64,000 nt of DNA from positions 3,596,001 through 3,660,000 of the forward strand of contig NZ_CP134146.1 of NCBI RefSeq assembly GCF_031583575.1, read 5' to 3'. The DNA is from Thalassotalea nanhaiensis (GTDB lineage: Bacteria > Pseudomonadota > Gammaproteobacteria > Enterobacterales > Alteromonadaceae). The notes under the pieces are model-generated. The model did no database searches. It was not told the origin of the DNA and worked only from the letters and a program-made list of their open reading frames with translations. The translations under genes and the position numbers were made by a program. This document shows, in pieces, positions 1-64,000 of the stretch; within the stretch, counting starts at the first letter, position 1; the number at the start of each line of letters is the position of its first letter.

Positions 1-1
1 T

Positions 2-979
2 GCAATTGATCATAATGGCTATGTTCGTGGCAATCGCTACTATATGTCTAATTATGAGCGTGGCATTACAGTAATTGATATTACCGATCCAACTCAACCA
101 CTTGAAGCTGGTTTTTTTGATACTTACCCTATATCAGATAATTCATCATTTCATGGTGCTTGGGGGGTGTATCCATTTCTGCCTAGCGGCAACATATTAG
201 CCAGTGATATCAACAGTGGTTTGTATATTTTAAAAGACAACACCTTAAATGTTGAACAAGGAAGCTTAAGTTTTACTAATCAAAACTATTCGAGCTCTGA
301 AGGACAATCCATTCAAGTTAATGTACGTCGAAACAATCAGGCGAACGATAATATAGAAGTACACTGGGAATTAGTAAGTGGCTCTGCAAGCACCGATGAT
401 TTTACCTTGGCAAATGGCACACTGTCATGGGAGGACCAAGAAACTACAGACAAAATTATTAGCATCGACATTGCAAAGGATAATCTAGCTGAGCCAAACG
501 AAATATTTTTCATCCGCCTGTTTGACCCTAAAAATGGTGCAACATTAAGCCAGCCAAACATTGCGACTATAACAATATCGGCAACTGATGGGGAAAACAC
601 TCCACAAGTAAACGCAGGAACAAATCAAGATGCCCAGGCAGGTGCCAATATAAACCTAAGCGCAACAGCCAGCGACTTAGATAACAATATACTAACCTAT
701 CAATGGCAACAGATATCAGGCACAGAAGTTACTATAAACAACAGTGACCAATTACAAGCTAGCTTTATTGCCCCACAAACAAGTGACTTATTAACTTTTT
801 CTTTCACCGCAACAGATGCTACAGGTTTAACTGCTAGCGATTCCGTGAGTGTTAACGTAGAAATAGAAACCATTATTATAACGCCCGACTTACCAAGCTC
901 GGGTGGCGGCAGTTACTACTACGGATTATTACTTATAGCGGCAGCATTTTGTAAACGAAAAGCAAAAATTTGCTCATAA
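2..979 (+). CDS. Choice-of-anchor B-type surface protein, 3' part (5' end outside window)
   Basis: The reading frame is open from base 2, so the gene begins upstream of the window and the first ATG (44) is internal. The visible start of the chain (NGYVRGNRYYMSNYERG, then ITVIDITDP and LASDINSGLYIL) is the end of an LVIVD-repeat beta-propeller as in choice-of-anchor B proteins. A Calx-beta-like domain follows (about residues 80-180 from the ATG), then a PKD/REJ-like Ig fold (about 187-275). The tail has SSGGGS, a hydrophobic stretch and a basic end (KRKAK), which is the layout of a GlyGly-CTERM signal processed by rhombosortase. I infer a secreted protein displayed on the outer surface; the ligand is unknown. 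It is followed by the tRNA gene. Confidence 0.75.
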   Translation, partial: AIDHNGYVRGNRYYMSNYERGITVIDITDPTQPLEAGFFDTYPISDNSSFHGAWGVYPFLPSGNILASDINSGLYILKDNTLNVEQGSLSFTNQNYSSSEGQSIQVNVRRNNQANDNIEVHWELVSGSASTDDFTLANGTLSWEDQETTDKIISIDIAKDNLAEPNEIFFIRLFDPKNGATLSQPNIATITISATDGENTPQVNAGTNQDAQAGANINLSATASDLDNNILTYQWQQISGTEVTINNSDQLQASFIAPQTSDLLTFSFTATDATGLTASDSVSVNVEIETIIITPDLPSSGGGSYYYGLLLIAAAFCKRKAKICS

Positions 980-1105
980 AAACAACAAACAAACTAAAAC
1001 TAAAACTTTTTAATCGACAAGTGGTGACAATAAAATAAAAAATGCTTATACTTGCCGCCGCTTTTGGTTATTATCATTAATAACACTCAAGCAGCACATC
1101 TAGAT

Positions 1106-1182
1106 GGCCCCTTAGCTCAGTTGGTTAGAGCATCCGACTCATAATCGGCAGGTCCCCTGTTCAAGTCAGGGAGGGGCCACCA
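1106..1182 (+). tRNA. tRNA with CAU anticodon, probably tRNA-Ile2 (lysidine type)
   Basis: A full cloverleaf is visible. The acceptor stem GGCCCCT pairs with AGGGGCC, the D stem is GCTC/GAGC, the anticodon loop is CTCATAA, the T arm is CCCTG-TTCAAGT-CAGGG, and CCA is encoded. The first anticodon-stem pair (27-43) is a T-C mismatch; the other four pair. The body (GGCCCCTTAGCTCAG) matches what I recall of the E. coli minor Ile tRNA (ileX/ileY) rather than elongator Met, so the C34 is expected to be converted to lysidine by TilS to read AUA. It could be elongator Met. Its 3' part from the anticodon loop onwards is one copy of a 52-bp direct repeat. Confidence 0.9.
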
Positions 1183-1189
1183 TCTAGAA
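1138..1189 (+). repeat. attL-like direct repeat, copy 1 (3' part of tRNA plus 7 nt)
   Basis: These 52 bases run from within the anticodon loop (CTCATAATCGG) through CCA to CATCTAGAA and are identical to 8218-8269. The flanking bases differ on both sides (A against C on the left, A against C on the right). Such a repeat of a tRNA 3' end is the usual footprint of site-specific integration by a tyrosine recombinase. This copy belongs to the intact tRNA. Confidence 0.85.
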
Positions 1190-1194
1190 AAAAT

Positions 1195-1220
1195 AAAGAC
1201 GCCTTTAATCGTCTTTTTTT
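1195..1220 (+). terminator. Rho-independent terminator after the tRNA
   Basis: A 7-bp stem AAAGACG/CGTCTTT with an 8-nt loop runs directly into T residues up to 1220. It lies just inside the putative island, so the terminator now serving the tRNA seems to be supplied by the element; the ancestral one is probably at 8274-8297. Confidence 0.7.
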
Positions 1221-1271
1221 ATGTCTGAAACTTTTCCAAGAATTCAAATAATTTCACATACTACTTATTCG

Positions 1272-1727
1272 TTATTTGAAATCGTAAAGCAGATAATAGA
1301 AAGTTCCACTCATAATCGTATCTTTCCCCATGTAGACTTGCTCATAAACACTCTTTTGGAAAATGTAATCCTCAGTTAAATCACCCATTCCGTTATCCAT
1401 CTCAATTCCAATAACTTGCTCTCTCCACTCTTGAGGAGTCACCTTATCCTTAAATAACAAAACCATTAATTCTAGTTGTTTTCTCGGAGCACTTATCAGT
1501 TCATCCCAACAGTTGAAATCCATCATGTTAGCGAATACTTGCTGAGCTTGCATAAGAGTATAGTTTTGACGAGGTTCTTCATCTCCGTCAAGGAACCATT
1601 GGTCTAGGTCGAAAAACTTAGGTTTAAAACTCGTAAACGTATAGCCATTTTCTTTGTATTCATACCGAGTTTTCAGATCTTTGTGGAGATTTTTAACTTG
1701 CAGCTTAAAAAATTTGATAGGGTCCAT
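1272..1727 (-). CDS. Conserved hypothetical protein, 151 aa
   Basis: A soluble acidic protein starting MDPIKFFKLQVKNL, with no signal peptide or membrane segment. It is rich in aromatic residues (FFDLDQWFLDG, NCWDEL, YYLLYDF). I have a vague recollection of small cytoplasmic proteins starting in the same way in Bacteroidetes and Alteromonadales, but I cannot name a domain. The ATG start lies about 10 nt after AGGAT on the minus strand. It is the first gene inside the island and faces the tRNA; it may be cargo. The function is unknown. Confidence 0.6.
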   Translation of the reverse strand: MDPIKFFKLQVKNLHKDLKTRYEYKENGYTFTSFKPKFFDLDQWFLDGDEEPRQNYTLMQAQQVFANMMDFNCWDELISAPRKQLELMVLLFKDKVTPQEWREQVIGIEMDNGMGDLTEDYIFQKSVYEQVYMGKDTIMSGTFYYLLYDFK

Positions 1728-1895
1728 AATATAATCCTAATTAGCAAATCAAGCTTATTATCTTTTATCGTGGCACTCGTACTTCTGTCGTTAGATAATA
1801 GACTTGATATAGGTTTATATTATCTGGTTGGCTGATAAAATCTTTACACGAGTGAGCAGGCTTGCCAACGAGCACACTCTTACTATAACTTTTTA

Positions 1896-2291
1896 TTAAA
1901 TTCTTTTAAAGGCCTTTAAAAAGTTACTTGGGTGTTGGTGAAATCGAATATGTCCTTTCGACTGTAATTTGGCTTTGTTCGTTGTAAATGGTTTAACAAT
2001 ATAGCCCCAGCTCCCCTGCATTGAAAAATATATTACGTAATCAATAATTTTATCTTGCCATTTATTTTCAACATCAATGTCTTCATCCATTGAGTTTAAA
2101 GCCTTCACCTGTATGCGATAAAAACTGGTATCATCAGCAATAAGTAGATCTGTTTTCTTATCGTGATCAACCAAAGGCATAAAAACTTCCCAGCCATCTT
2201 CAGTTAGCCAACTTGCAGCGAGAGTTTCATATGAAATATGTTTGTAATGATTTAAAGCAGGTTCTGTACGGTTTACATTTTTGATAGGCAT
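1896..2291 (-). CDS. PD-(D/E)XK-like nuclease-fold protein, 131 aa
   Basis: The start is taken as the ATG at 2291 (MPIKNVNRTE); a TTG start at 2327 would add 12 residues. The chain reads YETLAASWLTEDGWEVFMPLVDHDKKTDLLIADD and then FYRIQVKALNS. This gives a helix with Glu, an Asp in the TDLLI strand, and Q-x-K on the next strand, which is the core of PD-(D/E)XK folds such as the group I intron-associated endonuclease family. At this size it would be a single-domain nuclease or a resolvase-like factor. It shares the island with a GmrSD-like protein, so a defence or mobility role is possible. The fold call is by motif only and the catalytic set should be confirmed structurally. Confidence 0.55.
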   Translation of the reverse strand: MPIKNVNRTEPALNHYKHISYETLAASWLTEDGWEVFMPLVDHDKKTDLLIADDTSFYRIQVKALNSMDEDIDVENKWQDKIIDYVIYFSMQGSWGYIVKPFTTNKAKLQSKGHIRFHQHPSNFLKAFKRI

Positions 2292-2671
2292 AATTGTATC
2301 CAATATAAAATTGATGCCATAGGACAATGAAAGGCCTTTTGTCTATGAACCGGGCATCCTATATGGAATTACCCCCAATTAAATATCACCATACAACCGT
2401 GCGTTATTGTACCTAATAACAAAGGCTGCCAAGCCCTGCATTCGCCCTATATGAGATCCCTGCATGAAGTTACTATCGGACCTAAATAGCCTGTGATAAT
2501 GATTAAATATAAGTTAAAGGTTTTACTTTTAAAACGCAAGTAGCTTCGTGTACTGGCATACGACCTGCCATTCGAGGAATTAAGTGAAAGTTATTTTACT
2601 TATCTTGTAACTAGTTTTTATATATAGTGGTATGAATTTTAAAAAATAATGTTAGTAGGTATAGATCTCGC
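2292..2671. other. 380-nt intergenic stretch inside the island
   Basis: This is the divergent promoter region between the PD-(D/E)XK-like gene and the DUF262 gene. I see no convincing ORF. A short palindrome AAAGGCCTTT lies near 2330-2339, and the stretch is AT-rich closer to 2672. No RNA family is recognised. Confidence 0.5.
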
Positions 2672-4393
2672 ATGAAAATAGAAGCAAACGACAAGGAAAT
2701 CCAAGATATATTTTCATTAGGATATTTTAAAATTCCACGATTTCAAAGACCATACTCGTGGGAAATAGAAGAAGTAGCTAGCTTCTGGAGTGATGTTGTT
2801 ATTGAGAATCCTGAAAACTATTTCATAGGTTCAATGGTAGTTTATCAAACTAAAAAGCCATATTTTGGAATTGTAGACGGGCAACAGCGCTTAACAACTA
2901 TTACCCTAATATTGGCGGCGATTAGAAACGCATTTAATAAAATAGGTGAGGAAAACCTAGCAAAAGGTGTGCATAAATATGTTGAGCAAGCAAATATTGA
3001 TAATGAAGATGAATTTGTTTTAAAAGCTGAAACATCATTCCCATATTTGCAAGACCATATTCAATCTTTTGATGGCTTTAAAATTCAGTGTGATGTTGGG
3101 ACGGAAGAACTAAAACTAAAAAAAGCTTTTGATTACCTAGAAGAGAGATTAGTTAGAGAAGTACCTGAATTAGAGGCTTTCACAACGGATGAAGCACAAA
3201 CATCATTATTTACAAATCATGATACCGCGGTGGTACAAAAATTAAAATTCATTCGAGATAAAGTACTGGCGTTAAAATTAGTATTTATTCAATTAGATAA
3301 CGAAGACGATGCATATTTAATTTTTGAAACACTTAATGCTAGAGGGAAGGATTTAACAACTCCCGATTTAGTCAAAAACTTACTATTGAAAAAACTTCAA
3401 AGTAAAAGTGTTGCATTAGATCAAGCAAAAGAGTCTTGGAATATTCTGGTAAAACAATTTGATGATATTAGTGATAGTAATATCCTTGAGGCTTATCTAA
3501 CGCATTATTGGATGTCCAGGTACGAATACACGACAGATAAAAAATTGTTTAGTAAAGTTAAAGTGCATATTGGTCATAACGACAATACAGCAAAAAATTT
3601 AATCACTGATTTAAATACATCGGCATCCCACTATTGCAGGATGATAAAACCTGACAATTACTCTTGGACAAAAGATGAAACTCAAACCAAAGAATACTTG
3701 AAATCTTTAAATATTTTTAAAGTTAAGCAACAATCATCTTTAGTTTTATCTTTGCTTAGAGCTTATTTCAATAAAAATATTACTTTAAAGAACCTTAACT
3801 CAGCACTACATAAAATTGTCAATTTTCATTATTGTTTCAATGCAATTACCTCATCAAGATCATCGGGAACAATAGCGTCTAACTATTCAAAATTGGCTAT
3901 AAAACTATCAAATATTGATAACAGTAATGACTTTCAAGTGATTCTTAATGAATTGAGCTCATTTCTGAAATCCAAGCTCCCAGAACAGAATGAATTTGTC
4001 GTGAAATTTCACGAGTTAAACTATTTATCAAATATAACTAAATTTAAAAACATTATCAGGTATACGTTAAACTATCTTTTACCTAAAAACGGTAATGGAT
4101 TAGCTGTAGATTTAAATAGTATGACTATCGAACATCTCATACCGCAAAGTTTTATAGGTACCGAATATTCTTCTGACATTGTCGCTAGCATCGGGAATCT
4201 AATTTTAACTAATAAGGAAATTAACTCTGGTACGTTAGCTGATAAACAACCATCAGAAAAAATACAAATACTTCAAAAGTTAAGGTACCCATTAAAAGAC
4301 GTACTAATTACTAAACCTGATTGGAATTCAGATTTAGTAAAAGATAGGGCCGAGTTAATGGCAGTTAAAATATACCAATCTTTAAAATTATAA
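2672..4393 (+). CDS. GmrSD-like DUF262/DUF1524 protein
   Basis: 573 aa. The N-terminal DUF262 (GmrS-like) domain shows IPRFQRPYSW (21-30) and VDGQQRLTT, where DGQQR (69-73) is the ParB/sulfiredoxin-like nucleotide-binding motif. The C-terminal DUF1524 (GmrD-like) HNH-type nuclease domain shows IEHLIPQ (486-492, with H488) and SIGNLILTNKEIN (506-518). Both domains are present in one chain, as in single-polypeptide type IV restriction enzymes that attack modified phage DNA; some relatives respond to phosphorothioate DNA. The key motifs look intact. No modification genes are adjacent. Its location in a tRNA-flanked island fits a mobile anti-phage gene; the substrate cannot be read from the sequence. 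The SD is weak. Confidence 0.85.
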   Translation: MKIEANDKEIQDIFSLGYFKIPRFQRPYSWEIEEVASFWSDVVIENPENYFIGSMVVYQTKKPYFGIVDGQQRLTTITLILAAIRNAFNKIGEENLAKGVHKYVEQANIDNEDEFVLKAETSFPYLQDHIQSFDGFKIQCDVGTEELKLKKAFDYLEERLVREVPELEAFTTDEAQTSLFTNHDTAVVQKLKFIRDKVLALKLVFIQLDNEDDAYLIFETLNARGKDLTTPDLVKNLLLKKLQSKSVALDQAKESWNILVKQFDDISDSNILEAYLTHYWMSRYEYTTDKKLFSKVKVHIGHNDNTAKNLITDLNTSASHYCRMIKPDNYSWTKDETQTKEYLKSLNIFKVKQQSSLVLSLLRAYFNKNITLKNLNSALHKIVNFHYCFNAITSSRSSGTIASNYSKLAIKLSNIDNSNDFQVILNELSSFLKSKLPEQNEFVVKFHELNYLSNITKFKNIIRYTLNYLLPKNGNGLAVDLNSMTIEHLIPQSFIGTEYSSDIVASIGNLILTNKEINSGTLADKQPSEKIQILQKLRYPLKDVLITKPDWNSDLVKDRAELMAVKIYQSLKL

Positions 4394-5000
4394 CTAATTA
4401 CCTAATTTTCAAACATATATTCATTTCCTGACATTAACCACCAGGAAATGAATTTGCTAAAAATAAAAACCAACTAATATACCTAACCTACCCAGGCTTC
4501 AAGGAATAACTCATTCATTGCTGCAACCAAACATCCCCAATCCGGCGTTGCAACGGCTCCGTTTTGGAGCGCTCAAGAGAAACTTCGGGAAAATGTTAAA
4601 AACAGCACCAATATCTTGGCTAACGCTGGGATGGCGGTGCTATTTTTTTTTTTAATTTTAAATCGAAGATCCCATGAGGACTGGAACTCTTAAAAATTTA
4701 GGTCAATCAGCACCTCTATCCCAATTTCAAGCCTTACAAGAACCGACCTACTTTGTCACCATACCCCATATTTGTATGCAACCAATCTAGTGTGAACTAA
4801 TTATGAGAAAAAAGTGAGAAAAATATAGAAAAGTTCAGTGAGTAGATAGCGCATTTAAACTATATAGTTTCTGCAGTTGCAAACAATTTAATATTCGATA
4901 CTGCAACGAGTAAGTTTAAATCATTTTATCAACTTACGTTAAGGCGAAAATAAGCATCATCTATTTTCATTATATAAATCAATTTAAAAGGTGCATTACA
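4394..5000. other. 607-nt non-coding stretch inside the island
   Basis: No ORF with a credible start is seen. The first 150 nt are AT-rich. The middle (about 4545-4653) contains nested hairpins ending in a T-tract (listed separately). The last 200 nt before 5001 are AT-rich and presumably hold the promoter of the small secreted protein. Confidence 0.5.
4545..4653 (+). ncRNA. Candidate structured RNA ending in a terminator-like hairpin
   Basis: Three elements lie in sequence. There is a palindrome CGTTGCAACG (4545-4554). A hairpin GCTCC-GTTTT-GGAGC follows (4556-4570). Last is a 6-bp outer stem AGCACC/GGTGCT (4604-4641), with an inner CCA...TGG possibility, running into an 11-T tract. It could be a small RNA with an intrinsic terminator, a long 3' UTR of the DUF262 gene, or chance. 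No known family is recognised. Confidence 0.35.
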
Positions 5001-5399
5001 ATGAAAACATTTACATCATTATTAATTTTATTTTGTTTTTCAATAAATACTCACGCATCCGAATTCAAATTTATTGCAAGTGATAATAAAATCACAACAA
5101 AGATATGTATGGCTGCGGTAACTGATAATACGAAAGTTATGATAAGCAAATTACGAATGCTAAGTCGAAGAGGATCAGCACTAAGCTTCCGCACATTTGT
5201 TAATTCGATGCAGTGTAATAATCAATACATTGGTAATTTTGCGAAAACATATGATGCCCAAAATACGTCTGATTATTTAGACCGATACACAAATAAATGG
5301 AACAAAAATCGTCAAACTAAGGTCACTATGAAAGACTTAGCAAATGAGCGAAGGAAAGATAAGGATAAAACCATTGTTGTATTAGTTGCCAGCAACTAG
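5001..5399 (+). CDS. Small secreted protein, possibly DUF3718 family
   Basis: 132 aa with a clear signal peptide (MKTFTSLLILFCFSINTHA, cleavage before SEF). The mature part has two cysteines, in KICMAAVTDN and MQCNNQYIGNFAKTYDA. A Cys-x-Ala-Ala motif followed by a Cys-Asn motif is how I remember the DUF3718 family of Alteromonadales, but this is from memory. The C-terminal third is very basic (ERRKDKDK). A periplasmic location is inferred and the two Cys could form a disulfide. ATG with AAGG 7 nt upstream. It stands alone between two non-coding stretches of the island. Confidence 0.6.
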   Translation: MKTFTSLLILFCFSINTHASEFKFIASDNKITTKICMAAVTDNTKVMISKLRMLSRRGSALSFRTFVNSMQCNNQYIGNFAKTYDAQNTSDYLDRYTNKWNKNRQTKVTMKDLANERRKDKDKTIVVLVASN

Positions 5400-5626
5400 C
5401 TATTTCGATTTAGAGAGGACTAGTCTTTTATGACAATAGTGACAGTAAACATATATTCTAAAGTAACAGTGAAAAGTCGATGAGTTTGAGGGCATAATTT
5501 AGGCTAGATTTGATGGTGATGATTAGATTTAGCTCTGGAAGGAATTGATATAGTGTTTTTTTGACTTATACTTTGACTGTATGAACTGGAATAAATACAA
5601 GCTGAAGTAAAGGGAGTCCAATAGGC

Positions 5627-7819
5627 GTGGCTAACAAAGAAGGCTCATTCATGGTTGACGAATGGTCAGTAGAGCCTGCGCTAGATCGGATTATCGGTTA
5701 TTCCAAGAGCACCTATTTGCGACCTCAAGTAATGGAACTTTTGGTTTACTTAGCTAAACACCAGGGTCAGGTAGTTAGCTTGGAAGACCTTCTTAATGAT
5801 CTTTGGAGGGGGAAGGTTGTAACAGTTGGTACAGTCTATAACTGTATTGCTGAACTTCGAAATGCTCTTGAAGCAGGGGTTGATCAACCCACCCAAATAA
5901 AAACTATTCCGAAAAAGGGCTACCGATTAGTAGCTACAGTCAGAGGACTGACTGATCCGCTAAGTACTATTAGAGGTAACAATACGACACCATCGATATT
6001 TGCTATCGAACCTCCATTTATACGCTTAAAACTTCGTAGGTTAGTGGTGGCCATATTGCTATTGCTATTGCTATTGCTAATCATCCTATCGATGGTCAAC
6101 CGTTGGTCGACAGAGCAGAGTGAAAACACTAAATCCGACAATTTTGTGCGCCGTTACACCATCGACCTTCCTCTAAGCATGCGAGCCGATAATTACGAGT
6201 TTCGTCCTGTCACCATTTCAACGGACGGACGCCGCGTAGTTTTTCACGCCGTAATGAACGGACAAAAACAGATTTATTCACGTTCACTCGACAGCCTAAA
6301 TGTCCTTCCTATCAAAGGTACTGAGAATGCGTCGCTTAGTTTAACTTTATCACCCAACGGTAAGTGGATAGCCTTCGTTGACGAACGTGATGGTATGCTA
6401 AAGAAGATTTCAATAAGCGGGGGGACTCCAATTACTTTGTGCGATCCTGGCGCACAGATCTTAGCCTTAAGTTGGGGCGCTAACGGAACTATCGTATACG
6501 AGAGTAATTCATATGCTGGACTCATGCAGGTGTCGTCTTTGTCTGGAATACCTGAAAAGCTAACCTTTCCGGCGAACGGCGAATTCCATAAACATCCAAA
6601 TGTTTCACCTGATGGTAACTCTCTGTTTTTTACTATTGGAGAAAGAGGTGTGACAACACGAAAAACCGATCGAATTGCCGTATTATCTCTGCAGTCAGGA
6701 AAGAAAAAGGTTTTGATGGAGGGGGCCACACCACAGCTAACAATCAACGGATATCTTATTTACTACTGGAACAACGTGCTTTGGGCCGCTGAATTCGATG
6801 ATAAACATCTGAAAGTCAATGTTCAAAGTATCCCCATTGCGGAAGGCGTTCACTACGATCATGCTGCACATTACAGCATCGCAGCTGACGGAACATTATT
6901 GTACGTTCTTGCCACAGCCCTTCAGCCAAAAAGCCTAGTTTGGGTTGATCGCTACGGAAAAGTGGATAACCTTAATCTGGATAGACGGGCCTATTTACAG
7001 CCAAACATATCGCCGAACGGTGAATACGTTGCTGTAATAGTCGACTCCAAAAATGGTGCGGATCTCTGGACATATTCACTGGAGCACGGCACGAGCACCC
7101 GCTTGACCTACGACCAGTCCCGAGAGGCTAGTCCCGTGTGGAGTCCTGACGGGAAATACATTTATTACTCATCAAATCGAGTTGATGACCTATTTCGAGT
7201 AACAACAGATGGCAGTGGAGTGATTGAACAGCTTACAGATAGTTCAAGTTATCAATTTGGCTACTCCATTACACCAGATGGACAGCATTTACTGTTCGAT
7301 GAACGGGACGGAAACTTCATCTCTGGAGCTCACTTGGCAGTGCTTCCTGTATTCCATGAAACAAAGTCAGATGTCTTGCTAAAAACAGAATTTAACGAGA
7401 CTGAACCCGAGCTTTCTCCAGATGGTAACTGGCTGTCCTATACATCTGACCGTTCCGGTGAAACTGAGATATACGTCAGACCATTTCCTAACACCAAAGA
7501 TTCAGTTTGGCAGGTATCAATAGATGGCGGCCGAAACCCTCGATGGAATCCAAACGGGCAGGAAATTTTTTATTGGGGTCCAGAAAACCTAATGGCCGTC
7601 GATATTAAGACAGCGCCGAATTTTGAGAATGGGCGACCCAAGGTATTATTTAGCCATCAGAACTACCTATCCTACGACCTTCGAAATTTTGATATTGATC
7701 CAACAGGTGAGCGATTCTTAATGATCAGGAAACCTTCTGATGATAAATCCCCCAACAACCGGGTCGTCATTGTTCAAGACTGGCTTAATGATCTTGTCTA
7801 CAAAGACCAGATCGAGTAG
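5627..7819 (+). CDS. CadC-like transmembrane regulator with beta-propeller sensor
   Basis: 730 aa. Residues 10-105 form an OmpR/PhoB-type winged helix (LRPQVMELLVYLAKHQGQVVS, then IPKKGYRLVA). Residues 139-157 are a single Leu-rich membrane helix. The periplasmic remainder is a TolB/PD40-type propeller with repeated SPDGKYIYYSSNR-like blades (for example around residues 244, 326, 461, 505 and 600). This is the ToxR/CadC one-component layout, in which a membrane-bound regulator binds DNA directly. The start is GTG with GGGAG about 10 nt upstream; an ATG at 5651 would cut into the winged-helix domain. The gene is visibly richer in G+C than the DUF262 side of the island (one line near 7081-7140 is 67% G+C), suggesting a different origin. 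The regulated genes are unknown. Confidence 0.85.
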   Translation: MANKEGSFMVDEWSVEPALDRIIGYSKSTYLRPQVMELLVYLAKHQGQVVSLEDLLNDLWRGKVVTVGTVYNCIAELRNALEAGVDQPTQIKTIPKKGYRLVATVRGLTDPLSTIRGNNTTPSIFAIEPPFIRLKLRRLVVAILLLLLLLLIILSMVNRWSTEQSENTKSDNFVRRYTIDLPLSMRADNYEFRPVTISTDGRRVVFHAVMNGQKQIYSRSLDSLNVLPIKGTENASLSLTLSPNGKWIAFVDERDGMLKKISISGGTPITLCDPGAQILALSWGANGTIVYESNSYAGLMQVSSLSGIPEKLTFPANGEFHKHPNVSPDGNSLFFTIGERGVTTRKTDRIAVLSLQSGKKKVLMEGATPQLTINGYLIYYWNNVLWAAEFDDKHLKVNVQSIPIAEGVHYDHAAHYSIAADGTLLYVLATALQPKSLVWVDRYGKVDNLNLDRRAYLQPNISPNGEYVAVIVDSKNGADLWTYSLEHGTSTRLTYDQSREASPVWSPDGKYIYYSSNRVDDLFRVTTDGSGVIEQLTDSSSYQFGYSITPDGQHLLFDERDGNFISGAHLAVLPVFHETKSDVLLKTEFNETEPELSPDGNWLSYTSDRSGETEIYVRPFPNTKDSVWQVSIDGGRNPRWNPNGQEIFYWGPENLMAVDIKTAPNFENGRPKVLFSHQNYLSYDLRNFDIDPTGERFLMIRKPSDDKSPNNRVVIVQDWLNDLVYKDQIE
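6055..6078 (+). repeat. Tandem hexamer (ATTGCT)x4 within the membrane-helix codons
   Basis: Four perfect copies of ATTGCT lie in frame and encode the Leu-Leu run of the transmembrane helix (residues about 144-151) of the CadC-like regulator. Slippage would change the helix length by two residues without a frameshift. Confidence 0.8.
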
Positions 7820-8217
7820 CTCGAGCATCGAGGTGCATCATCAAAGCTAAAAGCATGTTGACGATTGTCACCAATTTGTCTTCGTGCCGTTCAAAAGTCG
7901 TCGACTCAGCCTCATTTCGCAAGTTTTCAGTCTTAGCATGGCTACCACACTTCGACTGGCCGTTTACCTCAACGAGGCCAACTGTCGAGCACTCTAAACA
8001 CGTCACTAAGTCAGACACACCAACACCGATGTTCGGTAAAAGCTCGGAGTTCGGTCGACAAAAACGCATAAAATTCTTCGAGTTAGCATATCGGTTTCGG
8101 TGTGCCGCGCGGTTGAAGTTCGGTAGGGTTTCGGTGGCGACTGGGCTTGCATTTTGAGATGACAAAACTCGTGATTTTTCTTACGCTTACGACACATAAA
8201 AAGGCCATTCCGTTGGC
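7820..8217. other. 398-nt G+C-richer terminal segment of the island
   Basis: About 48% G+C on a counted line (7861-7920). ORFs on both strands here are unconvincing: alternative starts, no ribosome site, overlap with each other and with the 3' end of the regulator gene. The segment holds five TTCGGT copies (8032, 8050, 8096, 8119, 8130) and a terminator-like hairpin at the right edge. It may hold recombinase arm sites or be decayed coding sequence. Confidence 0.5.
8032..8135 (+). repeat. Cluster of five TTCGGT direct repeats
   Basis: TTCGGT occurs at 8032-8037, 8050-8055, 8096-8101, 8119-8124 and 8130-8135, all in the same orientation and within 104 bp, about 85 bp inside the right-hand tRNA repeat. 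The position and orientation fit arm-type integrase or excisionase sites, but no protein evidence links them. Confidence 0.5.
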
Positions 8218-8219
8218 CT
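8197..8219 (-). terminator. Leftward intrinsic terminator at the island's right edge
   Basis: Read on the minus strand it is AGGCCA-ACGGAA-TGGCCT followed by TTTT. The stem ends inside the first bases of the right-hand repeat. It would stop transcription entering the island from the right. Confidence 0.55.
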
Positions 8220-8269
8220 CATAATCGGCAGGTCCCCTGTTCAAGTCAGGGAGGGGCCACCATCTAGAA
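8218..8269 (+). repeat. attR-like direct repeat, copy 2 (tRNA 3' fragment)
   Basis: An exact 52-bp copy of 1138-1189: part of the anticodon loop, 3' anticodon strand, variable loop, T arm, acceptor strand, CCA and CATCTAGAA. There is no 5' tRNA half, so it cannot fold as a tRNA. Joining 1137 to 8218 would restore an uninterrupted tRNA gene followed by the terminator at 8274. Confidence 0.85.
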
Positions 8270-8273
8270 CATC

Positions 8274-8297
8274 AAAGTCTACCTAGGTAGGCTTTTT
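8274..8297 (+). terminator. Terminator, probably the original one of the tRNA
   Basis: The stem AAAGTCTACC/GGTAGGCTTT (one G-T pair) is followed by TTTTTT. It sits 4 nt after the repeat, where the tRNA terminator would be in an empty site. Confidence 0.7.
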
Positions 8298-8514
8298 TGT
8301 GTCTGCTATTTACTGCCTAATATTAAATACTTCCTGTCTAAATCCGTTTTTAAATTCCCTATAATTAAAGCTTAGGCGGAATCATAAAGTACATATTCAA
8401 GATAATGTTGGAGCCAAGAATTTCATATTAAATAGCTACAATACTGATAATTTATTGACAAAACTCATTTGGAGGTAACAATTTTATAATTAGTTAATTT
8501 ATTTGAGGGACGCT

Positions 8515-9282
8515 ATGAGAATATTCAATAAACAACGAAAATTTTTTGTAGTTGCAAAAAAGGTTCGCCAATATTCAGCCTATGCTCTAGGAGAAATTGT
8601 ATTAATAACTGTTGGTATACTGTTAGCACTGCAACTTAATAGCTGGGATAAAGCTAGAAAAGATAGTGAAAAGGAAGCTATTTTAATTAACAAGCTGAAA
8701 ATTGAGTTCATCGATAACCAAAAGTATTTAGACGATTCTATCGTTAATGTTGGAACGGTAGTCAGCAAAATGACTCATTTTTTGACATTAATGGGGCCAG
8801 AGCCAAGCATGGTAGACGATAATTTGGTACATGATTATGTAGCTGCTTATTATTGGAATCCAAGTTATGCGCCAAGCAGATCAGTGTTTGACGCTTCATT
8901 AAGTAGTGGGGATATAAACTTAATAAAAAATAGAGTTCTACAAGAGAAGCTGCATGAATGGTCCGAACTGCTTAGCTCTAAAGAGCATTTAGAGGCGAGT
9001 ATTGGAACGCATCAACATAACTATGCAAATGCTTGGTTAGGCATGCACTCTTGGAAAAGCGCTATTGCTTTAACTGGAGAAATGGAAGGCATAGGGCCGA
9101 GTAACTTCCCTTTTGATCAAAAGAAATTTTTGTCTTTACCTGCATTAGAACATGCGGTTTCCTTGAAACTTATTTTAGTGAATATACAAAAAAACTTACT
9201 AATAGATACAAGTACACTGCAAAAAGAAATAATCGACCTTTTACATAAAGAGATCTCATCCTTGCAACAAGATGAAACTTAA
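8515..9282 (+). CDS. DUF6090 family membrane-anchored protein
   Basis: 255 aa from the ATG at 8515, which has GAGGGA 4 nt upstream; the longer TTG start is unlikely. The N-terminal signature is YSAYALGEIVLITVGILLALQLNSWDK (residues about 20-46), the hallmark YxxGEI...GILLALQxNxW of DUF6090. It gives one membrane helix followed by a helical cytoplasmic or periplasmic domain. The function is unknown; the family is common in Bacteroidetes and Alteromonadales. It is a single-gene unit just outside the island. Confidence 0.8.
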   Translation: MRIFNKQRKFFVVAKKVRQYSAYALGEIVLITVGILLALQLNSWDKARKDSEKEAILINKLKIEFIDNQKYLDDSIVNVGTVVSKMTHFLTLMGPEPSMVDDNLVHDYVAAYYWNPSYAPSRSVFDASLSSGDINLIKNRVLQEKLHEWSELLSSKEHLEASIGTHQHNYANAWLGMHSWKSAIALTGEMEGIGPSNFPFDQKKFLSLPALEHAVSLKLILVNIQKNLLIDTSTLQKEIIDLLHKEISSLQQDET

Positions 9283-9348
9283 ATCAAACATAAGAAAATC
9301 CAAACCTGTTCTACAAATCGTTAGCTCTAATCTTCGACTGTTGAAAAC

Positions 9349-9852
9349 TTATTTTAATGCTTTCTCAAAATATTCTATTAGCATACGTATGTCGTACCCT
9401 AATGAGTCATTAGCATCTAAACCTGTTAGTCTTCTAGACAGATAACCCATGTCTTTAATAACAGCTGTATCAGACAATATTAGCTTTCCTGCTGCATCTT
9501 TTATTACATACTCGAACGACATTCTTGGGATATATAAATCCTTTAATATGCGTATTTCTTGCGTATTGAATTTAGTTTCACCTGCTAAATCAATATCTGA
9601 GAAAGTAATATCAATAGACATGCCAGATTCTTTAAAGTGGTCATCTAATGCCTCAGCCAACTTATCAGCTACATTCTGCTCGAAATTAGACTGTATACCA
9701 ATATTACCAGTATCTATGTCACTAAAATCATGAGGATTAACCAGTTTTATAGTAGCTGAGCCAGCAGTTGCTGAAACTGTTTTTGGTTCTACAGTAGTGT
9801 TTGAACACGATGCAAGGAGCATAGCGAGTATTATTGTTATTAGTGTTTTCAT
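9349..9852 (-). CDS. DUF3016 family lipoprotein
   Basis: 167 aa with a lipoprotein signal (LLASC, lipid Cys16). The body carries the family's landmarks: a DFSDID motif near the N-terminus, FSDIDLAGE in the middle, then IRILKDLYIPRMSFEYVI and VIKDMGYL. DUF3016 proteins are periplasmic or outer-membrane proteins of unknown function found in gammaproteobacteria and xanthomonads. It is transcribed leftward on its own, with AGGAG about 6 nt before the ATG on the minus strand. It converges with the DUF6090 gene. Confidence 0.85.
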   Translation of the reverse strand: MKTLITIILAMLLASCSNTTVEPKTVSATAGSATIKLVNPHDFSDIDTGNIGIQSNFEQNVADKLAEALDDHFKESGMSIDITFSDIDLAGETKFNTQEIRILKDLYIPRMSFEYVIKDAAGKLILSDTAVIKDMGYLSRRLTGLDANDSLGYDIRMLIEYFEKALK

Positions 9853-9945
9853 AATTATTCTCCTATTTATAAGTATAATATTAGTACGCTATATATCAGT
9901 AGTACATAATTAAGTAGCCTTTAGCTCTTCAAGTTATAACTGAAT

Positions 9946-11613
9946 TCAACTAACCCCTACAATTTCGCCACTTTCTAACAGTTTAATTTTGGTCGCTGAT
10001 GGCTCTTTAGGTAATCCAGGCATACGCAGGATATTTCCCGTTAACACGACTAAAAATCCTGCGCCGGCATTCACTTGTATATTTCTTACAGTAACCTGAA
10101 AATCTCTTGGGCGACCGTGTAAAAGCGGGTCATCCGATAGTGAACTTGGTGCTTTTGCAATACAAATAGGCAAATGCTCAAGTTGTAAATGCTGCACATG
10201 GTGTAAGTCTCGTTCCGCATCTTTGGTCAAGGCAATGTCTTTCGCGCCATACATGGCCTTACAAACTTTGCTGATTTTATCAAACACTGAATCATCCAGA
10301 TCATACATAGAAGTAAATGGTTGCGACTTAGCTGCAGCAAGTTTTATTTTTTCTACTAAATCAATAGAGCCTTTGCCACCTTCGGTGTAGTGGTTGCTCT
10401 CAGCAAACAAAATCCCCTTTGCTTCAACATGCTTTCTAATAATGGCAATCTCTTCATCGCTATCATCAGCGAATCGATTTAATGCAACAACAGGCTCTTT
10501 ATTGAATAATTCAACGCTTTCAATGTGCTTATCAAGGTTATCTAAACCTTGTTTTACAAACTCTAAATTTACTGTTGTTAGATGGTTCTTATCCATACCA
10601 CCATGCATTTTTAACGCCCTAACTGTGGTCACCAATACTACTGCCGCTGGATCAAGTTCAGCAATTCGACACTTTATATCAAAGAATTTTTCTGCTCCTA
10701 AATCAAAGCCAAAGCCGGCTTCAGTAACAGTCCACTCGGCGTGATGCATTGCCATTTTGGTCGCTAAAATGCTATTACAACCATGGGCGATGTTGGCAAA
10801 TGGACCTCCGTGAATAAAGGTTGGAGTCCCCTCCAAGCTTTGTACTAAATTAGGATGCATTGCGTCTTTTAACAATGCTAATAGAGCACCGGTAATGCCT
10901 AACGCTCTTACAAATACCGGTTCACCAGTGTAACTGTAACCTAAAAGAGTATTATTTAAGCGACGCTCTAAATCTTTAAAACTATTTGTTAAACATAAAA
11001 TCGCCATAATTTCAGAGGCGGCGGTAATATCAAAGCCCCCTTCCCTTGGTGTACCCTGCATTTTACCACCAAGACCAAGTACGATATTTCTCAGGCTTCT
11101 GTCATTCATATCCATAACTCGACGCCAAACGATTTGACGAGGGTCGATATTAAGTGCATTGCCATGAAATACATGATTATCAATGGCAGCCGAGATCATA
11201 TTATTGGTGCTGGTTATGGCGTGAAAATCTCCGGTAAAATGAAGATTAATACGTTCTACAGGTAACACCTGTGAATACCCTCCACCAGTTGCCCCACCTT
11301 TCATACCCATACAAGGGCCTAAAGATGGTTCGCGTAGTGCGAGACAAATTGAATCTCCAAGCTGTGTAAAAGCTTGGCCTATACCAATTGTTGTTGTGGT
11401 TTTACCTTCTCCGGCCGGTGTAGGAGTGGTAGCAGAAACTAAAATTAGCTTACTGTTTTTTTGTTTTGATTTTTGTTTTAGCGCATCGATATTAATTTTA
11501 GTAATGTCACGTCCGAAGGGAATTAAAAACTGCTCGTCTATATTCAACGACTTGGTAATTTCTCTTATATCTTTAGTCTGACATTGCTTGGTAATTTCAT
11601 TATCGGTAAGCAT
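9946..11613 (-). CDS. fhs: Formate--tetrahydrofolate ligase
   Basis: 555 aa, full length for the family. It makes 10-formyl-THF from formate, THF and ATP in the cytoplasm, feeding purine and fMet-tRNA synthesis. The P-loop TPAGEGKTT is at 65-73, followed by REPSLGPCMGMKGGATGGGYSQVLP and HFTGDFHAI, all typical. ATG with AGGAAA 6 nt upstream on the minus strand. It is transcribed alone. I checked the 190-nt leader for a ZTP (pfl-type) riboswitch, sometimes found before fhs, and saw none of its conserved core. Confidence 0.96.
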   Translation of the reverse strand: MLTDNEITKQCQTKDIREITKSLNIDEQFLIPFGRDITKINIDALKQKSKQKNSKLILVSATTPTPAGEGKTTTTIGIGQAFTQLGDSICLALREPSLGPCMGMKGGATGGGYSQVLPVERINLHFTGDFHAITSTNNMISAAIDNHVFHGNALNIDPRQIVWRRVMDMNDRSLRNIVLGLGGKMQGTPREGGFDITAASEIMAILCLTNSFKDLERRLNNTLLGYSYTGEPVFVRALGITGALLALLKDAMHPNLVQSLEGTPTFIHGGPFANIAHGCNSILATKMAMHHAEWTVTEAGFGFDLGAEKFFDIKCRIAELDPAAVVLVTTVRALKMHGGMDKNHLTTVNLEFVKQGLDNLDKHIESVELFNKEPVVALNRFADDSDEEIAIIRKHVEAKGILFAESNHYTEGGKGSIDLVEKIKLAAAKSQPFTSMYDLDDSVFDKISKVCKAMYGAKDIALTKDAERDLHHVQHLQLEHLPICIAKAPSSLSDDPLLHGRPRDFQVTVRNIQVNAGAGFLVVLTGNILRMPGLPKEPSATKIKLLESGEIVGVS

Positions 11614-11803
11614 AATTCTTTCCTATATTGTAATTCTTGTTGAATTATTATCGATGCCAATGATCTACCTCTAATACCAAATACAAGGCACAAAATAATT
11701 AATACAATTTTAGTATATAACCAACTAATCACCATGATTAGTAAAAATGGACTTGAATCATAGTAAGCTATTAACAAATATAGTAAAAATTACACTTACA
11801 AGT

Positions 11804-12379
11804 TTACGGTTTGCGAGCAACAATTTGTGCTATCGCTTTTGAACCTTGTCCATCAACGTTACTCACAACACCTTCAAAGTAGTGCAATACTTCCCATCCA
11901 GAAAACAACTGCAAAAGTTCATTGTGTTTCAATAAAAAGTTGGGATTTTTAGGCCGTCCAAATTGAATATTTTCAGTTGTGAAGGTTTCATAGATAACAA
12001 GTCCACCAGATTGGATTGATGTTTTGATTTGTTCAAATAACGGACGATGTAGATAGTTATAAATGATAATTGCAGAAAAGCATTTACCATATAAAGGGCT
12101 CGTATTTTCATCTTCAAAGTCTACCTGCCATAGCTCTGCTAACTCAGATTTTTCAACAGGTAGTGAATTAGCATTTGCCTCTAAAATTTTTTCTAGAGAC
12201 ATCTTATTTATATCCGCAAAAGTAACCGGTACGCCACTCCCAATAAGGTACAGACCATTTCGGCCGTTACCACAAGCCAAGTCTAATACTGAATGTTCAA
12301 AGCTTGCCTGTTTAATTTCAGTTAAGAATTCAGTTAATAATGGGGAATGCAGTTGCGGGATGTCGTTATTAGATATCAT
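11804..12379 (-). CDS. Class I SAM-dependent methyltransferase (TehB-like)
   Basis: 191 aa with a Rossmann methyltransferase core. Motif I is VLDLACGNGRNGLYL (31-45), the acidic end of strand 2 is FADIN (55-59), and the FSAIIIYNYLHRPLF region corresponds to motif IV. The length and the LACGNGRN motif resemble TehB-type or small-molecule methyltransferases. The substrate is unknown. It lies upstream of fhs on the same strand, about 190 nt away, so it is probably a separate transcription unit. Confidence 0.8.
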   Translation of the reverse strand: MISNNDIPQLHSPLLTEFLTEIKQASFEHSVLDLACGNGRNGLYLIGSGVPVTFADINKMSLEKILEANANSLPVEKSELAELWQVDFEDENTSPLYGKCFSAIIIYNYLHRPLFEQIKTSIQSGGLVIYETFTTENIQFGRPKNPNFLLKHNELLQLFSGWEVLHYFEGVVSNVDGQGSKAIAQIVARKP

Positions 12380-12669
12380 ATATGTGACTCTAGCTTTTTA
12401 TTGTTTGCAAAAGAGTGATAATTGCAAGAAATTTTCAGCCTATATTACCCTTGAAATATTAATCATTATAAACACCCAATAGCTGAAAAATAAAGAGCAG
12501 TAATGTTATTCAGTTTAAAGTTTTAATTAGACGATTATACCGCAGTCACATAAAACTCCGCCAAAAGTCTCCTGTTACTTAACAACTTGTTTTTGTTTGA
12601 TAATCCTAAATATTTATCAGTTTGCAACACTCAATATCTTTGTCTAAGCTTTGAAGTAAACAATAACAT

Positions 12670-14607
12670 GTGAGTGGAAAAAATATTGTGCTGAATAAAT
12701 TATGGCTTAGTAAAGTTTTGTGCCTGCAATTGGTTATTCTTACCTTTTTTGTAAACACAGTTTCAGCAAAAAATAACTTTTCAGCTACCTATAAAACCGC
12801 AAATAAAGTTGTTGCTATTGGTGATGTCCATGGTGCTTATCCAGAATTGCATGCCCTCTTAACAAAACTCAAATTGATTAATGATAATGATGATTGGGTC
12901 GGTGGTAATACTTATTTAGTCAGCTTAGGAGATTTACTCGATCGAGGCGCTGATTCTCGAAAAGTTATGGACCTACTGATAAAACTTCAGCAACAGGCGC
13001 CTAAAAGTGGCGGTATGGTGTTGCAGGTGCTGGGTAATCACGAACTTATGGTGACAACAGGCGATCTTAGATATGTATCAAAAGAAGAGTTTGCCGCATT
13101 TACAGCTGAAGAAACTCAGCAGCAAAGAGCCAGTTTACAGGCACAATTTAATGCCCAACACCCAGACGAAAATGAAGATGCTTTGGCAGCAAGGTTTGCC
13201 AAACAATACCCTCCAGGTTTTAGTGCTTTTATTGCAGCCTTCTCTCCTAAAGGTAAATATGGCAGCTGGCTAAGAGCGGCAAGACCGGTCATTCAGGTCA
13301 ATGATTCTGTGTTTGTTCATGGTGGTTTATCATCGGCGTTGCACGACATGGACGTAACAGAGATAAACCAAATAATTGAGCCTGTTTGGGAATACCAAGA
13401 CATTGTCGCTGATTTGCAAACAAAAAGAATACTTGCTGAAACGGCCGATTTTTGGAGTCGGATAGATTACCTCAACAAAGCGATAAAACCCTATATAGAC
13501 AAGAATAAAAAAAACTCTCGAAATAAAATACCTAAATGGCACAAAGACTTAATTCGACTGCACGAATTGCAAAGCAGCTTTGCGTTTTCTGATAGCAGTC
13601 CAATGTGGTATAGAGGTAATGCATATTGCCACCCCTATAGTGAATCTTTCAACACTGAACGTGTATTAAAAAAACTCGACGCAAAACGCATAGTAGTTGG
13701 ACATACGCCACTATATAAGGAAATAAAAAGCCGATTAGCTGGACAAGTCATTCTTGCCGATACAGGCATGTTAAAAAAAGTTTATAGAGGCAATGCTAAT
13801 GCCGTTGTTATCGAGCAGGGTATGATAAAAGTTCAAACACTAGCCGCGAATAGTTTAGAACCCATATTGGCCGAGGAAAAGCGCTTTAGCGTTGGCTCAA
13901 GCTCGATGACAGATGAACAAATAAAAGACTTTTTATTAACTGCCCAAGTCACCAATTCAGAGCCTATCGGTGTCGGCATAACCAAATCCGACAAATTAAC
14001 TTTAACAAAAGGTGGCAAACAAATTCGTGCACTGTTTAAAACTCACGATTCCGATCCTCAGTTAGACAACACAAGCAGGTATCCAAATTATAGATATATA
14101 GCAGATCGATATAAATATGAAATAGCCGCCTTTCGTCTTGATCGTATGCTCGACTTACACCTTGTACCTGTAGCTGTGCAAAGAAGAATCGACGGAAAAA
14201 ATGGTCTGCTGCAATATTGGGTTAATGATTTACTCAGCGAAAAGGAAAGAGAAGAGCAAAATATTGCATTCAACAGTTATTGCCCGCAACTCGAACAATA
14301 TATCAATCGCTACATTTTCGATGTATTGATATATAACGATGATAGAAATCAAACCAACTTAAACTTCTCTAAAAAAGATTTTATGCTCTACCTTATCGAT
14401 CATTCCATCGCCTTCGGAGTATCAAAAAACCCGCCAAAAATGTACAGAAAAGCAACCTTAAAGTTATCGTCATTGTTTAGAGAAAAATTGGCAAGTCTTA
14501 CCTATGATCGGCTCGATGAAGAGCTCGATGGTTTATTAAGTAACTCTCAAATAAAAGCAATTATCAAGCGCAGAGACTTGATATTAAAAACCGCTACCAG
14601 TCCTTAA
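12670..14607 (+). CDS. Exported PPP-type metallophosphatase fused to a FAM20/HipA-like kinase domain
   Basis: 645 aa from a GTG start; another GTG lies at 12688. The N-terminus is a signal peptide (hydrophobic 18-30, likely cleavage after VSA at 33), so the protein is predicted periplasmic. Residues 47-350 carry the complete calcineurin-like phosphoesterase set: GDVHG (51-55), GDLLDRG (87-93), GNHE (122-125), VHGG (216-219) and VVGHTP (342-347). Residues about 430-645 look like an atypical kinase of the FAM20/HipA/PI4K-like fold. Lys457 is in ALFK, Glu484 in YKYEIAAFRLDRML, the catalytic pattern NDDRNQTN is at 556-563 (D558, N563), and the metal Asp577 is in LIDHSIAFG. Both active sites look intact. 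The MFS nucleotide-exchanger-like gene starts 27 nt downstream. The substrate is unknown. Confidence 0.75.
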   Translation: MSGKNIVLNKLWLSKVLCLQLVILTFFVNTVSAKNNFSATYKTANKVVAIGDVHGAYPELHALLTKLKLINDNDDWVGGNTYLVSLGDLLDRGADSRKVMDLLIKLQQQAPKSGGMVLQVLGNHELMVTTGDLRYVSKEEFAAFTAEETQQQRASLQAQFNAQHPDENEDALAARFAKQYPPGFSAFIAAFSPKGKYGSWLRAARPVIQVNDSVFVHGGLSSALHDMDVTEINQIIEPVWEYQDIVADLQTKRILAETADFWSRIDYLNKAIKPYIDKNKKNSRNKIPKWHKDLIRLHELQSSFAFSDSSPMWYRGNAYCHPYSESFNTERVLKKLDAKRIVVGHTPLYKEIKSRLAGQVILADTGMLKKVYRGNANAVVIEQGMIKVQTLAANSLEPILAEEKRFSVGSSSMTDEQIKDFLLTAQVTNSEPIGVGITKSDKLTLTKGGKQIRALFKTHDSDPQLDNTSRYPNYRYIADRYKYEIAAFRLDRMLDLHLVPVAVQRRIDGKNGLLQYWVNDLLSEKEREEQNIAFNSYCPQLEQYINRYIFDVLIYNDDRNQTNLNFSKKDFMLYLIDHSIAFGVSKNPPKMYRKATLKLSSLFREKLASLTYDRLDEELDGLLSNSQIKAIIKRRDLILKTATSP

Positions 14608-14634
14608 AAATGATAATAATAGGCAGTGCAGTTA

Positions 14635-16041
14635 ATGGATAACTCCAACACCTCACCATCGCAAAATCCTCCAGAAACATTAACTTGGATTGAACGATTA
14701 TTAGCATCCGGTGCAGACATTAAACCGGGTGAAGGCTGGAATATTATCTTGCTGATGGGCTCACTGTTTTTTTTACTGCTCACAGCTTACTTATTAAAAC
14801 CCGTGCGGGATACATTGATATTAGTTGAAGGGGGCGCTGAAGTTCGCAGTTATGCAGTAGCACTGCAAGTAGTGGTGCTTGTTATTCTACTGCCCATTTA
14901 TGGGATATTTTCACGTCAATTTAGCAGTCGTAAATTCATGATTTACATTGCAGTATTCTTTTCCTTCAATCTTTTCTTGTTTTATTTCCTAGGACAAAAA
15001 GGCCATCAGCTCTCAATTCCTTTCTTTCTTTGGCTTGGTGCTTTTGGGGTGCTCATGGTGTCTCAGTTCTGGGCATTTACCTCCCAAGTATACAACAAAA
15101 AATCTGGAGAAAGGTTGTTTGCTTTGGTTGCCGTAGGGGCCAGTTTAGGCGCCTGGGTCGGTTCGGCAATATCAAGGGGATTGATGGATTATTTTAATAG
15201 TTTTCAAATGCTCCTTATCAGCATCATCCCATTACTTATCTCTGCATATTTAGCGGCAAATGTAAAAATTCAAGATAGCGCAGGCTTTATTGAACCGCCA
15301 ACATCTACTGAAAAACAGCCCTCCCTGTTAAGTGGTTTTTCACTCGTTTCTAAAAGTCAGTACTTACTGCTAATTGCAATTTTTGTCATTTTAATGAACT
15401 GGTGCAGTAGTATTGGAGAATACTTAATGGCTGTACTGGTTGAAACGTTTTATCAACAAGGGGCTGAGTTAGGAAACATAACTGACTCAAAAGAAAGTTA
15501 TATTGGCAAGTTCTACAGCGAATTTTACTTTTGGGTGAATTTAATTGGTTTATTTATGCAGTTTTTCATCGTTTCACGGTTGATAAAATGGGCAGGATTT
15601 AATATTGCTTTCATTTTAACACCTTTGTTGATATTTATGGGCTATGGCTTATTAGCCTTTTTTCCTTTGGTTGCGTTATTTAAAGTCATAAAGGTATCTG
15701 AAAACGGGCTAAATTATTCACTGCAAAAAACCACATTGCAAATACTGTTTTTGCCAACCACACGCCGTGAGCAATATGAAGCTAGAGCAGTTATCGATAC
15801 TGTTTGCTGGCGAATAGGCGATTTATTGCAAGCAGCTACGGTATTTATTGGTTTAAACCTGTTGAATATCTTGCCGCAAAAATTTCTCTACTTGAACCTT
15901 ATATTAACTTTACTGATGATCATTTTAGCTTATTTTATCGGTAAAAATTATCTACAAAAAAGCAGAAATGAACGTTCAAATACAGTCTCTAGCCCTGAGG
16001 AAAACTTAATAGCGAACAGAAATAACGTGCCCATTAATTGA
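14635..16041 (+). CDS. NTP/NDP exchange (ATP/ADP translocase)-like MFS transporter
   Basis: About 468 aa from the ATG at 14635; a GTG at 14626 would add three residues. It has about 11-12 membrane helices. The segment LKPVRDTLILVEGGAEVRSYAVALQ after helix 1, SQVYNKKSGERLFALVAVGASLGAW, and TTRREQYEARAVIDTVCWRIGD near the end are features of the bacterial NTP/NDP antiporter-like (Npt/TLC) branch of MFS. In free-living bacteria the substrate of this branch is not established. It follows the phosphatase-kinase gene by 27 nt on the same strand, so the two are probably co-transcribed; a link between nucleotide export and a periplasmic kinase is an inference. Confidence 0.75.
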   Translation: MDNSNTSPSQNPPETLTWIERLLASGADIKPGEGWNIILLMGSLFFLLLTAYLLKPVRDTLILVEGGAEVRSYAVALQVVVLVILLPIYGIFSRQFSSRKFMIYIAVFFSFNLFLFYFLGQKGHQLSIPFFLWLGAFGVLMVSQFWAFTSQVYNKKSGERLFALVAVGASLGAWVGSAISRGLMDYFNSFQMLLISIIPLLISAYLAANVKIQDSAGFIEPPTSTEKQPSLLSGFSLVSKSQYLLLIAIFVILMNWCSSIGEYLMAVLVETFYQQGAELGNITDSKESYIGKFYSEFYFWVNLIGLFMQFFIVSRLIKWAGFNIAFILTPLLIFMGYGLLAFFPLVALFKVIKVSENGLNYSLQKTTLQILFLPTTRREQYEARAVIDTVCWRIGDLLQAATVFIGLNLLNILPQKFLYLNLILTLLMIILAYFIGKNYLQKSRNERSNTVSSPEENLIANRNNVPIN

Positions 16042-16107
16042 ATATTAATCTAGCGCTTTTTTGGTGACTGAGAATTCTTTCAACCTAAGAACATGCTCTT
16101 TACTGAT

Positions 16108-17352
16108 TTATAAAGATGTTAAGCCCCAAACAAAGGCGATCATAGCTGTGATACTAATCAAAGCGGTATATGCCATACCGACGATGGTGTATTTTATACA
16201 GGTAACAATGTAGCCTTGTTTGTAAACACGCTTTTGCATGATGAATAAATAAATAGGTATCCACATCAAAAGAATTACCGAAATAAGAGTAAGAATGGAA
16301 TCTAACCAAGATATATTCTTAAACAATGAATCCTGCACCATATCTATTATTTCAATTTGTAAAATAATAAAAAACACAAAGCTGTGACTATGCAATGCAA
16401 CCGTCAAGTGCTCCATATAAAATCGGCTACTAAACATATACATAATTTTTAGTAGTGCGGCAAATAAGGGTAATAACACAAACATTAATTGTGGAAGCTT
16501 ACTGATTGTTTGTTGTAACAATGGACCAGTACCCGTTTGAAATGCTTTGGTAGCTTTTTCTTCTAATTGGTTAGCAAAATTATTAATTTTTAGGTTTTGC
16601 TCTGCTGATAAGAATTCAAAAGATATTGTGCCGTCACTACTATTACCTAAACTCAGCAAATTAACTTTTTCTCCTTTTCTTACTTTTTCTATTTGTTTTG
16701 TAAGGGCTGTATACTGTTTTTGGTATTTATCGGATAAAGGCTTGTTTGATTCAAGCTTTCTTAATTCCAAAGAAACCAATTCGATGGCGATTGCTTTTAG
16801 TACTTTGTTATCTGGGTTAGACAAATCTTGTTGATAATTATTGAATGTATCCAGCTTATGTTTTACTTGCTGAATTTCTTCAGTCGATTTTCCTAAGGTG
16901 AGCATCACCTCATACTGTTGCTCTAGTTCAGCGATCTGTTCGGTTACTTGGGTAAGTGCCCTTTCTTCATTAGTAATACGAATAATATTGCTATTTTCAC
17001 TGGCAGCGAAAAACTTCAAGGTGATAAAAAAGATAATACTAATAAATAAGTACAGCCTTAGCGGCGGCACATAATGTACTCTGCGCCCCAGTATATATTC
17101 ATTAGTAAGAAATCCTGGCCGAGTTAACAATGGCCAAATGGTTCTACTGGCTCGTGAATCGAAGCTAAAAATATCATCAAGCAAATGTAATATTACGGTC
17201 CAAAAATATTTTATGTTCGATTCAGAACTTTGACCACAATGGCTACAATAAGAACCTGTTAACACCTCCTGACAATTACTACACGTTGTTTGCAACGTTG
17301 CATTTTCGTCTATGGTGTTTAATTTTTTATCGTGTATTTCTGTATTCGACAT
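16108..17352 (-). CDS. DUF3667 family membrane protein with zinc ribbon
   Basis: 414 aa from the ATG at 17352 (MSNTEIHDK). An upstream ATG at 17448 would add 32 residues that look atypical, and neither start has a clear SD. An N-terminal zinc ribbon (CSNCQEVLTGSYCSHCG) is followed by the DUF3667 signature (ILHLLDDIFSFDSRASRTIWPLLTRPGFLTNEYILGRRVHYVPPLRLYLF). After one helix comes a coiled-coil-prone charged middle (EQQYEVMLTLGKSTEEIQQVKHKL) and four to five C-terminal helices. It is an inner-membrane protein of unknown function. It converges with the transporter gene. Confidence 0.8.
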   Translation of the reverse strand: MSNTEIHDKKLNTIDENATLQTTCSNCQEVLTGSYCSHCGQSSESNIKYFWTVILHLLDDIFSFDSRASRTIWPLLTRPGFLTNEYILGRRVHYVPPLRLYLFISIIFFITLKFFAASENSNIIRITNEERALTQVTEQIAELEQQYEVMLTLGKSTEEIQQVKHKLDTFNNYQQDLSNPDNKVLKAIAIELVSLELRKLESNKPLSDKYQKQYTALTKQIEKVRKGEKVNLLSLGNSSDGTISFEFLSAEQNLKINNFANQLEEKATKAFQTGTGPLLQQTISKLPQLMFVLLPLFAALLKIMYMFSSRFYMEHLTVALHSHSFVFFIILQIEIIDMVQDSLFKNISWLDSILTLISVILLMWIPIYLFIMQKRVYKQGYIVTCIKYTIVGMAYTALISITAMIAFVWGLTSL

Positions 17353-17594
17353 AGTGCAATAATGACTCAATTTATACATATCTAAGCAGTTAACATTAAA
17401 ACTAACTGAATAAATTACAATGATTTTATCCAAAATAGCAGATTTCATTATTGATTAAAAAATAACTTATTCATACCAAGATACAAATAAACTGAAATAT
17501 ATCGCTAAGTTGGGTGGTTAAATGTAAATTCTCTGTTAAATTTAAAGGGTTAGCAAATTATAATAAAACGATATTAATAGTAAGGAGAGCCATC

Positions 17595-18143
17595 ATGGCA
17601 TTTGAAGTTAGCTTCGAATTACAAGAATCAGATTTAGAGCATTTTCGAGGGGTAATGCGTAAAGCCCAAGAGGGTGCGAAAAAATTAACTGACCAGGCCA
17701 TTTTAGCCAATGCAAAAAAACTCATTCAAGATGTAGAGGGTAATGTTCCACCATTTGTAAGTGATCGCATTAAAAAATTGGAAACGTTAATCGCAATGAT
17801 TGAAGATGCGGAATGGAAAATTCCAAGCGAAGAGCGTGCAGACGTATTAAGTGCATTATCTTATTTTAGTGACCCAGAAGATTTAGTACCTGACGATATT
17901 CCTGTTTTGGGCTTTTTAGATGATGCCATCATGATCGAGTTGGTCGCTGAAGATCTAAAGGATGACATAGAAGCGTTTGATGAATTTTGTGCCTACCGCA
18001 TCAGAGAAAAAGATCGAGCAGGAGATCAAGACATCACCCACGATGATTGGCTCGATGCTAAGCGCCGTGAACTACACTCTCGAATGAGAAATCGTCGTTC
18101 ATCTCGTCGTCGTCGAGGCTCATCATTCCGTTCTATTTTTTAA
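17595..18143 (+). CDS. DUF1232 (YkvA) family protein
   Basis: 182 aa from the ATG at 17595, which has AAGGAGA 6 nt upstream; the longer frame from 17514 lacks a ribosome site. The DUF1232 core is DVLSALSYFSDPEDLVPDDIPVLGFLDDAIMIELV (residues about 82-116). The C-terminus is strongly basic (RMRNRRSSRRRRGSSFR). Family members are small membrane-associated or cytoplasmic proteins of unknown function. The Arg-rich tail suggests nucleic-acid or phospholipid contact, which is inference only. Confidence 0.85.
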   Translation: MAFEVSFELQESDLEHFRGVMRKAQEGAKKLTDQAILANAKKLIQDVEGNVPPFVSDRIKKLETLIAMIEDAEWKIPSEERADVLSALSYFSDPEDLVPDDIPVLGFLDDAIMIELVAEDLKDDIEAFDEFCAYRIREKDRAGDQDITHDDWLDAKRRELHSRMRNRRSSRRRRGSSFRSIF

Positions 18144-18171
18144 TTAGTTCGCTCATTTAGCCCAAATTTCG

Positions 18172-18198
18172 TGTCCTTACAAAATTGGTAAGGACACC
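18172..18198. terminator. Perfect 10-bp hairpin, weak terminator
   Basis: GTGTCCTTAC and GTAAGGACAC flank a 7-nt loop, 30 nt after the DUF1232 gene. No T-run follows, so it is either a Rho-assisted end, an mRNA-stabilising hairpin or an operator. The rest of the 299-nt gap to 18443 is AT-rich with no gene. Confidence 0.45.
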
Positions 18199-18442
18199 AC
18201 TTCTTCATTATCTGCAAGACATTAAACTATCTAGTCATTAACAACCCATTGATGATCATAAAAACTAACTACGAAAGTGATCGGTATCACAATTAACGAC
18301 GATTTCTGTTAATATTTAGTTAAAATAACCAACACATCGTTTCATCACTCTTTCAACACCTTGAAAAATAAAGAAATAAATGTTGGTGTCAATCTTGCTT
18401 ATTTTATAAATCTTAATAAAGAATTGATAACAGGAGTATTTT

Positions 18443-19090
18443 GTGGAAGTTAAATTAGAAGACCGTCCTATCGAACAGGTACGAGAAGAAACAATCGATC
18501 AATTAATTTATAATTATAGCCATATGATTATCTCTGCTGAAGCCTTCGAATATAGATTAGATGAGGCCATGCAAACTAATGATGCACACAAAATTGTCGC
18601 CTTGGTTGAAGATCTGCCATTAAAAGTCGATACAAAGTATCAAAGCGAAAAAGAATCTCAATTTACCCCAAATTACAGCCATCAAGTAAGCGATGAAGAG
18701 GTGAGCCTTAGTAGCATACTTGGTTCTAACGAGCGTAGTGGCAAATGGCTAGTTCCAAAAGAAGTAACTATTTATGACATCCTTGGTTCAACAAAGCTCG
18801 ATTTTACCGATGCGGTATTTCAGCATCAACATGTCACGATAAATTTATTCTGCCTAATGGGCTCTGATAAAATTTATATCCCTGAAAATGTGAATGTGGT
18901 TACGCAACTTCTTGACGTTATGGGAAGTGTTGAAAATAAATCAGCCTCTATGGCCAACCGACAAGCGCCAACAATCACCATCAAAGGTAAAGTTATTATG
19001 GGAGGGCTGGTAGTAAAAGTGAAACGAACTACTAAAGAAAAATGGATGGGGTTTGCCGATAGTTTAAAAAGCTTTCTTGGCACCTCATAA
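18443..19090 (+). CDS. DUF1707/LiaF-like envelope-stress protein
   Basis: 215 aa. GTG start with AGGAG 6 nt upstream. The N-terminal 60 residues match the DUF1707 SHOCT-like pattern (RPIEQVREETIDQLIYNYSHMIISAEAFEYRLDEA). The C-terminal half resembles the LiaF/DUF2154 'cell-wall-active antibiotic response' beta-helix (SSILGSNERSGKWLVPKEVTIYDILGSTKLDFTDA ... TITIKGKVIMGGLVVK). There is no membrane helix, unlike classical LiaF. In Firmicutes LiaF restrains the LiaRS envelope-stress system; here no LiaRS pair is adjacent, so the role is only suggested. Confidence 0.75.
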   Translation: MEVKLEDRPIEQVREETIDQLIYNYSHMIISAEAFEYRLDEAMQTNDAHKIVALVEDLPLKVDTKYQSEKESQFTPNYSHQVSDEEVSLSSILGSNERSGKWLVPKEVTIYDILGSTKLDFTDAVFQHQHVTINLFCLMGSDKIYIPENVNVVTQLLDVMGSVENKSASMANRQAPTITIKGKVIMGGLVVKVKRTTKEKWMGFADSLKSFLGTS

Positions 19091-19250
19091 ATACAAAACC
19101 ATAATATATTGGCATCATTATCAGTAGCTCCTCTATTCGTTTCAGGGGCTACAATTTTCATACTATTTAAACACTATACTTAACTAACTCTCCCATTTTA
19201 TATTTTTTTGTGCATAATGAATTTAACAAAAATAAAAATGAGGAATGATT

Positions 19251-19394
19251 GTGACCGCTAAAAAAAGACAGCCAAAGAAAAAGCCAACAAAACACAAAGA
19301 AGTAAAATCTAAAGCAAAGTGGTCAGATAATGTATTTCTTTATACGGTATTTATTGTTGTACCACTGCTTGTTGTGTTGCTATTAGTTCTCTAA
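19251..19394 (+). CDS. Small basic single-pass membrane protein, 47 aa
   Basis: GTG start with GAGGA about 6-8 nt upstream. The first 24 residues are Lys-rich (MTAKKRQPKKKPTKHKEVKS). A hydrophobic helix (VFLYTVFIVVPLLVVLLLVL) runs to the C-terminus. It is predicted to sit in the inner membrane with the basic part in the cytoplasm. No named family. It converges with the cyclase gene. Confidence 0.6.
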   Translation: MTAKKRQPKKKPTKHKEVKSKAKWSDNVFLYTVFIVVPLLVVLLLVL

Positions 19395-19416
19395 GGTCTA
19401 TTTAAGGGGTAAATAG

Positions 19417-20604
19417 TTAAGTGCTCACGTTATTACGGCCCGACTTCTTAGCCTTATACAACGCCTGATCGGCCACTTTCAGTGTTTGCTCAAAATCTTG
19501 TTTAAGAGTTCTTTTAGCAACGCCGATAGAGATCGTAACACTTACTTTTTTGTTGCTATTTTTGCCATTAGCTCGTTCTTCTTTTGTTTGTCTTTTAGGA
19601 GCACGAATCACCATTTTATAGTTAGCAATTAGCTTACGAATGCGTTCTAACTCTTGTTTGCTATGAGCAAGTGATTTTCTTGGAAATACTATAGTAAACT
19701 CTTCTCCGCCGTAACGAAAAACCTTCCCCCCCTTTTTCACTTCCGTTAGTTTACTGGCAACCAACTTTAATACTTGATCACCAATATCATGACCATATTT
19801 ATCATTGAAGCTTTTAAAGTGATCTATGTCTACCATAGCAACGGTATACGAGTTACCTAAGGATAAAGACAGTTTTTTTAATGCTCGCCTGGAAGGTAAA
19901 CCGGTTAACTCATCGCGATAAGCTAGGGAGTAAGAATCGACAACAACCACAAGAATATAATAACTAACCAACAGCGTTAGAATAATGCTCCATGGCAAAT
20001 TTAAAAATTGATAATGTTCAAATCCCCACACAAGCGCGCTCACCAATAGCGCGACAACTGACAAGCTTGCGGTGCTTATACTTCGCCATAACAATAATAC
20101 AATAACGCTGAATAAAGGCACTTCTATGGGTAAATAAGCGCCCCATGTTTCAGGATACTGATTGACCGCTAAATATTGCATTAATATATCGGACGTAATT
20201 AACCATAAATAGGCGGTTACACCACAGAGTCCAAGTAAAATTATTTGATTAAAACCATGAATCGATAGCACGCCGCGATCTTTAATTAACCCCAATAAAC
20301 CACAAACTAGAAAGCCATTCACCACCAGCCAATTTTCATTTTCAACAAGCCAAGGAGACCAAGCCATATTGGAATTAATGGTGAGGTAAAATAATCCTAA
20401 AATTGCGCTAAGAAAAGCAATGCTACTGTGACTAAAGTATGAAGAAAATAATATGGTGATAATGAACAGCCCATATAACGACTGTTCAAAGATAGAAATT
20501 TTGGCAAGCCAATACTGCTGAGTTTCAATTACCCCTAAAAAAATAGCTCCGATAATGAGCAAACTACTTAATGTGGCTTTTAATCCTTTAGCAACATCTA
20601 CCAA
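19417..20604 (-). CDS. Membrane diguanylate cyclase (GGDEF)
   Basis: 395 aa. About seven to eight N-terminal membrane helices (residues 10-225) are followed by a GGDEF domain: RDELTGLPSRRAL, DIDHFKSFNDKYGHDIGDQVL, and the active-site GGEEF at 299-303. It should make c-di-GMP from two GTP. The residues before GGEEF (KKGGKVFRY) lack the RxxD inhibitory site, so product feedback is not expected. The start is TTG with GGGG about 8 nt upstream; there is no in-frame ATG nearby. An insert (APKRQTKEERANGKNSNKK) near residue 335 is unusually basic. The membrane part is not a named sensor domain that I recognise. Confidence 0.92.
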   Translation of the reverse strand: MVDVAKGLKATLSSLLIIGAIFLGVIETQQYWLAKISIFEQSLYGLFIITILFSSYFSHSSIAFLSAILGLFYLTINSNMAWSPWLVENENWLVVNGFLVCGLLGLIKDRGVLSIHGFNQIILLGLCGVTAYLWLITSDILMQYLAVNQYPETWGAYLPIEVPLFSVIVLLLWRSISTASLSVVALLVSALVWGFEHYQFLNLPWSIILTLLVSYYILVVVVDSYSLAYRDELTGLPSRRALKKLSLSLGNSYTVAMVDIDHFKSFNDKYGHDIGDQVLKLVASKLTEVKKGGKVFRYGGEEFTIVFPRKSLAHSKQELERIRKLIANYKMVIRAPKRQTKEERANGKNSNKKVSVTISIGVAKRTLKQDFEQTLKVADQALYKAKKSGRNNVST

Positions 20605-20647
20605 GCAAAACCCCGTATTAGCAACTTAAAAGTATTTACGATTATTT

Positions 20648-20664
20648 AACATTATCATAATGTT
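20648..20664. promoter_or_regulatory. Palindrome upstream of the cyclase gene
   Basis: AACATTA-TCA-TAATGTT, perfect 7+7, lies about 45 nt upstream of the cyclase start. It could be a repressor site or a weak terminator for the region to the right. Confidence 0.3.
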
Positions 20665-20768
20665 GCTTTTGTTTAGAGGTTAATTTTAGCTTAATTTTCA
20701 AAAACAGTAATAAAATTAACGTTTAAATCCTCGTTCACATAATATTGCGATTAAATAAGAATGCTGCA

Positions 20769-21179
20769 CTATCTGTGCTTTGCCCAAGGGTCAAATTTAC
20801 CAGCATTACGTTCGCGGGTCTTTTCTGCTTTCTTCACTCTAACTTCTTCCGCATGTTCAAGTGTCAGCTCCATTGGCTCTCTCGGCTCTAGCCCATCTCG
20901 AAAACCTCTTGCCCTTGGTGGCATTTCAAACTCTTTATCGTCAGGCTTTGGCATTCTTTTAAATTTATATAAATAAAAGTCTTCCAGTTTTTCCCGAGCC
21001 CATTCCGTTTTCTTTAAAAACTTTAAACTTGAAGCAATACTTGGGTTTGTTTTAAAACAATTAATATTGGTATAAGCGGCTAAAATTTCAAAGCCATAAT
21101 GATCAACCAATTCATTAACCAGCACATCAAGCTTTAAACCGTGTAATGGATTATTTTGTTGTTCTTCAACTGTACTCAT
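20769..21179 (-). CDS. VF530 family DNA-binding protein
   Basis: 136 aa. The family core is [62 protein letters not shown] (residues 9-70), the VF530/DUF2132 fold known from the Vibrio fischeri structure. The C-terminal 65 residues are a charged extension ([29 protein letters not shown]) that is longer than the basic family size. DNA binding is reported for the family; the cellular role is unclear. It is divergent from the RNase HI gene, 160 nt away. Confidence 0.88.
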
Positions 21180-21339
21180 GTAAGTTCCTGACAGATTTGC
21201 TACTAATAACAGATTATAAATTCAGTAAGCCTAATTTGATAGTTTTATCCGTAACATTAAAATTAAAGTGGCAATGTAGATATAGCCACTTTATTATCTC
21301 TGTTAAGTTAACAGTAAAAGAAAGCATCAAGAAAAATAA

Positions 21340-22125
21340 ATGGCTAAAAAATATTACGTAATTTGGAAAGGCGAAAAAACAGGTGTTTTTAATGACTGGT
21401 CAACAGTGCAATCATTAACTTCTGGTCGAGCAGATGCGCAGTTTATGGGGTTTGTGTCAAAAGACGAAGCAGAGGCCGCTTTTCAGTCTACCTACAGTAA
21501 AGCATTGATGAAGCGCTCCTTACAAAAAACGCCGAATCAAACCTCACCTCCTACCAATAAAACAAAACCTGCAACCAGAAAAAAAGTAGCTCCACCAACA
21601 ACAGTTGCTGATATCAATATTTATTGTGATGGTGCTTGTTCACCAAACCCAGGTAAATCGGGTACCGGTATGGCTGTTTATTTCAACAATGAGCTAAAAG
21701 AACTTTGGTTTGGTTTACATCAAGCAATGGGAACCAATAATACTGCTGAATTAAATGGCATGTTAGAAGCCTTTCGTTATGCTCAAGCTTATATCGCCAA
21801 AGGGCAAACTGTACAAGTATTGTCAGATTCAAAATACTCTATTGATTGCATCACAAAATGGGCAAAAGGCTGGCAGGCTAAAGGTTGGACTCGTGGCAAA
21901 AATGAAGAAATTAAAAATCTTGAGATCATCAAAGAATGTTTTGCCTTATATGAGCAACTAAAAGAAAATTTAATTATTAGTCACGTAAAAGGTCATGCCA
22001 ATATTGAAGGCAATGAGCTTTCTGATCGCATGGCTGTAATAGCAAGAAAGCAAAGGGAAGTTGGTTTTATCAGATACCAAGACACCTTGGATATTGACAA
22101 AATTTTAGCGATGGAATCAGGTTAA
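21340..22125 (+). CDS. rnhA: Ribonuclease HI with N-terminal viroplasmin-like domain
   Basis: 261 aa. Residues 3-50 form a caulimovirus-VI (viroplasmin) domain (KYYVIWKGEKTGVFNDWSTVQ ... FMGFVSKDEAEAAF), known in eukaryotic and some bacterial RNases H to bind RNA/DNA hybrids. A Thr/Pro/Lys linker follows. The RNase H catalytic acids are visible in YCDGACSPNP, NNTAELNG, LSDSKYSID and GNELSDRMA. It cuts the RNA of RNA:DNA hybrids (R-loops, primers). It stands 81 nt before topB and may be co-transcribed. Confidence 0.92.
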   Translation: MAKKYYVIWKGEKTGVFNDWSTVQSLTSGRADAQFMGFVSKDEAEAAFQSTYSKALMKRSLQKTPNQTSPPTNKTKPATRKKVAPPTTVADINIYCDGACSPNPGKSGTGMAVYFNNELKELWFGLHQAMGTNNTAELNGMLEAFRYAQAYIAKGQTVQVLSDSKYSIDCITKWAKGWQAKGWTRGKNEEIKNLEIIKECFALYEQLKENLIISHVKGHANIEGNELSDRMAVIARKQREVGFIRYQDTLDIDKILAMESG

Positions 22126-22206
22126 TTGATACACCATCACTTTAACTGTATAAAAACACAGTTATAGGGTAGTATTAATTTAGACGCTTATTTCCGAGTT
22201 TTAAAA

Positions 22207-24156
22207 ATGAAACTATACATAGCCGAAAAACCAAGTCTTGGTCGGGCAATCGCTGATGCCTTGCCAAAGCCACATAAGAAACAACAAGGCTTTATAGAAG
22301 TCGGTAATGGCGATGTCGTCAGCTGGTGTATAGGGCATATTCTTGAACAGGTTGAACCTGATGCTTACGATCAAAAATATAAAAAGTGGGATATGCAGCA
22401 CTTACCCATTGTTCCTGATGCTTGGCAATTAAAACCTAAATCGCAAACCCGCTCACAACTTACAATTCTTAGAAAACTGGTTAAACAGTGTGATGCTATT
22501 GTGCACGCCGGAGATCCGGACCGAGAAGGTCAGTTACTGATTGATGAAGTAATTGATTATTTAAAGGTAAGCAAAACTAAAAAAGCCCAGATAGAGCGCT
22601 TGCTTATCAGTGATTTGAACCTGGCTGCAGTTAAGCGCGCTTTAAATGCATTAAAACCAAACAGTGACTTTATTCCGCTGTCTATTTCAGCTCTTGCTCG
22701 CTCGAGAGCGGATTGGCTTTATGGTATTAATTTAACCAGAGCCTTTACCATAGTAGGAAAAAAGTCAGGTTACCAAGGTGTTTTATCTGTTGGCAGAGTG
22801 CAAACACCAATATTAGGCTTGGTTGTTTCCCGCGATAATGAAATTGATAATTTTGTCAGTAAACCCTTTTATGAAGTACTTGCCCAAATTGAAACAAAAT
22901 CCGGTGATACATTTAAAGCAAAATGGCAACCAAGTGAGGCCTGTCAGCCCTATATGGATGATGAAAATAGAGTATTGGTTAAAGCACTAGCAGAGAATGT
23001 GGTCACTAGAATTAATAACAAGCCTGCAGTCGTTAGCGAAATTAAAACAGAACAAAAGAAGCAATTTGCACCACTTCCTTATAATTTATCAGCTCTGCAA
23101 ATAGATGCTGCAAAAGCTTTCTCGATGAATGCGAAATTGGTCCTAGATATTTGCCAGGGTTTGTATGAAAAACACAAGCTTATAACGTACCCTCGGTCTG
23201 ACAGTAGGTATTTACCTAAAGATCAATTAAAGCAAGCTCCGCAAATCATTAACCTAATGGCTCAATCAACTTTGCCTTTTGCTGAACATGCCAAAAACGC
23301 TGATAAAAGTATTGTCAGTAAGGCATGGAATGATAAAAAAGTAACGGCTCACCATGCAATTATTCCAACCGAAAAATCAGCCAACAATATTAATTTAAGT
23401 TCTTTTGAAAAAAATATTTACCAACTTATAGTTCGCCAATATTTAGCTCAATTTTTTCCAGCCTTTACCTATGAGCAAACAAAGCTTTCATTAGATATTA
23501 GTGGTGGAGAGTTTAGGGTTAATTGCAAAAATCCACAGCAACAGGGCTGGAAAGTATTATTCAAAAAATCTTCTGGCCAAACAAATAGTAATAAGCAAAC
23601 TCAAACTAATGAGCAAGAGGAGCAAACATTACCTGCTTTAAATAAGGGGGATATTTTGCATTGTCAACGGGGAGAGCTTGTTGAGAAAAACACTCAACCA
23701 CCGCAGAGCTTTACTGATGCAACACTACTACAAGCCATGACTGGAATTGCCCGTTACGTTACCGATACTGACATAAAAAAAATATTAAAAGATACTGATG
23801 GTTTAGGCACAGAGGCTACCCGCGCAGGTATTATTGAACTTCTATTTAAACGAGGATTTTTAGAGCGCCAAGGTAAACAAATTAAAGCAACATTGGTCGG
23901 TAAATCTTTAGTTAAAGCATTGCCGGATTTGGCAACAAAACCTGATATGACAGCTCAATGGGAAGCGACCCTGAATGCAATTTGTGAGCAAAAAAGTAAC
24001 TATCAAAGTTTTATGACGCCTTTAGTGTCTGTGATAGAAAACATGGTAAAACAGGCAAGTAGTTTATCTTTCAGCGGTTTACCTCAAGGAAAAGCCACCA
24101 ATAACTTTAAAAAGAAACGCTTTAGCCGTAAAAAGAAGTTCGCTAAAACAGCTTAA
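22207..24156 (+). CDS. topB: DNA topoisomerase III
   Basis: 649 aa type IA topoisomerase. The N-terminal Toprim domain shows IAEKPSLGRAIA and HAGDPDREGQLLIDE. The active-site Tyr is in ITYPRSDSRYL, and TGIARYVTDTDIKKILKDTDGLGTEATRAGII is typical of TopB. It relaxes and decatenates single-stranded regions by transient 5'-phosphotyrosine bonds. The C-terminus ends in a Lys/Arg-rich tail (KKKRFSRKKKFAK) and has no zinc fingers, as usual for TopB. Confidence 0.96.
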   Translation: MKLYIAEKPSLGRAIADALPKPHKKQQGFIEVGNGDVVSWCIGHILEQVEPDAYDQKYKKWDMQHLPIVPDAWQLKPKSQTRSQLTILRKLVKQCDAIVHAGDPDREGQLLIDEVIDYLKVSKTKKAQIERLLISDLNLAAVKRALNALKPNSDFIPLSISALARSRADWLYGINLTRAFTIVGKKSGYQGVLSVGRVQTPILGLVVSRDNEIDNFVSKPFYEVLAQIETKSGDTFKAKWQPSEACQPYMDDENRVLVKALAENVVTRINNKPAVVSEIKTEQKKQFAPLPYNLSALQIDAAKAFSMNAKLVLDICQGLYEKHKLITYPRSDSRYLPKDQLKQAPQIINLMAQSTLPFAEHAKNADKSIVSKAWNDKKVTAHHAIIPTEKSANNINLSSFEKNIYQLIVRQYLAQFFPAFTYEQTKLSLDISGGEFRVNCKNPQQQGWKVLFKKSSGQTNSNKQTQTNEQEEQTLPALNKGDILHCQRGELVEKNTQPPQSFTDATLLQAMTGIARYVTDTDIKKILKDTDGLGTEATRAGIIELLFKRGFLERQGKQIKATLVGKSLVKALPDLATKPDMTAQWEATLNAICEQKSNYQSFMTPLVSVIENMVKQASSLSFSGLPQGKATNNFKKKRFSRKKKFAKTA

Positions 24157-24219
24157 TTAAGACTATTGTCCCGTATATTAATATTCAAAAAATGAATTAA
24201 GAAATTACTTTGACCAACC

Positions 24220-24684
24220 TTAAGCTTTGATCGGTAAGGTGTTTCTTGAAAAGGTTTGTTTTAAAACAACGGTAGATTCTATAGTCGAGATGAAATCTAA
24301 TCGACCTAATGATTTCTTTACGAAGCTTTCATAATCTTCAAGATCTTCTGCAATTATTTTTAATAGGTAGTCGTAAGCACCGGTAACAACAGAACACTCT
24401 AACACTTGCTCTAATTGCTCAACCGTTTGTTCGAATTGGTTAGCCAACTTATCTGAATTAGCACTTAAGCGCACAAAAGCATAGACCAATACGTTTAAGT
24501 TAAACGCTTGTCTGTTAAGCCTTGCTTGATAACCCTCTATCACGCCAGCTTGCTCTAACTTTTTTACTCGTCTTAAACAGGGAGTGTCCGACAAACTTAC
24601 TTCTTGAGCAAGTTCTGACATAGGTATACGACCATTCTGTTGTAACTTTTCGACAATTACTTTATCTTTTTTATCTAAAATCAC
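24220..24684 (-). CDS. Lrp/AsnC family transcriptional regulator
   Basis: 154 aa. An N-terminal winged helix-turn-helix (DKVIVEKLQQNGRIPMSELAQEVSLSDTPCLRRVKKLEQAGVI) is followed by an RAM/AsnC ligand-binding domain (VLVYAFVRLS ... VTGAYDYLLKIIAEDLEDYESFV). The start is GTG; an ATG is not available nearby. It is divergent from the dioxygenase/kynureninase pair with a 159-nt shared region. In Pseudomonas an Lrp-type regulator (KynR) controls kynurenine genes from the same position, so local control of the pair in response to an aromatic amino acid is likely but inferred. Confidence 0.9.
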   Translation of the reverse strand: MILDKKDKVIVEKLQQNGRIPMSELAQEVSLSDTPCLRRVKKLEQAGVIEGYQARLNRQAFNLNVLVYAFVRLSANSDKLANQFEQTVEQLEQVLECSVVTGAYDYLLKIIAEDLEDYESFVKKSLGRLDFISTIESTVVLKQTFSRNTLPIKA

Positions 24685-24843
24685 TATTAAAACCCCATCA
24701 AAGTAGTTAAATCCAACAACATAGTAACACCATTCGGTATTTATAACTAAAAACTACAACTTTACAGCGATATTTTAGCGAATTACTGTTTTACCATTCT
24801 GATAGCATTAAGGTAATTTAGTCATGCAATACAGGATAAGAAC
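24685..24843. promoter_or_regulatory. Divergent promoter region, Lrp-type gene / dioxygenase operon
   Basis: 159 nt of AT-rich sequence between the two divergent starts. It is the expected site for Lrp-type dimer binding. I can see no clean palindrome that I would call the operator. Confidence 0.4.
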
Positions 24844-26013
24844 GTGACCGCAAATACCCGCGCCTTTGATCATTGGATCAGAACTAGCTTTTGTGATTTA
24901 AACACAGAGTTAGAAGACCTTTACTGGCAACAAGATGATAAAGCAAATGTTGTCAATATTGGCGATGATCTTAAACAGCAACTTGAAGCTGAAGGACGAG
25001 AGTTAATATTACCGTTACTCAATGAAGGTAATACCGATAACGGCTTTGATAATGCATTTGATTTATTAGGCAACGTCGGACTTTATATGGCCGCTTGTCG
25101 TCGCCACGAAATCACTGAGCCATCAAGAGAGCGTTCCTCTCCTTTAATTGAAGCATCTGCCCTTGCAATGCATATTGGCGCTTCAATTGGTGTTACCCCG
25201 CGTTTTGCTACTGCACACTTAACCACGCATAACAAAGCATTTAATGGAACCTACAAACGGTTTACTCACCTAGAAGATGAAAAAGTATTTATTGATTACA
25301 ATACCAAAGGTATTTTGGCCTATAAGCGAGCGGCTGATGCGTTAATTAAAATCCAACCATTAGGCATATCTCACCCTATTACCGCAGATTTATTGAATGT
25401 TGCAAAGCAGGGCCTTAAAGATGTTATCGACTCAAATAAATTGCTCTTTGATAAACTTGATACCGATCGCTTCTTTAATTGTGTACGTCCATATTACAAG
25501 CCATATCGAGTAGGCAAAGAAGTTTATCGTGGTGCTAATGCGGGTGACTTTGCCGGTATTAATGTTATCGATTTACAGCTTGGTCTTTGTTTTGCCAATG
25601 AGCCTTCCTATTCACAAATGCTGGTAGATAAGTTTTTATATATGATGCCAGAAGATCAATTGATTTTGCGCGATACAATGCGCAGAAGCAGTATTATGGA
25701 CGACTTTCTGAATGTGAACGCATGTCATAAACAATCGTGGTATCAAGAAAATTTAAGTTTGTTTCTAGAGGTTTGTAAGCTGCACGGCACTACAGCGATT
25801 CAGCACCATAACCAATTAGTTGGAAAGTACATCAGCAAACCATCTGCAGGCATGGCAGAGCAACATATGGATAAAATTACCGCCAGTGGTCCTCCATTAC
25901 ATGTATTATTAGATTCATTAGAAAAACTGCGTGATAGACGTGCTGCGCACAAACGCGATGACATTCGTACTCGTTACGCTGATATTCAAACGTTAAAAAA
26001 CAGCATTAATTAG
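24844..26013 (+). CDS. PrnB/IDO-like heme dioxygenase (DUF1864)
   Basis: 389 aa. The chain resembles the PrnB (monodechloroaminopyrrolnitrin synthase) family of the tryptophan/indoleamine 2,3-dioxygenase superfamily: ACRRHEITEPSRERSSPLIEASALAMHIGASIGVTPRFATAHL, then YKPYRVGKEVYRGANAGDFAGINVIDLQLG and LHGTTAIQHHNQLVGKY. Candidate axial heme ligands are His314, His321 and His322; in PrnB the ligand is a His at about the same position. The family binds tryptophan-like substrates and heme. The kynureninase-like gene starts 8 nt downstream, pointing to oxidative cleavage of tryptophan or a relative rather than pyrrolnitrin synthesis, for which no other genes are present. GTG start; no clear SD (GGATAAGAAC precedes it). 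Confidence 0.72.
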   Translation: MTANTRAFDHWIRTSFCDLNTELEDLYWQQDDKANVVNIGDDLKQQLEAEGRELILPLLNEGNTDNGFDNAFDLLGNVGLYMAACRRHEITEPSRERSSPLIEASALAMHIGASIGVTPRFATAHLTTHNKAFNGTYKRFTHLEDEKVFIDYNTKGILAYKRAADALIKIQPLGISHPITADLLNVAKQGLKDVIDSNKLLFDKLDTDRFFNCVRPYYKPYRVGKEVYRGANAGDFAGINVIDLQLGLCFANEPSYSQMLVDKFLYMMPEDQLILRDTMRRSSIMDDFLNVNACHKQSWYQENLSLFLEVCKLHGTTAIQHHNQLVGKYISKPSAGMAEQHMDKITASGPPLHVLLDSLEKLRDRRAAHKRDDIRTRYADIQTLKNSIN

Positions 26014-26020
26014 GATTTTC

Positions 26021-27139
26021 ATGAGCCAATTCAAAAATGATTTTTTATTAGCTGACAGTAATTACTTACTAAATCACTCGGTAGGTCGCCCATTAGCCAC
26101 AGTAGAGCAAGCATTTAAAGATAGTTTTTTATCGCCATGGCAACATTCAGGCAAGGAGCCCTGGGGCAGTTGGCTAGAAATAATAAATAACTTTCAGTCG
26201 GCGTTAGCTACGCTTTTTAATGCCCCCGCAGACCAGTTTTGCCCGCAAGTAAACCTGTCGAGCAGTTTAACAAAAATTGTGATGTCGTTAGGTGCGTTAA
26301 ATAAAACTAACGTTGTAATTTTGATGAGTGAAGCTGACTTTCCCAGCATGGGATTTGCATTGCAAAAGTCACTACCTTCAGGCGCTGAAATTCGTTTTAT
26401 AAATAAAACATTAGACATTGCTAATGCGAATGTTTGGCATTCGCATTTATCTAAAGATATTGATTTAGTCTTTATATCAAACGCCTATTCCAACACCGGA
26501 CAATTAGCCCCGGTTGGTGAAGTAATATCGCTTGCTAAAGAGCTTGGCGTTATATCAGTTTTAGATATTGCTCAATCGGCTGGCGTTATACCACTAAACT
26601 TACAAAGTGTAAGCCCTGACTTTATGATTGGTTCGAGTGTAAAGTGGTTATGTGGTGGCCCCGGTGCAGGTTACTTATGGGTTAACCCTGATATTATTGA
26701 GCAATGCCAACCAAAAGATGTGGGCTGGTTTTCTCACCAAAACCCTTTTGAATTTGATATTCATAACTTTAATTACCATCAATCGGCAATGAAGTTTTGG
26801 GGTGGTACACCATCGATAACACCGTTTGCTTTAGCAAGCCATTCAATAGAGTACTTTGCCAAATTAGGCTCTACTAATATTAGAGCTCACAACCAAAGTA
26901 TGATCGACTTGATTGTTAATGAATTCGATAACGAGGTTAAGTCACCGCTTGATAAGCACACCAGAAGCGGTACGGTTATTTTAGATTTTTCAGATAAACA
27001 AACTAGGATCATGGAAGAGTTGGCAGCGGCGAACATCAGTGTTGATGCTCGCCATTTAGGTATGCGTGTATCCGCTCATATTTATAACGACGCCGATGAC
27101 ATTCAACACTTTATTGATGTGGTAAAACAACACTACTAG
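26021..27139 (+). CDS. Kynureninase-like PLP enzyme (aminotransferase class V fold)
   Basis: 372 aa. The PLP Lys208 is in GSSVKWLCGGPGAGYLWV and the PLP-nitrogen Asp182 in VLDIAQSAGVIPLNL. DVGWFSHQNPFEFD and FWGGTPSITPFALASHSIEYF match kynureninase positions that shape the substrate site. Kynureninase splits kynurenine into anthranilate and alanine. It is somewhat shorter than classical KynU (about 410 aa), so a related beta-elimination or cysteine-desulfurase-like activity is possible. It follows the dioxygenase gene by 7 nt and is clearly in the same operon. No formamidase gene is in the window. Confidence 0.75.
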   Translation: MSQFKNDFLLADSNYLLNHSVGRPLATVEQAFKDSFLSPWQHSGKEPWGSWLEIINNFQSALATLFNAPADQFCPQVNLSSSLTKIVMSLGALNKTNVVILMSEADFPSMGFALQKSLPSGAEIRFINKTLDIANANVWHSHLSKDIDLVFISNAYSNTGQLAPVGEVISLAKELGVISVLDIAQSAGVIPLNLQSVSPDFMIGSSVKWLCGGPGAGYLWVNPDIIEQCQPKDVGWFSHQNPFEFDIHNFNYHQSAMKFWGGTPSITPFALASHSIEYFAKLGSTNIRAHNQSMIDLIVNEFDNEVKSPLDKHTRSGTVILDFSDKQTRIMEELAAANISVDARHLGMRVSAHIYNDADDIQHFIDVVKQHY

Positions 27140-27164
27140 CCCTGAAGTTTCAACCTCATCCTAT

Positions 27165-27326
27165 TTATTCACTGGTATTTGTTTCGTTATTTTCCTGCTG
27201 CTCGAGCTCTAACTTGGCTCGTTCAGCTTTGGAAATATACTTGGGCTTATTAGACTTTTGCAACTTGGCTTTTTGACGTTTAAGCTGCGCCTTCAGTGTT
27301 GATTTTACTTTCTTTTTTCTATTCAT
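27165..27326 (-). CDS. DUF2986 family small basic protein, 53 aa
   Basis: A short ORF with ATG start: MNRKKKVKSTLKAQLKRQKA, then NKPKYISKAERAKLE and an acidic tail. The MNRxKK start and the NKPKYISKAERAKLE box are the DUF2986 pattern from Vibrio, Shewanella and Colwellia. Very basic N-terminus, no signal peptide. The function is unknown; ribosome or nucleic-acid association would fit the charge but is not shown. It sits 14 nt after the DUF3541 operon on the same strand. Confidence 0.75.
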   Translation of the reverse strand: MNRKKKVKSTLKAQLKRQKAKLQKSNKPKYISKAERAKLELEQQENNETNTSE

Positions 27327-27340
27327 CTTTTATGCTTCGA

Positions 27341-28456
27341 TTATTGTTGATAAACCAATGGAAGGTTTGCTTTCATTTTTTTATCTTTCATTAGATAAGG
27401 ACCAAGGTGTAGTTTTTCAGGCCAATTTAGCAGTGCGTATGCTAATACATTTCGATGCTCACCTAAACTTAAATTATCACTACCGCTAATTGACAGCACC
27501 ATATTTTTATCTGGATGGACTGCATCATTAATAACCTGCTTCATTGCATTTAATGTTGGATGGTCATCAACCCCGGCAAGTAGAAAACATAAGCCAATTT
27601 CAGCTTGAATATCTTCCTTACTTTTTTCAACAATTCTGTCTTGGCGCATTTCAAAATAATCTAATATCCAGGCATGCTCACTCAGGCTCACTTTTTGCTG
27701 ATAGTAATTGCTATCGGCAAGTACGATATGGGTTAAGCCATAAAGTTTATTGTTAAATTCATTTTTACTTAATTCATCATCTTGATGATCTGGATAGGCA
27801 TTTTCAAATGCTGGCTTTAAATCTTCGGTCCAATCGACAACATTTGTATATTTTAACCAATATACATAATTGGCCACTTGCGCCGCATAGGCATGGATAA
27901 AATCTGCAGACATCAGTAAGTCATGTAAATCAGCTTGCTTTAAATAGGCGACAAATTTTTCATGACCAGGGTGTTCAATACCATACTCATCCAGTTTAGC
28001 CATTTGATAAACCAGATATAAAGCAAAACGTCTATCTTCAGTGCCCTTTAATGCTTTTTGTCTAAGTTTACCACGACGGGTATTAGGTAATGCATCAATC
28101 ATCGCTTGTGCTTGCTTATTGCGCCAAGTTTCTGAATCCAGGTTTTGCAAATAGAAATTTAATCTATCGGTAATTTGATAAACTTCTGTACCCGATTGCT
28201 GAGCATAATATTTCTCACCGGTTAAACGATACATACGCACCGCATAATGGTTTTGCGCACTGTTACTGAGCTTTACATAATTACTATCATAATTACTGCG
28301 TATACGATTTGCCGTTGCCAGGTATTTATCTTTTATCTCTTGCGCGCTAACATCTTTATTATCATTGTCAGATGCTGCTGGCATTGATAACAGGCTTATA
28401 GCTACAAAAAATATTGCGCCTATTTTCTTGGTTAATAACATTTTACTAAGCTCCAT
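27341..28456 (-). CDS. DUF3541 family exported protein (paralog 1)
   Basis: 371 aa; a start at the next ATG (28441, MLLTKKIGA) gives a cleaner signal peptide and has GGAG 9 nt upstream. The body has QNHYAVRMYRLTGEKYY, then ANYVYWLKYTNVVDWTEDLKPAFENAYPD and LYGLTHIVLADSNYYQQ ... EIGLCFLL ... GEHRNVLAYALLNWPEKLHLGPYL. It is a periplasmic all-helical protein. The next gene upstream encodes a homologue with the same landmarks in the same order, so the pair arose by tandem duplication. The start codon overlaps the upstream stop (TAATG), implying translational coupling. The function is unknown. Confidence 0.75.
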   Translation of the reverse strand: MELSKMLLTKKIGAIFFVAISLLSMPAASDNDNKDVSAQEIKDKYLATANRIRSNYDSNYVKLSNSAQNHYAVRMYRLTGEKYYAQQSGTEVYQITDRLNFYLQNLDSETWRNKQAQAMIDALPNTRRGKLRQKALKGTEDRRFALYLVYQMAKLDEYGIEHPGHEKFVAYLKQADLHDLLMSADFIHAYAAQVANYVYWLKYTNVVDWTEDLKPAFENAYPDHQDDELSKNEFNNKLYGLTHIVLADSNYYQQKVSLSEHAWILDYFEMRQDRIVEKSKEDIQAEIGLCFLLAGVDDHPTLNAMKQVINDAVHPDKNMVLSISGSDNLSLGEHRNVLAYALLNWPEKLHLGPYLMKDKKMKANLPLVYQQ

Positions 28457-29559
28457 TATCGATCCCCGTCGGTTTCATTTTCATGCTCTTCAAGGTCATT
28501 CGTTGGTAAGTACTTTTTAACTGAGTTAATTTCATGAAAATAAGGCCCTTCAGTCATTTTTTCAGGCCAAGTAAACAACATATACGTAAGTACATTCCGA
28601 TGCTCACCAGTGGCTAAATCTATCTTTCCCGACACCGATGGCACCATGCCGGCATCGACATTAAATGCTTTAACCAAGCGATCTTTAGTTTCAGTAACCA
28701 TAGGGTGATCTTTTTTCTGCATCAATAGGTAACTTATGCCAACTTCTGCAGTGATATCATCGGTTGCATCCTTTAAGACACGCTGCTGATTTTCCTCAAA
28801 ATAATCTAATATCCAACCAAATTCGTCGGTTGATACATAGTGTTGATAGTAACCCGAAGCGGCAAATATAAAGTGTGTTAATCCATACAATTTATTTCTA
28901 AAGTGCCACTTGCTTAACTGCTCGTCTTCACTGTCAGGATAAGCTTCTAAAAAAGCTTTTTTGTATTGTTTTGAGTAATCTGCAATGCCTAATTGTTTTA
29001 GCCAGTACACATAATTTGCCAATTGCGCCGCCCAAGCTCTGATCATGGTTTTGTCGGTTAGCCCGGGCAGAAAATCGTAGCCTTTTAAGGTATCCATCAC
29101 GGTATCAGGCAATTCAACCCCAAAGGCATCAAGGCGAGAGCTATAACGCAGCAATTCATCGGCGTAAAATATAAATTCAGGAAACTTCTTTAGTGCTTTT
29201 CTACGCGCCTTTCCACGCGTGCCTTTACTCATCGCATCGGTTAAACGTTTAGAGCTGGTTTCAATATATCCTTCATCATTTAAATACGGCACTATAGTGT
29301 GCATTCTGTCGCTTACCACATAGTAATCATACAGTGCGGCAGGCAAATATTTTTTATCACCAGTCATTCGATATAAACGAATACCATAATGCCCCTGGGT
29401 TCTTGGCGGCAATTGGTATAAGTTGTTTTCGAAAGTTATTTGTATACGCTCAGAGACGTCTTCATAACTCAACAGTGTTGATTCTTCACTATTATCTGCA
29501 CTACATGCAGTGCCAAAGAGAAAAAGCGAAACGATTAGTGCATTACAGAGTTTTTTCAT
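28456..29559 (-). CDS. DUF3541 family lipoprotein (paralog 2)
   Basis: 367 aa. Signal peptide with a probable lipid Cys19 (FGTACSADN; a weak lipobox). The landmarks match the downstream paralog: QGHYGIRLYRMTGDKKYL, ANYVYWLKQLG, LYGLTHFIFAASGYYQHYVS, EVGISYLL, GEHRNVLTYMLFTWPEKMTEGPYF. It overlaps the 3' end of the M3 peptidase gene by 17 nt, so it is in the same operon. One copy looks anchored and the other soluble, which might let them form a membrane-tethered pair; that is inference. Confidence 0.75.
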   Translation of the reverse strand: MKKLCNALIVSLFLFGTACSADNSEESTLLSYEDVSERIQITFENNLYQLPPRTQGHYGIRLYRMTGDKKYLPAALYDYYVVSDRMHTIVPYLNDEGYIETSSKRLTDAMSKGTRGKARRKALKKFPEFIFYADELLRYSSRLDAFGVELPDTVMDTLKGYDFLPGLTDKTMIRAWAAQLANYVYWLKQLGIADYSKQYKKAFLEAYPDSEDEQLSKWHFRNKLYGLTHFIFAASGYYQHYVSTDEFGWILDYFEENQQRVLKDATDDITAEVGISYLLMQKKDHPMVTETKDRLVKAFNVDAGMVPSVSGKIDLATGEHRNVLTYMLFTWPEKMTEGPYFHEINSVKKYLPTNDLEEHENETDGDR

Positions 29560-31354
29560 AAGACACCCATTTAATAATATCTTGTAAGGTCAGAGGTTTT
29601 TTATACAATTTGGCAAACATTTCCGTCATGGCAATACTACCGCCCTGTTCAAATAATGAATGTAAATAATCTCGTCCACTAAAGCGGCCAGCAAAATAAT
29701 CTTCCAGTAAACGACGCGCCACAACTTCAGACCAAATGTAACTATAATACCTCGGGCCATATGTGCCTAAGTGACTAAAACTGTACTGGCTTGATGAACC
29801 TTTAGCATAAGGATGGCCTAAGTATTTTAGGGCGAGTTTGGCGTTAATCTTTTCAATATTTTCACCATTAACATCTTGAGAGAAATACGCTAACGCCATT
29901 CCTGCGCGGTAAAGTCGAAGATTAAAAGTAGTCCCAGAATCTGGTGCCTCTCCGGCAAGTACAACTTTGCCAAACATTCGTTGCTGCATTTTTGGGTCAA
30001 AGCTTAACCATTCGAACCATTTAGCCGGCATTTCAACCAGGTCATTCTCGATGCTAATGCCAGCAATGATATGGTACTTTTGCGTTGCAACTAAGTTATG
30101 GATAAGGTGGCCAAATTCGTGAAAAAAAGATTTTACATGGGTTTGTTTCCACTCTTTCTCAGGTAAATTTAAAATAAGCGCACTGCTTGGCATTTGTACA
30201 CCAGTTACACCTCGTTTAATTGCTCGATGACGATTTTTAGTGTATTTATTCGCGCGAGAATACAAGTCCAAATAAAACTTACCAATATTATTATCGCCTT
30301 CTTTGAGCATATAAACTGCAACACTGTTGTGCCATGCTGGCTCATCTAATTTAACTACGGTTAACCCAAACTCAGACTCTAACAAGGTAAATAAGCCTTG
30401 ATGAGCTTCTTTAGGCGTTAAAGACGGTGAAGCTTTTTTGTTCGTTGTTTTTGCATAAGGTATATAACGATAGTCCCAAGGGGCATAGGTGGCTGGTTGT
30501 GCTTTGGCAATATTTGATAGAAATGCATCAACATCGTTAATGTTATCTATCATAGTATCTTGCAACGATAACTCGGCAAAGTTGCGGTAACCTAAACTCT
30601 TAGCACTATTGTTGCGTGCCGCTAATAATGCCAATAAATTGTCTTTATTGGTTTTTGTATGACGTCCCTGGTACTGGCTATATGCTAGTTTTCGGCATGA
30701 TTCCTCAGGCAATCTTTTTATAAAAGTGGCATAATTACTGCCTTTTAATTCAGCCACCATCTGACCGTCTTTTAAATAACGTTTTTGATATTTCTTCTCT
30801 AAACCATCGGCGCATTCCCCAGGCAATACGAAGGTATCTTTAACCTTCACACTAACGCCTTTACGAAAGTCCGCGCCAATTGTTTTTGCTTCAGCTTTAA
30901 GCTTTGCATATTGCTTATTTGAAAGCTGTTGATTTAAACGTTGATACTTTTCTTGGACACGCTTTTCAATATCGGTATTGGCGAGTGTATTAGTTTTCTT
31001 TAACAAAGCGCCAACTTGCTCTGAACCGATAAAACTATCTATGTTAGCACTGGTAGTAAGTTGGCATTGCTCCGCTGCAGCTATTATTGATTTGTCTGGG
31101 GAAACATTGGCATATAAGTAACTTTCAAATAACAAATTATTTGCCGGAATTAAAACCCCTTCAAGTTGCTGGATATTAGCATCAAAGTCAGCTTCTGTAG
31201 AAAATGCTTTTGGCTTAGTCAGGGTTGACGTCATTTGCAGGCATCGTTGTTCAATATCGGCCCCAAAAGCAGCGTCTTTGGATACAGAATCAGCGAAACA
31301 TGTTGCACTTAACGTTAAAGTAATAACGCTAATCGTTAAAATGAGTTTTTGCAT
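29543..31354 (-). CDS. Exported M3 family metallopeptidase
   Basis: 603 aa from the ATG at 31354 (MQKLILTISVITLTLSATCFA, signal peptide). A TTG at 31372 would add six residues. The zinc site HEFGH (in KSFFHEFGHLIHNL) and the following EMPAKWFEW with the third ligand Glu place it in the thimet oligopeptidase/Dcp family, which cleaves short peptides. Most family members are cytoplasmic; Dcp-type and this one are exported. The start lies 26 nt inside the upstream ligase gene. In this operon it may process peptides made or released by its neighbours. Confidence 0.88.
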   Translation of the reverse strand: MQKLILTISVITLTLSATCFADSVSKDAAFGADIEQRCLQMTSTLTKPKAFSTEADFDANIQQLEGVLIPANNLLFESYLYANVSPDKSIIAAAEQCQLTTSANIDSFIGSEQVGALLKKTNTLANTDIEKRVQEKYQRLNQQLSNKQYAKLKAEAKTIGADFRKGVSVKVKDTFVLPGECADGLEKKYQKRYLKDGQMVAELKGSNYATFIKRLPEESCRKLAYSQYQGRHTKTNKDNLLALLAARNNSAKSLGYRNFAELSLQDTMIDNINDVDAFLSNIAKAQPATYAPWDYRYIPYAKTTNKKASPSLTPKEAHQGLFTLLESEFGLTVVKLDEPAWHNSVAVYMLKEGDNNIGKFYLDLYSRANKYTKNRHRAIKRGVTGVQMPSSALILNLPEKEWKQTHVKSFFHEFGHLIHNLVATQKYHIIAGISIENDLVEMPAKWFEWLSFDPKMQQRMFGKVVLAGEAPDSGTTFNLRLYRAGMALAYFSQDVNGENIEKINAKLALKYLGHPYAKGSSSQYSFSHLGTYGPRYYSYIWSEVVARRLLEDYFAGRFSGRDYLHSLFEQGGSIAMTEMFAKLYKKPLTLQDIIKWVSYEKTL

Positions 31355-32279
31355 AGGCGACTCTATCCTCAATACTTGCAGTGCGGCGGTGATCCAAAGA
31401 TTCCAAATGTTTCAATCGTGGCAGCATGCCCATCCCATTAGCTATTTGAATAGCAAGTCCAGGTCTAGCGTTAAGTTCTAAGACTAACGGTCCCTTTTCT
31501 TTATCAAGCACAATATCGGCGCCTAAGTATTTCAACCCAGACATTTCATAGCAGCCTGCGGCAAGCGTGAGCATTCGGTCCCAATTACCAATAGCAACAT
31601 CTGCAAAGCTCTTACCTGTATCTGGATGATGTGTTATTGGCCGATCAAATTGTACCGCCCGCTTTGCTTTACCAGTGGCTATGTCGATACCAACACCAAC
31701 AGCGCCCTGATGTAAATTCGCTTTACCATCACTGGCATGAGTCGCTAAACGTAGCATTGCCATCATTGGGTAGCCTTGAAAAATAATGACACGGATATCG
31801 GGTACACCCTCATGACTTAAGCCTTTAAAGGTTGGATCAAATTGAATCAACGCTTCAATTACGGCAACATCCGCAGCTCCGCCCAAACTGAAAAGACCAG
31901 CAAGAATATTAGTAATATGACGAACAACCTCTTCTCTTGGTACATACTCACCGCTGGCTTTCATATAGCCATTTTCATCGGTTTTTAAAATAACCAAAAT
32001 GCCTTTGCCGCCACTGCCCTTGGCAGGTTTTATACAAAAACCACTGTGTTCGTTAAGAATGTCAAAAACCCGATTTACTTCATATTGAAAGCGCACTACA
32101 CCGAGTAAGTCAGGTACAGAAATGCCACTTTCGATGGCTAAATTCTTAGTCTTTAATTTGTCATCTACGTTTGGATATAACGCTCTATCGTTATAACGAC
32201 CAATGTAAGAAAAGTTTCGCTGGTTCATCCCCATAATGCCACGTTCACGCAATTTAAACGGGCTAACAAAATCAAACAT
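31329..32279 (-). CDS. Alpha-L-glutamate ligase-like protein (ATP-grasp, RimK-related)
   Basis: 316 aa. ATP-grasp features are FCIKPAKGSGGKGILVI (ATP-binding Lys and Gly-rich loop), GVPDIRVIIF and VLELNARPGLAIQIAN (Mg-binding Glu-x-Asn). The N-terminus MGMNQRNFSYIGRYNDRALYPNVDDKL is typical of the RimK-related ligase found next to an inactive transglutaminase-like 7TM protein and a zinc-protease-like retropepsin, exactly as here. The family predicts ATP-dependent addition of amino acids (such as Glu) to an amine; the acceptor is unknown. Cytoplasmic. 9 nt from the upstream gene. Confidence 0.9.
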   Translation of the reverse strand: MFDFVSPFKLRERGIMGMNQRNFSYIGRYNDRALYPNVDDKLKTKNLAIESGISVPDLLGVVRFQYEVNRVFDILNEHSGFCIKPAKGSGGKGILVILKTDENGYMKASGEYVPREEVVRHITNILAGLFSLGGAADVAVIEALIQFDPTFKGLSHEGVPDIRVIIFQGYPMMAMLRLATHASDGKANLHQGAVGVGIDIATGKAKRAVQFDRPITHHPDTGKSFADVAIGNWDRMLTLAAGCYEMSGLKYLGADIVLDKEKGPLVLELNARPGLAIQIANGMGMLPRLKHLESLDHRRTASIEDRVAYAKTHFND

Positions 32280-32288
32280 GTTATCCCC

Positions 32289-33785
32289 TTAATCTTCCGC
32301 TAATGGTTTAAAGCGACGCAGCTCTAGTAATCGGTAACCTGTATATTGGCCCATTAACAAAATGGCAGCCATTATCAGGGCATGTACACCCAAAAAGTTA
32401 AATGCCCAATGTCGTATTAAATAGTTGTCCATCATTAAATACGCGATAACAGCAACAATTAAGCTGCCTCCACCTTGAATCAGTACTTCTTTACCCCCCT
32501 CTTCTTCCCATAAAATAGACATGCGCTCGATAGTCCACGCCATAATAATCATAGGAAAAAAGGTAATGGTTAATGCTTCGGTTAACCCCATTCTAAAAGC
32601 AATAACGGTGAATAATACGATAATACCGATAACGACTATGACTACAGCTGAAATCCTCGAGACCAAGAGCAAATTCAAATGCGACAGATACGATCTAATA
32701 ATGAGGCCAATTGACACAATTAATAAAAAGCCGACAACACCATTAACTAATTCTGTTTGAATAAACGAGGTAGCAATCAAAATTGGCATAAAAGTACCAC
32801 TACATTTTAGGCCAATAAGTACTCGTAAAAACACCACTACTAACGCGCCTATTGGTAAAAGTAAAATACCTTTAAACAGGTTTTGTTCATCAATAGGTAA
32901 GTGATATAAACCAAAGTCAAAAAAGTCCCCCTCAGTCGCCGAGCTGTTCGCTTCTTGTAATGCGCTTTGCGTGCTGTGACTTATTGAGAAGAGAATTTTA
33001 GAGTTCCTGCCGCCTACTACGTCCAGCAATGAAGGCGAATCTTGTTGCCACACTAAAATAGGCAATTCATCGCCTAGTTCACCATTTTCAACATCAAACA
33101 TTTGCCAGTCATTGTTAATATAGACCTTCAATAACGGGATCAGCTGTTGGTTGCGGCGACTGTCTTCAAGTACTAAACCACGTACCATCATTGCCGGTAT
33201 TTTCGCCATTTGCATGAGTTGAACAAAAATTTCAGTTTTTGAATATTTTGATAGCAATAGCGCAACATTTTGATCATCAGACTTTATGACATTTAAAATT
33301 TGTAACACCAAAAACTGTTGGTTGCCTGATTTTTCAATGGCACTATTCAATAAGGTTTGTGCAGAGCTTTGATAAGGCTCTGACCATAGTTCTGCTACAA
33401 CCTCATCGGCCGGTGCAGGCTCTTTTACAGGGTTAAGTGTATGTTTGTACGATGCCTGGTAATACAGCGTTTGCTTGCCTTGTACCTGTCGCTTACTCCA
33501 TACAACTTCTGACTTATCTTCTTCTCTAAAGACATGTACGCCATAGGCGGGAGATGCGGTAAATTCATCAACAAGTTCAAACTTTGGATCTTTAGGCAGG
33601 GTTAGCTTGGCATTTACCGGTTCATTTTTTCCAGTAAACTCTATCTCCGCTTCGATTTGCCAAATATCTATTTGTTCACCCGCAGTTAGTGGTACTCCCA
33701 TTTCAACATGGCGATAATATATGCTACTGATCCCAGCAACGATAAGAGCAAAAACAATGATTAAAAATGGTGTTCTAGAGGTCAA
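32289..33785 (-). CDS. Inactive-transglutaminase-like protein fused to seven membrane helices
   Basis: 498 aa. An N-terminal anchor (residues 6-22) is followed by a periplasmic transglutaminase-like domain up to about 285 (IPAMMVRGLVLEDSRRNQQLIPLLKVYINNDWQMFDVENG). The catalytic Cys expected before the helix is not evident, consistent with the family's 'inactive' label. About seven helices follow (305-485; ALVVVFLRVLIGLKCSGTFMPILIATSFIQTELVNG). It may present substrates to or from the ligase partner across the inner membrane. It sits between the retropepsin-like and ligase genes with gaps of 2 and 9 nt, so one mRNA. Confidence 0.88.
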   Translation of the reverse strand: MTSRTPFLIIVFALIVAGISSIYYRHVEMGVPLTAGEQIDIWQIEAEIEFTGKNEPVNAKLTLPKDPKFELVDEFTASPAYGVHVFREEDKSEVVWSKRQVQGKQTLYYQASYKHTLNPVKEPAPADEVVAELWSEPYQSSAQTLLNSAIEKSGNQQFLVLQILNVIKSDDQNVALLLSKYSKTEIFVQLMQMAKIPAMMVRGLVLEDSRRNQQLIPLLKVYINNDWQMFDVENGELGDELPILVWQQDSPSLLDVVGGRNSKILFSISHSTQSALQEANSSATEGDFFDFGLYHLPIDEQNLFKGILLLPIGALVVVFLRVLIGLKCSGTFMPILIATSFIQTELVNGVVGFLLIVSIGLIIRSYLSHLNLLLVSRISAVVIVVIGIIVLFTVIAFRMGLTEALTITFFPMIIMAWTIERMSILWEEEGGKEVLIQGGGSLIVAVIAYLMMDNYLIRHWAFNFLGVHALIMAAILLMGQYTGYRLLELRRFKPLAED

Positions 33786-33787
33786 GA

Positions 33788-34489
33788 TTATTCTCCTCCT
33801 AGTAAATATTTTTTACTCACATCAACCAAGGCAATGTCTTTTAAAAAATTACGACCAATTAACACTTGGAACTCCAAATGGCTTCGATCTGCAAGATTAA
33901 ACGTTTGATTGCGATATTCTTCACGACCAACTTTTATCGATATCTTAATCTCAAGACGCTCTTCTGCTTTCATATTACTTTGCTGTTTAATTCTTACCGT
34001 GTCATAAATTGGGTACTCAAAGATTTTTGAATTTTTGTCCGCTAGCAAAGAAAACTTAACCCACTTTTTACCATCACGTTCAAACTTAGTGAGATTGTAA
34101 ACTCCTAATGAAGAGGTATCTGCGCCTGTGTCTATCCTAGCGGCAAAAGTCGTTTTTTCTTTTACTAAAAATACATTTTCAACTTCACCGATTAATATTT
34201 TATCTGACGGGTATGCTTGTTTATTTTTCACTGTACATCGCTCAACATATACCACCTCTTTTTCTGTATGTACTGAAGCATTATTTTTGTCGACAATCAT
34301 TGCCGCTTTTAAATCTGCAATAAGTTGTTGATTATCTTGTTCACAACGTTCGTTAATTTGTTTTGAGAGAGATTGTTCAAGGTTAGTAATATTACTATTT
34401 ACCTGTTCTAGTTGAGCAGTGGAATTCTCTGTTGCGACACAACCGGAGAGAGCAATAATTGAAATTGCTAACATTATGTTTTTGAACAT
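33788..34489 (-). CDS. Retropepsin-like lipoprotein ('ATP-dependent zinc protease' family)
   Basis: 233 aa with a lipobox (LSGC, Cys17). A coiled-coil-prone stretch (22-60) precedes the RimK-associated protease domain. There FAARIDTGADTSSLGV (Asp120-Thr-Gly) is the aspartyl protease motif and LEFQVLIGRNFLKDIALVDVSKKYL closes the fold. The family name says zinc protease, but the motif is that of a retropepsin. As a lipoprotein it would act in the periplasm. It is the first gene of the leftward operon; the promoter should lie in the 239-nt gap to 34728. Confidence 0.85.
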   Translation of the reverse strand: MFKNIMLAISIIALSGCVATENSTAQLEQVNSNITNLEQSLSKQINERCEQDNQQLIADLKAAMIVDKNNASVHTEKEVVYVERCTVKNKQAYPSDKILIGEVENVFLVKEKTTFAARIDTGADTSSLGVYNLTKFERDGKKWVKFSLLADKNSKIFEYPIYDTVRIKQQSNMKAEERLEIKISIKVGREEYRNQTFNLADRSHLEFQVLIGRNFLKDIALVDVSKKYLLGGE

Positions 34490-34728
34490 ATTGATAACTT
34501 TTGAATATAATTGAAATTGGTCTCTTAATTTTAAGACATATTGAGCAAAATGTTATTTTATTAACTGTAATAAGTTGTACGAAAGCTTTACACTAAATTG
34601 ATACATTTGCTCCATTCCTTTTAAAAATAAGGGCTGGGAGTAATCGAGAGGAAAAGGCTCGACTAAAAGCCTTACAAAGCTTTGTATATTTTTAATACAA
34701 AACAGTTAGTTATAATAAGAGAAATGCC

Positions 34729-34887
34729 ATGACGCTTAAAAATGCCCCAGCTTATATTCAATTGGCGGTCGATTTAATTCAAATACTCGAAGAGCATGAA
34801 TTAGACAATGATACTGTGTTAAAAGCCTTAACGCTTGTAACTCAAGACTTTGAAAACAAGAGAGATAATGTTTCAATTGCACCTTAG
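34729..34887 (+). CDS. rsmS: RsmS/YbaM-type small regulatory protein, 52 aa
   Basis: A short ORF with ATG start: MTLKNAPAYIQLAVDLIQIL, then EEHELDNDTVLKALTLVTQDFENK. The NAPxxxxLAVDLIxxLEE and TVLKAL patterns match E. coli YbaM (DUF2496), called the pleiotropic regulatory protein RsmS in soft-rot enterobacteria. A short helical cytoplasmic protein affecting post-transcriptional Rsm control in those species; here the role is inferred. In other gammaproteobacteria it usually lies near priC, which is not visible here. Confidence 0.8.
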   Translation: MTLKNAPAYIQLAVDLIQILEEHELDNDTVLKALTLVTQDFENKRDNVSIAP

Positions 34888-34971
34888 TTTCTGCAAGTTA
34901 CGATTAACTTGCTATAATTAAGTGCTCAGTATTGAATTTTAAACATTAAAAAATACAAAAAGAATAATAAA

Positions 34972-35604
34972 TTGCGAACTAACTCATCAACAATTAAAGC
35001 ATGGCTAACGACAGCACTTACATTGAGTGGCCTATTGTTGATCCCTGCAAGCTATGCCAATAGTCCATTGGTTTATAAATATAAATCAAAACAAGGCATC
35101 CCTTCTTTTTCTGATATTGAGCCGCAAAATGTACGTTATAAAATCGTCCAAGTAGGCTGTTTTGCCTGTAATGTTAACTCTATGGTTAACTGGTACAAAA
35201 CCCCATTAAATACCATTTCATATAATGACCTAATTTTAAAAAATGCATTTTTGCATAATGTAGACCCAGCATTAATCAGAGCAATCATTCATGCAGAATC
35301 ACACTTTAAAGAGAACGCCACATCTAAGGTTGGTGCCCAAGGTTTAATGCAATTAATGCCTGCAACCGCGAAAGAGTTAGGTGTTAAAGATTCTTTAAAA
35401 GCTGCAGATAATATTCAAGGCGGTGTAAAACATTTAGCCAAACTGTTAAAAAAATATCGGGGCAATATTAAATTAGTCGCCGCGGCTTATAATGCCGGCG
35501 AAGGTGCAGTAAAAAAATATGGTGGCGTACCACCATATGGAGAAACGTTAGTTTATGTTGATAGGGTTAAAATATTACATTCTAGATATCGACAAAATGG
35601 CTAG
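34972..35604 (+). CDS. Lytic transglycosylase (SLT domain)
   Basis: 210 aa. The start is TTG (no in-frame ATG before the signal peptide; hydrophobic 10-25, cleavage near SYA). A short N-terminal part (VYKYKSKQGIPSFSDIEP) resembles DUF4124. The SLT fold follows: ALIRAIIHAESHFKENATSKVGAQGLMQLMPATAKELG, with catalytic Glu in HAESH, and AAYNAGEGAVKKYGGVPPYGETLVYVDRV. It cleaves peptidoglycan glycan strands to 1,6-anhydroMurNAc ends in the periplasm. Convergent with the cytochrome gene, 3 nt apart. Confidence 0.9.
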   Translation: MRTNSSTIKAWLTTALTLSGLLLIPASYANSPLVYKYKSKQGIPSFSDIEPQNVRYKIVQVGCFACNVNSMVNWYKTPLNTISYNDLILKNAFLHNVDPALIRAIIHAESHFKENATSKVGAQGLMQLMPATAKELGVKDSLKAADNIQGGVKHLAKLLKKYRGNIKLVAAAYNAGEGAVKKYGGVPPYGETLVYVDRVKILHSRYRQNG

Positions 35605-35607
35605 CAC

Positions 35608-37758
35608 TTACCTGAGCGCCATAAAGTAATCAAAGTCTACTCTACTTTTTGCCTTTTGAGACAACGACAATCCCAATTCAACTAATTGTTGGTTTTGTGC
35701 GTAAACATTAACCATCTCTCTTAATAATTTAATTGCTTTTACCGTATCGCCACTCCCATCTATAGCAAGAGCATAAATATAGGCATACTGCTGTTCTTGA
35801 GGTGATAACGTCATTGATTTTTTAAACAATGACGTTGCTTTGTCTAGTTGTTTTTGTCGGACAAAATGTAAGCCATAACCATAATGTAATACCGCCGAGG
35901 TAGGAATATTTTTTAATGCCTTGTTGTAAACGGCAACGACTTGGTTTGTTTTCCCTTGAGTTCGGTATAATTCGGCCAAATTTGAATAAGCAGAATCGAA
36001 ATAAGGATCGACCGAAATTGCTTTCAAATAAGCTTTTTCAGTGGCAACTATGTCTTCTTTGACCATAGATAACATGCCTTGGTTTAAATGACCTTCACCA
36101 CGCCAGCTACTTTGCTCATTAGAAAAGATAAGCTCATTTAAGGCTTTTTTAAAGCTCGCTTTGTCGCTGTCTGGAATATACACATCCATCAGCGAGCGAG
36201 CTGCTGCAACACGAACTGCTGCTAGCTCATCATTAAGTAATGGGCTTAATAACTCTGCTCTAAAGCCTGGATTTATCAATGAGGCGGTGCCTGCGGCAGC
36301 AAGACGAAGTAAGTCTTCGTCATGTTCAACAAATGGTTTGAGCAATTGATGGCTTAACTGCTCAGTACTGAACCCTAGCATCTGCAATGCCGTTGCTCTG
36401 CTGATGACATCAATGCCTTCATCGTTAACAATTGCAAGGTGCTGCTCTAGGGTAATGGATTGGCCTTGCTGTAAACGCCAAAAATCTTTTCTAGTTTTAC
36501 TGTCGACTCTTGGTTTAACTTTCCAAGACTTAAGTAAGTTAACTGCCCATTTATTATCTTGGCTTTCATGACATGTGGTACAAGCATTAGGACTGGCGAA
36601 TTTTTCTGATAAGTCTGGACGAGGAATTTTAAAACTGTGATCGCGTCTATCATCTACACCCATGTAAGTATTTTCGGGCATATGACAACTTACACATTGT
36701 GCGCCATCACTGCCTTGTTCATGGTGGTGATGTTCAGGTTTATCAAACACTTCGCTGGCATGACATTGCAAACATAAACCATTATCTGGAATTTTAATTT
36801 TCATGGTGTGTTGATCATGACAATCAATACAGTTTACGCCGTTAGCATACATTTTACTTTGTAAAAATGAGCCATAAACATACACTTCTTCTTTAATTTG
36901 ACCATCTACATGATACATAGGAGCTTGTAATAATTGTGGCGCAAATTGATCGAGGAACTTCTTACTTGGGTCAATACCGTCAGTTAATGGTGCACGTAAC
37001 GCATGACAAGAGAAACATTGATCCATAAAACTGTTATCACGTTTTTCACCAACCCAATGAGCGGTGCTTTCGCCTGCAGTTCTCTGCCATCCCCCTTGTG
37101 CTATTTTAGTCGGTTTCTTCTTGTTTTCATGGCCATTCATATTTGCATGACATGATACACAGCCAACATTAATACCGGTAAAGGTTGAATCAAATTTGTT
37201 GTTATCAATGTCATAGTTTCGTTTCAAGCCATCTGAATGGCAATCGGCACACATACCGTTCCAATTTTGCAGCGGTTGACGCCAATGCAGCCTATCTTCG
37301 GGCTTTATTTCTTCATTTTGATAGTTATGATACCAACGTTGCCCTCCCTCTTCTTTAGAGCGAGCATCCCAAGCAAAAGGTAAAACTTGAAAACGTCCTG
37401 GTTCAGTTTCGACTAAATATTGTTGCAACGGATAGTGTCCAAACGTATAAGTGATTGGTAATGTTTGAACTTTTTTATCGTAGGATATATCGACAAAGTA
37501 TTTGTCTTGTTGCTGATAAAAATAAGCTTTTTGACCATAATGCTCTGCCGTTTGTTTATCAAAGTTTCCTACTACGCTTTGTTTATCTGCAATAGCCATA
37601 GATTTGGCATGATCTGATTTTTGCCACTGAGTTGTTTGTTCTTGATGGCAGTCGATACAAGCTTGGTTCTCATCTGCGGTTACACTGGATGAAAGCAAAA
37701 AGCCGACGGTTGCGAGAATGACAAAAGAAAGTTTATTTAAAGAATTAAAAAAATACAC
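35608..37758 (-). CDS. Octaheme c-type cytochrome with HEAT/TPR C-terminus
   Basis: 716 aa, GTG start, signal peptide ending SSSVTA. Eight CxxCH heme sites appear in order: CIDCH, CADCH, CVSCH, CFSCH, CIDCH, CLQCH, CVSCH and CTTCH (residues about 34-400). The C-terminal 300 residues are helical repeats: HEAT-like (ISRATALQMLGFS ... LLRLAAAGTASLI) then TPR (AYLKAISVDPYFDSAYSNLAELYRTQGK). Family members are periplasmic electron carriers or reductases; no catalytic heme motif with altered spacing (such as CxxCK) is seen. The gene is followed by a lytic transglycosylase on the other strand and preceded by DUF1501/DUF1800 genes. Confidence 0.88.
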   Translation of the reverse strand: MYFFNSLNKLSFVILATVGFLLSSSVTADENQACIDCHQEQTTQWQKSDHAKSMAIADKQSVVGNFDKQTAEHYGQKAYFYQQQDKYFVDISYDKKVQTLPITYTFGHYPLQQYLVETEPGRFQVLPFAWDARSKEEGGQRWYHNYQNEEIKPEDRLHWRQPLQNWNGMCADCHSDGLKRNYDIDNNKFDSTFTGINVGCVSCHANMNGHENKKKPTKIAQGGWQRTAGESTAHWVGEKRDNSFMDQCFSCHALRAPLTDGIDPSKKFLDQFAPQLLQAPMYHVDGQIKEEVYVYGSFLQSKMYANGVNCIDCHDQHTMKIKIPDNGLCLQCHASEVFDKPEHHHHEQGSDGAQCVSCHMPENTYMGVDDRRDHSFKIPRPDLSEKFASPNACTTCHESQDNKWAVNLLKSWKVKPRVDSKTRKDFWRLQQGQSITLEQHLAIVNDEGIDVISRATALQMLGFSTEQLSHQLLKPFVEHDEDLLRLAAAGTASLINPGFRAELLSPLLNDELAAVRVAAARSLMDVYIPDSDKASFKKALNELIFSNEQSSWRGEGHLNQGMLSMVKEDIVATEKAYLKAISVDPYFDSAYSNLAELYRTQGKTNQVVAVYNKALKNIPTSAVLHYGYGLHFVRQKQLDKATSLFKKSMTLSPQEQQYAYIYALAIDGSGDTVKAIKLLREMVNVYAQNQQLVELGLSLSQKAKSRVDFDYFMALR

Positions 37759-37922
37759 GAAAAAGCCTATCTGTTGTTTTTATTATGATAAGTGAATTGG
37801 AAACGATAGCCATGCTACCTCAAAATTCACAATTCAGCGAGAATTTTGAGTTCGCATAGGTTTACAAGAACTGGCAAAAGGTATTATCCCCTTAAAATTA
37901 ATGTTCAAGAGCTGAACTCTTG

Positions 37923-39068
37923 CTAACGAATAAGTTGTGTTGTGTACGCCGGGTTATCTGGAAATACATTTGCAATATTCTTAGGCTCTAATTGCCAATG
38001 TTGCTGCAATACCGCGCCAATCCAAGAAAAGGTGCTAGTTGTAGGCATCAAATCACGGCCTTTAAATAATTGTTCAGGAGCCAACCCCGGCCATTTACCT
38101 AATACTTTGCCGCCTTGCACTGCTCCGCCAGCAATAAACATTGCACTACCAGTACCATGATCAGTACCACCAGTACCATTCTCTTTAGCTGTACGACCAA
38201 ATTCAGTTGCGACCATTACCACTGTATCTTGCCAATATTCACCCAACTCTGCTTGTATCGCTGCAATGCCTTGATCCAACTCGTTAAGTTGACGGTTTAA
38301 TCTAAAGCTTTGGTTATTGTGGGTGTCCCAACCACCAACTTCCAGCATGGCACAATCAATACCATTATCATTTGCCATTAACTTGCCACAAGATTTCGCA
38401 AGATCTACAAATTTTCCCTTACGTTTTGTATTAGTGCTGCCAGCCATTTGTTGAGTATTTAAGCCTTCTTGTAAACGAGAAAACAACAATTCATCACCTT
38501 GGTATAAATCCATCAGTGCTTCATATATATTTTCATCCGCATCTTTTAATCTCGCAGGATACCAAGTACTAACTTTTTCGCTGTCCCTCATGCTAATAGG
38601 TACAGAATTAGCGACCGCTAAAGCTTTGGTGTCATTGTTAATTTCGTTTAATGCTCGTCCCAACCAACCAGTATCATGATCCATGCTTGGTAAACCGCTC
38701 TCTAAATAATCTTGGCCGTCAAAATGGGATCGTTGAGGATAACCAGAGCCAACGGCAACAATCGGTAGAAGTTGTTTATTTTCATATAAACCATGCATAT
38801 GCTTTAACGCTGGATGCAGAGCAAAGTCAGCTGACAAAGGTAATATATCATTAGCAATTGTTGATGCTAATTTAGGCCTTAAGCTTGGATAGCTTTTATC
38901 AGTAATAGGAATTATTGTATGCAATGAGTCCATTGCTCCGCGCAAGATAACCCAAACCACTTTTTTCGGCTTACTTGTTAGCTTATTTACAGCTGCCAAT
39001 GTTGGAGTTTGCATTAAAACTAGGGATGCTGAGGCTCCTAGTGTTTTAATAAATTGACGTCTTTTCAT
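37923..39068 (-). CDS. DUF1501 protein, Tat-exported
   Basis: 381 aa. The N-terminus MKRRQFIKTLGASASLVLMQ is a twin-arginine signal. The alkaline-phosphatase-like DUF1501 fold shows VVWVILRGAMDSLHTIIP, VAVGSGYPQRSHFDGQDYLESG, MLEVGGWDTHNNQ and VVMVATEFGRTAKENGTGGTDHGTGSAMFIAGG, including the metal-site type Asp/His residues. It is the usual partner of DUF1800 and lies 13 nt downstream of that gene. Tat export suggests a cofactor or metal loaded before secretion. The substrate is unknown. Confidence 0.92.
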   Translation of the reverse strand: MKRRQFIKTLGASASLVLMQTPTLAAVNKLTSKPKKVVWVILRGAMDSLHTIIPITDKSYPSLRPKLASTIANDILPLSADFALHPALKHMHGLYENKQLLPIVAVGSGYPQRSHFDGQDYLESGLPSMDHDTGWLGRALNEINNDTKALAVANSVPISMRDSEKVSTWYPARLKDADENIYEALMDLYQGDELLFSRLQEGLNTQQMAGSTNTKRKGKFVDLAKSCGKLMANDNGIDCAMLEVGGWDTHNNQSFRLNRQLNELDQGIAAIQAELGEYWQDTVVMVATEFGRTAKENGTGGTDHGTGSAMFIAGGAVQGGKVLGKWPGLAPEQLFKGRDLMPTTSTFSWIGAVLQQHWQLEPKNIANVFPDNPAYTTQLIR

Positions 39069-39081
39069 AATTATTTCTCCA

Positions 39082-40458
39082 CTATCTCCGCAAAAATTCT
39101 GGACTCATTAGCAACATCACTAACGCTTGTTTTCTGCTTTCCGCTCGAACAACGGCTTTATAGGTGTTGCTTGAGGATGATAGTGCTAAGGTATTATTCA
39201 TAACAGTCTCAGCGTTCGCTTTAACTTTATTTGCTAATAGCGTTGTCCAGTCAATTTTCGACATTAAGGCATTGCCACCATTCCAATCTTGCTGTTCATC
39301 ACTGTAGCCAGCGGGAGAGCCTGCTTGAAAAGGTTGCTGACCAAATGTGTTTAATGTAAAAAATAACTGTTGAAAATTAACTGTTTTGACGTTTAATGCA
39401 CGAAATGATGATTGCAAAAATTCTCTTGGGGTTTTAAATTTTACTTGCTCTGCTGACCATGCTTGTTCAGAGTAAATTAGCGCAAGCATTACCTCTTTTA
39501 TATTTCCGCCAGTTTTTTGCCAGCGTTTGACTAAGGTTTCTACTAGCTGAGGATTAGGCTTATCACTGATAAAATGCTTCACCAGTTTGCTACAGACATA
39601 TTTTGCAGTGTTCGGGTGATTGGCTAAATCTTTCAACATGGCTTCACCTTGTTTAATGCCCTTTTGTTTATATTTTTTTCCTAATAAAACTCTCGCGCCA
39701 GGCTCTTTCCCCCAATCTCTATACTTAAAGCCAACGGCGTCATCTCTAGATACATTGGCTACACTCCAACCGGTTATTCCTTTGGCAAGTTCAATAACAT
39801 CTTCTTGCTTATAACCGCCATTAACACCTAAAGTGTGCAGTTCAAGAATTTCACGAGCTAGGTTCTCATTAAGGCCAACGCCTCTTTTCATTTTATTAGA
39901 CTTTGTTGCTAATTTTGAATTCGGTCCAAATGAACGTTCATTATTTAAATAAATTAACATCGCCGGATGTTTACTTACTGCCAATAACATATCTTCAAAG
40001 CGATTGAATAAGTTGTCAGCAATAGCCTCTCTTTCGAGCGTTGCAGCTATCGCAGTCATTACCGCTCCGTTTGCTGTAACACTAAAATGGTTTGAGAAAA
40101 AATCGAGTAGACGCCAAGCGACACTGTTGTCACTATTGATACTTTGTACAAACGAATCTGTTGCAACTTTTCGGTAACTGGATTGAATAAACCTCTGTCT
40201 GGTTTTATTGGCTTTTTTATCTTCCTCTTCACTGACTTTGTTGTTTTTATTCTGTTTTCTTATTGCTTGATATTCACTAAGCTTTTGCAACAATTCATTT
40301 GAAGAAGGTAATTCTTGATTAAAAGTTACTGGGGTTAACTGTTTCGACAACCATTTTTTAGGATCTTTTTCAGCTTGAATGATTTCACCTGGCTTGGCTC
40401 CTAGACCAAAACGATTAGTCGCTATAGTGGCTGCCACTTTCGATGCTACTGTACCCAT
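39082..40458 (-). CDS. DUF1800 family protein
   Basis: 458 aa. DUF1800 landmarks: AATIATNRFGLGAKPGE at the start, FFSNHFSVTANG, AMLIYLNNERSFGPN, NENLAREILELHTLGVNGGYKQEDVIELAKGITGW, and VKHFISDKP. These proteins almost always pair with DUF1501, as here. No signal peptide is obvious from the chosen ATG. The function is unknown; a periplasmic or polymer-related process has been suggested only by neighbourhood. Confidence 0.92.
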   Translation of the reverse strand: MGTVASKVAATIATNRFGLGAKPGEIIQAEKDPKKWLSKQLTPVTFNQELPSSNELLQKLSEYQAIRKQNKNNKVSEEEDKKANKTRQRFIQSSYRKVATDSFVQSINSDNSVAWRLLDFFSNHFSVTANGAVMTAIAATLEREAIADNLFNRFEDMLLAVSKHPAMLIYLNNERSFGPNSKLATKSNKMKRGVGLNENLAREILELHTLGVNGGYKQEDVIELAKGITGWSVANVSRDDAVGFKYRDWGKEPGARVLLGKKYKQKGIKQGEAMLKDLANHPNTAKYVCSKLVKHFISDKPNPQLVETLVKRWQKTGGNIKEVMLALIYSEQAWSAEQVKFKTPREFLQSSFRALNVKTVNFQQLFFTLNTFGQQPFQAGSPAGYSDEQQDWNGGNALMSKIDWTTLLANKVKANAETVMNNTLALSSSSNTYKAVVRAESRKQALVMLLMSPEFLRR

Positions 40459-40611
40459 AGTTCCCTACCATTACTTTATGTTACCCCTAACATAACAAGT
40501 TATTTACATACATCTATTTGTTTTACATAACTTTACACTAAAGCACGTTTTAACAATTTCTATAATATCGTAAGCTTAGATTATTATTTAACCATTTTAT
40601 GAGGCACACAG

Positions 40612-41064
40612 ATGTTTTTAAAATCACTTTCCAGCGCCATTGCATTGCTATTGTTATTAACTGCTTGTGCCAGCACAGAGCAATCACAAAAAGATAAACC
40701 TGTAGATCCCAGACAAGGCGAAGCAGTAAATCAAATATGTTTTACTGGTAATATGGACGGTTGGAGCCCACTTGAAGGCGATAATAAAGCGTTGATTGTT
40801 TTTGATCGAAGAGATGACGCTTATAAACTCGACTTAGTTGGTACTTGTGATCCGCAATGGGCAATGATGCGAATTGCTACCGTCAGTCGTGGTGCCTCTA
40901 ACTGTTTATCAAGAGGTGATAAAATCTTCACCGATGCAGGTATGTCACGCCACGACAGTTGTACTATTATGAAAATTTATAAATGGCATCCTGAAAACGT
41001 AACAGATGAAAAAAAACCGAGCGAAACCGAAAAGCCAGCAGAGCAAGATAGTACTGAAAATTAA
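40612..41064 (+). CDS. DUF6491 family lipoprotein
   Basis: 150 aa with a lipobox (LLTAC, Cys19). The mature part has CFTGNMDGWSPLEGDNKALIVFDRRDDAYKLDLVGTCDP, NCLSRGDKIFTDAG and CTIMKIYKW. Four Cys in the mature domain could form two disulfides. The C-terminal 25 residues are a Glu/Lys/Thr-rich tail. An outer-membrane or periplasmic lipoprotein of unknown function. ATG with GAGGCAC upstream. Confidence 0.75.
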   Translation: MFLKSLSSAIALLLLLTACASTEQSQKDKPVDPRQGEAVNQICFTGNMDGWSPLEGDNKALIVFDRRDDAYKLDLVGTCDPQWAMMRIATVSRGASNCLSRGDKIFTDAGMSRHDSCTIMKIYKWHPENVTDEKKPSETEKPAEQDSTEN

Positions 41065-41100
41065 CTTACTGCTTATATTCCCCCACTTATAAATCTAAAT

Positions 41101-41144
41101 GTTATTCAAAGTTTGTGAAGCAAATAATACAAATTTTGAATAAC
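41101..41144. repeat. Long inverted repeat before the sodium transporter
   Basis: GTTATTCAAAGTTTGT and ACAAATTTTGAATAAC match at 15 of 16 positions around a 12-nt loop. No T-run follows. It lies 140 nt before the transporter start and 37 nt after the lipoprotein gene. A terminator or regulatory hairpin. Confidence 0.5.
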
Positions 41145-41283
41145 ATTCCTAACTTCGTACAAGACATAGCCTATAATCCTTGGTAGCATCAGAGCATGAT
41201 TATTTTCTTAAATTGAAAATAATGCTTTAAATTTCTATCATAATAATTAAAAAAACTAATAAAGTTTTACACAGGATTTATAT

Positions 41284-42705
41284 ATGACTGCATCACGCGA
41301 GCATTTCAGCTCTAAACTTGGTTTTATACTAGCCGCAGCGGGCTCCGCTGTTGGTATCGGTAATATCGTTGGCTTTCCAGTAAATGCAGCTAAAAATGGT
41401 GGCGGAGCATTTTTATTGATGTACGCTATTTTTGTTATTGCCATTTGTTTACCGGTTATGATGGCAGAAATGTCTGTTGGCCGTAAAACTGCTAAAAATC
41501 CTGTAGGTGCTTATGGCGCTTTGGCGGGTGAGAACTCAAAATGGCGTTTAGCTGGTTTGTTAGGCATTATCACTCCATTTATGATTGCTGTATTTTATAC
41601 CGTGTTAACCATTTGGATTCTTATATATTTGGTATTAACACTAGGTGGTCAATTAGATTATTTAGCAAGCGCCGATGGTTTTGGTGAAATTATTAATAGC
41701 CCATGGTTATTTATTTCTATGGTCGGTGTCGGTGGACTCGTTGCCTTCATCTTAAAAGCTGGTGTAAAAGATGGTATTGAACGCGCGGCGAAAATAATGA
41801 TGCCAGCATTATTTGTGATGTTAGTACTACTGGTTATTTTTGTTTTAACCTTAGATAACGCTATGGCCGGCGTACAATTTTATGTTATTCCTGATCTAGA
41901 TAAAATCACTCCATCGGTGATCAGCGGCGCTATGTCACAGGCATTCTTCTCATTATCGCTTGGTATGGGTATTTTAGTTACATATGGTTCTTATATTTCA
42001 AGAAAAACCGATATCGCCGGCTCTGCCAAATTAGTTGCTATTTGTGATACATCAGTTGCGTTTATTGCCGGCTTAATGGTTCTGCCTGCAATATTTGCTC
42101 TTAACCCAGAGGTGAACCCTGATGAATTAAGCTCTAGTTCTGTATCAATGATTTTTGTTTACTTACCTAAAATATTTTTAGCTCTGCAAGCAACTACAGG
42201 TTACTTTATCGCAAGCGCCATCGCGGCAGTATTCTTCTTATTAGTATTTTTTGCGGCGATTACTTCTTTAGTATCAATTATTGAAGTACCAGTTTCATAT
42301 TTAATCGATGAAAAATGTAAAACCAGAAAACAAGCGTTAAGCGCAATATTCTTATGGGGTGGCTTAATTGCAGCATTGGCAACATTATCATTTGGTATGG
42401 TAGATGCGTTAACAAACTTAACTAACTACGGCAGTGGTAATAAGGGCCTATTTGATGTTATTTACGATATGTTCTACGACACTATATTGCCGCTAAATGG
42501 TTTATTAATTTGTTTATTTGTAAGTTACCGTTGGAAAAAACATAATTTGAATGAAGAGTTAAGCCAAGGCAATGAAGGCTTTGCTAATACCTTTTTAGCG
42601 AAGTATGTCGACTTCTCTTTAGGAACATTTATTCCGTTTATTCTTGCTGCAATATTTATAAATACTGTTGCAAAAATCTACTTTGGTTATGACGTATTTA
42701 GTTAA
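41284..42705 (+). CDS. Sodium-dependent transporter, NSS/SNF family
   Basis: 473 aa with about 11-12 helices. The signature helix 1 is KLGFILAAAGSAVGIGNIVGFPVNAAKNGGGAFLLMY, with the unwound GIGN segment that binds Na+ and substrate. QAFFSLSLGMGILVTYGSYIS (helix 6) is typical too. It imports an amino acid or similar amine with Na+ across the inner membrane; the substrate is not predictable from this. ATG with an upstream CAGGA. It ends in a strong terminator. Confidence 0.95.
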   Translation: MTASREHFSSKLGFILAAAGSAVGIGNIVGFPVNAAKNGGGAFLLMYAIFVIAICLPVMMAEMSVGRKTAKNPVGAYGALAGENSKWRLAGLLGIITPFMIAVFYTVLTIWILIYLVLTLGGQLDYLASADGFGEIINSPWLFISMVGVGGLVAFILKAGVKDGIERAAKIMMPALFVMLVLLVIFVLTLDNAMAGVQFYVIPDLDKITPSVISGAMSQAFFSLSLGMGILVTYGSYISRKTDIAGSAKLVAICDTSVAFIAGLMVLPAIFALNPEVNPDELSSSSVSMIFVYLPKIFLALQATTGYFIASAIAAVFFLLVFFAAITSLVSIIEVPVSYLIDEKCKTRKQALSAIFLWGGLIAALATLSFGMVDALTNLTNYGSGNKGLFDVIYDMFYDTILPLNGLLICLFVSYRWKKHNLNEELSQGNEGFANTFLAKYVDFSLGTFIPFILAAIFINTVAKIYFGYDVFS

Positions 42706-42728
42706 ATAAAGCCTTATATAAAATCTTC

Positions 42729-42760
42729 AATAAACCCAGCTTTTGCTGGGTTTATTATTT
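42729..42760 (+). terminator. Rho-independent terminator of the sodium transporter gene
   Basis: A 12-bp stem AATAAACCCAGC/GCTGGGTTTATT with a TTTT loop is followed by a T-rich tail. Confidence 0.85.
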
Positions 42761-42863
42761 CAGGAATGGAATTATTTAAAATGGTCAAAGTTCTGTTATT
42801 TATTTCAGATGATATTTAGTCTAAACTCCGCCCTATTATACAATTCTATGATTTCTAACCGCC

Positions 42864-43772
42864 ATGATTGAACATATTAACTTTTCAGCAGTAGACCCTA
42901 TTGAATGTCAGCGTTTATTCCATGGTCGGGGTCATGCCTTTCAAGGCTTTAAACATGTTAATGTTGACTGGTTACCTCCCGTTGCTCTGATCACTCTTTA
43001 CCAAGAAGAAAGCGATGAATGGCTACAAGATAAAGCCCAGCAACTTTTTGAAAATATCAAGGAATGCACTTCGGTAATGGTGCAGTTTAGATGCAGACAC
43101 AAGGGCCCTTATCAATTGTTATTAGGTGAGGAAAAATCACACCTGACAGTAGTTGAACACGGTTTAAAGTATCAATTGCAACTTGGCAACGCCCAAAATA
43201 ATGGCTTGTTTTTAGACATGAGTAATGGTCGTAAATGGGTGAAGGAGAACAGCCAAAATAAAACGGTATTGAATCTGTTTGCCTACACCTGTGCCTTTTC
43301 TGTTGCGGCTATTGCAGGCGGGGCGAGTAAAGTTGTTAACGTAGATATAAGTAAAGCGCCGTTAGCAAAAGGCAGAGACAATCATAGAGCAAATAAACAA
43401 GAGCTAGGTAATGTTAAGTTTGAAGGTGTTGATATTTTTAAATCTTATGGCCGTTTAAAAAAGCATGGTCCTTACGATTTACTTATTTCAGATCCACCTT
43501 CTTTCCAAAAAGGTAGTGTAGATATCAAGCGCGATTACCCGAAAATTATACGTCGCTTACCACAGTTAATGAACGACCAAGGCTTAGTAATGCTGTGTTT
43601 AAATTCACCCGATTTAAGTGAACAGTTCATCCATGACATGATAGAAACTGAATGCCCACAATGCGAGTTCATTGAAAATATATTACCACCAGAAGTATTT
43701 AAAGAAGCAATGCCAGGCAAAGGCTTAAAAGTGCTTATATTTAAATACCACGCTAACAAGCCAGCCAATTAA
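42864..43772 (+). CDS. SAM-dependent methyltransferase, RlmI/RlmK-like
   Basis: 302 aa. A beta-rich N-terminal part ends in FLDMSNGRKWVKENS. The Rossmann methyltransferase follows: VLNLFAYTCAFSVAAIAGGASKVVNVDISKAPLAKGRDNHRAN, then YDLLISDPPSFQKGSVDIKRDYPKIIRR, with the DPPSFQ motif of rRNA cytosine-C5 enzymes such as RlmI. No PUA domain or second catalytic Cys region is obvious, so it is a shorter relative. It probably methylates RNA. Convergent with the LysE gene, 10 nt apart. Confidence 0.85.
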   Translation: MIEHINFSAVDPIECQRLFHGRGHAFQGFKHVNVDWLPPVALITLYQEESDEWLQDKAQQLFENIKECTSVMVQFRCRHKGPYQLLLGEEKSHLTVVEHGLKYQLQLGNAQNNGLFLDMSNGRKWVKENSQNKTVLNLFAYTCAFSVAAIAGGASKVVNVDISKAPLAKGRDNHRANKQELGNVKFEGVDIFKSYGRLKKHGPYDLLISDPPSFQKGSVDIKRDYPKIIRRLPQLMNDQGLVMLCLNSPDLSEQFIHDMIETECPQCEFIENILPPEVFKEAMPGKGLKVLIFKYHANKPAN

Positions 43773-43782
43773 TCACGCATAA

Positions 43783-44394
43783 CTAAACAACAACCCTAAC
43801 AGCCAACAAGATAAGAACCACACCGGTTACCTTGTCGATAATGTTGGTTTTGGATTTTAAGCGTTGTAATACTGGTCCTCTAGATAAGCCAAAAGCTACA
43901 AGACAATACCAAATGGTATCAATACCACCAACGGTTAGAACCATCACCAGTTGCTGTACAAAACTAGCGTTTGCATCAATAAATTGACTGAATAACGCCA
44001 AAAAAAACATTGCAATTTTCGGGTTTAAAAATGCAATTAAAAAGCCGTCACGCCATCCATTTATATTCTCTGTGGTGGTGGCTTCTCCAGAAGTTAGTTC
44101 TATGTTGCTGGCTTTACTTGTTAAAGCTTTATAAGCTAGAAACAGTAAAAATGCCGCACCGCTATATTGAACAACCTGAAAAATTACAGGCGATTGGACA
44201 ATAACTACCCCTATTCCGGTGAGTACAACTGCAGCGTAAAGACCAATTGCTAAGCCATGACTAATTGCTGTTGCCAAACCAGAGCGCGGTCCACCTAGTA
44301 TAGTATTGCGTACAACTAACGCTAATGATGGTCCTGGAGACATAGCCCCTAACACGCAAATTAAAACTAAAGATAACCACAATTCTAAGACCAT
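43783..44394 (-). CDS. LysE/RhtB family amino-acid exporter
   Basis: 203 aa, about six helices. The N-terminal motif GAMSPGPSLALVVRNTILGGPRSGLATAISHGLAIG and NPKIAMFFLALFSQF are standard in LysE/RhtB. It exports amino acids or homoserine lactones. ATG start on the minus strand, single-gene unit. Confidence 0.92.
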   Translation of the reverse strand: MVLELWLSLVLICVLGAMSPGPSLALVVRNTILGGPRSGLATAISHGLAIGLYAAVVLTGIGVVIVQSPVIFQVVQYSGAAFLLFLAYKALTSKASNIELTSGEATTTENINGWRDGFLIAFLNPKIAMFFLALFSQFIDANASFVQQLVMVLTVGGIDTIWYCLVAFGLSRGPVLQRLKSKTNIIDKVTGVVLILLAVRVVV

Positions 44395-44449
44395 TTAACG
44401 AATAGCTCATTATAAGAAAAAACCTATCTAACCATATTTTGATGAATAC

Positions 44450-45322
44450 TCATAATGTTTTTCTTACTCGTAAAAATGACGCAAACCTAGGCTTTCCTTT
44501 ACTGGTTAATCCCCAGTACTTATAAGTAATTATCGATCCAAGTGGCGGCGGCATTGCTCTTTCTTTATCACTGAAACCGCTGCCAACTTTAAATATGATG
44601 CCATTTTGTTTACGTACAATAAGCGCCCCTAAAAGGCCTTGGTACTTTCCTTTGCCAATAGTATGCCCTATCACTTGCGCTTCGCTATCTTGGTAGGTTT
44701 TAAGCTTTAATAAATTATTCGTTTTACCAATATGATAATGAGCAGTTTCTCGATGCAGCATCAGCCCTTCACCACCAAGTTTAATAACCTTGTTAAGCAA
44801 TTCAAATAGCTTAGCATCAGTTGATATTTTTATTTGCTGGATCATCTGTAGATATCGAGAATTACTTTTAGTAATAAGTTGCCTCATGTTCGCAACTCGG
44901 TGTGCAAAAACTCCTTGTTGCTCTGGCAAGTCAAAAATCATAAACCTCACTTTTTGCCAGCCAACATGGGGCTGTTCACGTGAAACCACACTTAATACTT
45001 CAGAAAATTTCCCCCTACCAATCCAAAGTTCACCATCTAAGCTGATAGGAGGAAAATCTTTTGTAAACCACTTTGGCGCAGCAAAGGCATTGCCATTTCT
45101 TGACATCAACTTTGTGCCATCCCAAAAACCGCGAACACCATCAAGCTTTTCACTCACGTAAAATTCATTAATGTTGATATTGCTATCTTTGGAGTAAGTT
45201 TTGCCGTGCTGTAGAGCAAGAGTTTGCGTTATTTTATTGGGCTCAAGCAACGGTTCGCCAGCATGTACTTGATTAAAAAGAAGAGTAAGAAATAAAGTAG
45301 CGGTAATAAATAAAGCTTTCAT
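44450..45322 (-). CDS. Exported ATP-dependent DNA ligase (minimal Lig type)
   Basis: 290 aa from the ATG at 45322, with AAGGA 7-10 nt upstream and a signal peptide (MKALFITATLFLTLLFNQVHA); a longer frame from 45424 is unlikely. The adenylated Lys is in SEKLDGVRGFWDG. Further motifs are LDGELWIGRGKF (III), FMIFDL (IIIa), GGEGLMLHRE (IV) and LLKLKTYQDSEAQVIGH (V). A short OB-fold ends the protein. Homologues in Haemophilus and Vibrio are small ligases with a leader. It seals DNA nicks using ATP; export to the periplasm is an odd feature and suggests work on incoming DNA. Confidence 0.9.
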   Translation of the reverse strand: MKALFITATLFLTLLFNQVHAGEPLLEPNKITQTLALQHGKTYSKDSNININEFYVSEKLDGVRGFWDGTKLMSRNGNAFAAPKWFTKDFPPISLDGELWIGRGKFSEVLSVVSREQPHVGWQKVRFMIFDLPEQQGVFAHRVANMRQLITKSNSRYLQMIQQIKISTDAKLFELLNKVIKLGGEGLMLHRETAHYHIGKTNNLLKLKTYQDSEAQVIGHTIGKGKYQGLLGALIVRKQNGIIFKVGSGFSDKERAMPPPLGSIITYKYWGLTSKGKPRFASFLRVRKTL

Positions 45323-45344
45323 AGAAAATCCTTTTTCTAGTTTA

Positions 45345-45359
45345 TGTCCATTTTGGACA
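45345..45359. promoter_or_regulatory. Palindrome TGTCCA-TTT-TGGACA in a divergent intergenic region
   Basis: Perfect 6+6 inverted repeat 23 nt before the ligase start and 58 nt before the small secreted protein start on the other strand. It could be a repressor site serving both genes. Confidence 0.4.
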
Positions 45360-45416
45360 AAGTATAGTGCGTTTTTTGAACTATAGTAATCTATGAATAA
45401 AACAAGGAGTGTTTTT

Positions 45417-45689
45417 ATGTACAACTATCAGATTTTTGCCCTATCAATATTTATCATTTCACCAACAATTAATGCCAAACCTGACTGCAGCCCTTTACTT
45501 GACGATCTAAAAAAAGTGCAAAGTAAATTACGCTCAGGGTATAGCGTAAAACAAGGAGAGAAGTTAAAAACCAAAGAGAAAAAGATGAAAGAACTATGGT
45601 GGCAATGTCGAAACAATAAACTATCAAAAACAGAAAAAGTGAAACTAAATAAGCGGTTAAAGAAACAAAATATTAGTAAAAATGACTAA
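45417..45689 (+). CDS. Small secreted Lys-rich protein, 90 aa
   Basis: Start at the ATG at 45417, with GGAG 7 nt upstream; the ATG at 45393 is less well placed. Signal peptide MYNYQIFALSIFIISPTINA. The mature part has two Cys (CSPLLDD ... WWQCRNNK) and a Lys-rich C-terminal half, so it should be a small basic periplasmic protein. No family recognised. It is divergent from the exported ligase with 94 nt between them; a shared role in DNA handling is speculative. Confidence 0.6.
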   Translation: MYNYQIFALSIFIISPTINAKPDCSPLLDDLKKVQSKLRSGYSVKQGEKLKTKEKKMKELWWQCRNNKLSKTEKVKLNKRLKKQNISKND

Positions 45690-45805
45690 ATTTTAAAATC
45701 ATCTACGATTATGCTGCTGTAAGACACTGTTTTTAATTGATTATATTCTTGGTGTGAGTTTTGCAGATACCAGTTAAATAATTTTTATTAAATTTGAGAA
45801 TATAC

Positions 45806-46036
45806 ATGCAAACACTTAAAACAAAAGCACTATCAGTAATTGGACTACTTTTTTTATTAATTGGTTTAGTGTTTATAATATTGCCAGGACCGGCAATATT
45901 ATTCATTCCAATAGGACTTGCCTTATTAAGCTTTGAATACCCTGCAGCTAAAAAGTGGCTACGAAAATATCAGCGTTATTCAAGCAAAGCGGCAACAAAA
46001 ATGGATGGTATGGTGCGTAAACTAAAACGTACCTAA
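45806..46036 (+). CDS. PGPGW family small membrane protein
   Basis: 76 aa from the ATG at 45806; a TTG four codons earlier is less likely. Two hydrophobic segments contain IILPGPAILFIPIGLALLSFEYPAAKKWLRKY, the PGPGW-family pattern (LPGPxxLFxPxGLxLL). The C-terminus is basic. Inner-membrane, function unknown. Ends in a strong terminator. Confidence 0.8.
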   Translation: MQTLKTKALSVIGLLFLLIGLVFIILPGPAILFIPIGLALLSFEYPAAKKWLRKYQRYSSKAATKMDGMVRKLKRT

Positions 46037-46056
46037 TAATAAGTAAGATGTTAAAC

Positions 46057-46095
46057 GAAAACAGGCCTGCTAAAGCGCAGGCCTGTTTTCTTATT
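46057..46095. terminator. Strong bidirectional terminator
   Basis: A perfect 14-bp stem GAAAACAGGCCTGC/GCAGGCCTGTTTTC with a 6-nt loop (46071-46076). It lies between convergent genes, with T-rich sequence on the plus side and A-rich on the minus side. Confidence 0.85.
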
Positions 46096-46113
46096 TTATA
46101 ACTGAATCAGTGA

Positions 46114-46833
46114 TTATTTTTTAGCGTAATACTCGTCTTTCATCGCATAAAATCGAGTATTTAATCCTTCCATTTGCTCTTTGCAATATTCACGTAAACC
46201 ACTTAGTACCATAAACTTAACCCCATGGCCTACAACCTCACCATTACTTAACAGGTCAAATTTAAGTTTCGCCTGACCGCGTTTTCCATCAACTTTTAAC
46301 ACCGTTTCTTCTTTATTTAACTCTAAAGAAACATCAGTTAAGTCTACAGTGTCTAACGCAATTTCCATGCTTTCATACATGATCATTGGTCTTGCTGGAT
46401 TTATCATTACATTATTCTTTTCCATCAAATCCCCTAAAATGTGTGGGAACGTATGACCCGAAAACTCAACGTAAGAATGGATTAGAGATTCGATTAACGT
46501 CTCACAGCGAGTATGATCGCCAGATACATTAAAGTTCAAGTATTCTTTATCATTATCGCCAACAATTCTTGTTTCTAAACCAACTTTTTCTGGAATGTTT
46601 AGCGATACGGTATCTGTCACCATGCCAGAAAAGTTAAATGTCATTTTTTGGCATAAGCCTGTTTTAGACAAAGCAACTGCAAATAATAAATCTCCTGGTA
46701 CACAAAATCGTTTCGCATCCACATTATGAATTGGATTAAAGTCATCTGCGATTTGCTTGGCAAAATCACTCGCTTGCTGACGAGAAAAAGTAACCTTTTG
46801 ATTTTCCTCGTTATAATACTTATCTATAAACAT
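46114..46833 (-). CDS. DUF3581 family protein
   Basis: 239 aa. The start FIDKYYNEENQKVTFSRQQASDFAKQIADDFNPIHNVDAKRFCVPGDLLFAVALSKTGL is the DUF3581 signature. The ADDFNPIHN...CVPGDLLFA segment resembles MaoC-like hot-dog hydratases, where Asp/His are catalytic, so an acyl-CoA-linked function is possible. Cytoplasmic. Restricted to gammaproteobacteria such as Vibrio, Shewanella and Colwellia. Confidence 0.85.
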   Translation of the reverse strand: MFIDKYYNEENQKVTFSRQQASDFAKQIADDFNPIHNVDAKRFCVPGDLLFAVALSKTGLCQKMTFNFSGMVTDTVSLNIPEKVGLETRIVGDNDKEYLNFNVSGDHTRCETLIESLIHSYVEFSGHTFPHILGDLMEKNNVMINPARPMIMYESMEIALDTVDLTDVSLELNKEETVLKVDGKRGQAKLKFDLLSNGEVVGHGVKFMVLSGLREYCKEQMEGLNTRFYAMKDEYYAKK

Positions 46834-46947
46834 TGTTTAAAATTTTCCTGGCTCAAAACAAATTGCGGAGCGTAGTTTAACAGTGAATGGAATGTAAATC
46901 GAAGTTTAATCAACTAATCAGACCACAATGCCCTAAGTATAAATTAA

Positions 46948-47205
46948 TTATGAACCCGCAATTAACTCTAACTTCTTCTTTCTCGTTAATTTCTTAATTG
47001 CCATCTCACGCTTTGTTGCATTAGAGCGATCCTTGCATTCTTCTTGATATACCAGCTTAACCGGTCGACGATTACGTGTATATTTAGCCGACTTAGGGCC
47101 GCCTTCATTGTGCTCTGAGATCCTACGTTCTACATCAGTAGTAATTCCTGCGTATAAACTATCATCACCACACCGTAAAAGGTAAACAAACCAAGGATTA
47201 GCCAT
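46948..47205 (-). CDS. GIY-YIG nuclease superfamily protein (UPF0213/YhbQ-like)
   Basis: 85 aa. FVYLLRCGDDSLYAGITTDVERRISEHNEGGPKSAKYTRNRRPVKLVYQEEC shows the GIY-YIG core (VYLL and YAGIT) with the conserved Arg and the catalytic Glu region. It is a single-domain nuclease, linked in E. coli YhbQ-type proteins to DNA repair. ATG start; divergent from arfB with 42 nt between. Confidence 0.9.
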   Translation of the reverse strand: MANPWFVYLLRCGDDSLYAGITTDVERRISEHNEGGPKSAKYTRNRRPVKLVYQEECKDRSNATKREMAIKKLTRKKKLELIAGS

Positions 47206-47247
47206 TTATTATTGTTCTCAATCTCGCTAGTATAAGGGTTACTAAAA

Positions 47248-47676
47248 ATGAGTTTCCCAATTATGATAGTTATATCAAATCGACTACAGATAAACGAGCA
47301 AGAAATTGAGTTTAATGCCATACGCTCTCAAGGAGCGGGTGGTCAAAACGTCAACAAAGTTTCCAGTGCTATTCATTTGCGCTTTGATGTTAAAGCATCG
47401 AGTATTGATGATTATTTTAAGGAACAAATTTTAGCGATAAGAGATAGCCGCATTAATAAAGATGGGGTTATTATAATTAAAGCGCAAACTTTCCGAACTC
47501 AAGACAAAAATAAAGCCGCAGCCATCCAGCGCTTAATCGAGCTGTTAACACCGGTTACAGTAGTGCAAAAAGTCAGACGAGCGACAAAACCAACAAAAGG
47601 CTCACAAAAAAGACGAATGGATAGTAAAAATAAGCGCGGCCAAGTAAAATCTAACCGAGCAAAAATCAGAATTTAA
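47248..47676 (+). CDS. arfB: Alternative ribosome-rescue factor ArfB (YaeJ)
   Basis: 142 aa from the ATG at 47248, or 137 aa from the ATG at 47263 (MIVISNR), which matches the usual ArfB start. AAGGG lies upstream of the first. The peptidyl-tRNA hydrolysis loop GAGGQNVNKVSSAIHLRFD carries GGQ. The long basic C-terminal tail (KVRRATKPTKGSQKRRMDSKNKRGQVKSNRAKIRI) enters the mRNA channel of stalled ribosomes. It frees ribosomes lacking a stop codon. Confidence 0.93.
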   Translation: MSFPIMIVISNRLQINEQEIEFNAIRSQGAGGQNVNKVSSAIHLRFDVKASSIDDYFKEQILAIRDSRINKDGVIIIKAQTFRTQDKNKAAAIQRLIELLTPVTVVQKVRRATKPTKGSQKRRMDSKNKRGQVKSNRAKIRI

Positions 47677-47718
47677 TAGCAAACCAAATAGCCCACTTTA
47701 AATAAGCAGAATAACAAT

Positions 47719-48594
47719 ATGAGCACAAATAGCCTAACTGGCCACGTACGTAAAATGACTTCCAAGTTGATTGATGGTCAAGTTGAATATCAATTACCTT
47801 TAGGAGAACATTCATTGCCCCTGAATGAACTGATTGGTAAGCACTTGTCATTAACTCATAGCGGAAATATTAACTGTCAGGAATGCGGCAAAAAAACCAA
47901 GAAAAGTTATTCTCAAGGGTTTTGTTATCCGTGCATGATGAAGTTGGCAAAGTGTGACATGTGTATTATGAAGCCTGAAACCTGCCACTTTGAGCAAGGC
48001 ACTTGTAGGGAGCCGCAATGGGGTGAAGCAAATTGCTTTGTTCCGCATTATGTCTATTTGGCAAACACTACCGCAATAAAAGTCGGAATAACTCGTCATA
48101 CGCAAATACCTACCCGTTGGATTGATCAGGGAGCTAATCAAGCCTTACCTATTTTCAAAGTAAGTACTCGCTTGCAGTCTGGTCTAGTAGAAACCGCACT
48201 TGCAGAATTTATTTCTGATAAAACCAATTGGCGCAACATGTTAAAAGGTAAGGCAGATAGTATTGATTTAAAAGCCAGAGCAGAAGAATTAATCCCACAA
48301 ATTGAAGCTCGTTTAGCTGACATTAAATTAAAATATGGTGAGGATGCGGTAGAGCGTTTAAATGAAGAAGTGGTGGAAATTGACTTCCCTGTAATGCAAT
48401 ACCCAACAAAAATTAGCTCACTATCATTTGATAAATCCAAAAAAGAATTAGAAAAAGAACAAGACCTAACTGAAAAAACACTCAAAACAGTTTCAGGCAC
48501 ATTAATGGGCATTAAAGGGCAGTATTTATATTTTGATACTGGCGTTATTAATATGCGTAAGTTTACCTCTTACGAAGTTACCGCAACATATTAA
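47719..48594 (+). CDS. DUF2797 family protein
   Basis: 291 aa. A zinc-cluster region (CQECGKKTKKSYSQGFCYPCMMKLAKCDMCIMKPETCHFEQGTCREPQWGEANC) is followed by HYVYLANTTAIKVGITRHTQIPTRWIDQGA, which resembles a GIY-YIG strand pair. This is the DUF2797 layout. A nucleic-acid role is likely but unproven. It begins 42 nt after arfB on the same strand. Confidence 0.88.
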   Translation: MSTNSLTGHVRKMTSKLIDGQVEYQLPLGEHSLPLNELIGKHLSLTHSGNINCQECGKKTKKSYSQGFCYPCMMKLAKCDMCIMKPETCHFEQGTCREPQWGEANCFVPHYVYLANTTAIKVGITRHTQIPTRWIDQGANQALPIFKVSTRLQSGLVETALAEFISDKTNWRNMLKGKADSIDLKARAEELIPQIEARLADIKLKYGEDAVERLNEEVVEIDFPVMQYPTKISSLSFDKSKKELEKEQDLTEKTLKTVSGTLMGIKGQYLYFDTGVINMRKFTSYEVTATY

Positions 48595-48611
48595 TTACCG
48601 CACATTAAAAT

Positions 48612-48633
48612 GGGAGCGATTAAGCTCCCGTTT
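48612..48633. terminator. Hairpin between convergent genes
   Basis: GGGAGC-GATTAA-GCTCCC followed by GTTTA. A weak intrinsic terminator for the DUF2797 gene and possibly for the iron operon from the other side. Confidence 0.5.
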
Positions 48634-48650
48634 ATAGATTTCATCGTATT

Positions 48651-49697
48651 TTAAAGTACCACGAGCTGTTGTGGGGTTAATTTTACCTGTACCGTTTTAG
48701 TATTTTGTACATCAAAGTAACCCGGCAACCATACTTCAATAATTTGCTCTCCAACCGCTACCTGCGCCCGGTAACCATCATCTCTAAATTGGTACTCTTT
48801 AATTATGCCATTACCTGACTCATTAGCAATCACACTAAACTGATGCGGTCTAATAAATAGATCGACAGTTTCACCTACAACTAATGTCTTATTAGCAGTA
48901 CAGGTGACGTCGCCCAAAACACAACGTAGCTGATTTTCATTGAGTACTTGCGCAGTTAAAATAGAACCATGTCCTAAAAATTCAGCAACAAACTTTGTCG
49001 CGGGATAATTATATAAATGTTGTGGCGCGCCGCTTTGTACAATGCTACCGTTATTTAACAGTGCCATAGTATCGGCCAAAGCAAAGGCTTCTTCTTTAGC
49101 GTGGGTTACAAAGATAGCCGCCATATTCCTTTGTTTAAGAATCGCTTTTATATCTCTTATTAACGGTAACCTAAGTTGGGCATCAATATTTGAAAACGGT
49201 TCATCCAAAAGTAATACTTTCGGCTCTCGGGCAAGCGCTCTTGCTATAGAAACTCGTTGCTGTTGACCACCGGACAATTCATGTGGATATCTGGCATCCA
49301 GGCCTTCTAAACTCACCAACTCTAACAATTCATCAATTTTTCTTTTCTGTTGTGTTTTACTTAAATCGGCAATACCAAAAGCAATATTTGCGCTTATGGT
49401 TAAATGTGGAAACAGTGCGTAATCTTGAAAAATCATCCCCAAGTCACGCTTGTTGGCATCAACATTAATGTTTTTGCCGGTAGCCTTGCCTGCTAATAAA
49501 AGGCGATTTTTTAATTTTATCTCACCTGATGCTGTCGTAATTAAACCAGCTATCGCTTTAAGAAGTGTTGTTTTTCCGCACCCTGATGGCCCCAACAAAC
49601 ACATTATTTCACCGTCACTTACGGTTAATGACAAATCATTTAGTATAGTGTTCTGTTCATAGCGACAGGTTAAGTTATTAATTTCTAAAAGGCTCAT
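48651..49697 (-). CDS. fbpC: Ferric iron ABC transporter, ATP-binding protein
   Basis: 348 aa. Walker A GPSGCGKTT, Q-loop MIFQDYALFPHL, signature LSGGQQQR, Walker B VLLLDEPF, H-loop VTHAKEEAF. The C-terminal 110 residues form the TOBE-type regulatory domain typical of FbpC/PotA-like ATPases. It powers the permease encoded directly upstream (1-nt gap). Last gene of the three-gene iron operon. Confidence 0.93.
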   Translation of the reverse strand: MSLLEINNLTCRYEQNTILNDLSLTVSDGEIMCLLGPSGCGKTTLLKAIAGLITTASGEIKLKNRLLLAGKATGKNINVDANKRDLGMIFQDYALFPHLTISANIAFGIADLSKTQQKRKIDELLELVSLEGLDARYPHELSGGQQQRVSIARALAREPKVLLLDEPFSNIDAQLRLPLIRDIKAILKQRNMAAIFVTHAKEEAFALADTMALLNNGSIVQSGAPQHLYNYPATKFVAEFLGHGSILTAQVLNENQLRCVLGDVTCTANKTLVVGETVDLFIRPHQFSVIANESGNGIIKEYQFRDDGYRAQVAVGEQIIEVWLPGYFDVQNTKTVQVKLTPQQLVVL

Positions 49698-49698
49698 A

Positions 49699-51330
49699 TT
49701 ACAACTTAGATTCCATTGTTCTATTTAATAAAATAATAGGGATTAAACCTGCTAACACTATTGATATAGCAGCCATAGAAGCAAGTTCCAATTGTTCATC
49801 AGATACGTACTGAAAAACATATGTTGCTAAGGTCTCATAGTTGAATGGCCTTAGTAACAGGGCGGCGGGTAACTCTTTCATCGACTCGATAAAAACTAGC
49901 AGTATCGCTGTTAATCCACCTCTTTTTAACAGTGGTAGATGTACTTTCACTAAAGTAATAAAGCGGTTATTACCTAGCATAATTGAAGCATTATCTATTG
50001 AAGGTGAAATGCGTTCATAACTAGATTCCAACGCTCCGATGGCGACAGCGATAAAGCGAATTACGTAAGCGAAACCTATCGCAAATAACGTACCAGTAAA
50101 AATTAACCCTATCGGCGCTTCACCTTGAACTATCAGAAAGTCGTTCAAACCATGATCGATAAAAGTTAAAGGTAGAAGTACTGCGATAGCAAGTACAGTG
50201 CCGGGCATAGCATAACCTGAGCTGCTGATTTTCAACGGTAAGTTTGCCAGCAAACTTTGATTAAATCGCTTAAACACCACAACAACCAACCCTAAACATA
50301 AACAAATAATAGATACGCTAATCGCTAACGTTAAACTGTTAAATCCATAGCTAAAAAAGTCACTATTAAGGGCTTGCTCTTGATACTGCCACGCCATCTC
50401 AGCCAGATAAATTACCGGTAAAATAAAGGAAAAAAGCAATACGCTAAAGCAGGCACTAAACGCCAGCCATCCCTTTTTACCTTGCAGTTTAACAACCTGA
50501 ATTTCGCTTGAAGAATTACCAGAAAACGTTTTTTGTTTGTTGCGACTCATTCTTTCAAAAGAGATAAACAAGAAGATCATTACTAGCATGATGACAGATA
50601 TTTTAGCTGCAGCAGTTAAACTGCCATAACCTAACCAGGTATCATATACTGCGGTGGTCAGTGTATTGACAGCAAAATACTTTACCGCGGCAAAATCGGC
50701 TAGCGTTTCCATAGCAACCAGAGATGCTGCAATAGCCAATGCTGGGCGAGCTAGCGGCAATGATATGTTTGAAAATATTTGCCAAGGGGTTTTACCAAGC
50801 ATTTTGCCTGCATGAACAAAGCTTGTTGACTGTTCTTTGAATGCAGTTTTTACGATTAAAAACACATAAGGAAACAACACTAAAGAAAGTACAATCGCAG
50901 CACCGGTAATTGAGCGAATATCAAAAAAGTAATAATCCGCTTTATTTTGCCACGAAAAAACAGCTCGTAAAGCTCTTTGTACAGGCCCGGCATATTCTAA
51001 CCAGTCGGTATAAATATAGGCCATCAAATAGGAAGGCATTGCCAAAGGAAGCAATAAGCCCCAATTGAAAAACTTGGCTCCCGGAAAACTGAAATTTGCT
51101 AATAAATACGCTAACGGAACACCTATGAGCAACGAAATAATAATAACCGCTAGTATCAACACCACTGTATTAATTACATAGTCGATTAATACGGTATTGA
51201 GCAGATGCTCGAAAACCTCTTTATCTGGAGTTAAAGATTCATTGATCAAAAAGAGTAGCGGTAATATTAAAATTACCGCAACGGTCCAACTGGACAGGCT
51301 CCAAGATGAATACCATTTAGCTGCAATCAA
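49699..51330 (-). CDS. fbpB: Ferric iron ABC transporter, permease
   Basis: 543 aa, about 12 helices with two duplicated permease halves. The EAA loops are visible: AGKMLGKTPWQIFSNISLPLARPALA (first half) and ASIMLGNNRFITLVKVHLPLLKRGGL (second half). The start is TTG because no ATG is in the right place. This is the fused permease of the FbpABC family for periplasmic ferric-binding proteins. Confidence 0.92.
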   Translation of the reverse strand: MIAAKWYSSWSLSSWTVAVILILPLLFLINESLTPDKEVFEHLLNTVLIDYVINTVVLILAVIIISLLIGVPLAYLLANFSFPGAKFFNWGLLLPLAMPSYLMAYIYTDWLEYAGPVQRALRAVFSWQNKADYYFFDIRSITGAAIVLSLVLFPYVFLIVKTAFKEQSTSFVHAGKMLGKTPWQIFSNISLPLARPALAIAASLVAMETLADFAAVKYFAVNTLTTAVYDTWLGYGSLTAAAKISVIMLVMIFLFISFERMSRNKQKTFSGNSSSEIQVVKLQGKKGWLAFSACFSVLLFSFILPVIYLAEMAWQYQEQALNSDFFSYGFNSLTLAISVSIICLCLGLVVVVFKRFNQSLLANLPLKISSSGYAMPGTVLAIAVLLPLTFIDHGLNDFLIVQGEAPIGLIFTGTLFAIGFAYVIRFIAVAIGALESSYERISPSIDNASIMLGNNRFITLVKVHLPLLKRGGLTAILLVFIESMKELPAALLLRPFNYETLATYVFQYVSDEQLELASMAAISIVLAGLIPIILLNRTMESKL

Positions 51331-51367
51331 CTGAGGTTATCTACCTAATTAAGTAAAAACATTAAAA

Positions 51368-52399
51368 TTATAAATCAAACTTTACTTCATCTAGTAGCAT
51401 AATTGCTGCTTGACGATTTTCAGCAACTTTAGTCATCGCTAAATTATCTTCCTTAAAGGCTCCCCAAGAGGCAACTATTTCAGATGGTTTCACCGTCGGG
51501 TTTACCGGATACTCCATATTCACCGAAGCATATACTTGTTGTGCTTGCGATGATGATAAAAATTCCATTAATTTTTTAGCCGAGTCTTGGTTAGGGGCAT
51601 ACTTTGTCATTGCAATACCACTTACATTAATATGAGCGCCACGATCATGTTGGTTTGGAAATAAAATATTGACAGAATCGGCCCATTTTTTTTGCTCAGG
51701 ATCTTGTTGCATCACACCAAAGTAATAACTGTTACCTAAGGCTAAATCACACTCACCTTCTTTTACTGCTTTTACTTGACCACGATCATTGCCTTGTGGT
51801 TTACGAGCTAAATTAGCTTTTAATCCTTGTAACCACGTTTTTGTTTCAGCACTGCCGTGATGGGCGATCATTGATGCCACTAAAGCGATGTTATAAGGAT
51901 GTTTTGAACTTCGCATACACACTTTATTTTTATATTGTGGTTTCGCTAAGTCTTCATAACTTATACCAGATAGGTTCGCCATACGTTCTTTAGAGGCATA
52001 AACATTGCGAACTCGTTTTGTTAATGCAAACCATTGATTGTCATTATCACGAAATTGGCTAGGAATATTAGCCGTTAAAATATCGCTGCTAACTGCTTGG
52101 CTTAATCCTTCATCACTGATCTGCATTAAGCGCGCAAAGTCAGACGTTAACACCACGTCTGCAGGAGAGTATCTACCATCTTTTTTAAGACGTTCTATCA
52201 ATCCACTCTTGGCAAAAACAACATTGGTTTTAATCCCAGTTTGAGCCGTAAACTTTTCTAAGATAGGTTCAATTAAAAATGTTTGACGGTATGAATAGAT
52301 GTTCACTTCATTTGCTAATGCACTTGCAGATACACTGCTTATGAGTAAAGTAAAGGTAGCGATTGATGTTGCTTTGATCCATTTTATTTTGTTTAACAT
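51368..52399 (-). CDS. fbpA: Ferric iron ABC transporter, periplasmic binding protein
   Basis: 343 aa from the ATG at 52399 (MLNKIKWIK, signal peptide ending SALA); the longer frame to 52480 has no ribosome site. NEVNIYSYRQTFLIEPILEKFTAQTGIKTNVVFAKSG, LVASMIAHHG, GECDLALGNSYYFGVM and NVSGIAMTKYAPN are the FbpA/IdiA pattern. The paired Tyr in NSYYFG are the expected Fe3+ ligands. A candidate Fur box lies 48-66 nt upstream. Confidence 0.92.
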   Translation of the reverse strand: MLNKIKWIKATSIATFTLLISSVSASALANEVNIYSYRQTFLIEPILEKFTAQTGIKTNVVFAKSGLIERLKKDGRYSPADVVLTSDFARLMQISDEGLSQAVSSDILTANIPSQFRDNDNQWFALTKRVRNVYASKERMANLSGISYEDLAKPQYKNKVCMRSSKHPYNIALVASMIAHHGSAETKTWLQGLKANLARKPQGNDRGQVKAVKEGECDLALGNSYYFGVMQQDPEQKKWADSVNILFPNQHDRGAHINVSGIAMTKYAPNQDSAKKLMEFLSSSQAQQVYASVNMEYPVNPTVKPSEIVASWGAFKEDNLAMTKVAENRQAAIMLLDEVKFDL

Positions 52400-52446
52400 A
52401 TTTGCGCCTGCTAGCCGTTTATATTTAAGAGTAACACACTCTAAAT

Positions 52447-52465
52447 AACAATAATTCTCATTTGG
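52447..52465 (-). promoter_or_regulatory. Candidate Fur box before the iron transporter operon
   Basis: On the minus strand the site reads CCAAATGAGAATTATTGTT, close to the AATGATAATCATT-type Fur consensus: AATGAGAATTATT keeps the alternating pattern. It lies 48 nt upstream of fbpA, a normal place for iron repression. Judged by eye. Confidence 0.6.
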
Positions 52466-52646
52466 ATTATACTTATTCATCGTACAAAAAAAGTATTAAA
52501 TTGTTATATTCTGCAACGATGTTCGTTACTTGGGCCTTTCTTTATTCAATAAATGGTAAGTTAATGTTGCAAAGACCTTTCTTTTATTAAAAAATCATTT
52601 ACCCTCATAAGCATAAATCTATTTACACGAAATTCTACTTAACACT

Positions 52647-54458
52647 ATGAAAAAATCTTTATTAGCACTTACTTTAATTACGGCGATTACTGGCTGTACT
52701 ACAGCAACAGATGAAACAAAAAAAAACACAACTGAAGTAGTCGCTTCCGAGCAACAAGAGTCAGCAAAGCTTGCAACATTATTTGATAATTATTTCAACG
52801 CGAGTATTGCTTTGTCACCAATATCGGGTACTTATGTTGGATTAAATGAATACAATAATAAATTCAGTGTTCCTATATCAGCCGAAAGTCTTAAAAATGA
52901 ACTTGAACACGAACAGACGTATTTGAAACAAATTGAAGCCATTGATAAATCTAAGCTCGAAGGCCAAGATCTATTAAGTTATGAAATATTTTTGCGCGAT
53001 AGAAAGTTAGCGATAAAAAGCTCAGAATTTAATAGTCACTTTATGCCTTTAAACCAAATGTATGGCATACATAACTCTTTTGCGACGTTAGGCTCTGGTA
53101 AAAGTGCCCAGCCGTTTAATACCGTAAAGGATTACCAAAACTTTGTTGAGCGTAGCCACGGTTTTGCTCTATATATGGATAGCGTAACTGCATCTATGCG
53201 TGAAGGCGTTAAAAATGGCTATGTTTTACCTAAAGCCATTATAGAAAAAATATTACCGCAATTATCTGTGCATATTGTGAAAGAAGCAAAAGACAGTGTG
53301 TTTTATGGTCCGGTAACCATGCTTGCTAAGAATGAACAAATTAGTTCTGCAGATAAAACCAAAATAACAGCCCAATACGAAACTCTTATATTAGAAACGT
53401 TATCTCCTGTATACGCAAAGTTCCATGATTTCATCTTAAACGAATACTTGCCGCATGGCCGTGCAACTGTTGGTTTATCAGAATTACCTAACGGTAAAGC
53501 ATGGTATGAATATCAAATAGAGAAGAACACCACATTACCTTTATCTGCAGAAGAGATTCATAAATTTGGTCAACAAGAAGTTGCAAGAATTTTAGCTGAA
53601 ATGAAACAGGTGAAACAACAAGTTGGCTTTACAGGCGATTTAAAAGCCTTCTTCAAGTTTTTACAAGAAGACCCACAGTTTTATTGGCAAAACGAAGCCG
53701 AAGTTGTGAAAGCTTATACCGATGTTAAAAATGATATTAACTCGCGTTTACCAGCGTTATTTGAAGTGTTTCCTCGTGCAGATTACGAAGTAAGAGCGGT
53801 TGAAGCGTTTAGGGCTGCATCAAGTGCAGGTGCCAGTTATCAAAGTCCAGCTCCTGATGGATCTCGCCCAGGTATTTTTTATATCAATACTCATAACTTA
53901 AAAGCACAGCCGAAATTTATTCTTGAAACATTAAGTATTCATGAAGCATCGCCTGGCCACCATTTTCAAATCAGTATTCAGCAAGAAGTGCAGAGTTTAC
54001 CAATGTTCAGAAAGTTTGGTGGTTACACAGTATTTGCAGAAGGGTGGGCACTGTACGCTGAAAGTTTAGGTAAAGAAATGGGCATGTTTACTGACCCTTA
54101 TCAATGGTATGGACGTCTTTCTGATGAACAGCTTAGAGCGATGCGCTTGGTAGTAGATACAGGTTTACACGCCTTTGGTTGGACTCGTGAACAAGCCATT
54201 CAATTTATGGTCGATAATTCATCTTTAGCGTTAAGTGACATTACAGCAGAAGTTGAGCGTTACATTTCTATTCCTGGACAAGCATTAGCCTATAAAACAG
54301 GGCAACGCGCGATACGTGAAATGCGCACCAACGCTGAAAAACAGTTAGGTGATAAATTTGATATTAAAAAATTCCACACCCAAGTGTTAACCGATGGTGC
54401 TTTGCCGATGCCAATTTTGGCTAGAAAAATTCAATCATGGGTAGATAGCCAGTTGTAG
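52647..54458 (+). CDS. DUF885 family lipoprotein metallopeptidase (1)
   Basis: 603 aa with a lipobox (ITGC, Cys17). The zinc motif is HEASPGHHFQ and the downstream ligand region is FAEGWALYAESLGKEMG. Ends in LPMPILARKIQSWV, typical of DUF885. These are periplasmic carboxypeptidase-like enzymes related to the M3/M32 fold. A second DUF885 gene is 2.2 kb downstream. Confidence 0.88.
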   Translation: MKKSLLALTLITAITGCTTATDETKKNTTEVVASEQQESAKLATLFDNYFNASIALSPISGTYVGLNEYNNKFSVPISAESLKNELEHEQTYLKQIEAIDKSKLEGQDLLSYEIFLRDRKLAIKSSEFNSHFMPLNQMYGIHNSFATLGSGKSAQPFNTVKDYQNFVERSHGFALYMDSVTASMREGVKNGYVLPKAIIEKILPQLSVHIVKEAKDSVFYGPVTMLAKNEQISSADKTKITAQYETLILETLSPVYAKFHDFILNEYLPHGRATVGLSELPNGKAWYEYQIEKNTTLPLSAEEIHKFGQQEVARILAEMKQVKQQVGFTGDLKAFFKFLQEDPQFYWQNEAEVVKAYTDVKNDINSRLPALFEVFPRADYEVRAVEAFRAASSAGASYQSPAPDGSRPGIFYINTHNLKAQPKFILETLSIHEASPGHHFQISIQQEVQSLPMFRKFGGYTVFAEGWALYAESLGKEMGMFTDPYQWYGRLSDEQLRAMRLVVDTGLHAFGWTREQAIQFMVDNSSLALSDITAEVERYISIPGQALAYKTGQRAIREMRTNAEKQLGDKFDIKKFHTQVLTDGALPMPILARKIQSWVDSQL

Positions 54459-54539
54459 TATTTTTTATTGCCTAAGATCTAAATACTAAGCCAGTCTTTA
54501 ACGTTCCTGTTAGATTGGCATTACCTCATCCTTGAAGTA

Positions 54540-54568
54540 AAAATGGCGAATTATTTCGCCATTTTGTT
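54540..54568. terminator. Terminator after the DUF885 gene
   Basis: An 11-bp stem AAAATGGCGAA/TTCGCCATTTT with a TTAT loop and T-rich flanks. Confidence 0.7.
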
Positions 54569-54721
54569 AGTTATTCCCACATATTTACAAAATAATACAA
54601 TCTTTCTCAGCTATTACCTTATTTTTTATTCCCTAAGGCTTAACTCATCGGTATATTAGAAAGTAAGCGCTGAGTAAGTAATTAAAATGCTTACCAATAA
54701 TAAAAATACTATGGATTAGTT

Positions 54722-56059
54722 ATGCACAAACTCCTTCGATTATCTTATTTACCAAGCTTAATTCTATTAACTGCTTGTGGCAGTGGTAGCGGTGGTAGTG
54801 ATGATGATGATAAAGAACCAACAACTCATCAATTCACCTTACAATCACTTATAAAAAATTCATGTGGTCAGGCAACCCCCTACTCCGATGCTCAGGTATT
54901 TTTACAAGATGAGAATTGGCAAGTACTAAGCGAACATCAAATAAATGATGAAGGCCTCGTTGAAATCACCACGACTAACGATAAAATAAACTTTACCGTA
55001 TTAGCCGCGTTTAAAGGCGATAATAATATCGAGTCTTATCAGGCGATGTCTTATCATCAAGTTGATAGTGACGTAAAGGCGACTTACTATGCAACGCATT
55101 CGGATAAATTAGATAACTCAACTTGTGAGTGCATTACTCAAGATGTAGTGTTATCACACATCAACTCAAACAATGTTCAAAACGCACTAAGCTCAGCTAC
55201 GTTTGAAGGCTATGAGTTGATTGACGGCAGTACAACAACATTTAAACAAGTAGAATCATGTCGAATTAGTGGCCAAGAATGGCCTGAACACTCATTTGCA
55301 GTTTATGATTCTGAAGAAGGATTTGTTGGCTTTCATCAGGACTTTACCACCACCGAAAACGGTACTTGGGAAGTTTTTGACGATGGCAACGGTATCTCGG
55401 TTAGTTTTAATCGCAAAGATATGAATATGACCACTTCGCAAATATTTAACCACACTAGACACTTTGCTAAAACAGTCGTGGCCGAATCAAATGAAACAAT
55501 TATTTTTGAAAATCATAAGTTCACGGGTAACGCAGTATACAGTGCCAGTGCCGACTTTATTTTTAAAGAAGAATCTTCACCATTTGGCTCTGTTGGTTTA
55601 AAAAGTAGAGAAACCGTTTTTAGTCCCGATTACAATGATTCACTCGCGGTTAAGCCAAGCGAAGATGATGAAAATATTGACTATATAACCTGGGGTGAAA
55701 TCGAAGCATCAGGCGCTTATGATTACTCGCATGTAAGTAAGCATAAAATGGCAGTGATCAGTTATGTGTTTGATGCAAAGAATCCTGACACGCAATTAGA
55801 TATGCCAGTATTATGGACTTCTTTTGGCCCAATTGAAGGTCAACTTCCGATGAATACTTTATTACCTGGCTTTGAAGATATTATTAACGGTGATACAGGC
55901 ATCGATGTTACTCAGGTTAACTTATTAAGACATCATAGTTTTGACAACTATCAAGAATACATAAATTATTACACCAAACTTGGTCATGCTGATGTTAATC
56001 AACAAATGGATATCACAGACGATACTGTGCACCAATATTTTGTTGAATTAGTTAAGTAA
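54722..56059 (+). CDS. Orphan acidic lipoprotein, 445 aa
   Basis: Lipobox LTAC (Cys19), then a Gly/Ser/Asp linker (GSGSGGSDDDDKE). The N-terminal part (HQFTLQSLIKNSCGQATPYSDAQVFLQDENWQVLSEHQINDEGLVEITT) resembles a Carboxypeptidase-regulatory or transthyretin-like Ig domain. The rest is acidic and I recognise no family. It is probably at the outer membrane or surface. It has its own upstream gap (about 150 nt after the previous terminator) and is followed by a long hairpin. Confidence 0.6.
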   Translation: MHKLLRLSYLPSLILLTACGSGSGGSDDDDKEPTTHQFTLQSLIKNSCGQATPYSDAQVFLQDENWQVLSEHQINDEGLVEITTTNDKINFTVLAAFKGDNNIESYQAMSYHQVDSDVKATYYATHSDKLDNSTCECITQDVVLSHINSNNVQNALSSATFEGYELIDGSTTTFKQVESCRISGQEWPEHSFAVYDSEEGFVGFHQDFTTTENGTWEVFDDGNGISVSFNRKDMNMTTSQIFNHTRHFAKTVVAESNETIIFENHKFTGNAVYSASADFIFKEESSPFGSVGLKSRETVFSPDYNDSLAVKPSEDDENIDYITWGEIEASGAYDYSHVSKHKMAVISYVFDAKNPDTQLDMPVLWTSFGPIEGQLPMNTLLPGFEDIINGDTGIDVTQVNLLRHHSFDNYQEYINYYTKLGHADVNQQMDITDDTVHQYFVELVK

Positions 56060-56079
56060 AATAAAGGATTTGGAAAAAT

Positions 56080-56132
56080 AAAGGGGTCAGTGATAATTTT
56101 ATTCTGAATAAAATTATCACTGACCCCTTTTT
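56080..56132. repeat. Perfect 24-bp inverted repeat with GGGGTCAG ends
   Basis: Arms 56080-56103 and 56107-56130 are perfectly complementary around a 3-nt loop (CTG). The outer part reads AAAGGGGTCAGTGATAATTT and its complement. It is followed by TTT, so it can end transcription both ways. The GGGGTCAG end recalls the small palindromes mobilised by REP-associated tyrosine transposases in marine gammaproteobacteria (from memory). It lies between convergent genes. Confidence 0.75.
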
Positions 56133-56153
56133 AGTTGTTAAACCTATTAATTG

Positions 56154-56576
56154 TTACGGGTTAAAGAAGGTAAATGCTGCTTCAAACGCATTTTGTTGAA
56201 ATTGCTTTAAACCGGTATCTCTAAAGTCGATACTTACTTGTGCTTTGTTCAATTTTTCTTTAATGATATTCGCGCGTACAAGTTCTACTTGTAAGTCATC
56301 GATCAACTGAATGGCAGCCTCAATTTTAAATCCTTGTGAGCCACCGGCAAACTTGCCTTTAGTAGCACGTTCTTTGATTACAACTGCATCAATTTTATAG
56401 TCTTCAACTAACTTTTTAAAAGCAAATTGAAATTTACGAATATTTTCAGCATCAGTTCCTTTTTGCAGTGCAATTTTTGGCACGCGCAAATGAGGAATGT
56501 CATACAAATTATTTTCTAATGCGACTAAACTAATTACAGCTTCATCGGCTTTGATTTCTACACCACAAACTCTCAT
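56154..56576 (-). CDS. DUF3010 family protein
   Basis: 140 aa from the ATG at 56576, with AGGAG about 6 nt upstream on the minus strand; a longer frame has no SD. MRVCGVEIKADEAVISLVAL, IKERATKGKFAGGSQGFKIEAAIQLI and FRDTGLKQFQQNAFEAAFTF are the DUF3010 landmarks. The CGVEIK start, the IKER strand and the Asp near the C-terminus resemble an RNase H/RuvC-like fold, although this is my inference. Cytoplasmic. Function unknown. Confidence 0.85.
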   Translation of the reverse strand: MRVCGVEIKADEAVISLVALENNLYDIPHLRVPKIALQKGTDAENIRKFQFAFKKLVEDYKIDAVVIKERATKGKFAGGSQGFKIEAAIQLIDDLQVELVRANIIKEKLNKAQVSIDFRDTGLKQFQQNAFEAAFTFFNP

Positions 56577-56707
56577 GGTTTCTCCTATTAAACTTAATGA
56601 ACACATTATAATCTAAACTTAGGATTTATATGTAATTAATTTGCTTTACAGTAAACTTGTTGGCAATCTAAATGAAATAAAGTATCTCACAATAATTTTT
56701 AAGGTTA

Positions 56708-58558
56708 ATGATGAAAAAGTATTTACTCTCTGCCGCTATTTTTGCAGCTTTATCGGGCTGCTCACCAGCAGAAAAAACACAACAACCAAGTAAGGTTGAA
56801 CAGCCAACAGAAGTTACTCCTGAAGAATCAGCATCTGCACCACAAGAAAGTGTTCGAGAGAAAAGCAACAATGTAGATCCAAAACTCAATGCCGAATTTG
56901 AAACATTTACCCATACATTAATTGAAGAGTTTTGGCAGTACAACCCTGGCTACGCCGTTTATGTGGGTTATTATAAATATGATGATCAATTACCAGTTCC
57001 AGACCAAAAGCGCATTGACGAAGAAGTTACTTTTACTAAGGATAGATTGACGACATTAACAGCCTTTGATGTAAACAAACTTAGTGCAAACAATGCCAGC
57101 GATTACTATATTTTAAAAAACCAAATGGAATCACAGCTGTTTACCGTTGAAGAATTTAAGTCTCATCAATGGAACCCTGCTAACTATAATGTAGCCGGAG
57201 TTTTTGGCGTTATTTTAAACACCGACTACAAAGCGAAAGATGAGCGTTTGCGAGCAATCTTCCGTCGTATGGAAAACATCCCGGCATATTATGAAGCGGC
57301 GAAAGCCAACATAACAACGCCAACTATCCCACATACAGAATTGGCAATTCAGCAAAATAAAGGCGCTGCGTCATTATTTACTGACACAATTCATGCCGCC
57401 ATGATTGAGTCTGGTTTAAGTGACACTGAAAAAGCTGATTTTAATTTCCGTTTAGCTAAAAGCGCTTCGGCAATAAATAAGTACATTAAATGGTGTGAAG
57501 AAAAGCTGGAAGAGCTCAAAGCCAACGGCACTGCTAAAGATTTTCGCATTGGCGAAGCATTGTACGATAAGAAGTTTTCTTTAGATATCTACTCAAGTTT
57601 AACTGCTAAGCAACTGTTTGATAAAGCAGTTAAAGAAAAAGGCCGAGTACATGGCGAAATGGCAGAAATTGCCGAACAGCTTTGGCCAAAGTATTTTGCC
57701 GATACGGCAATGCCTAGCGATAAATTAGTAGCAATAAAGCAAGTCATTGATCATATTTCAGTTAATCATGTTGAACGTGAAAAATTTGTAGATAGCATCC
57801 GCGCGCAAATTCCTGAACTTGAAAAATTTGTTATGGATAAAAAGCTGCTAGAGATGGATGCTGACAAACCTTTAGTAGTTCGTGAAACTCCAATATATCA
57901 ACGTGGGTTTGCTGGGGCATCTATCAACCCTCCTGGACCATATGATGCAAATGCCAATACTTATTATAACGTAACGCCTTTAGATAACTTTAATGCTGAA
58001 CAAGCCGAAAGCTATTTAAAAGAGTATAACCATTGGTTACTGCAAATTTTAAATATTCATGAAGCAGTTCCAGGTCATTACACCCAGTTAGTACACAGCA
58101 ATAAATCAAAATCTTTAGTTAAATCTATATTTGGTAACGGTGCTATGGTTGAAGGTTGGGCGGTTTATACTGAGCGCATGATGCTGGAAGAAGGTTATGG
58201 TGACTTTGAACCAGAGCTTTGGTTGATGTATTACAAGTGGAATTTACGTACTATCATGAATTCAATCATCGACTATTCAATTCAAGTGAATAATTTAAGC
58301 GAAGAAAAAGCCTTGGACATGATGATCAACGAAGCATTCCAACAAGAAGCTGAAGCACAAGGTAAATGGCGCAGAGCAACTCTTTCACAGGTACAGCTTA
58401 CCAGTTACTTTACCGGTTACTCAGAAATTTATGACTTGCGTGAAGAGCTAAAAGAAAAGCTTGGTGATGATTTTGACTTAGCCGACTTTCATAACCAATT
58501 TTTAAGTTATGGCAGCTCGCCAGTACCAATTATTCGTCAAATGATGTTGTCAGAGTAA
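56708..58558 (+). CDS. DUF885 family lipoprotein metallopeptidase (2)
   Basis: 616 aa with a lipobox (LSGC, Cys18), followed by a Pro/Glu/Ser-rich linker to about residue 55. Motifs HEAVPGHYTQ and MVEGWAVYTERMMLEEGYG mark the metal site. C-terminal YGSSPVPIIRQMML. Clearly a paralog of the gene at 52647 but with low identity by eye, so a different substrate range is likely. Confidence 0.88.
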   Translation: MMKKYLLSAAIFAALSGCSPAEKTQQPSKVEQPTEVTPEESASAPQESVREKSNNVDPKLNAEFETFTHTLIEEFWQYNPGYAVYVGYYKYDDQLPVPDQKRIDEEVTFTKDRLTTLTAFDVNKLSANNASDYYILKNQMESQLFTVEEFKSHQWNPANYNVAGVFGVILNTDYKAKDERLRAIFRRMENIPAYYEAAKANITTPTIPHTELAIQQNKGAASLFTDTIHAAMIESGLSDTEKADFNFRLAKSASAINKYIKWCEEKLEELKANGTAKDFRIGEALYDKKFSLDIYSSLTAKQLFDKAVKEKGRVHGEMAEIAEQLWPKYFADTAMPSDKLVAIKQVIDHISVNHVEREKFVDSIRAQIPELEKFVMDKKLLEMDADKPLVVRETPIYQRGFAGASINPPGPYDANANTYYNVTPLDNFNAEQAESYLKEYNHWLLQILNIHEAVPGHYTQLVHSNKSKSLVKSIFGNGAMVEGWAVYTERMMLEEGYGDFEPELWLMYYKWNLRTIMNSIIDYSIQVNNLSEEKALDMMINEAFQQEAEAQGKWRRATLSQVQLTSYFTGYSEIYDLREELKEKLGDDFDLADFHNQFLSYGSSPVPIIRQMMLSE

Positions 58559-58588
58559 TGACATAAATGATGTTTTAAAGTAGTCATA

Positions 58589-58618
58589 AGGGTTAACTAA
58601 AAAGTTAGCCCTTTTTTT
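58589..58618 (+). terminator. Terminator of the second DUF885 gene
   Basis: An 11-bp stem AAGGGTTAACT/AGTTAGCCCTT (one wobble pair) followed by TTTTT. Confidence 0.85.
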
Positions 58619-58704
58619 GCAATAAAAGTTAACCATAATTAAATATAAGTAGTAAAATTAACAGCATAGAAGTTATTGGCAACACCTCATTAGGAATAAC
58701 GTTA

Positions 58705-59928
58705 GTGAAACCAGATTCGTTTACACAAAAGCGCCACTTTATTATTACTCTTGGCAAACTATTGCATAAGTTTGGCGCTACCGCTTATCGTTTAGAAAAT
58801 CATTTGAAAAACGTTTCCCGCTTATTAGAAGTACAAGCGTCATTTGTGATCACGCCCACCTCATTAACGTTCGTACTTTTTAATGTTGAAGACCAACAAG
58901 AACATAACTTTATAGTTCGAGTGAGCCCAGGAGATATTGATCTAGGCGCATTATCTAGAACCAATGAACTGGTAGACGAACTAGATTCAGGTCAACGCAC
59001 TTTATCGGAAGCCATTGAGCGCTTGCAGGAAATACCCAATAAACCGTCTCCTTACTCGCCATTTCTTACGTTTTTGGGTTTTGGTGCATCTTCAGGTGCA
59101 TTTGCCATGTTAATGCATACTTCCTGGAACGATGTATTTTGGTCTACCCTGCTTGGTTTTATCGTTTTTCTATTGGTTATTTGGTCGGAAAAATCGAAAA
59201 GTGTTGGTAATATGCTTGAGCCATTATCAAGTATTGTGGCAGCTGTAGGGGCAAGTGCCATTACATTAATTGACCCCACCATAAATGCACCTTTAGTTAT
59301 CCTGTCGAGTATTATTGTTTTTATCCCGGGCTTATCACTGACCACAGGCCTGAGCGAACTGGCTGAACGTAATTTAATATCGGGAACCGCGAAGATAATG
59401 GATGCGTTAATGACCATGTTCAAGCTTTATTTTGGCGCTATTTTAGGTTTAACTTTAGGCAGTTTGTTGTGGGGAACTGTGGATAAAATAGATGTAGAAC
59501 TTGTGCCTCAATGGACTCAATGGCTAGCGGTATTAATTCTGTCTATGTCTTTGGTGATTATCTTCAGAGCAAGACCTCGTCATGCATTTTGGGGAATTTT
59601 ATGTGGTTTCATCGCCTATGGCTCTAGTGTTTGGGCAACGAACTATGTTGGAGTTTCTCTTAGTGCATTTGTTGGTGCTTTTGCTGTGGGCGCGTATTCA
59701 AACCTTTTTGCTCGATTCTTAAAAGCGCCAGCCACAGTTGTTATGCTCCAGGGTCTAGTTGTATTAGTACCAGGTTCGAAAGTTTATATTGGTTTAAACT
59801 CTATGGTAACCGGTAGCCAGATTGTACAGGCTGATCAGTTAGGCTCACAAACGTTCTTAATTTTCATGTCACTCGTCGCCGGGCTCATTTTTGCTAATGT
59901 TGCCGTACGCCCACGAAGCTCACTGTAA
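58705..59928 (+). CDS. Threonine/serine exporter (ThrE) family protein
   Basis: 407 aa, GTG start with AGGAA 8 nt upstream. The N-terminal ThrE part (LLHKFGATAYRLENHLKNVSRLLEVQASFVITPTSL, then a block of five helices) is followed by the second ThrE2-type helix set (DLGSQTFLIFMSLVAGLIFANVAVRP at the end). FIPGLSLTTGLSELAERNLISGTAKIMDALM is the conserved pore motif. Single-chain fusion. Exports Thr/Ser or, in some relatives, dipeptides. Confidence 0.9.
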   Translation: MKPDSFTQKRHFIITLGKLLHKFGATAYRLENHLKNVSRLLEVQASFVITPTSLTFVLFNVEDQQEHNFIVRVSPGDIDLGALSRTNELVDELDSGQRTLSEAIERLQEIPNKPSPYSPFLTFLGFGASSGAFAMLMHTSWNDVFWSTLLGFIVFLLVIWSEKSKSVGNMLEPLSSIVAAVGASAITLIDPTINAPLVILSSIIVFIPGLSLTTGLSELAERNLISGTAKIMDALMTMFKLYFGAILGLTLGSLLWGTVDKIDVELVPQWTQWLAVLILSMSLVIIFRARPRHAFWGILCGFIAYGSSVWATNYVGVSLSAFVGAFAVGAYSNLFARFLKAPATVVMLQGLVVLVPGSKVYIGLNSMVTGSQIVQADQLGSQTFLIFMSLVAGLIFANVAVRPRSSL

Positions 59929-59942
59929 GCATAAAGATAACT

Positions 59943-60704
59943 ATGTGTATATTATTCATCGCCATTAATCAGCATAAGGATTATCCATTAATCATTGCCG
60001 CTAATCGCGATGAATTTCATCAACGACCAACAAAGTCAGCGTATTTTTGGCCTGCACCAGCTGAAATATTAGCCGGTCAAGACTTACAAGCAAATGGGAC
60101 TTGGCTTGGGCTGAATAAACAAGGCGACTTTTCAGCTTTAACGAATATAAGAAGTGCTTTAATGCTGAATATTGATGCTAAATCTCGCGGAGAATTAGTA
60201 CAATTGGCACTGCAACAGCCAGAGTTAATTAATCAGCAATGGTTGATTCAAAACAGTCAGCACTACAATCCATTTAACCTCGTTTATACGCAAGATAATA
60301 ATTTATATTGTTTTAACAGCAGTACGTTAGAACATACGTTATTAACGGATGGCTTTCATGCTATCTGTAATGGTGCAATGGATGATGTGTGGCCGAAAAT
60401 GGCTAAAGGTGAAATACTACTAGAGCAATTAATAAGTGAACAACAAGAGTTACACAGTGAACATTTGTTTGCCATCATGCAAGATCCCACTCAAGCACCA
60501 GATGAATTACTACCAGAAACCGGAGTAGGCTTGGAATGGGAACGAAAACTATCCAGTATATTCATCAAGTCCAGCGAATACGGCACTCGTTCTACTGCTG
60601 TAATTTTAAAACACCATAGTGGTAGTATTGATTTTTATGAACAAAGCTATACTAGCAACGCTGAGATATTTAATAAAAAACAATTTGCCCTCGCGCATCA
60701 ATAA
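59943..60704 (+). CDS. NRDE family protein (TANGO2-like)
   Basis: 253 aa. N-terminal MCILFIAINQHKDYPLIIAANRDEFHQRPT gives the NRDE motif and Cys2, typical of the TANGO2/DUF833 family with an N-terminal-nucleophile-like fold. GTWLGLNKQGDFSALTNIR follows. Implicated in heme or lipid handling in eukaryotes; in bacteria the role is unclear. 14 nt after the exporter gene, so probably the same transcript. Confidence 0.92.
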   Translation: MCILFIAINQHKDYPLIIAANRDEFHQRPTKSAYFWPAPAEILAGQDLQANGTWLGLNKQGDFSALTNIRSALMLNIDAKSRGELVQLALQQPELINQQWLIQNSQHYNPFNLVYTQDNNLYCFNSSTLEHTLLTDGFHAICNGAMDDVWPKMAKGEILLEQLISEQQELHSEHLFAIMQDPTQAPDELLPETGVGLEWERKLSSIFIKSSEYGTRSTAVILKHHSGSIDFYEQSYTSNAEIFNKKQFALAHQ

Positions 60705-60730
60705 AAACAACATTAATAAAAGTGAAAAGC

Positions 60731-61459
60731 ATGAATAAAATTTGTATTGTTACTGGCGGCTCTTCAGGCATTGGCTTGGCGATTGTAAAAGCCTTTATTA
60801 GCAATGATTACACTGTTTATAATTTAGATATTCAGCACTCGACCCTTGGTCACTTTATTCAATGTGATATGAGTAAGGTTGAACAGGTGCAACAAGCCAT
60901 CGCTCAAATAAACAGTCAAGAAAAGCAGGTAGACGTGTTAATTTCTAACGCCGGTATCCATCGGTCAGCCAGTATTGAAAACACTTCAGAAGAATTGCTA
61001 GATGAAGTATTTGCCATTAACGTTAAAGGCGCATTTGCCGCGACTAAAGCTGTTTTATCTTTAATGAAAAAGCAAAATCAAGGCAGTATTATTTATATAG
61101 CATCCGACCAAGCACTTGTTGGAAAATCAAATTCCTTTGCCTATAACTTATCAAAACATGCGTTAGCGTCTATGGCAAAAACTACCGCACTTGATTATGC
61201 CAAATATAATATCCGCGCTAATGCCATTTGCCCAGGTACTATTGAAACTCCACTTTACCATAAAGCCATTGACAAATACTGTGCTGAAAGTGGCGCAAAC
61301 AAAATTCAGGTTCATGCTGAAGAAGCAGCATTACAGCCACTAAATCGTCTAGGCCAGCCAGAAGAAGTGGCACAATATGCGTTGTTTCTGGCGAGCGATA
61401 AGGCACCATTTATTACCGGTAGCTTACAAGTAATTGATGGCGGTTATACCACTGGCTAG
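60731..61459 (+). CDS. Short-chain dehydrogenase/reductase
   Basis: 242 aa from the ATG at 60731; a GTG at 60722 would add three residues. NAD(P) motif VTGGSSGIGLAIV, Asp38-type acceptor in YNLDIQ (favours NAD+), NAG (ISNAGIHRS), catalytic Tyr-x3-Lys in YNLSKHALASMA, and a PG motif (NAICPGTIETPLY). In the cluster with a lactonase-type amidohydrolase and an MR/MLE dehydratase it should oxidise a sugar to its lactone; FucDH-like activity is a guess. Confidence 0.85.
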   Translation: MNKICIVTGGSSGIGLAIVKAFISNDYTVYNLDIQHSTLGHFIQCDMSKVEQVQQAIAQINSQEKQVDVLISNAGIHRSASIENTSEELLDEVFAINVKGAFAATKAVLSLMKKQNQGSIIYIASDQALVGKSNSFAYNLSKHALASMAKTTALDYAKYNIRANAICPGTIETPLYHKAIDKYCAESGANKIQVHAEEAALQPLNRLGQPEEVAQYALFLASDKAPFITGSLQVIDGGYTTG

Positions 61460-61470
61460 CTTAAAAAATT

Positions 61471-62319
61471 ATGTATAAAATTATTGACCCGCATATTCAT
61501 TTATTCGACTTAATTAGTGGCGATTACCATTGGCTAGAGCCTAGTAACCCACCTTTTTGGCCGAAAAAGGCATTAATTAATCGTAACTTTAATGAGGTTG
61601 ATTTAGTACTGAATGAGTCAATGACTCTTGCGGGTTTTGTACACATTGAGGCAGGTTTTGATAACAACAAACCCGAGCGAGAATTAGCCTGGCTCGAGCA
61701 ACACTGCACCACGCCATTTAAAAGCATTGCTTTTGCCGATATTTGCTCAGCTGATTTTCATCACCACATACAAACGTTACAGCAATATAATTCCTTTATT
61801 GGTATCCGTCATATTCTCGATGATCAGGCAGCAATAATTCTTGCTCACCCTAACTTTCTCGCAAACCTTAAACTTCTGGCATCACTAGAGCTTATTTTTG
61901 AATTACAATGCGATTGTTCAGATATGGCTGTAGTTGCACAGTTATCAGGTTATCTTTTAGACGTGCCCAACTTGACCATTATCATTAATCATTGTGGTGC
62001 AATAGATGACAATACTCTTAATCAAGGATTGAAAAATGGCTTAGCTACTCTTGCTGAGCATGAGCGGTGTTTTATAAAGTGTTCGGGTTGGGAGATGCGC
62101 GATAATAATTGGCAACCGGAAATATTAGCACCACTAGTGCATTCAATCATTACTATATTTGGTGAACACCGAGTGATGTTAGCCAGCAATTTTCCCGTGT
62201 GTTTATTCAGTATCAGCTACGCCCAAATATGGCAGCAGTATGCACAGCTTTCTGGTTTTGCAGATAAAACCCTTGAAGCCCTGTGTTTTAACAACGCTTC
62301 TAGGGTCTATCAGTTATAA
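61471..62319 (+). CDS. Amidohydrolase, fuconolactonase-like
   Basis: 282 aa. DPHIHLFD near the N-terminus (metal His pair), GFVHIEAGFD, FIGIRHILDD, INHCGAI and MLASNFPVC are the COG3618/Amidohydrolase_2 layout of lactonases that open L-fucono-, L-rhamnono- or galactaro-lactones. It starts 11 nt after the SDR gene. Convergent with the dehydratase gene (12 nt). Confidence 0.85.
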   Translation: MYKIIDPHIHLFDLISGDYHWLEPSNPPFWPKKALINRNFNEVDLVLNESMTLAGFVHIEAGFDNNKPERELAWLEQHCTTPFKSIAFADICSADFHHHIQTLQQYNSFIGIRHILDDQAAIILAHPNFLANLKLLASLELIFELQCDCSDMAVVAQLSGYLLDVPNLTIIINHCGAIDDNTLNQGLKNGLATLAEHERCFIKCSGWEMRDNNWQPEILAPLVHSIITIFGEHRVMLASNFPVCLFSISYAQIWQQYAQLSGFADKTLEALCFNNASRVYQL

Positions 62320-62331
62320 AGTAAGCGTGGT

Positions 62332-63507
62332 TTACTTCACTTCCGCTCGAGGTGAACGCATAACAATCTCATCGTTAAGTTCAATACCAATACCTGGCTC
62401 TTCAGACACTTGAAAGAAACCATTAACGGGTTGAGGATCTTGGATACATAATTCACGATTCCACGCTTTAATCGCATAGGTATGATGTTCATGAATTAAA
62501 AAGTTTGGTATCGCAGTTTCCAAATGTAATGATGCCGCGGTTGCCACAGGACCACCACAAACATGGGCTTGAATGCGAATATCGTAAACATCAGCGTAAT
62601 CACAAACTTTTTTCGCTTCGGTAAAACCACCACATAGGCCAACATCTGGCTGGAGCACATCGATGCTTTGATCTTCAAAATATGGACGCACATCCCAGCG
62701 GTGATACAAACGTTCACCACCTGCGATAGGGACATTAACATTATCAGATACTTTTTTATGAACCGCTGAGTTTAAATAATTCACCGGCTCTTCATACATC
62801 ATACAGCCGACTTCTTCGACTATTTTTCCCATTTGAATTGCTGACGCAGCCCCCATTAATGAATGCGATTCAAAAATAATATCGACATCATCACCAACAG
62901 CGTTACGGATAGCTCTAAGGCGATTGCCAAATAAACGCATTTGTGGGTTAGTAAATAACTTAGTGCGATCAAATGCCGAACTACCATCGTGGTTATAAAC
63001 GATTGGATCGACTTTTACCGCATCATAGCCCTCGCTTACCGCTTTTAAGGCAGCTTCAGCGTACTCTTCTGGTTGGATAAGTTTTTTACACTCTTTATCC
63101 CAATCAAACTGTAATTGGCTCGCGTAAGTGCGCAATTTATCATTTACCTTACCACCTAACAGTTGGTAAACCGGTACACCTAATGCCTTGCCTTTAATAT
63201 CCCAAAGCGCGGTATCTATTGCACTCATTGCCGAATAAAGTACAGGGCCGCCACCAAGTCCCCAAAAACTTTCTCTCAGCATACGCGACCATAAAAGCTC
63301 TGTTTGAAACGGGTTGAAGCCTATTAATACGGCTTCGGCAATTTCTTTTATCATCGCTGCGGCTGCACTATGGCCCCAATCGTAGGCTAACCCTGCTTCA
63401 CCAACGCCAGAGATACCTTCATCAGTATGAATGCGAATAAACACAGGGTTCCAAGGTGGTCTTTCAGGGCATTCGATATCAAAAATTTCTACACGGGTGA
63501 TTTTCAT
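62332..63507 (-). CDS. Mandelate racemase/muconate lactonizing enzyme family dehydratase
   Basis: 391 aa. Enolase superfamily barrel: acid/base Lys-x-Asp region DAVKVDPIVYN, metal-binding Glu in IIFESHSLMGAASAI, MYEEPVN and GGER, and the catalytic His in IQAHVCGGPVATAASLHLETAIPNFLIHEHHT. The family includes galactonate, gluconate, fuconate and rhamnonate dehydratases that act on sugar acids. In this context it probably removes water from the acid made by the neighbouring lactonase. Strand differs from the SDR and lactonase genes. Confidence 0.88.
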   Translation of the reverse strand: MKITRVEIFDIECPERPPWNPVFIRIHTDEGISGVGEAGLAYDWGHSAAAAMIKEIAEAVLIGFNPFQTELLWSRMLRESFWGLGGGPVLYSAMSAIDTALWDIKGKALGVPVYQLLGGKVNDKLRTYASQLQFDWDKECKKLIQPEEYAEAALKAVSEGYDAVKVDPIVYNHDGSSAFDRTKLFTNPQMRLFGNRLRAIRNAVGDDVDIIFESHSLMGAASAIQMGKIVEEVGCMMYEEPVNYLNSAVHKKVSDNVNVPIAGGERLYHRWDVRPYFEDQSIDVLQPDVGLCGGFTEAKKVCDYADVYDIRIQAHVCGGPVATAASLHLETAIPNFLIHEHHTYAIKAWNRELCIQDPQPVNGFFQVSEEPGIGIELNDEIVMRSPRAEVK

Positions 63508-63559
63508 GGATTCTCCAAAGAGGGTTATTTTATTAAACTGTAATTATATAAAGTTAATA

Positions 63560-63700
63560 TTCGGTAATTATAGAAGGAACTAGATACGAGCAACGAGAAA
63601 CTAACAACGCCATTTCCTGAACTTGTTTCATGAAGTCGGTTAATGAGCTAAGCTGCTCTTCGTTTCTAGTTTCTATTAATCTCGTTCCTTGTTCTTACTT
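63560..63700. repeat. Imperfect inverted repeat of GAAAC/AACGAG-like units
   Basis: The left part (GAAGGAACTAGATACGAGC, then AACGAGAAACTAACAACG) and the right part (CTTCGTTTCTAGTTTC, then AATCTCGTTCCTTG) are made of the same short units in opposite orientation, about 90 nt apart. They could be a degenerate palindromic element between the dehydratase and aldolase genes. Confidence 0.4.
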
Positions 63701-64000
63701 AGCAAAACCAGGGTCAAGTCGATACGCTTTACGCATCATTGCTGGCCATGATTTTTGCCCACCAGTTGAACCGGTATGCACGACATTTGCTTGTGCAATA
63801 ATATTATCAACAATAGGTTGCTCAACCATGATTAGCTCTTCACCACTTGCTTGCAACATCAATTGAATTTCACAGGCACGGTTTAAATCGTACATACGCA
63901 TAAATGCATCACCAATAGTAGCACCAAGCGTTAAACCGCCATGGTTTCTCAATAATAAGTGATTATTTGTGCCCAAGTTTTGCTGCAAACGTCGTTTCTC
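63695..64000 (-). CDS. Class II aldolase/adducin family protein, C-terminal part
   Basis: Open at the right edge: on the minus strand the frame has no stop to base 64000, so the N-terminal part is outside. The visible chain contains NNHLLLRNHGGLTLGATIGDAFMRMYDLNRACEIQLML, the C-terminal half of the fuculose-phosphate-aldolase-like fold with the metal-binding NHG His. The family acts in sugar-phosphate or 2-keto-3-deoxy acid cleavage. Same strand as the dehydratase, 187 nt upstream of it. Completes a dehydrogenase-lactonase-dehydratase-aldolase set. Confidence 0.8.
   Translation of the reverse strand, partial: EKRRLQQNLGTNNHLLLRNHGGLTLGATIGDAFMRMYDLNRACEIQLMLQASGEELIMVEQPIVDNIIAQANVVHTGSTGGQKSWPAMMRKAYRLDPGFAK

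Follow-up and report, generated by a model that had tools for sequence, protein, structure and literature searches.

How could a kinase work in the bacterial periplasm, which is taught as an ATP-free place? The question is raised by a gene of Thalassotalea nanhaiensis, located in a 64,000-nucleotide stretch of DNA (the window), whose product joins a PPP phosphatase and a FAM20-like kinase in one chain with an export-type N-terminus. The original prediction regarded this protein as a self-contained device for reversible phosphorylation. That description was wrong in overlooking the adjoining downstream gene, which encodes a homologue of NTT-family ATP/ADP carriers and bears directly on the worry about the absence of ATP outside the cytoplasm. 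With moderate confidence, we consider that the fusion protein and the carrier together constitute a periplasmic module for reversible phosphorylation.

Domain organization of the fusion protein

The fusion gene occupies positions 12670–14607 of the forward strand (as predicted; all features described below are on this strand) and encodes 645 amino acids followed by a stop codon, with GTG at 12670 as the start and an in-frame GTG at 12688 as the alternative. The AlphaFold2 model of the 645 residues has a mean pLDDT of 85.4 and a pTM of 0.83. Residues 1–34 (12670–12771) form a predicted signal peptide that ends in TVSA before a Lys residue, as judged from the sequence, a heuristic, and a low-pLDDT helix (residues 6–30), the cleavage site being placed by eye. 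The PPP metallophosphatase domain (residues ~44–400; 12799–13869) passes the Pfam cut-off for Metallophos (PF00149; E, 2e-12; 48.4 versus 21.5 bits) and contains the motifs GDVHG (51–55), GDLLDRG (87–93), GNHE (122–125), VHGG (216–219), and GHTP (344–347); the nine phosphatase-site residues and the metal-site residues are all intact. Every PPP and kinase motif was found at the numbering given earlier, aside from the GNHE histidine, which is H124 and not H125, residue 125 being Glu. Among solved structures, the nearest relative of this domain is a cold-active tyrosine phosphatase of the PPP type from a Shewanella species (PDB IDs 2z72 and 1v73; top sequence match, 2z72, 7.9e-31), which has identical metal motifs; unlike that enzyme, the phosphatase of the window is fused to a kinase, and in other loci it is gene-paired with one.

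The kinase domain (residues ~412–645; 13903–14604) was assigned from PDB matches, fold, and individual residues. In a single-sequence search of the PDB, the best three matches of the kinase half were FAM20A (8.3e-6), a FAM20-family xylosylkinase (1.7e-4), and FAM20C (0.0086). A profile of 23 diverse kinases gave FAM20A (5.6e-14), the xylosylkinase (5xom, hydra Fam20; 3.6e-10), and FAM20C (6.3e-10), followed by PI4K-II (2.7e-4), so that FAM20 is the best sequence-profile match among solved structures. The fold search with the whole model returned the tyrosine phosphatase (E, 1.2e-17), together with hydra Fam20 (2.1e-7) and PI4K-II (1.4e-6), the latter two assigned to the kinase half by identity. 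Structure prediction had been put forward as a check on the C-terminal domain; run on the whole protein, it gave hydra Fam20 as the first kinase fold match. These Pfam and PDB matches, together with the site residues, confirm that both domains are real and intact in this protein.

The curated families place the kinase less closely. Scores for the whole protein and the domain are below the gathering scores of both Pfam Fam20C (13.1 and 15.1 versus 26.8 bits) and HipA_2 (PF20613; 19.2 and 21.3 versus 27 bits), and the match to TIGR03843 is below its curated cut-off. At E 1e-3, Pfam listed Fam20C for none of the 23 kinases in the profile, HipA_2 for seven, PI3_PI4_kinase for six, and FAM198 for one. 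Because the best profile match is FAM20 but the curated cut-offs are missed, we call the domain FAM20-like and assign it to neither the FAM20 nor the HipA family; in the earlier label "FAM20/HipA-like", the first part stands as the closer by sequence profile and the second is the weaker. The likeness to the HipA_2 and SCO1664 (TIGR03843) kinases is seen as low-scoring matches in the region of the catalytic loop and in the C-lobe, and the domain differs from them in its sub-threshold scores and in the export-type N-terminus of its protein.

The expected kinase landmarks are all present. On the basis of the residue roles and terms used for FAM20, we take K457 (14038–14040) and E484 (14119–14121) to be the equivalents of the β3 lysine and the αC glutamate. 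Motif alignment places the catalytic loop NDDRNQTN (residues 556–563; 14335–14358), which includes N556, D558 (presumably the catalytic aspartate), R559, and N563, and also D577 in IDHS (14398–14400), presumably the metal-binding aspartate. Among 112 kinases, 107 could be scored at both 457 and 484 (the other five, gapped at 457, are outside the counts), and the two residues covary as expected from a K–E ion pair: K/R at 457 is always accompanied by E/D at 484 (87/87), and non-basic goes with non-acidic in 18 of 20, much of which may be explained by one clade with Q/N. Such Q/N replacement of K/E is found in 14 of the 112 kinases, the activity of which is therefore not assured.

With the animal secretory-pathway kinases FAM20A, FAM20B, and FAM20C, the bacterial proteins share a kinase domain related by profile in both lobes and by fold, a site of action that is probably outside the cytosol, as read here from sequence, and the presence side by side of active kinases and pseudokinase paralogues, as with FAM20C and FAM20A. 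They differ in being bacterial, in their fusion or gene pairing with a PPP phosphatase, and in their linkage to an NTT carrier. In the alignment, N563 of the window's kinase corresponds to E in FAM20A; according to portions of two reports, Fam20A is a pseudokinase that activates Fam20C (PMC4421793, PMC5413348). Bacterial kinases near FAM20 are not new as such, since Legionella kinase families cluster with FAM20 and CotH in an excerpt of a survey of Legionella kinases (PMC9758233), an excerpt that mentions neither a phosphatase fusion nor a carrier for them.

Family distribution and linkage to an NTT-family carrier

Relatives of the fusion are present in the genus, family, and order of the window's own organism. 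A single-sequence scan of genome contigs with the full protein gave no relatives, and it was a profile of the kinase domain that found them; a search of viral contigs gave none. In GTDB genomes the kinase profile matched 161 stretches, of which the best 80 were kept; the search patterns favour intact catalytic loops, and dead kinases are therefore under-counted. Fused forms come from Gammaproteobacteria, among them Halieaceae, Kangiellaceae, and Steroidobacteraceae, and from some Acidobacteriota and Aminicenantes. In the remaining members of these two phyla the kinase stands alone; separate genes for kinase and phosphatase are located within 5 kb of each other in ten Acidobacteriota or Aminicenantes loci. 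The same two domains are joined in different families and phyla, so their combination is not a matter of chance. Around 48 stand-alone-kinase loci, a PPP gene is located within 5 kb in 17 (10 stand-alone, the rest fused), a carrier in 15, either in 21, and neither in 27, many of these being on short contigs. Among the recurrent neighbours, no substrate candidate emerged, and most reflected lineage-specific synteny; two families looked regulatory by eye.

Fusion, carrier, and locus counts in this work leave out loci L001–L036 and L132–L133, which were refetched as L037–L051 or represent the window's own gene or stand-alone phosphatases of the relatives (L014–L032). Duplicate loci are also left out (L052, L062, L072, L076, and L159, identical to L049, L037, L045, L050, and L073, respectively), as is L086, whose short contig carries a fusion together with carriers. 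A separate scan of neighbours covered 66 of the 83 listed.

The downstream carrier gene (471 amino acids; 14626–16041) starts at GTG 14626 or, more likely, at ATG 14635, and is separated from the fusion gene by 18 nucleotides (14608–14625), or by 27 with the ATG start, as given by the ORF coordinates; the short gap suggests that the two genes belong to one operon. The protein was assigned to the NTT/TLC family by Pfam, PDB profile, fold, and sequence. It passes the Pfam TLC cut-off (PF03219; 3.5e-12; 46.3 versus 21 bits), and a profile of 17 carriers searched against the PDB at E 0.1 matched only ADP/ATP carrier chains (1.5e-24 and 1.4e-16); a single-sequence phmmer search of the PDB with the carrier had given no match. 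For its model (pLDDT, 84.6; pTM, 0.81), the five best PDB matches in the fold search are ATP/ADP translocators, with TM scores of ~0.5–0.7; a search of NCBIfam gave no match. It is the sole such gene found in the genome of the window. By these measures the carrier resembles translocators such as Chlamydia pneumoniae NTT1 and AtNTT1, and it is unlike them in its linkage to exported enzymes. As stated in part of a published account, NTTs occur in free-living bacteria, where their role is left open, and those characterised functionally come from parasites and plastids (PMC5381601).

The presence of the carrier matches the integrity of the kinase. Of 51 tabulated fusions, 41 keep D558, N563, and D577, and 10 have a degenerate kinase. 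A carrier gene lies within 1.5 kb of 32 of the 41 intact-kinase fusions; the chance of a neighbouring carrier is <0.1% per gene, by arithmetic from 274 genomes (73 matched, with ~0.4 matches per genome of ~3 Mb). Among 12 dead kinases, the eight with a carrier inside 5 kb all share their locus with an intact kinase, and none of the four lacking a carrier does so, in counts that treat relatives as independent, the 12 representing about five lineages by our reading. For example, one chromosomal site carries an intact fusion and a carrier in four Kangiella loci (L075, L082, L083, and L084), whereas two genomes with the same gene order (L043 and L048) have a dead fusion and no carrier there, the only carrier retained being of another clade and located elsewhere. 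The dead fused kinases of L042 and L044 are adjacent to an intact stand-alone kinase and a carrier. In 97 relatives, both kinase and carrier were found in 11, the kinase only in one (a weak match), the carrier only in two, and neither in 83 (Fisher p, 9e-12, uncorrected for relatedness).

The 5-kb neighbourhood of nine of the 41 intact-kinase fusions contains no carrier. In five of these genomes (L049, L058, L067, L068, and L070), the main kinase-associated clade is represented by a carrier elsewhere, and the genome of L053 has a carrier of a small kinase-adjacent group; for L045, L065, and L074, whole-genome searches found no carrier of either kind. Some NTT is present in all 36 genomes searched through kinase loci, and 28 of the 32 genomes reached through L053–L087 have an NTT match of at least 295 bits, the others being G368, G379, G386, and G387.

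These counts bear on a different interpretation, in which the phosphatase is the sole working enzyme, the FAM20-like domain serves as a nucleotide-binding or scaffold regulator, and the carrier owes its position to chance or to an indirect link. The phosphatase is the commoner part (41 of the 97 relatives match the whole protein, mostly by the phosphatase part only, and 12 match the kinase), a point against the favoured module. In support of the different interpretation, the phosphatase site is complete in all ten fusions with a degenerate kinase, and 30 of the 45 invariant columns in 13 fusions belong to the phosphatase half. Across the 51 fusions the phosphatase site is intact in 48, and in L067 it has E replaced by D at 125. 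However, L037 and L073 have lost the phosphatase site and keep an intact kinase, the kinase residues are retained in 41 of the 51 fusions, exported stand-alone kinases exist, and the carrier follows the intact kinase. A sole role for the phosphatase is therefore unlikely.

Carriers beyond the FAM20-like kinases

In the 274 genomes, all of Gammaproteobacteria, NTTs were found in 73 and FAM20-like kinases in five (three of them weak), indicating that NTTs serve other purposes too. In this set, for which the kinase played no part in the search, matches at E < 1e-100 were given by six carriers in addition to that of the window. Directly upstream of three of them (L162–L164) are CotH kinase genes (Pfam, 2e-41 to 2.5e-57), and beside the other three (L165–L167) are acid-phosphatase-like genes, two of which were tested against Pfam (5.3e-42 and 4.3e-38). 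The CotH enzymes of spore formers are atypical kinases similar to FAM20C, as stated in part of one source (PMC12189002). CotH-family genes resemble the window's kinase also in their linkage to the same carrier clade, and differ in belonging to another Pfam family; no PPP-type phosphatase was found beside the CotH genes in L162–L164.

A FastTree phylogeny was built from 104 carriers, with 48 carrier regions fetched from the listed matches. The main clade (52 carriers; support, 100) contains 39 carriers beside FAM20-like kinases, three beside CotH, three beside acid phosphatase, and seven beside none of these, in a composition biased by sampling largely through the kinase. The second clade, sampled regardless of neighbours (30 carriers; support, 100), contains 18 beside aldo/keto reductases, six beside short-chain dehydrogenase/epimerase genes, and six beside neither. 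The remaining 22 rows of the tree, some on long branches, are outside both clades, and 14 of them are beside FAM20-like kinases; the main clade therefore lacks 14 of the 53 kinase-adjacent carriers, which belong to two further groups. We rejected the view that a FAM20-like kinase is served by each copy of the carrier, since the carriers of the second clade are not beside that kinase and most NTT-bearing Gammaproteobacteria lack it.

The same neighbourhoods could be read as a module for scavenging nucleotides or phosphometabolites: nucleotides would be taken up through the carrier, and in the periplasm a small molecule, be it a sugar, a lipid, or a nucleotide, would be acted on by the exported kinase and phosphatase. 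Import is the activity ascribed to parasite NTTs in the cited part of PMC5381601, acid phosphatase genes adjoin the related carriers of L165–L167, and the kinase has PI4K-II and the FAM20-family xylosylkinase among its relatives by fold and profile. An importer would, however, be of no benefit to an exported kinase that uses ATP; moreover, the carrier tracks the integrity of the kinase, and related carriers are linked to CotH, described as a protein kinase in the portion of PMC12189002 referred to above. We regard scavenging as improbable, to about the same degree as a sole role for the phosphatase.

Export and the proposed periplasmic module

A still smaller probability is given to a nucleotide-dependent transfer other than phosphorylation (e.g., AMPylation), carried out in the periplasm by the kinase-like domain and undone by the PPP domain. 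Other chemistries are known for the kinase fold, such as that of a polyglutamylating bacterial pseudokinase, but the window's protein has the full classical set of K, E, catalytic D, N, and metal D, and K and E covary.

The claim of export was well supported by the family. A hydrophobic N-terminal segment after a basic residue was detected in 50 of the 51 fusions and in 102 of 310 other genes of the loci by a home-made heuristic (not SignalP), by which the window's protein also has a signal peptide; the remaining fusion, L084, looks lipoprotein-like by eye. Export-type N-termini were likewise found in 9 of 11 stand-alone phosphatases and in 53 of the 59 evaluable among 61 stand-alone kinases, some of the N-termini being of Tat or lipoprotein type in appearance. 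In addition, C320 in the phosphatase domain (13627–13629) and C538 in the kinase domain (14281–14283) co-occur: both are present in 43 fusions, neither in eight, and a single one in none, the split following lineage. C538 is present in only one of the 61 stand-alone kinases and C320 in none of the 11 stand-alone phosphatases (two not scorable there). This all-or-none pattern points to an interdomain disulfide, and thereby to an oxidising compartment; C320 and C538 are probably disulfide partners in the gammaproteobacterial fusions. That the protein is cytoplasmic, with an N-terminus acting merely as a membrane anchor, is the least probable reading of all, for although the N-terminal helix is modelled with low confidence and the export call is heuristic, Sec-, Tat-, or lipoprotein-type N-termini recur in fusions, stand-alone kinases, and stand-alone phosphatases, and the cysteine pair spans both domains.

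In the periplasmic module that we favour, the NTT-family carrier in the inner membrane would let ATP out of the cytosol in return for ADP from the periplasm, an exchange that a high ATP/ADP ratio in the cytosol would push outward. The exported FAM20-like kinase domain would spend the ATP thus supplied on phosphorylating a substrate in the envelope or among secreted molecules, possibly a protein, and the PPP domain on the same chain would take the phosphate off again. The fusions with a dead kinase may be accommodated in two ways. Where a separate exported kinase is encoded in the locus, that enzyme may do the work, with the dead domain perhaps as its allosteric partner, by analogy with FAM20A and FAM20C; alternatively, the kinase and carrier side may have been lost and the phosphatase alone kept. 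In the eukaryotic secretory pathway, ATP enters the lumen, and the proposed module would parallel that pathway both in its ATP supply and in the pairing of Fam20A with Fam20C.

A broader generalization is offered more tentatively, at somewhat less than even confidence: the NTTs of free-living bacteria may be cofactor exporters for enzymes outside the cytoplasm, with the main clade and the two smaller groups delivering ATP to exported FAM20-like/PPP or CotH kinases, and the sister clade delivering NAD(P)(H) to exported oxidoreductases. The fusion of the window would then be one node of this scheme and a bacterial counterpart of eukaryotic lumenal phosphorylation.

Among the matches listed in a search of the open-access literature (titles and abstract beginnings, with most subscription journals outside it), neither a bacterial FAM20-like kinase joined to a phosphatase nor an NTT linked to an exported kinase was found. 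Of the terms "bacteria", "prokaryot", "HipA", and "phosphatase", all are absent from PMC5865150, and only "bacteria" occurs in PMC7948968, once, in the references.

If the favoured reading is true, a dedicated carrier can supply bacteria with ATP for reversible phosphorylation beyond the cytoplasm, which would provide a testable answer both to the view of the periplasm as free of ATP and to the role of NTTs in free-living bacteria. In addition, the family would offer bacterial relatives of FAM20 in which live and dead kinase domains form natural series, and the module would be a compact system in which to study the powering and reversal of extracellular phosphorylation.

Phosphatases and kinases of the fusion type in other arrangements

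The genome of T. nanhaiensis contains a second phosphatase of the type found in the phosphatase–kinase fusion, which stands alone within an open frame of 383 aa (G000:C1:2068650-2069462; loci L002 and L003), and in a further phosphatase of this type (L038:6049-7884) the kinase is replaced by a different, repeat-like C-terminal part. In one Acidobacteria locus (L104:1862-12363), a long NTT protein is encoded together with a single phosphatase, four stand-alone kinases, and a single fusion whose kinase part is damaged. In four loci assigned to Aminicenantes or Acidobacteria (L110, L116, L123, and L128), a phosphatase fused to, or adjoining, a damaged kinase is followed by the NTT carrier (ATP/ADP carrier homologue) and then by two intact kinases, the last of which has Gln in place of Asn563 (numbering of the T. 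nanhaiensis fusion) in three of the four.

Genes adjoining the kinase-associated carriers

The NTT carrier gene directly follows a CotH kinase gene at L162:3784-5754, L163:4310-6109, and L164:3992-5821; since these CotH genes run straight into the carrier genes, the linkage to the NTT carrier extends to a second family of atypical kinases. Carriers of the kinase-associated clade also adjoin genes for acid phosphatases, apparently lipoproteins, at L165–L167 (Pfam run on two of the three). In a Shewanella genome, the NTT gene adjoining an intact fusion is broken into two frames (L087:7789-9176), reflecting either damage or a sequencing error. Judged by eye, look-alikes of class III adenylate cyclases (11 loci; representative, L078:1362-3707) and of cyclic-nucleotide-binding proteins (nine loci; L077:4082-4768) recur near the fusion, kinase, or carrier genes. 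NTT-HEAT fusions with adjoining cNBD genes have been reported (PMC5381601).

The second NTT clade

Carriers of the second NTT clade lie next to genes whose products are exported enzymes of the NAD(P) type. Aldo/keto reductases adjoin them at L137, L141, L144, L146, L155, L156, L160, L161, L170–L176, and L179–L181; they account for 17 of the 66 neighbours scanned, with a twin-arginine near the start in 15 of the 16 sequences inspected by eye. The neighbours also include short-chain dehydrogenases with signal peptides and Tat-like epimerase-type proteins (dehydrogenase or epimerase at L134–L136, L142, L143, and L157). Carriers of this clade may be exporters of NAD(P)(H).
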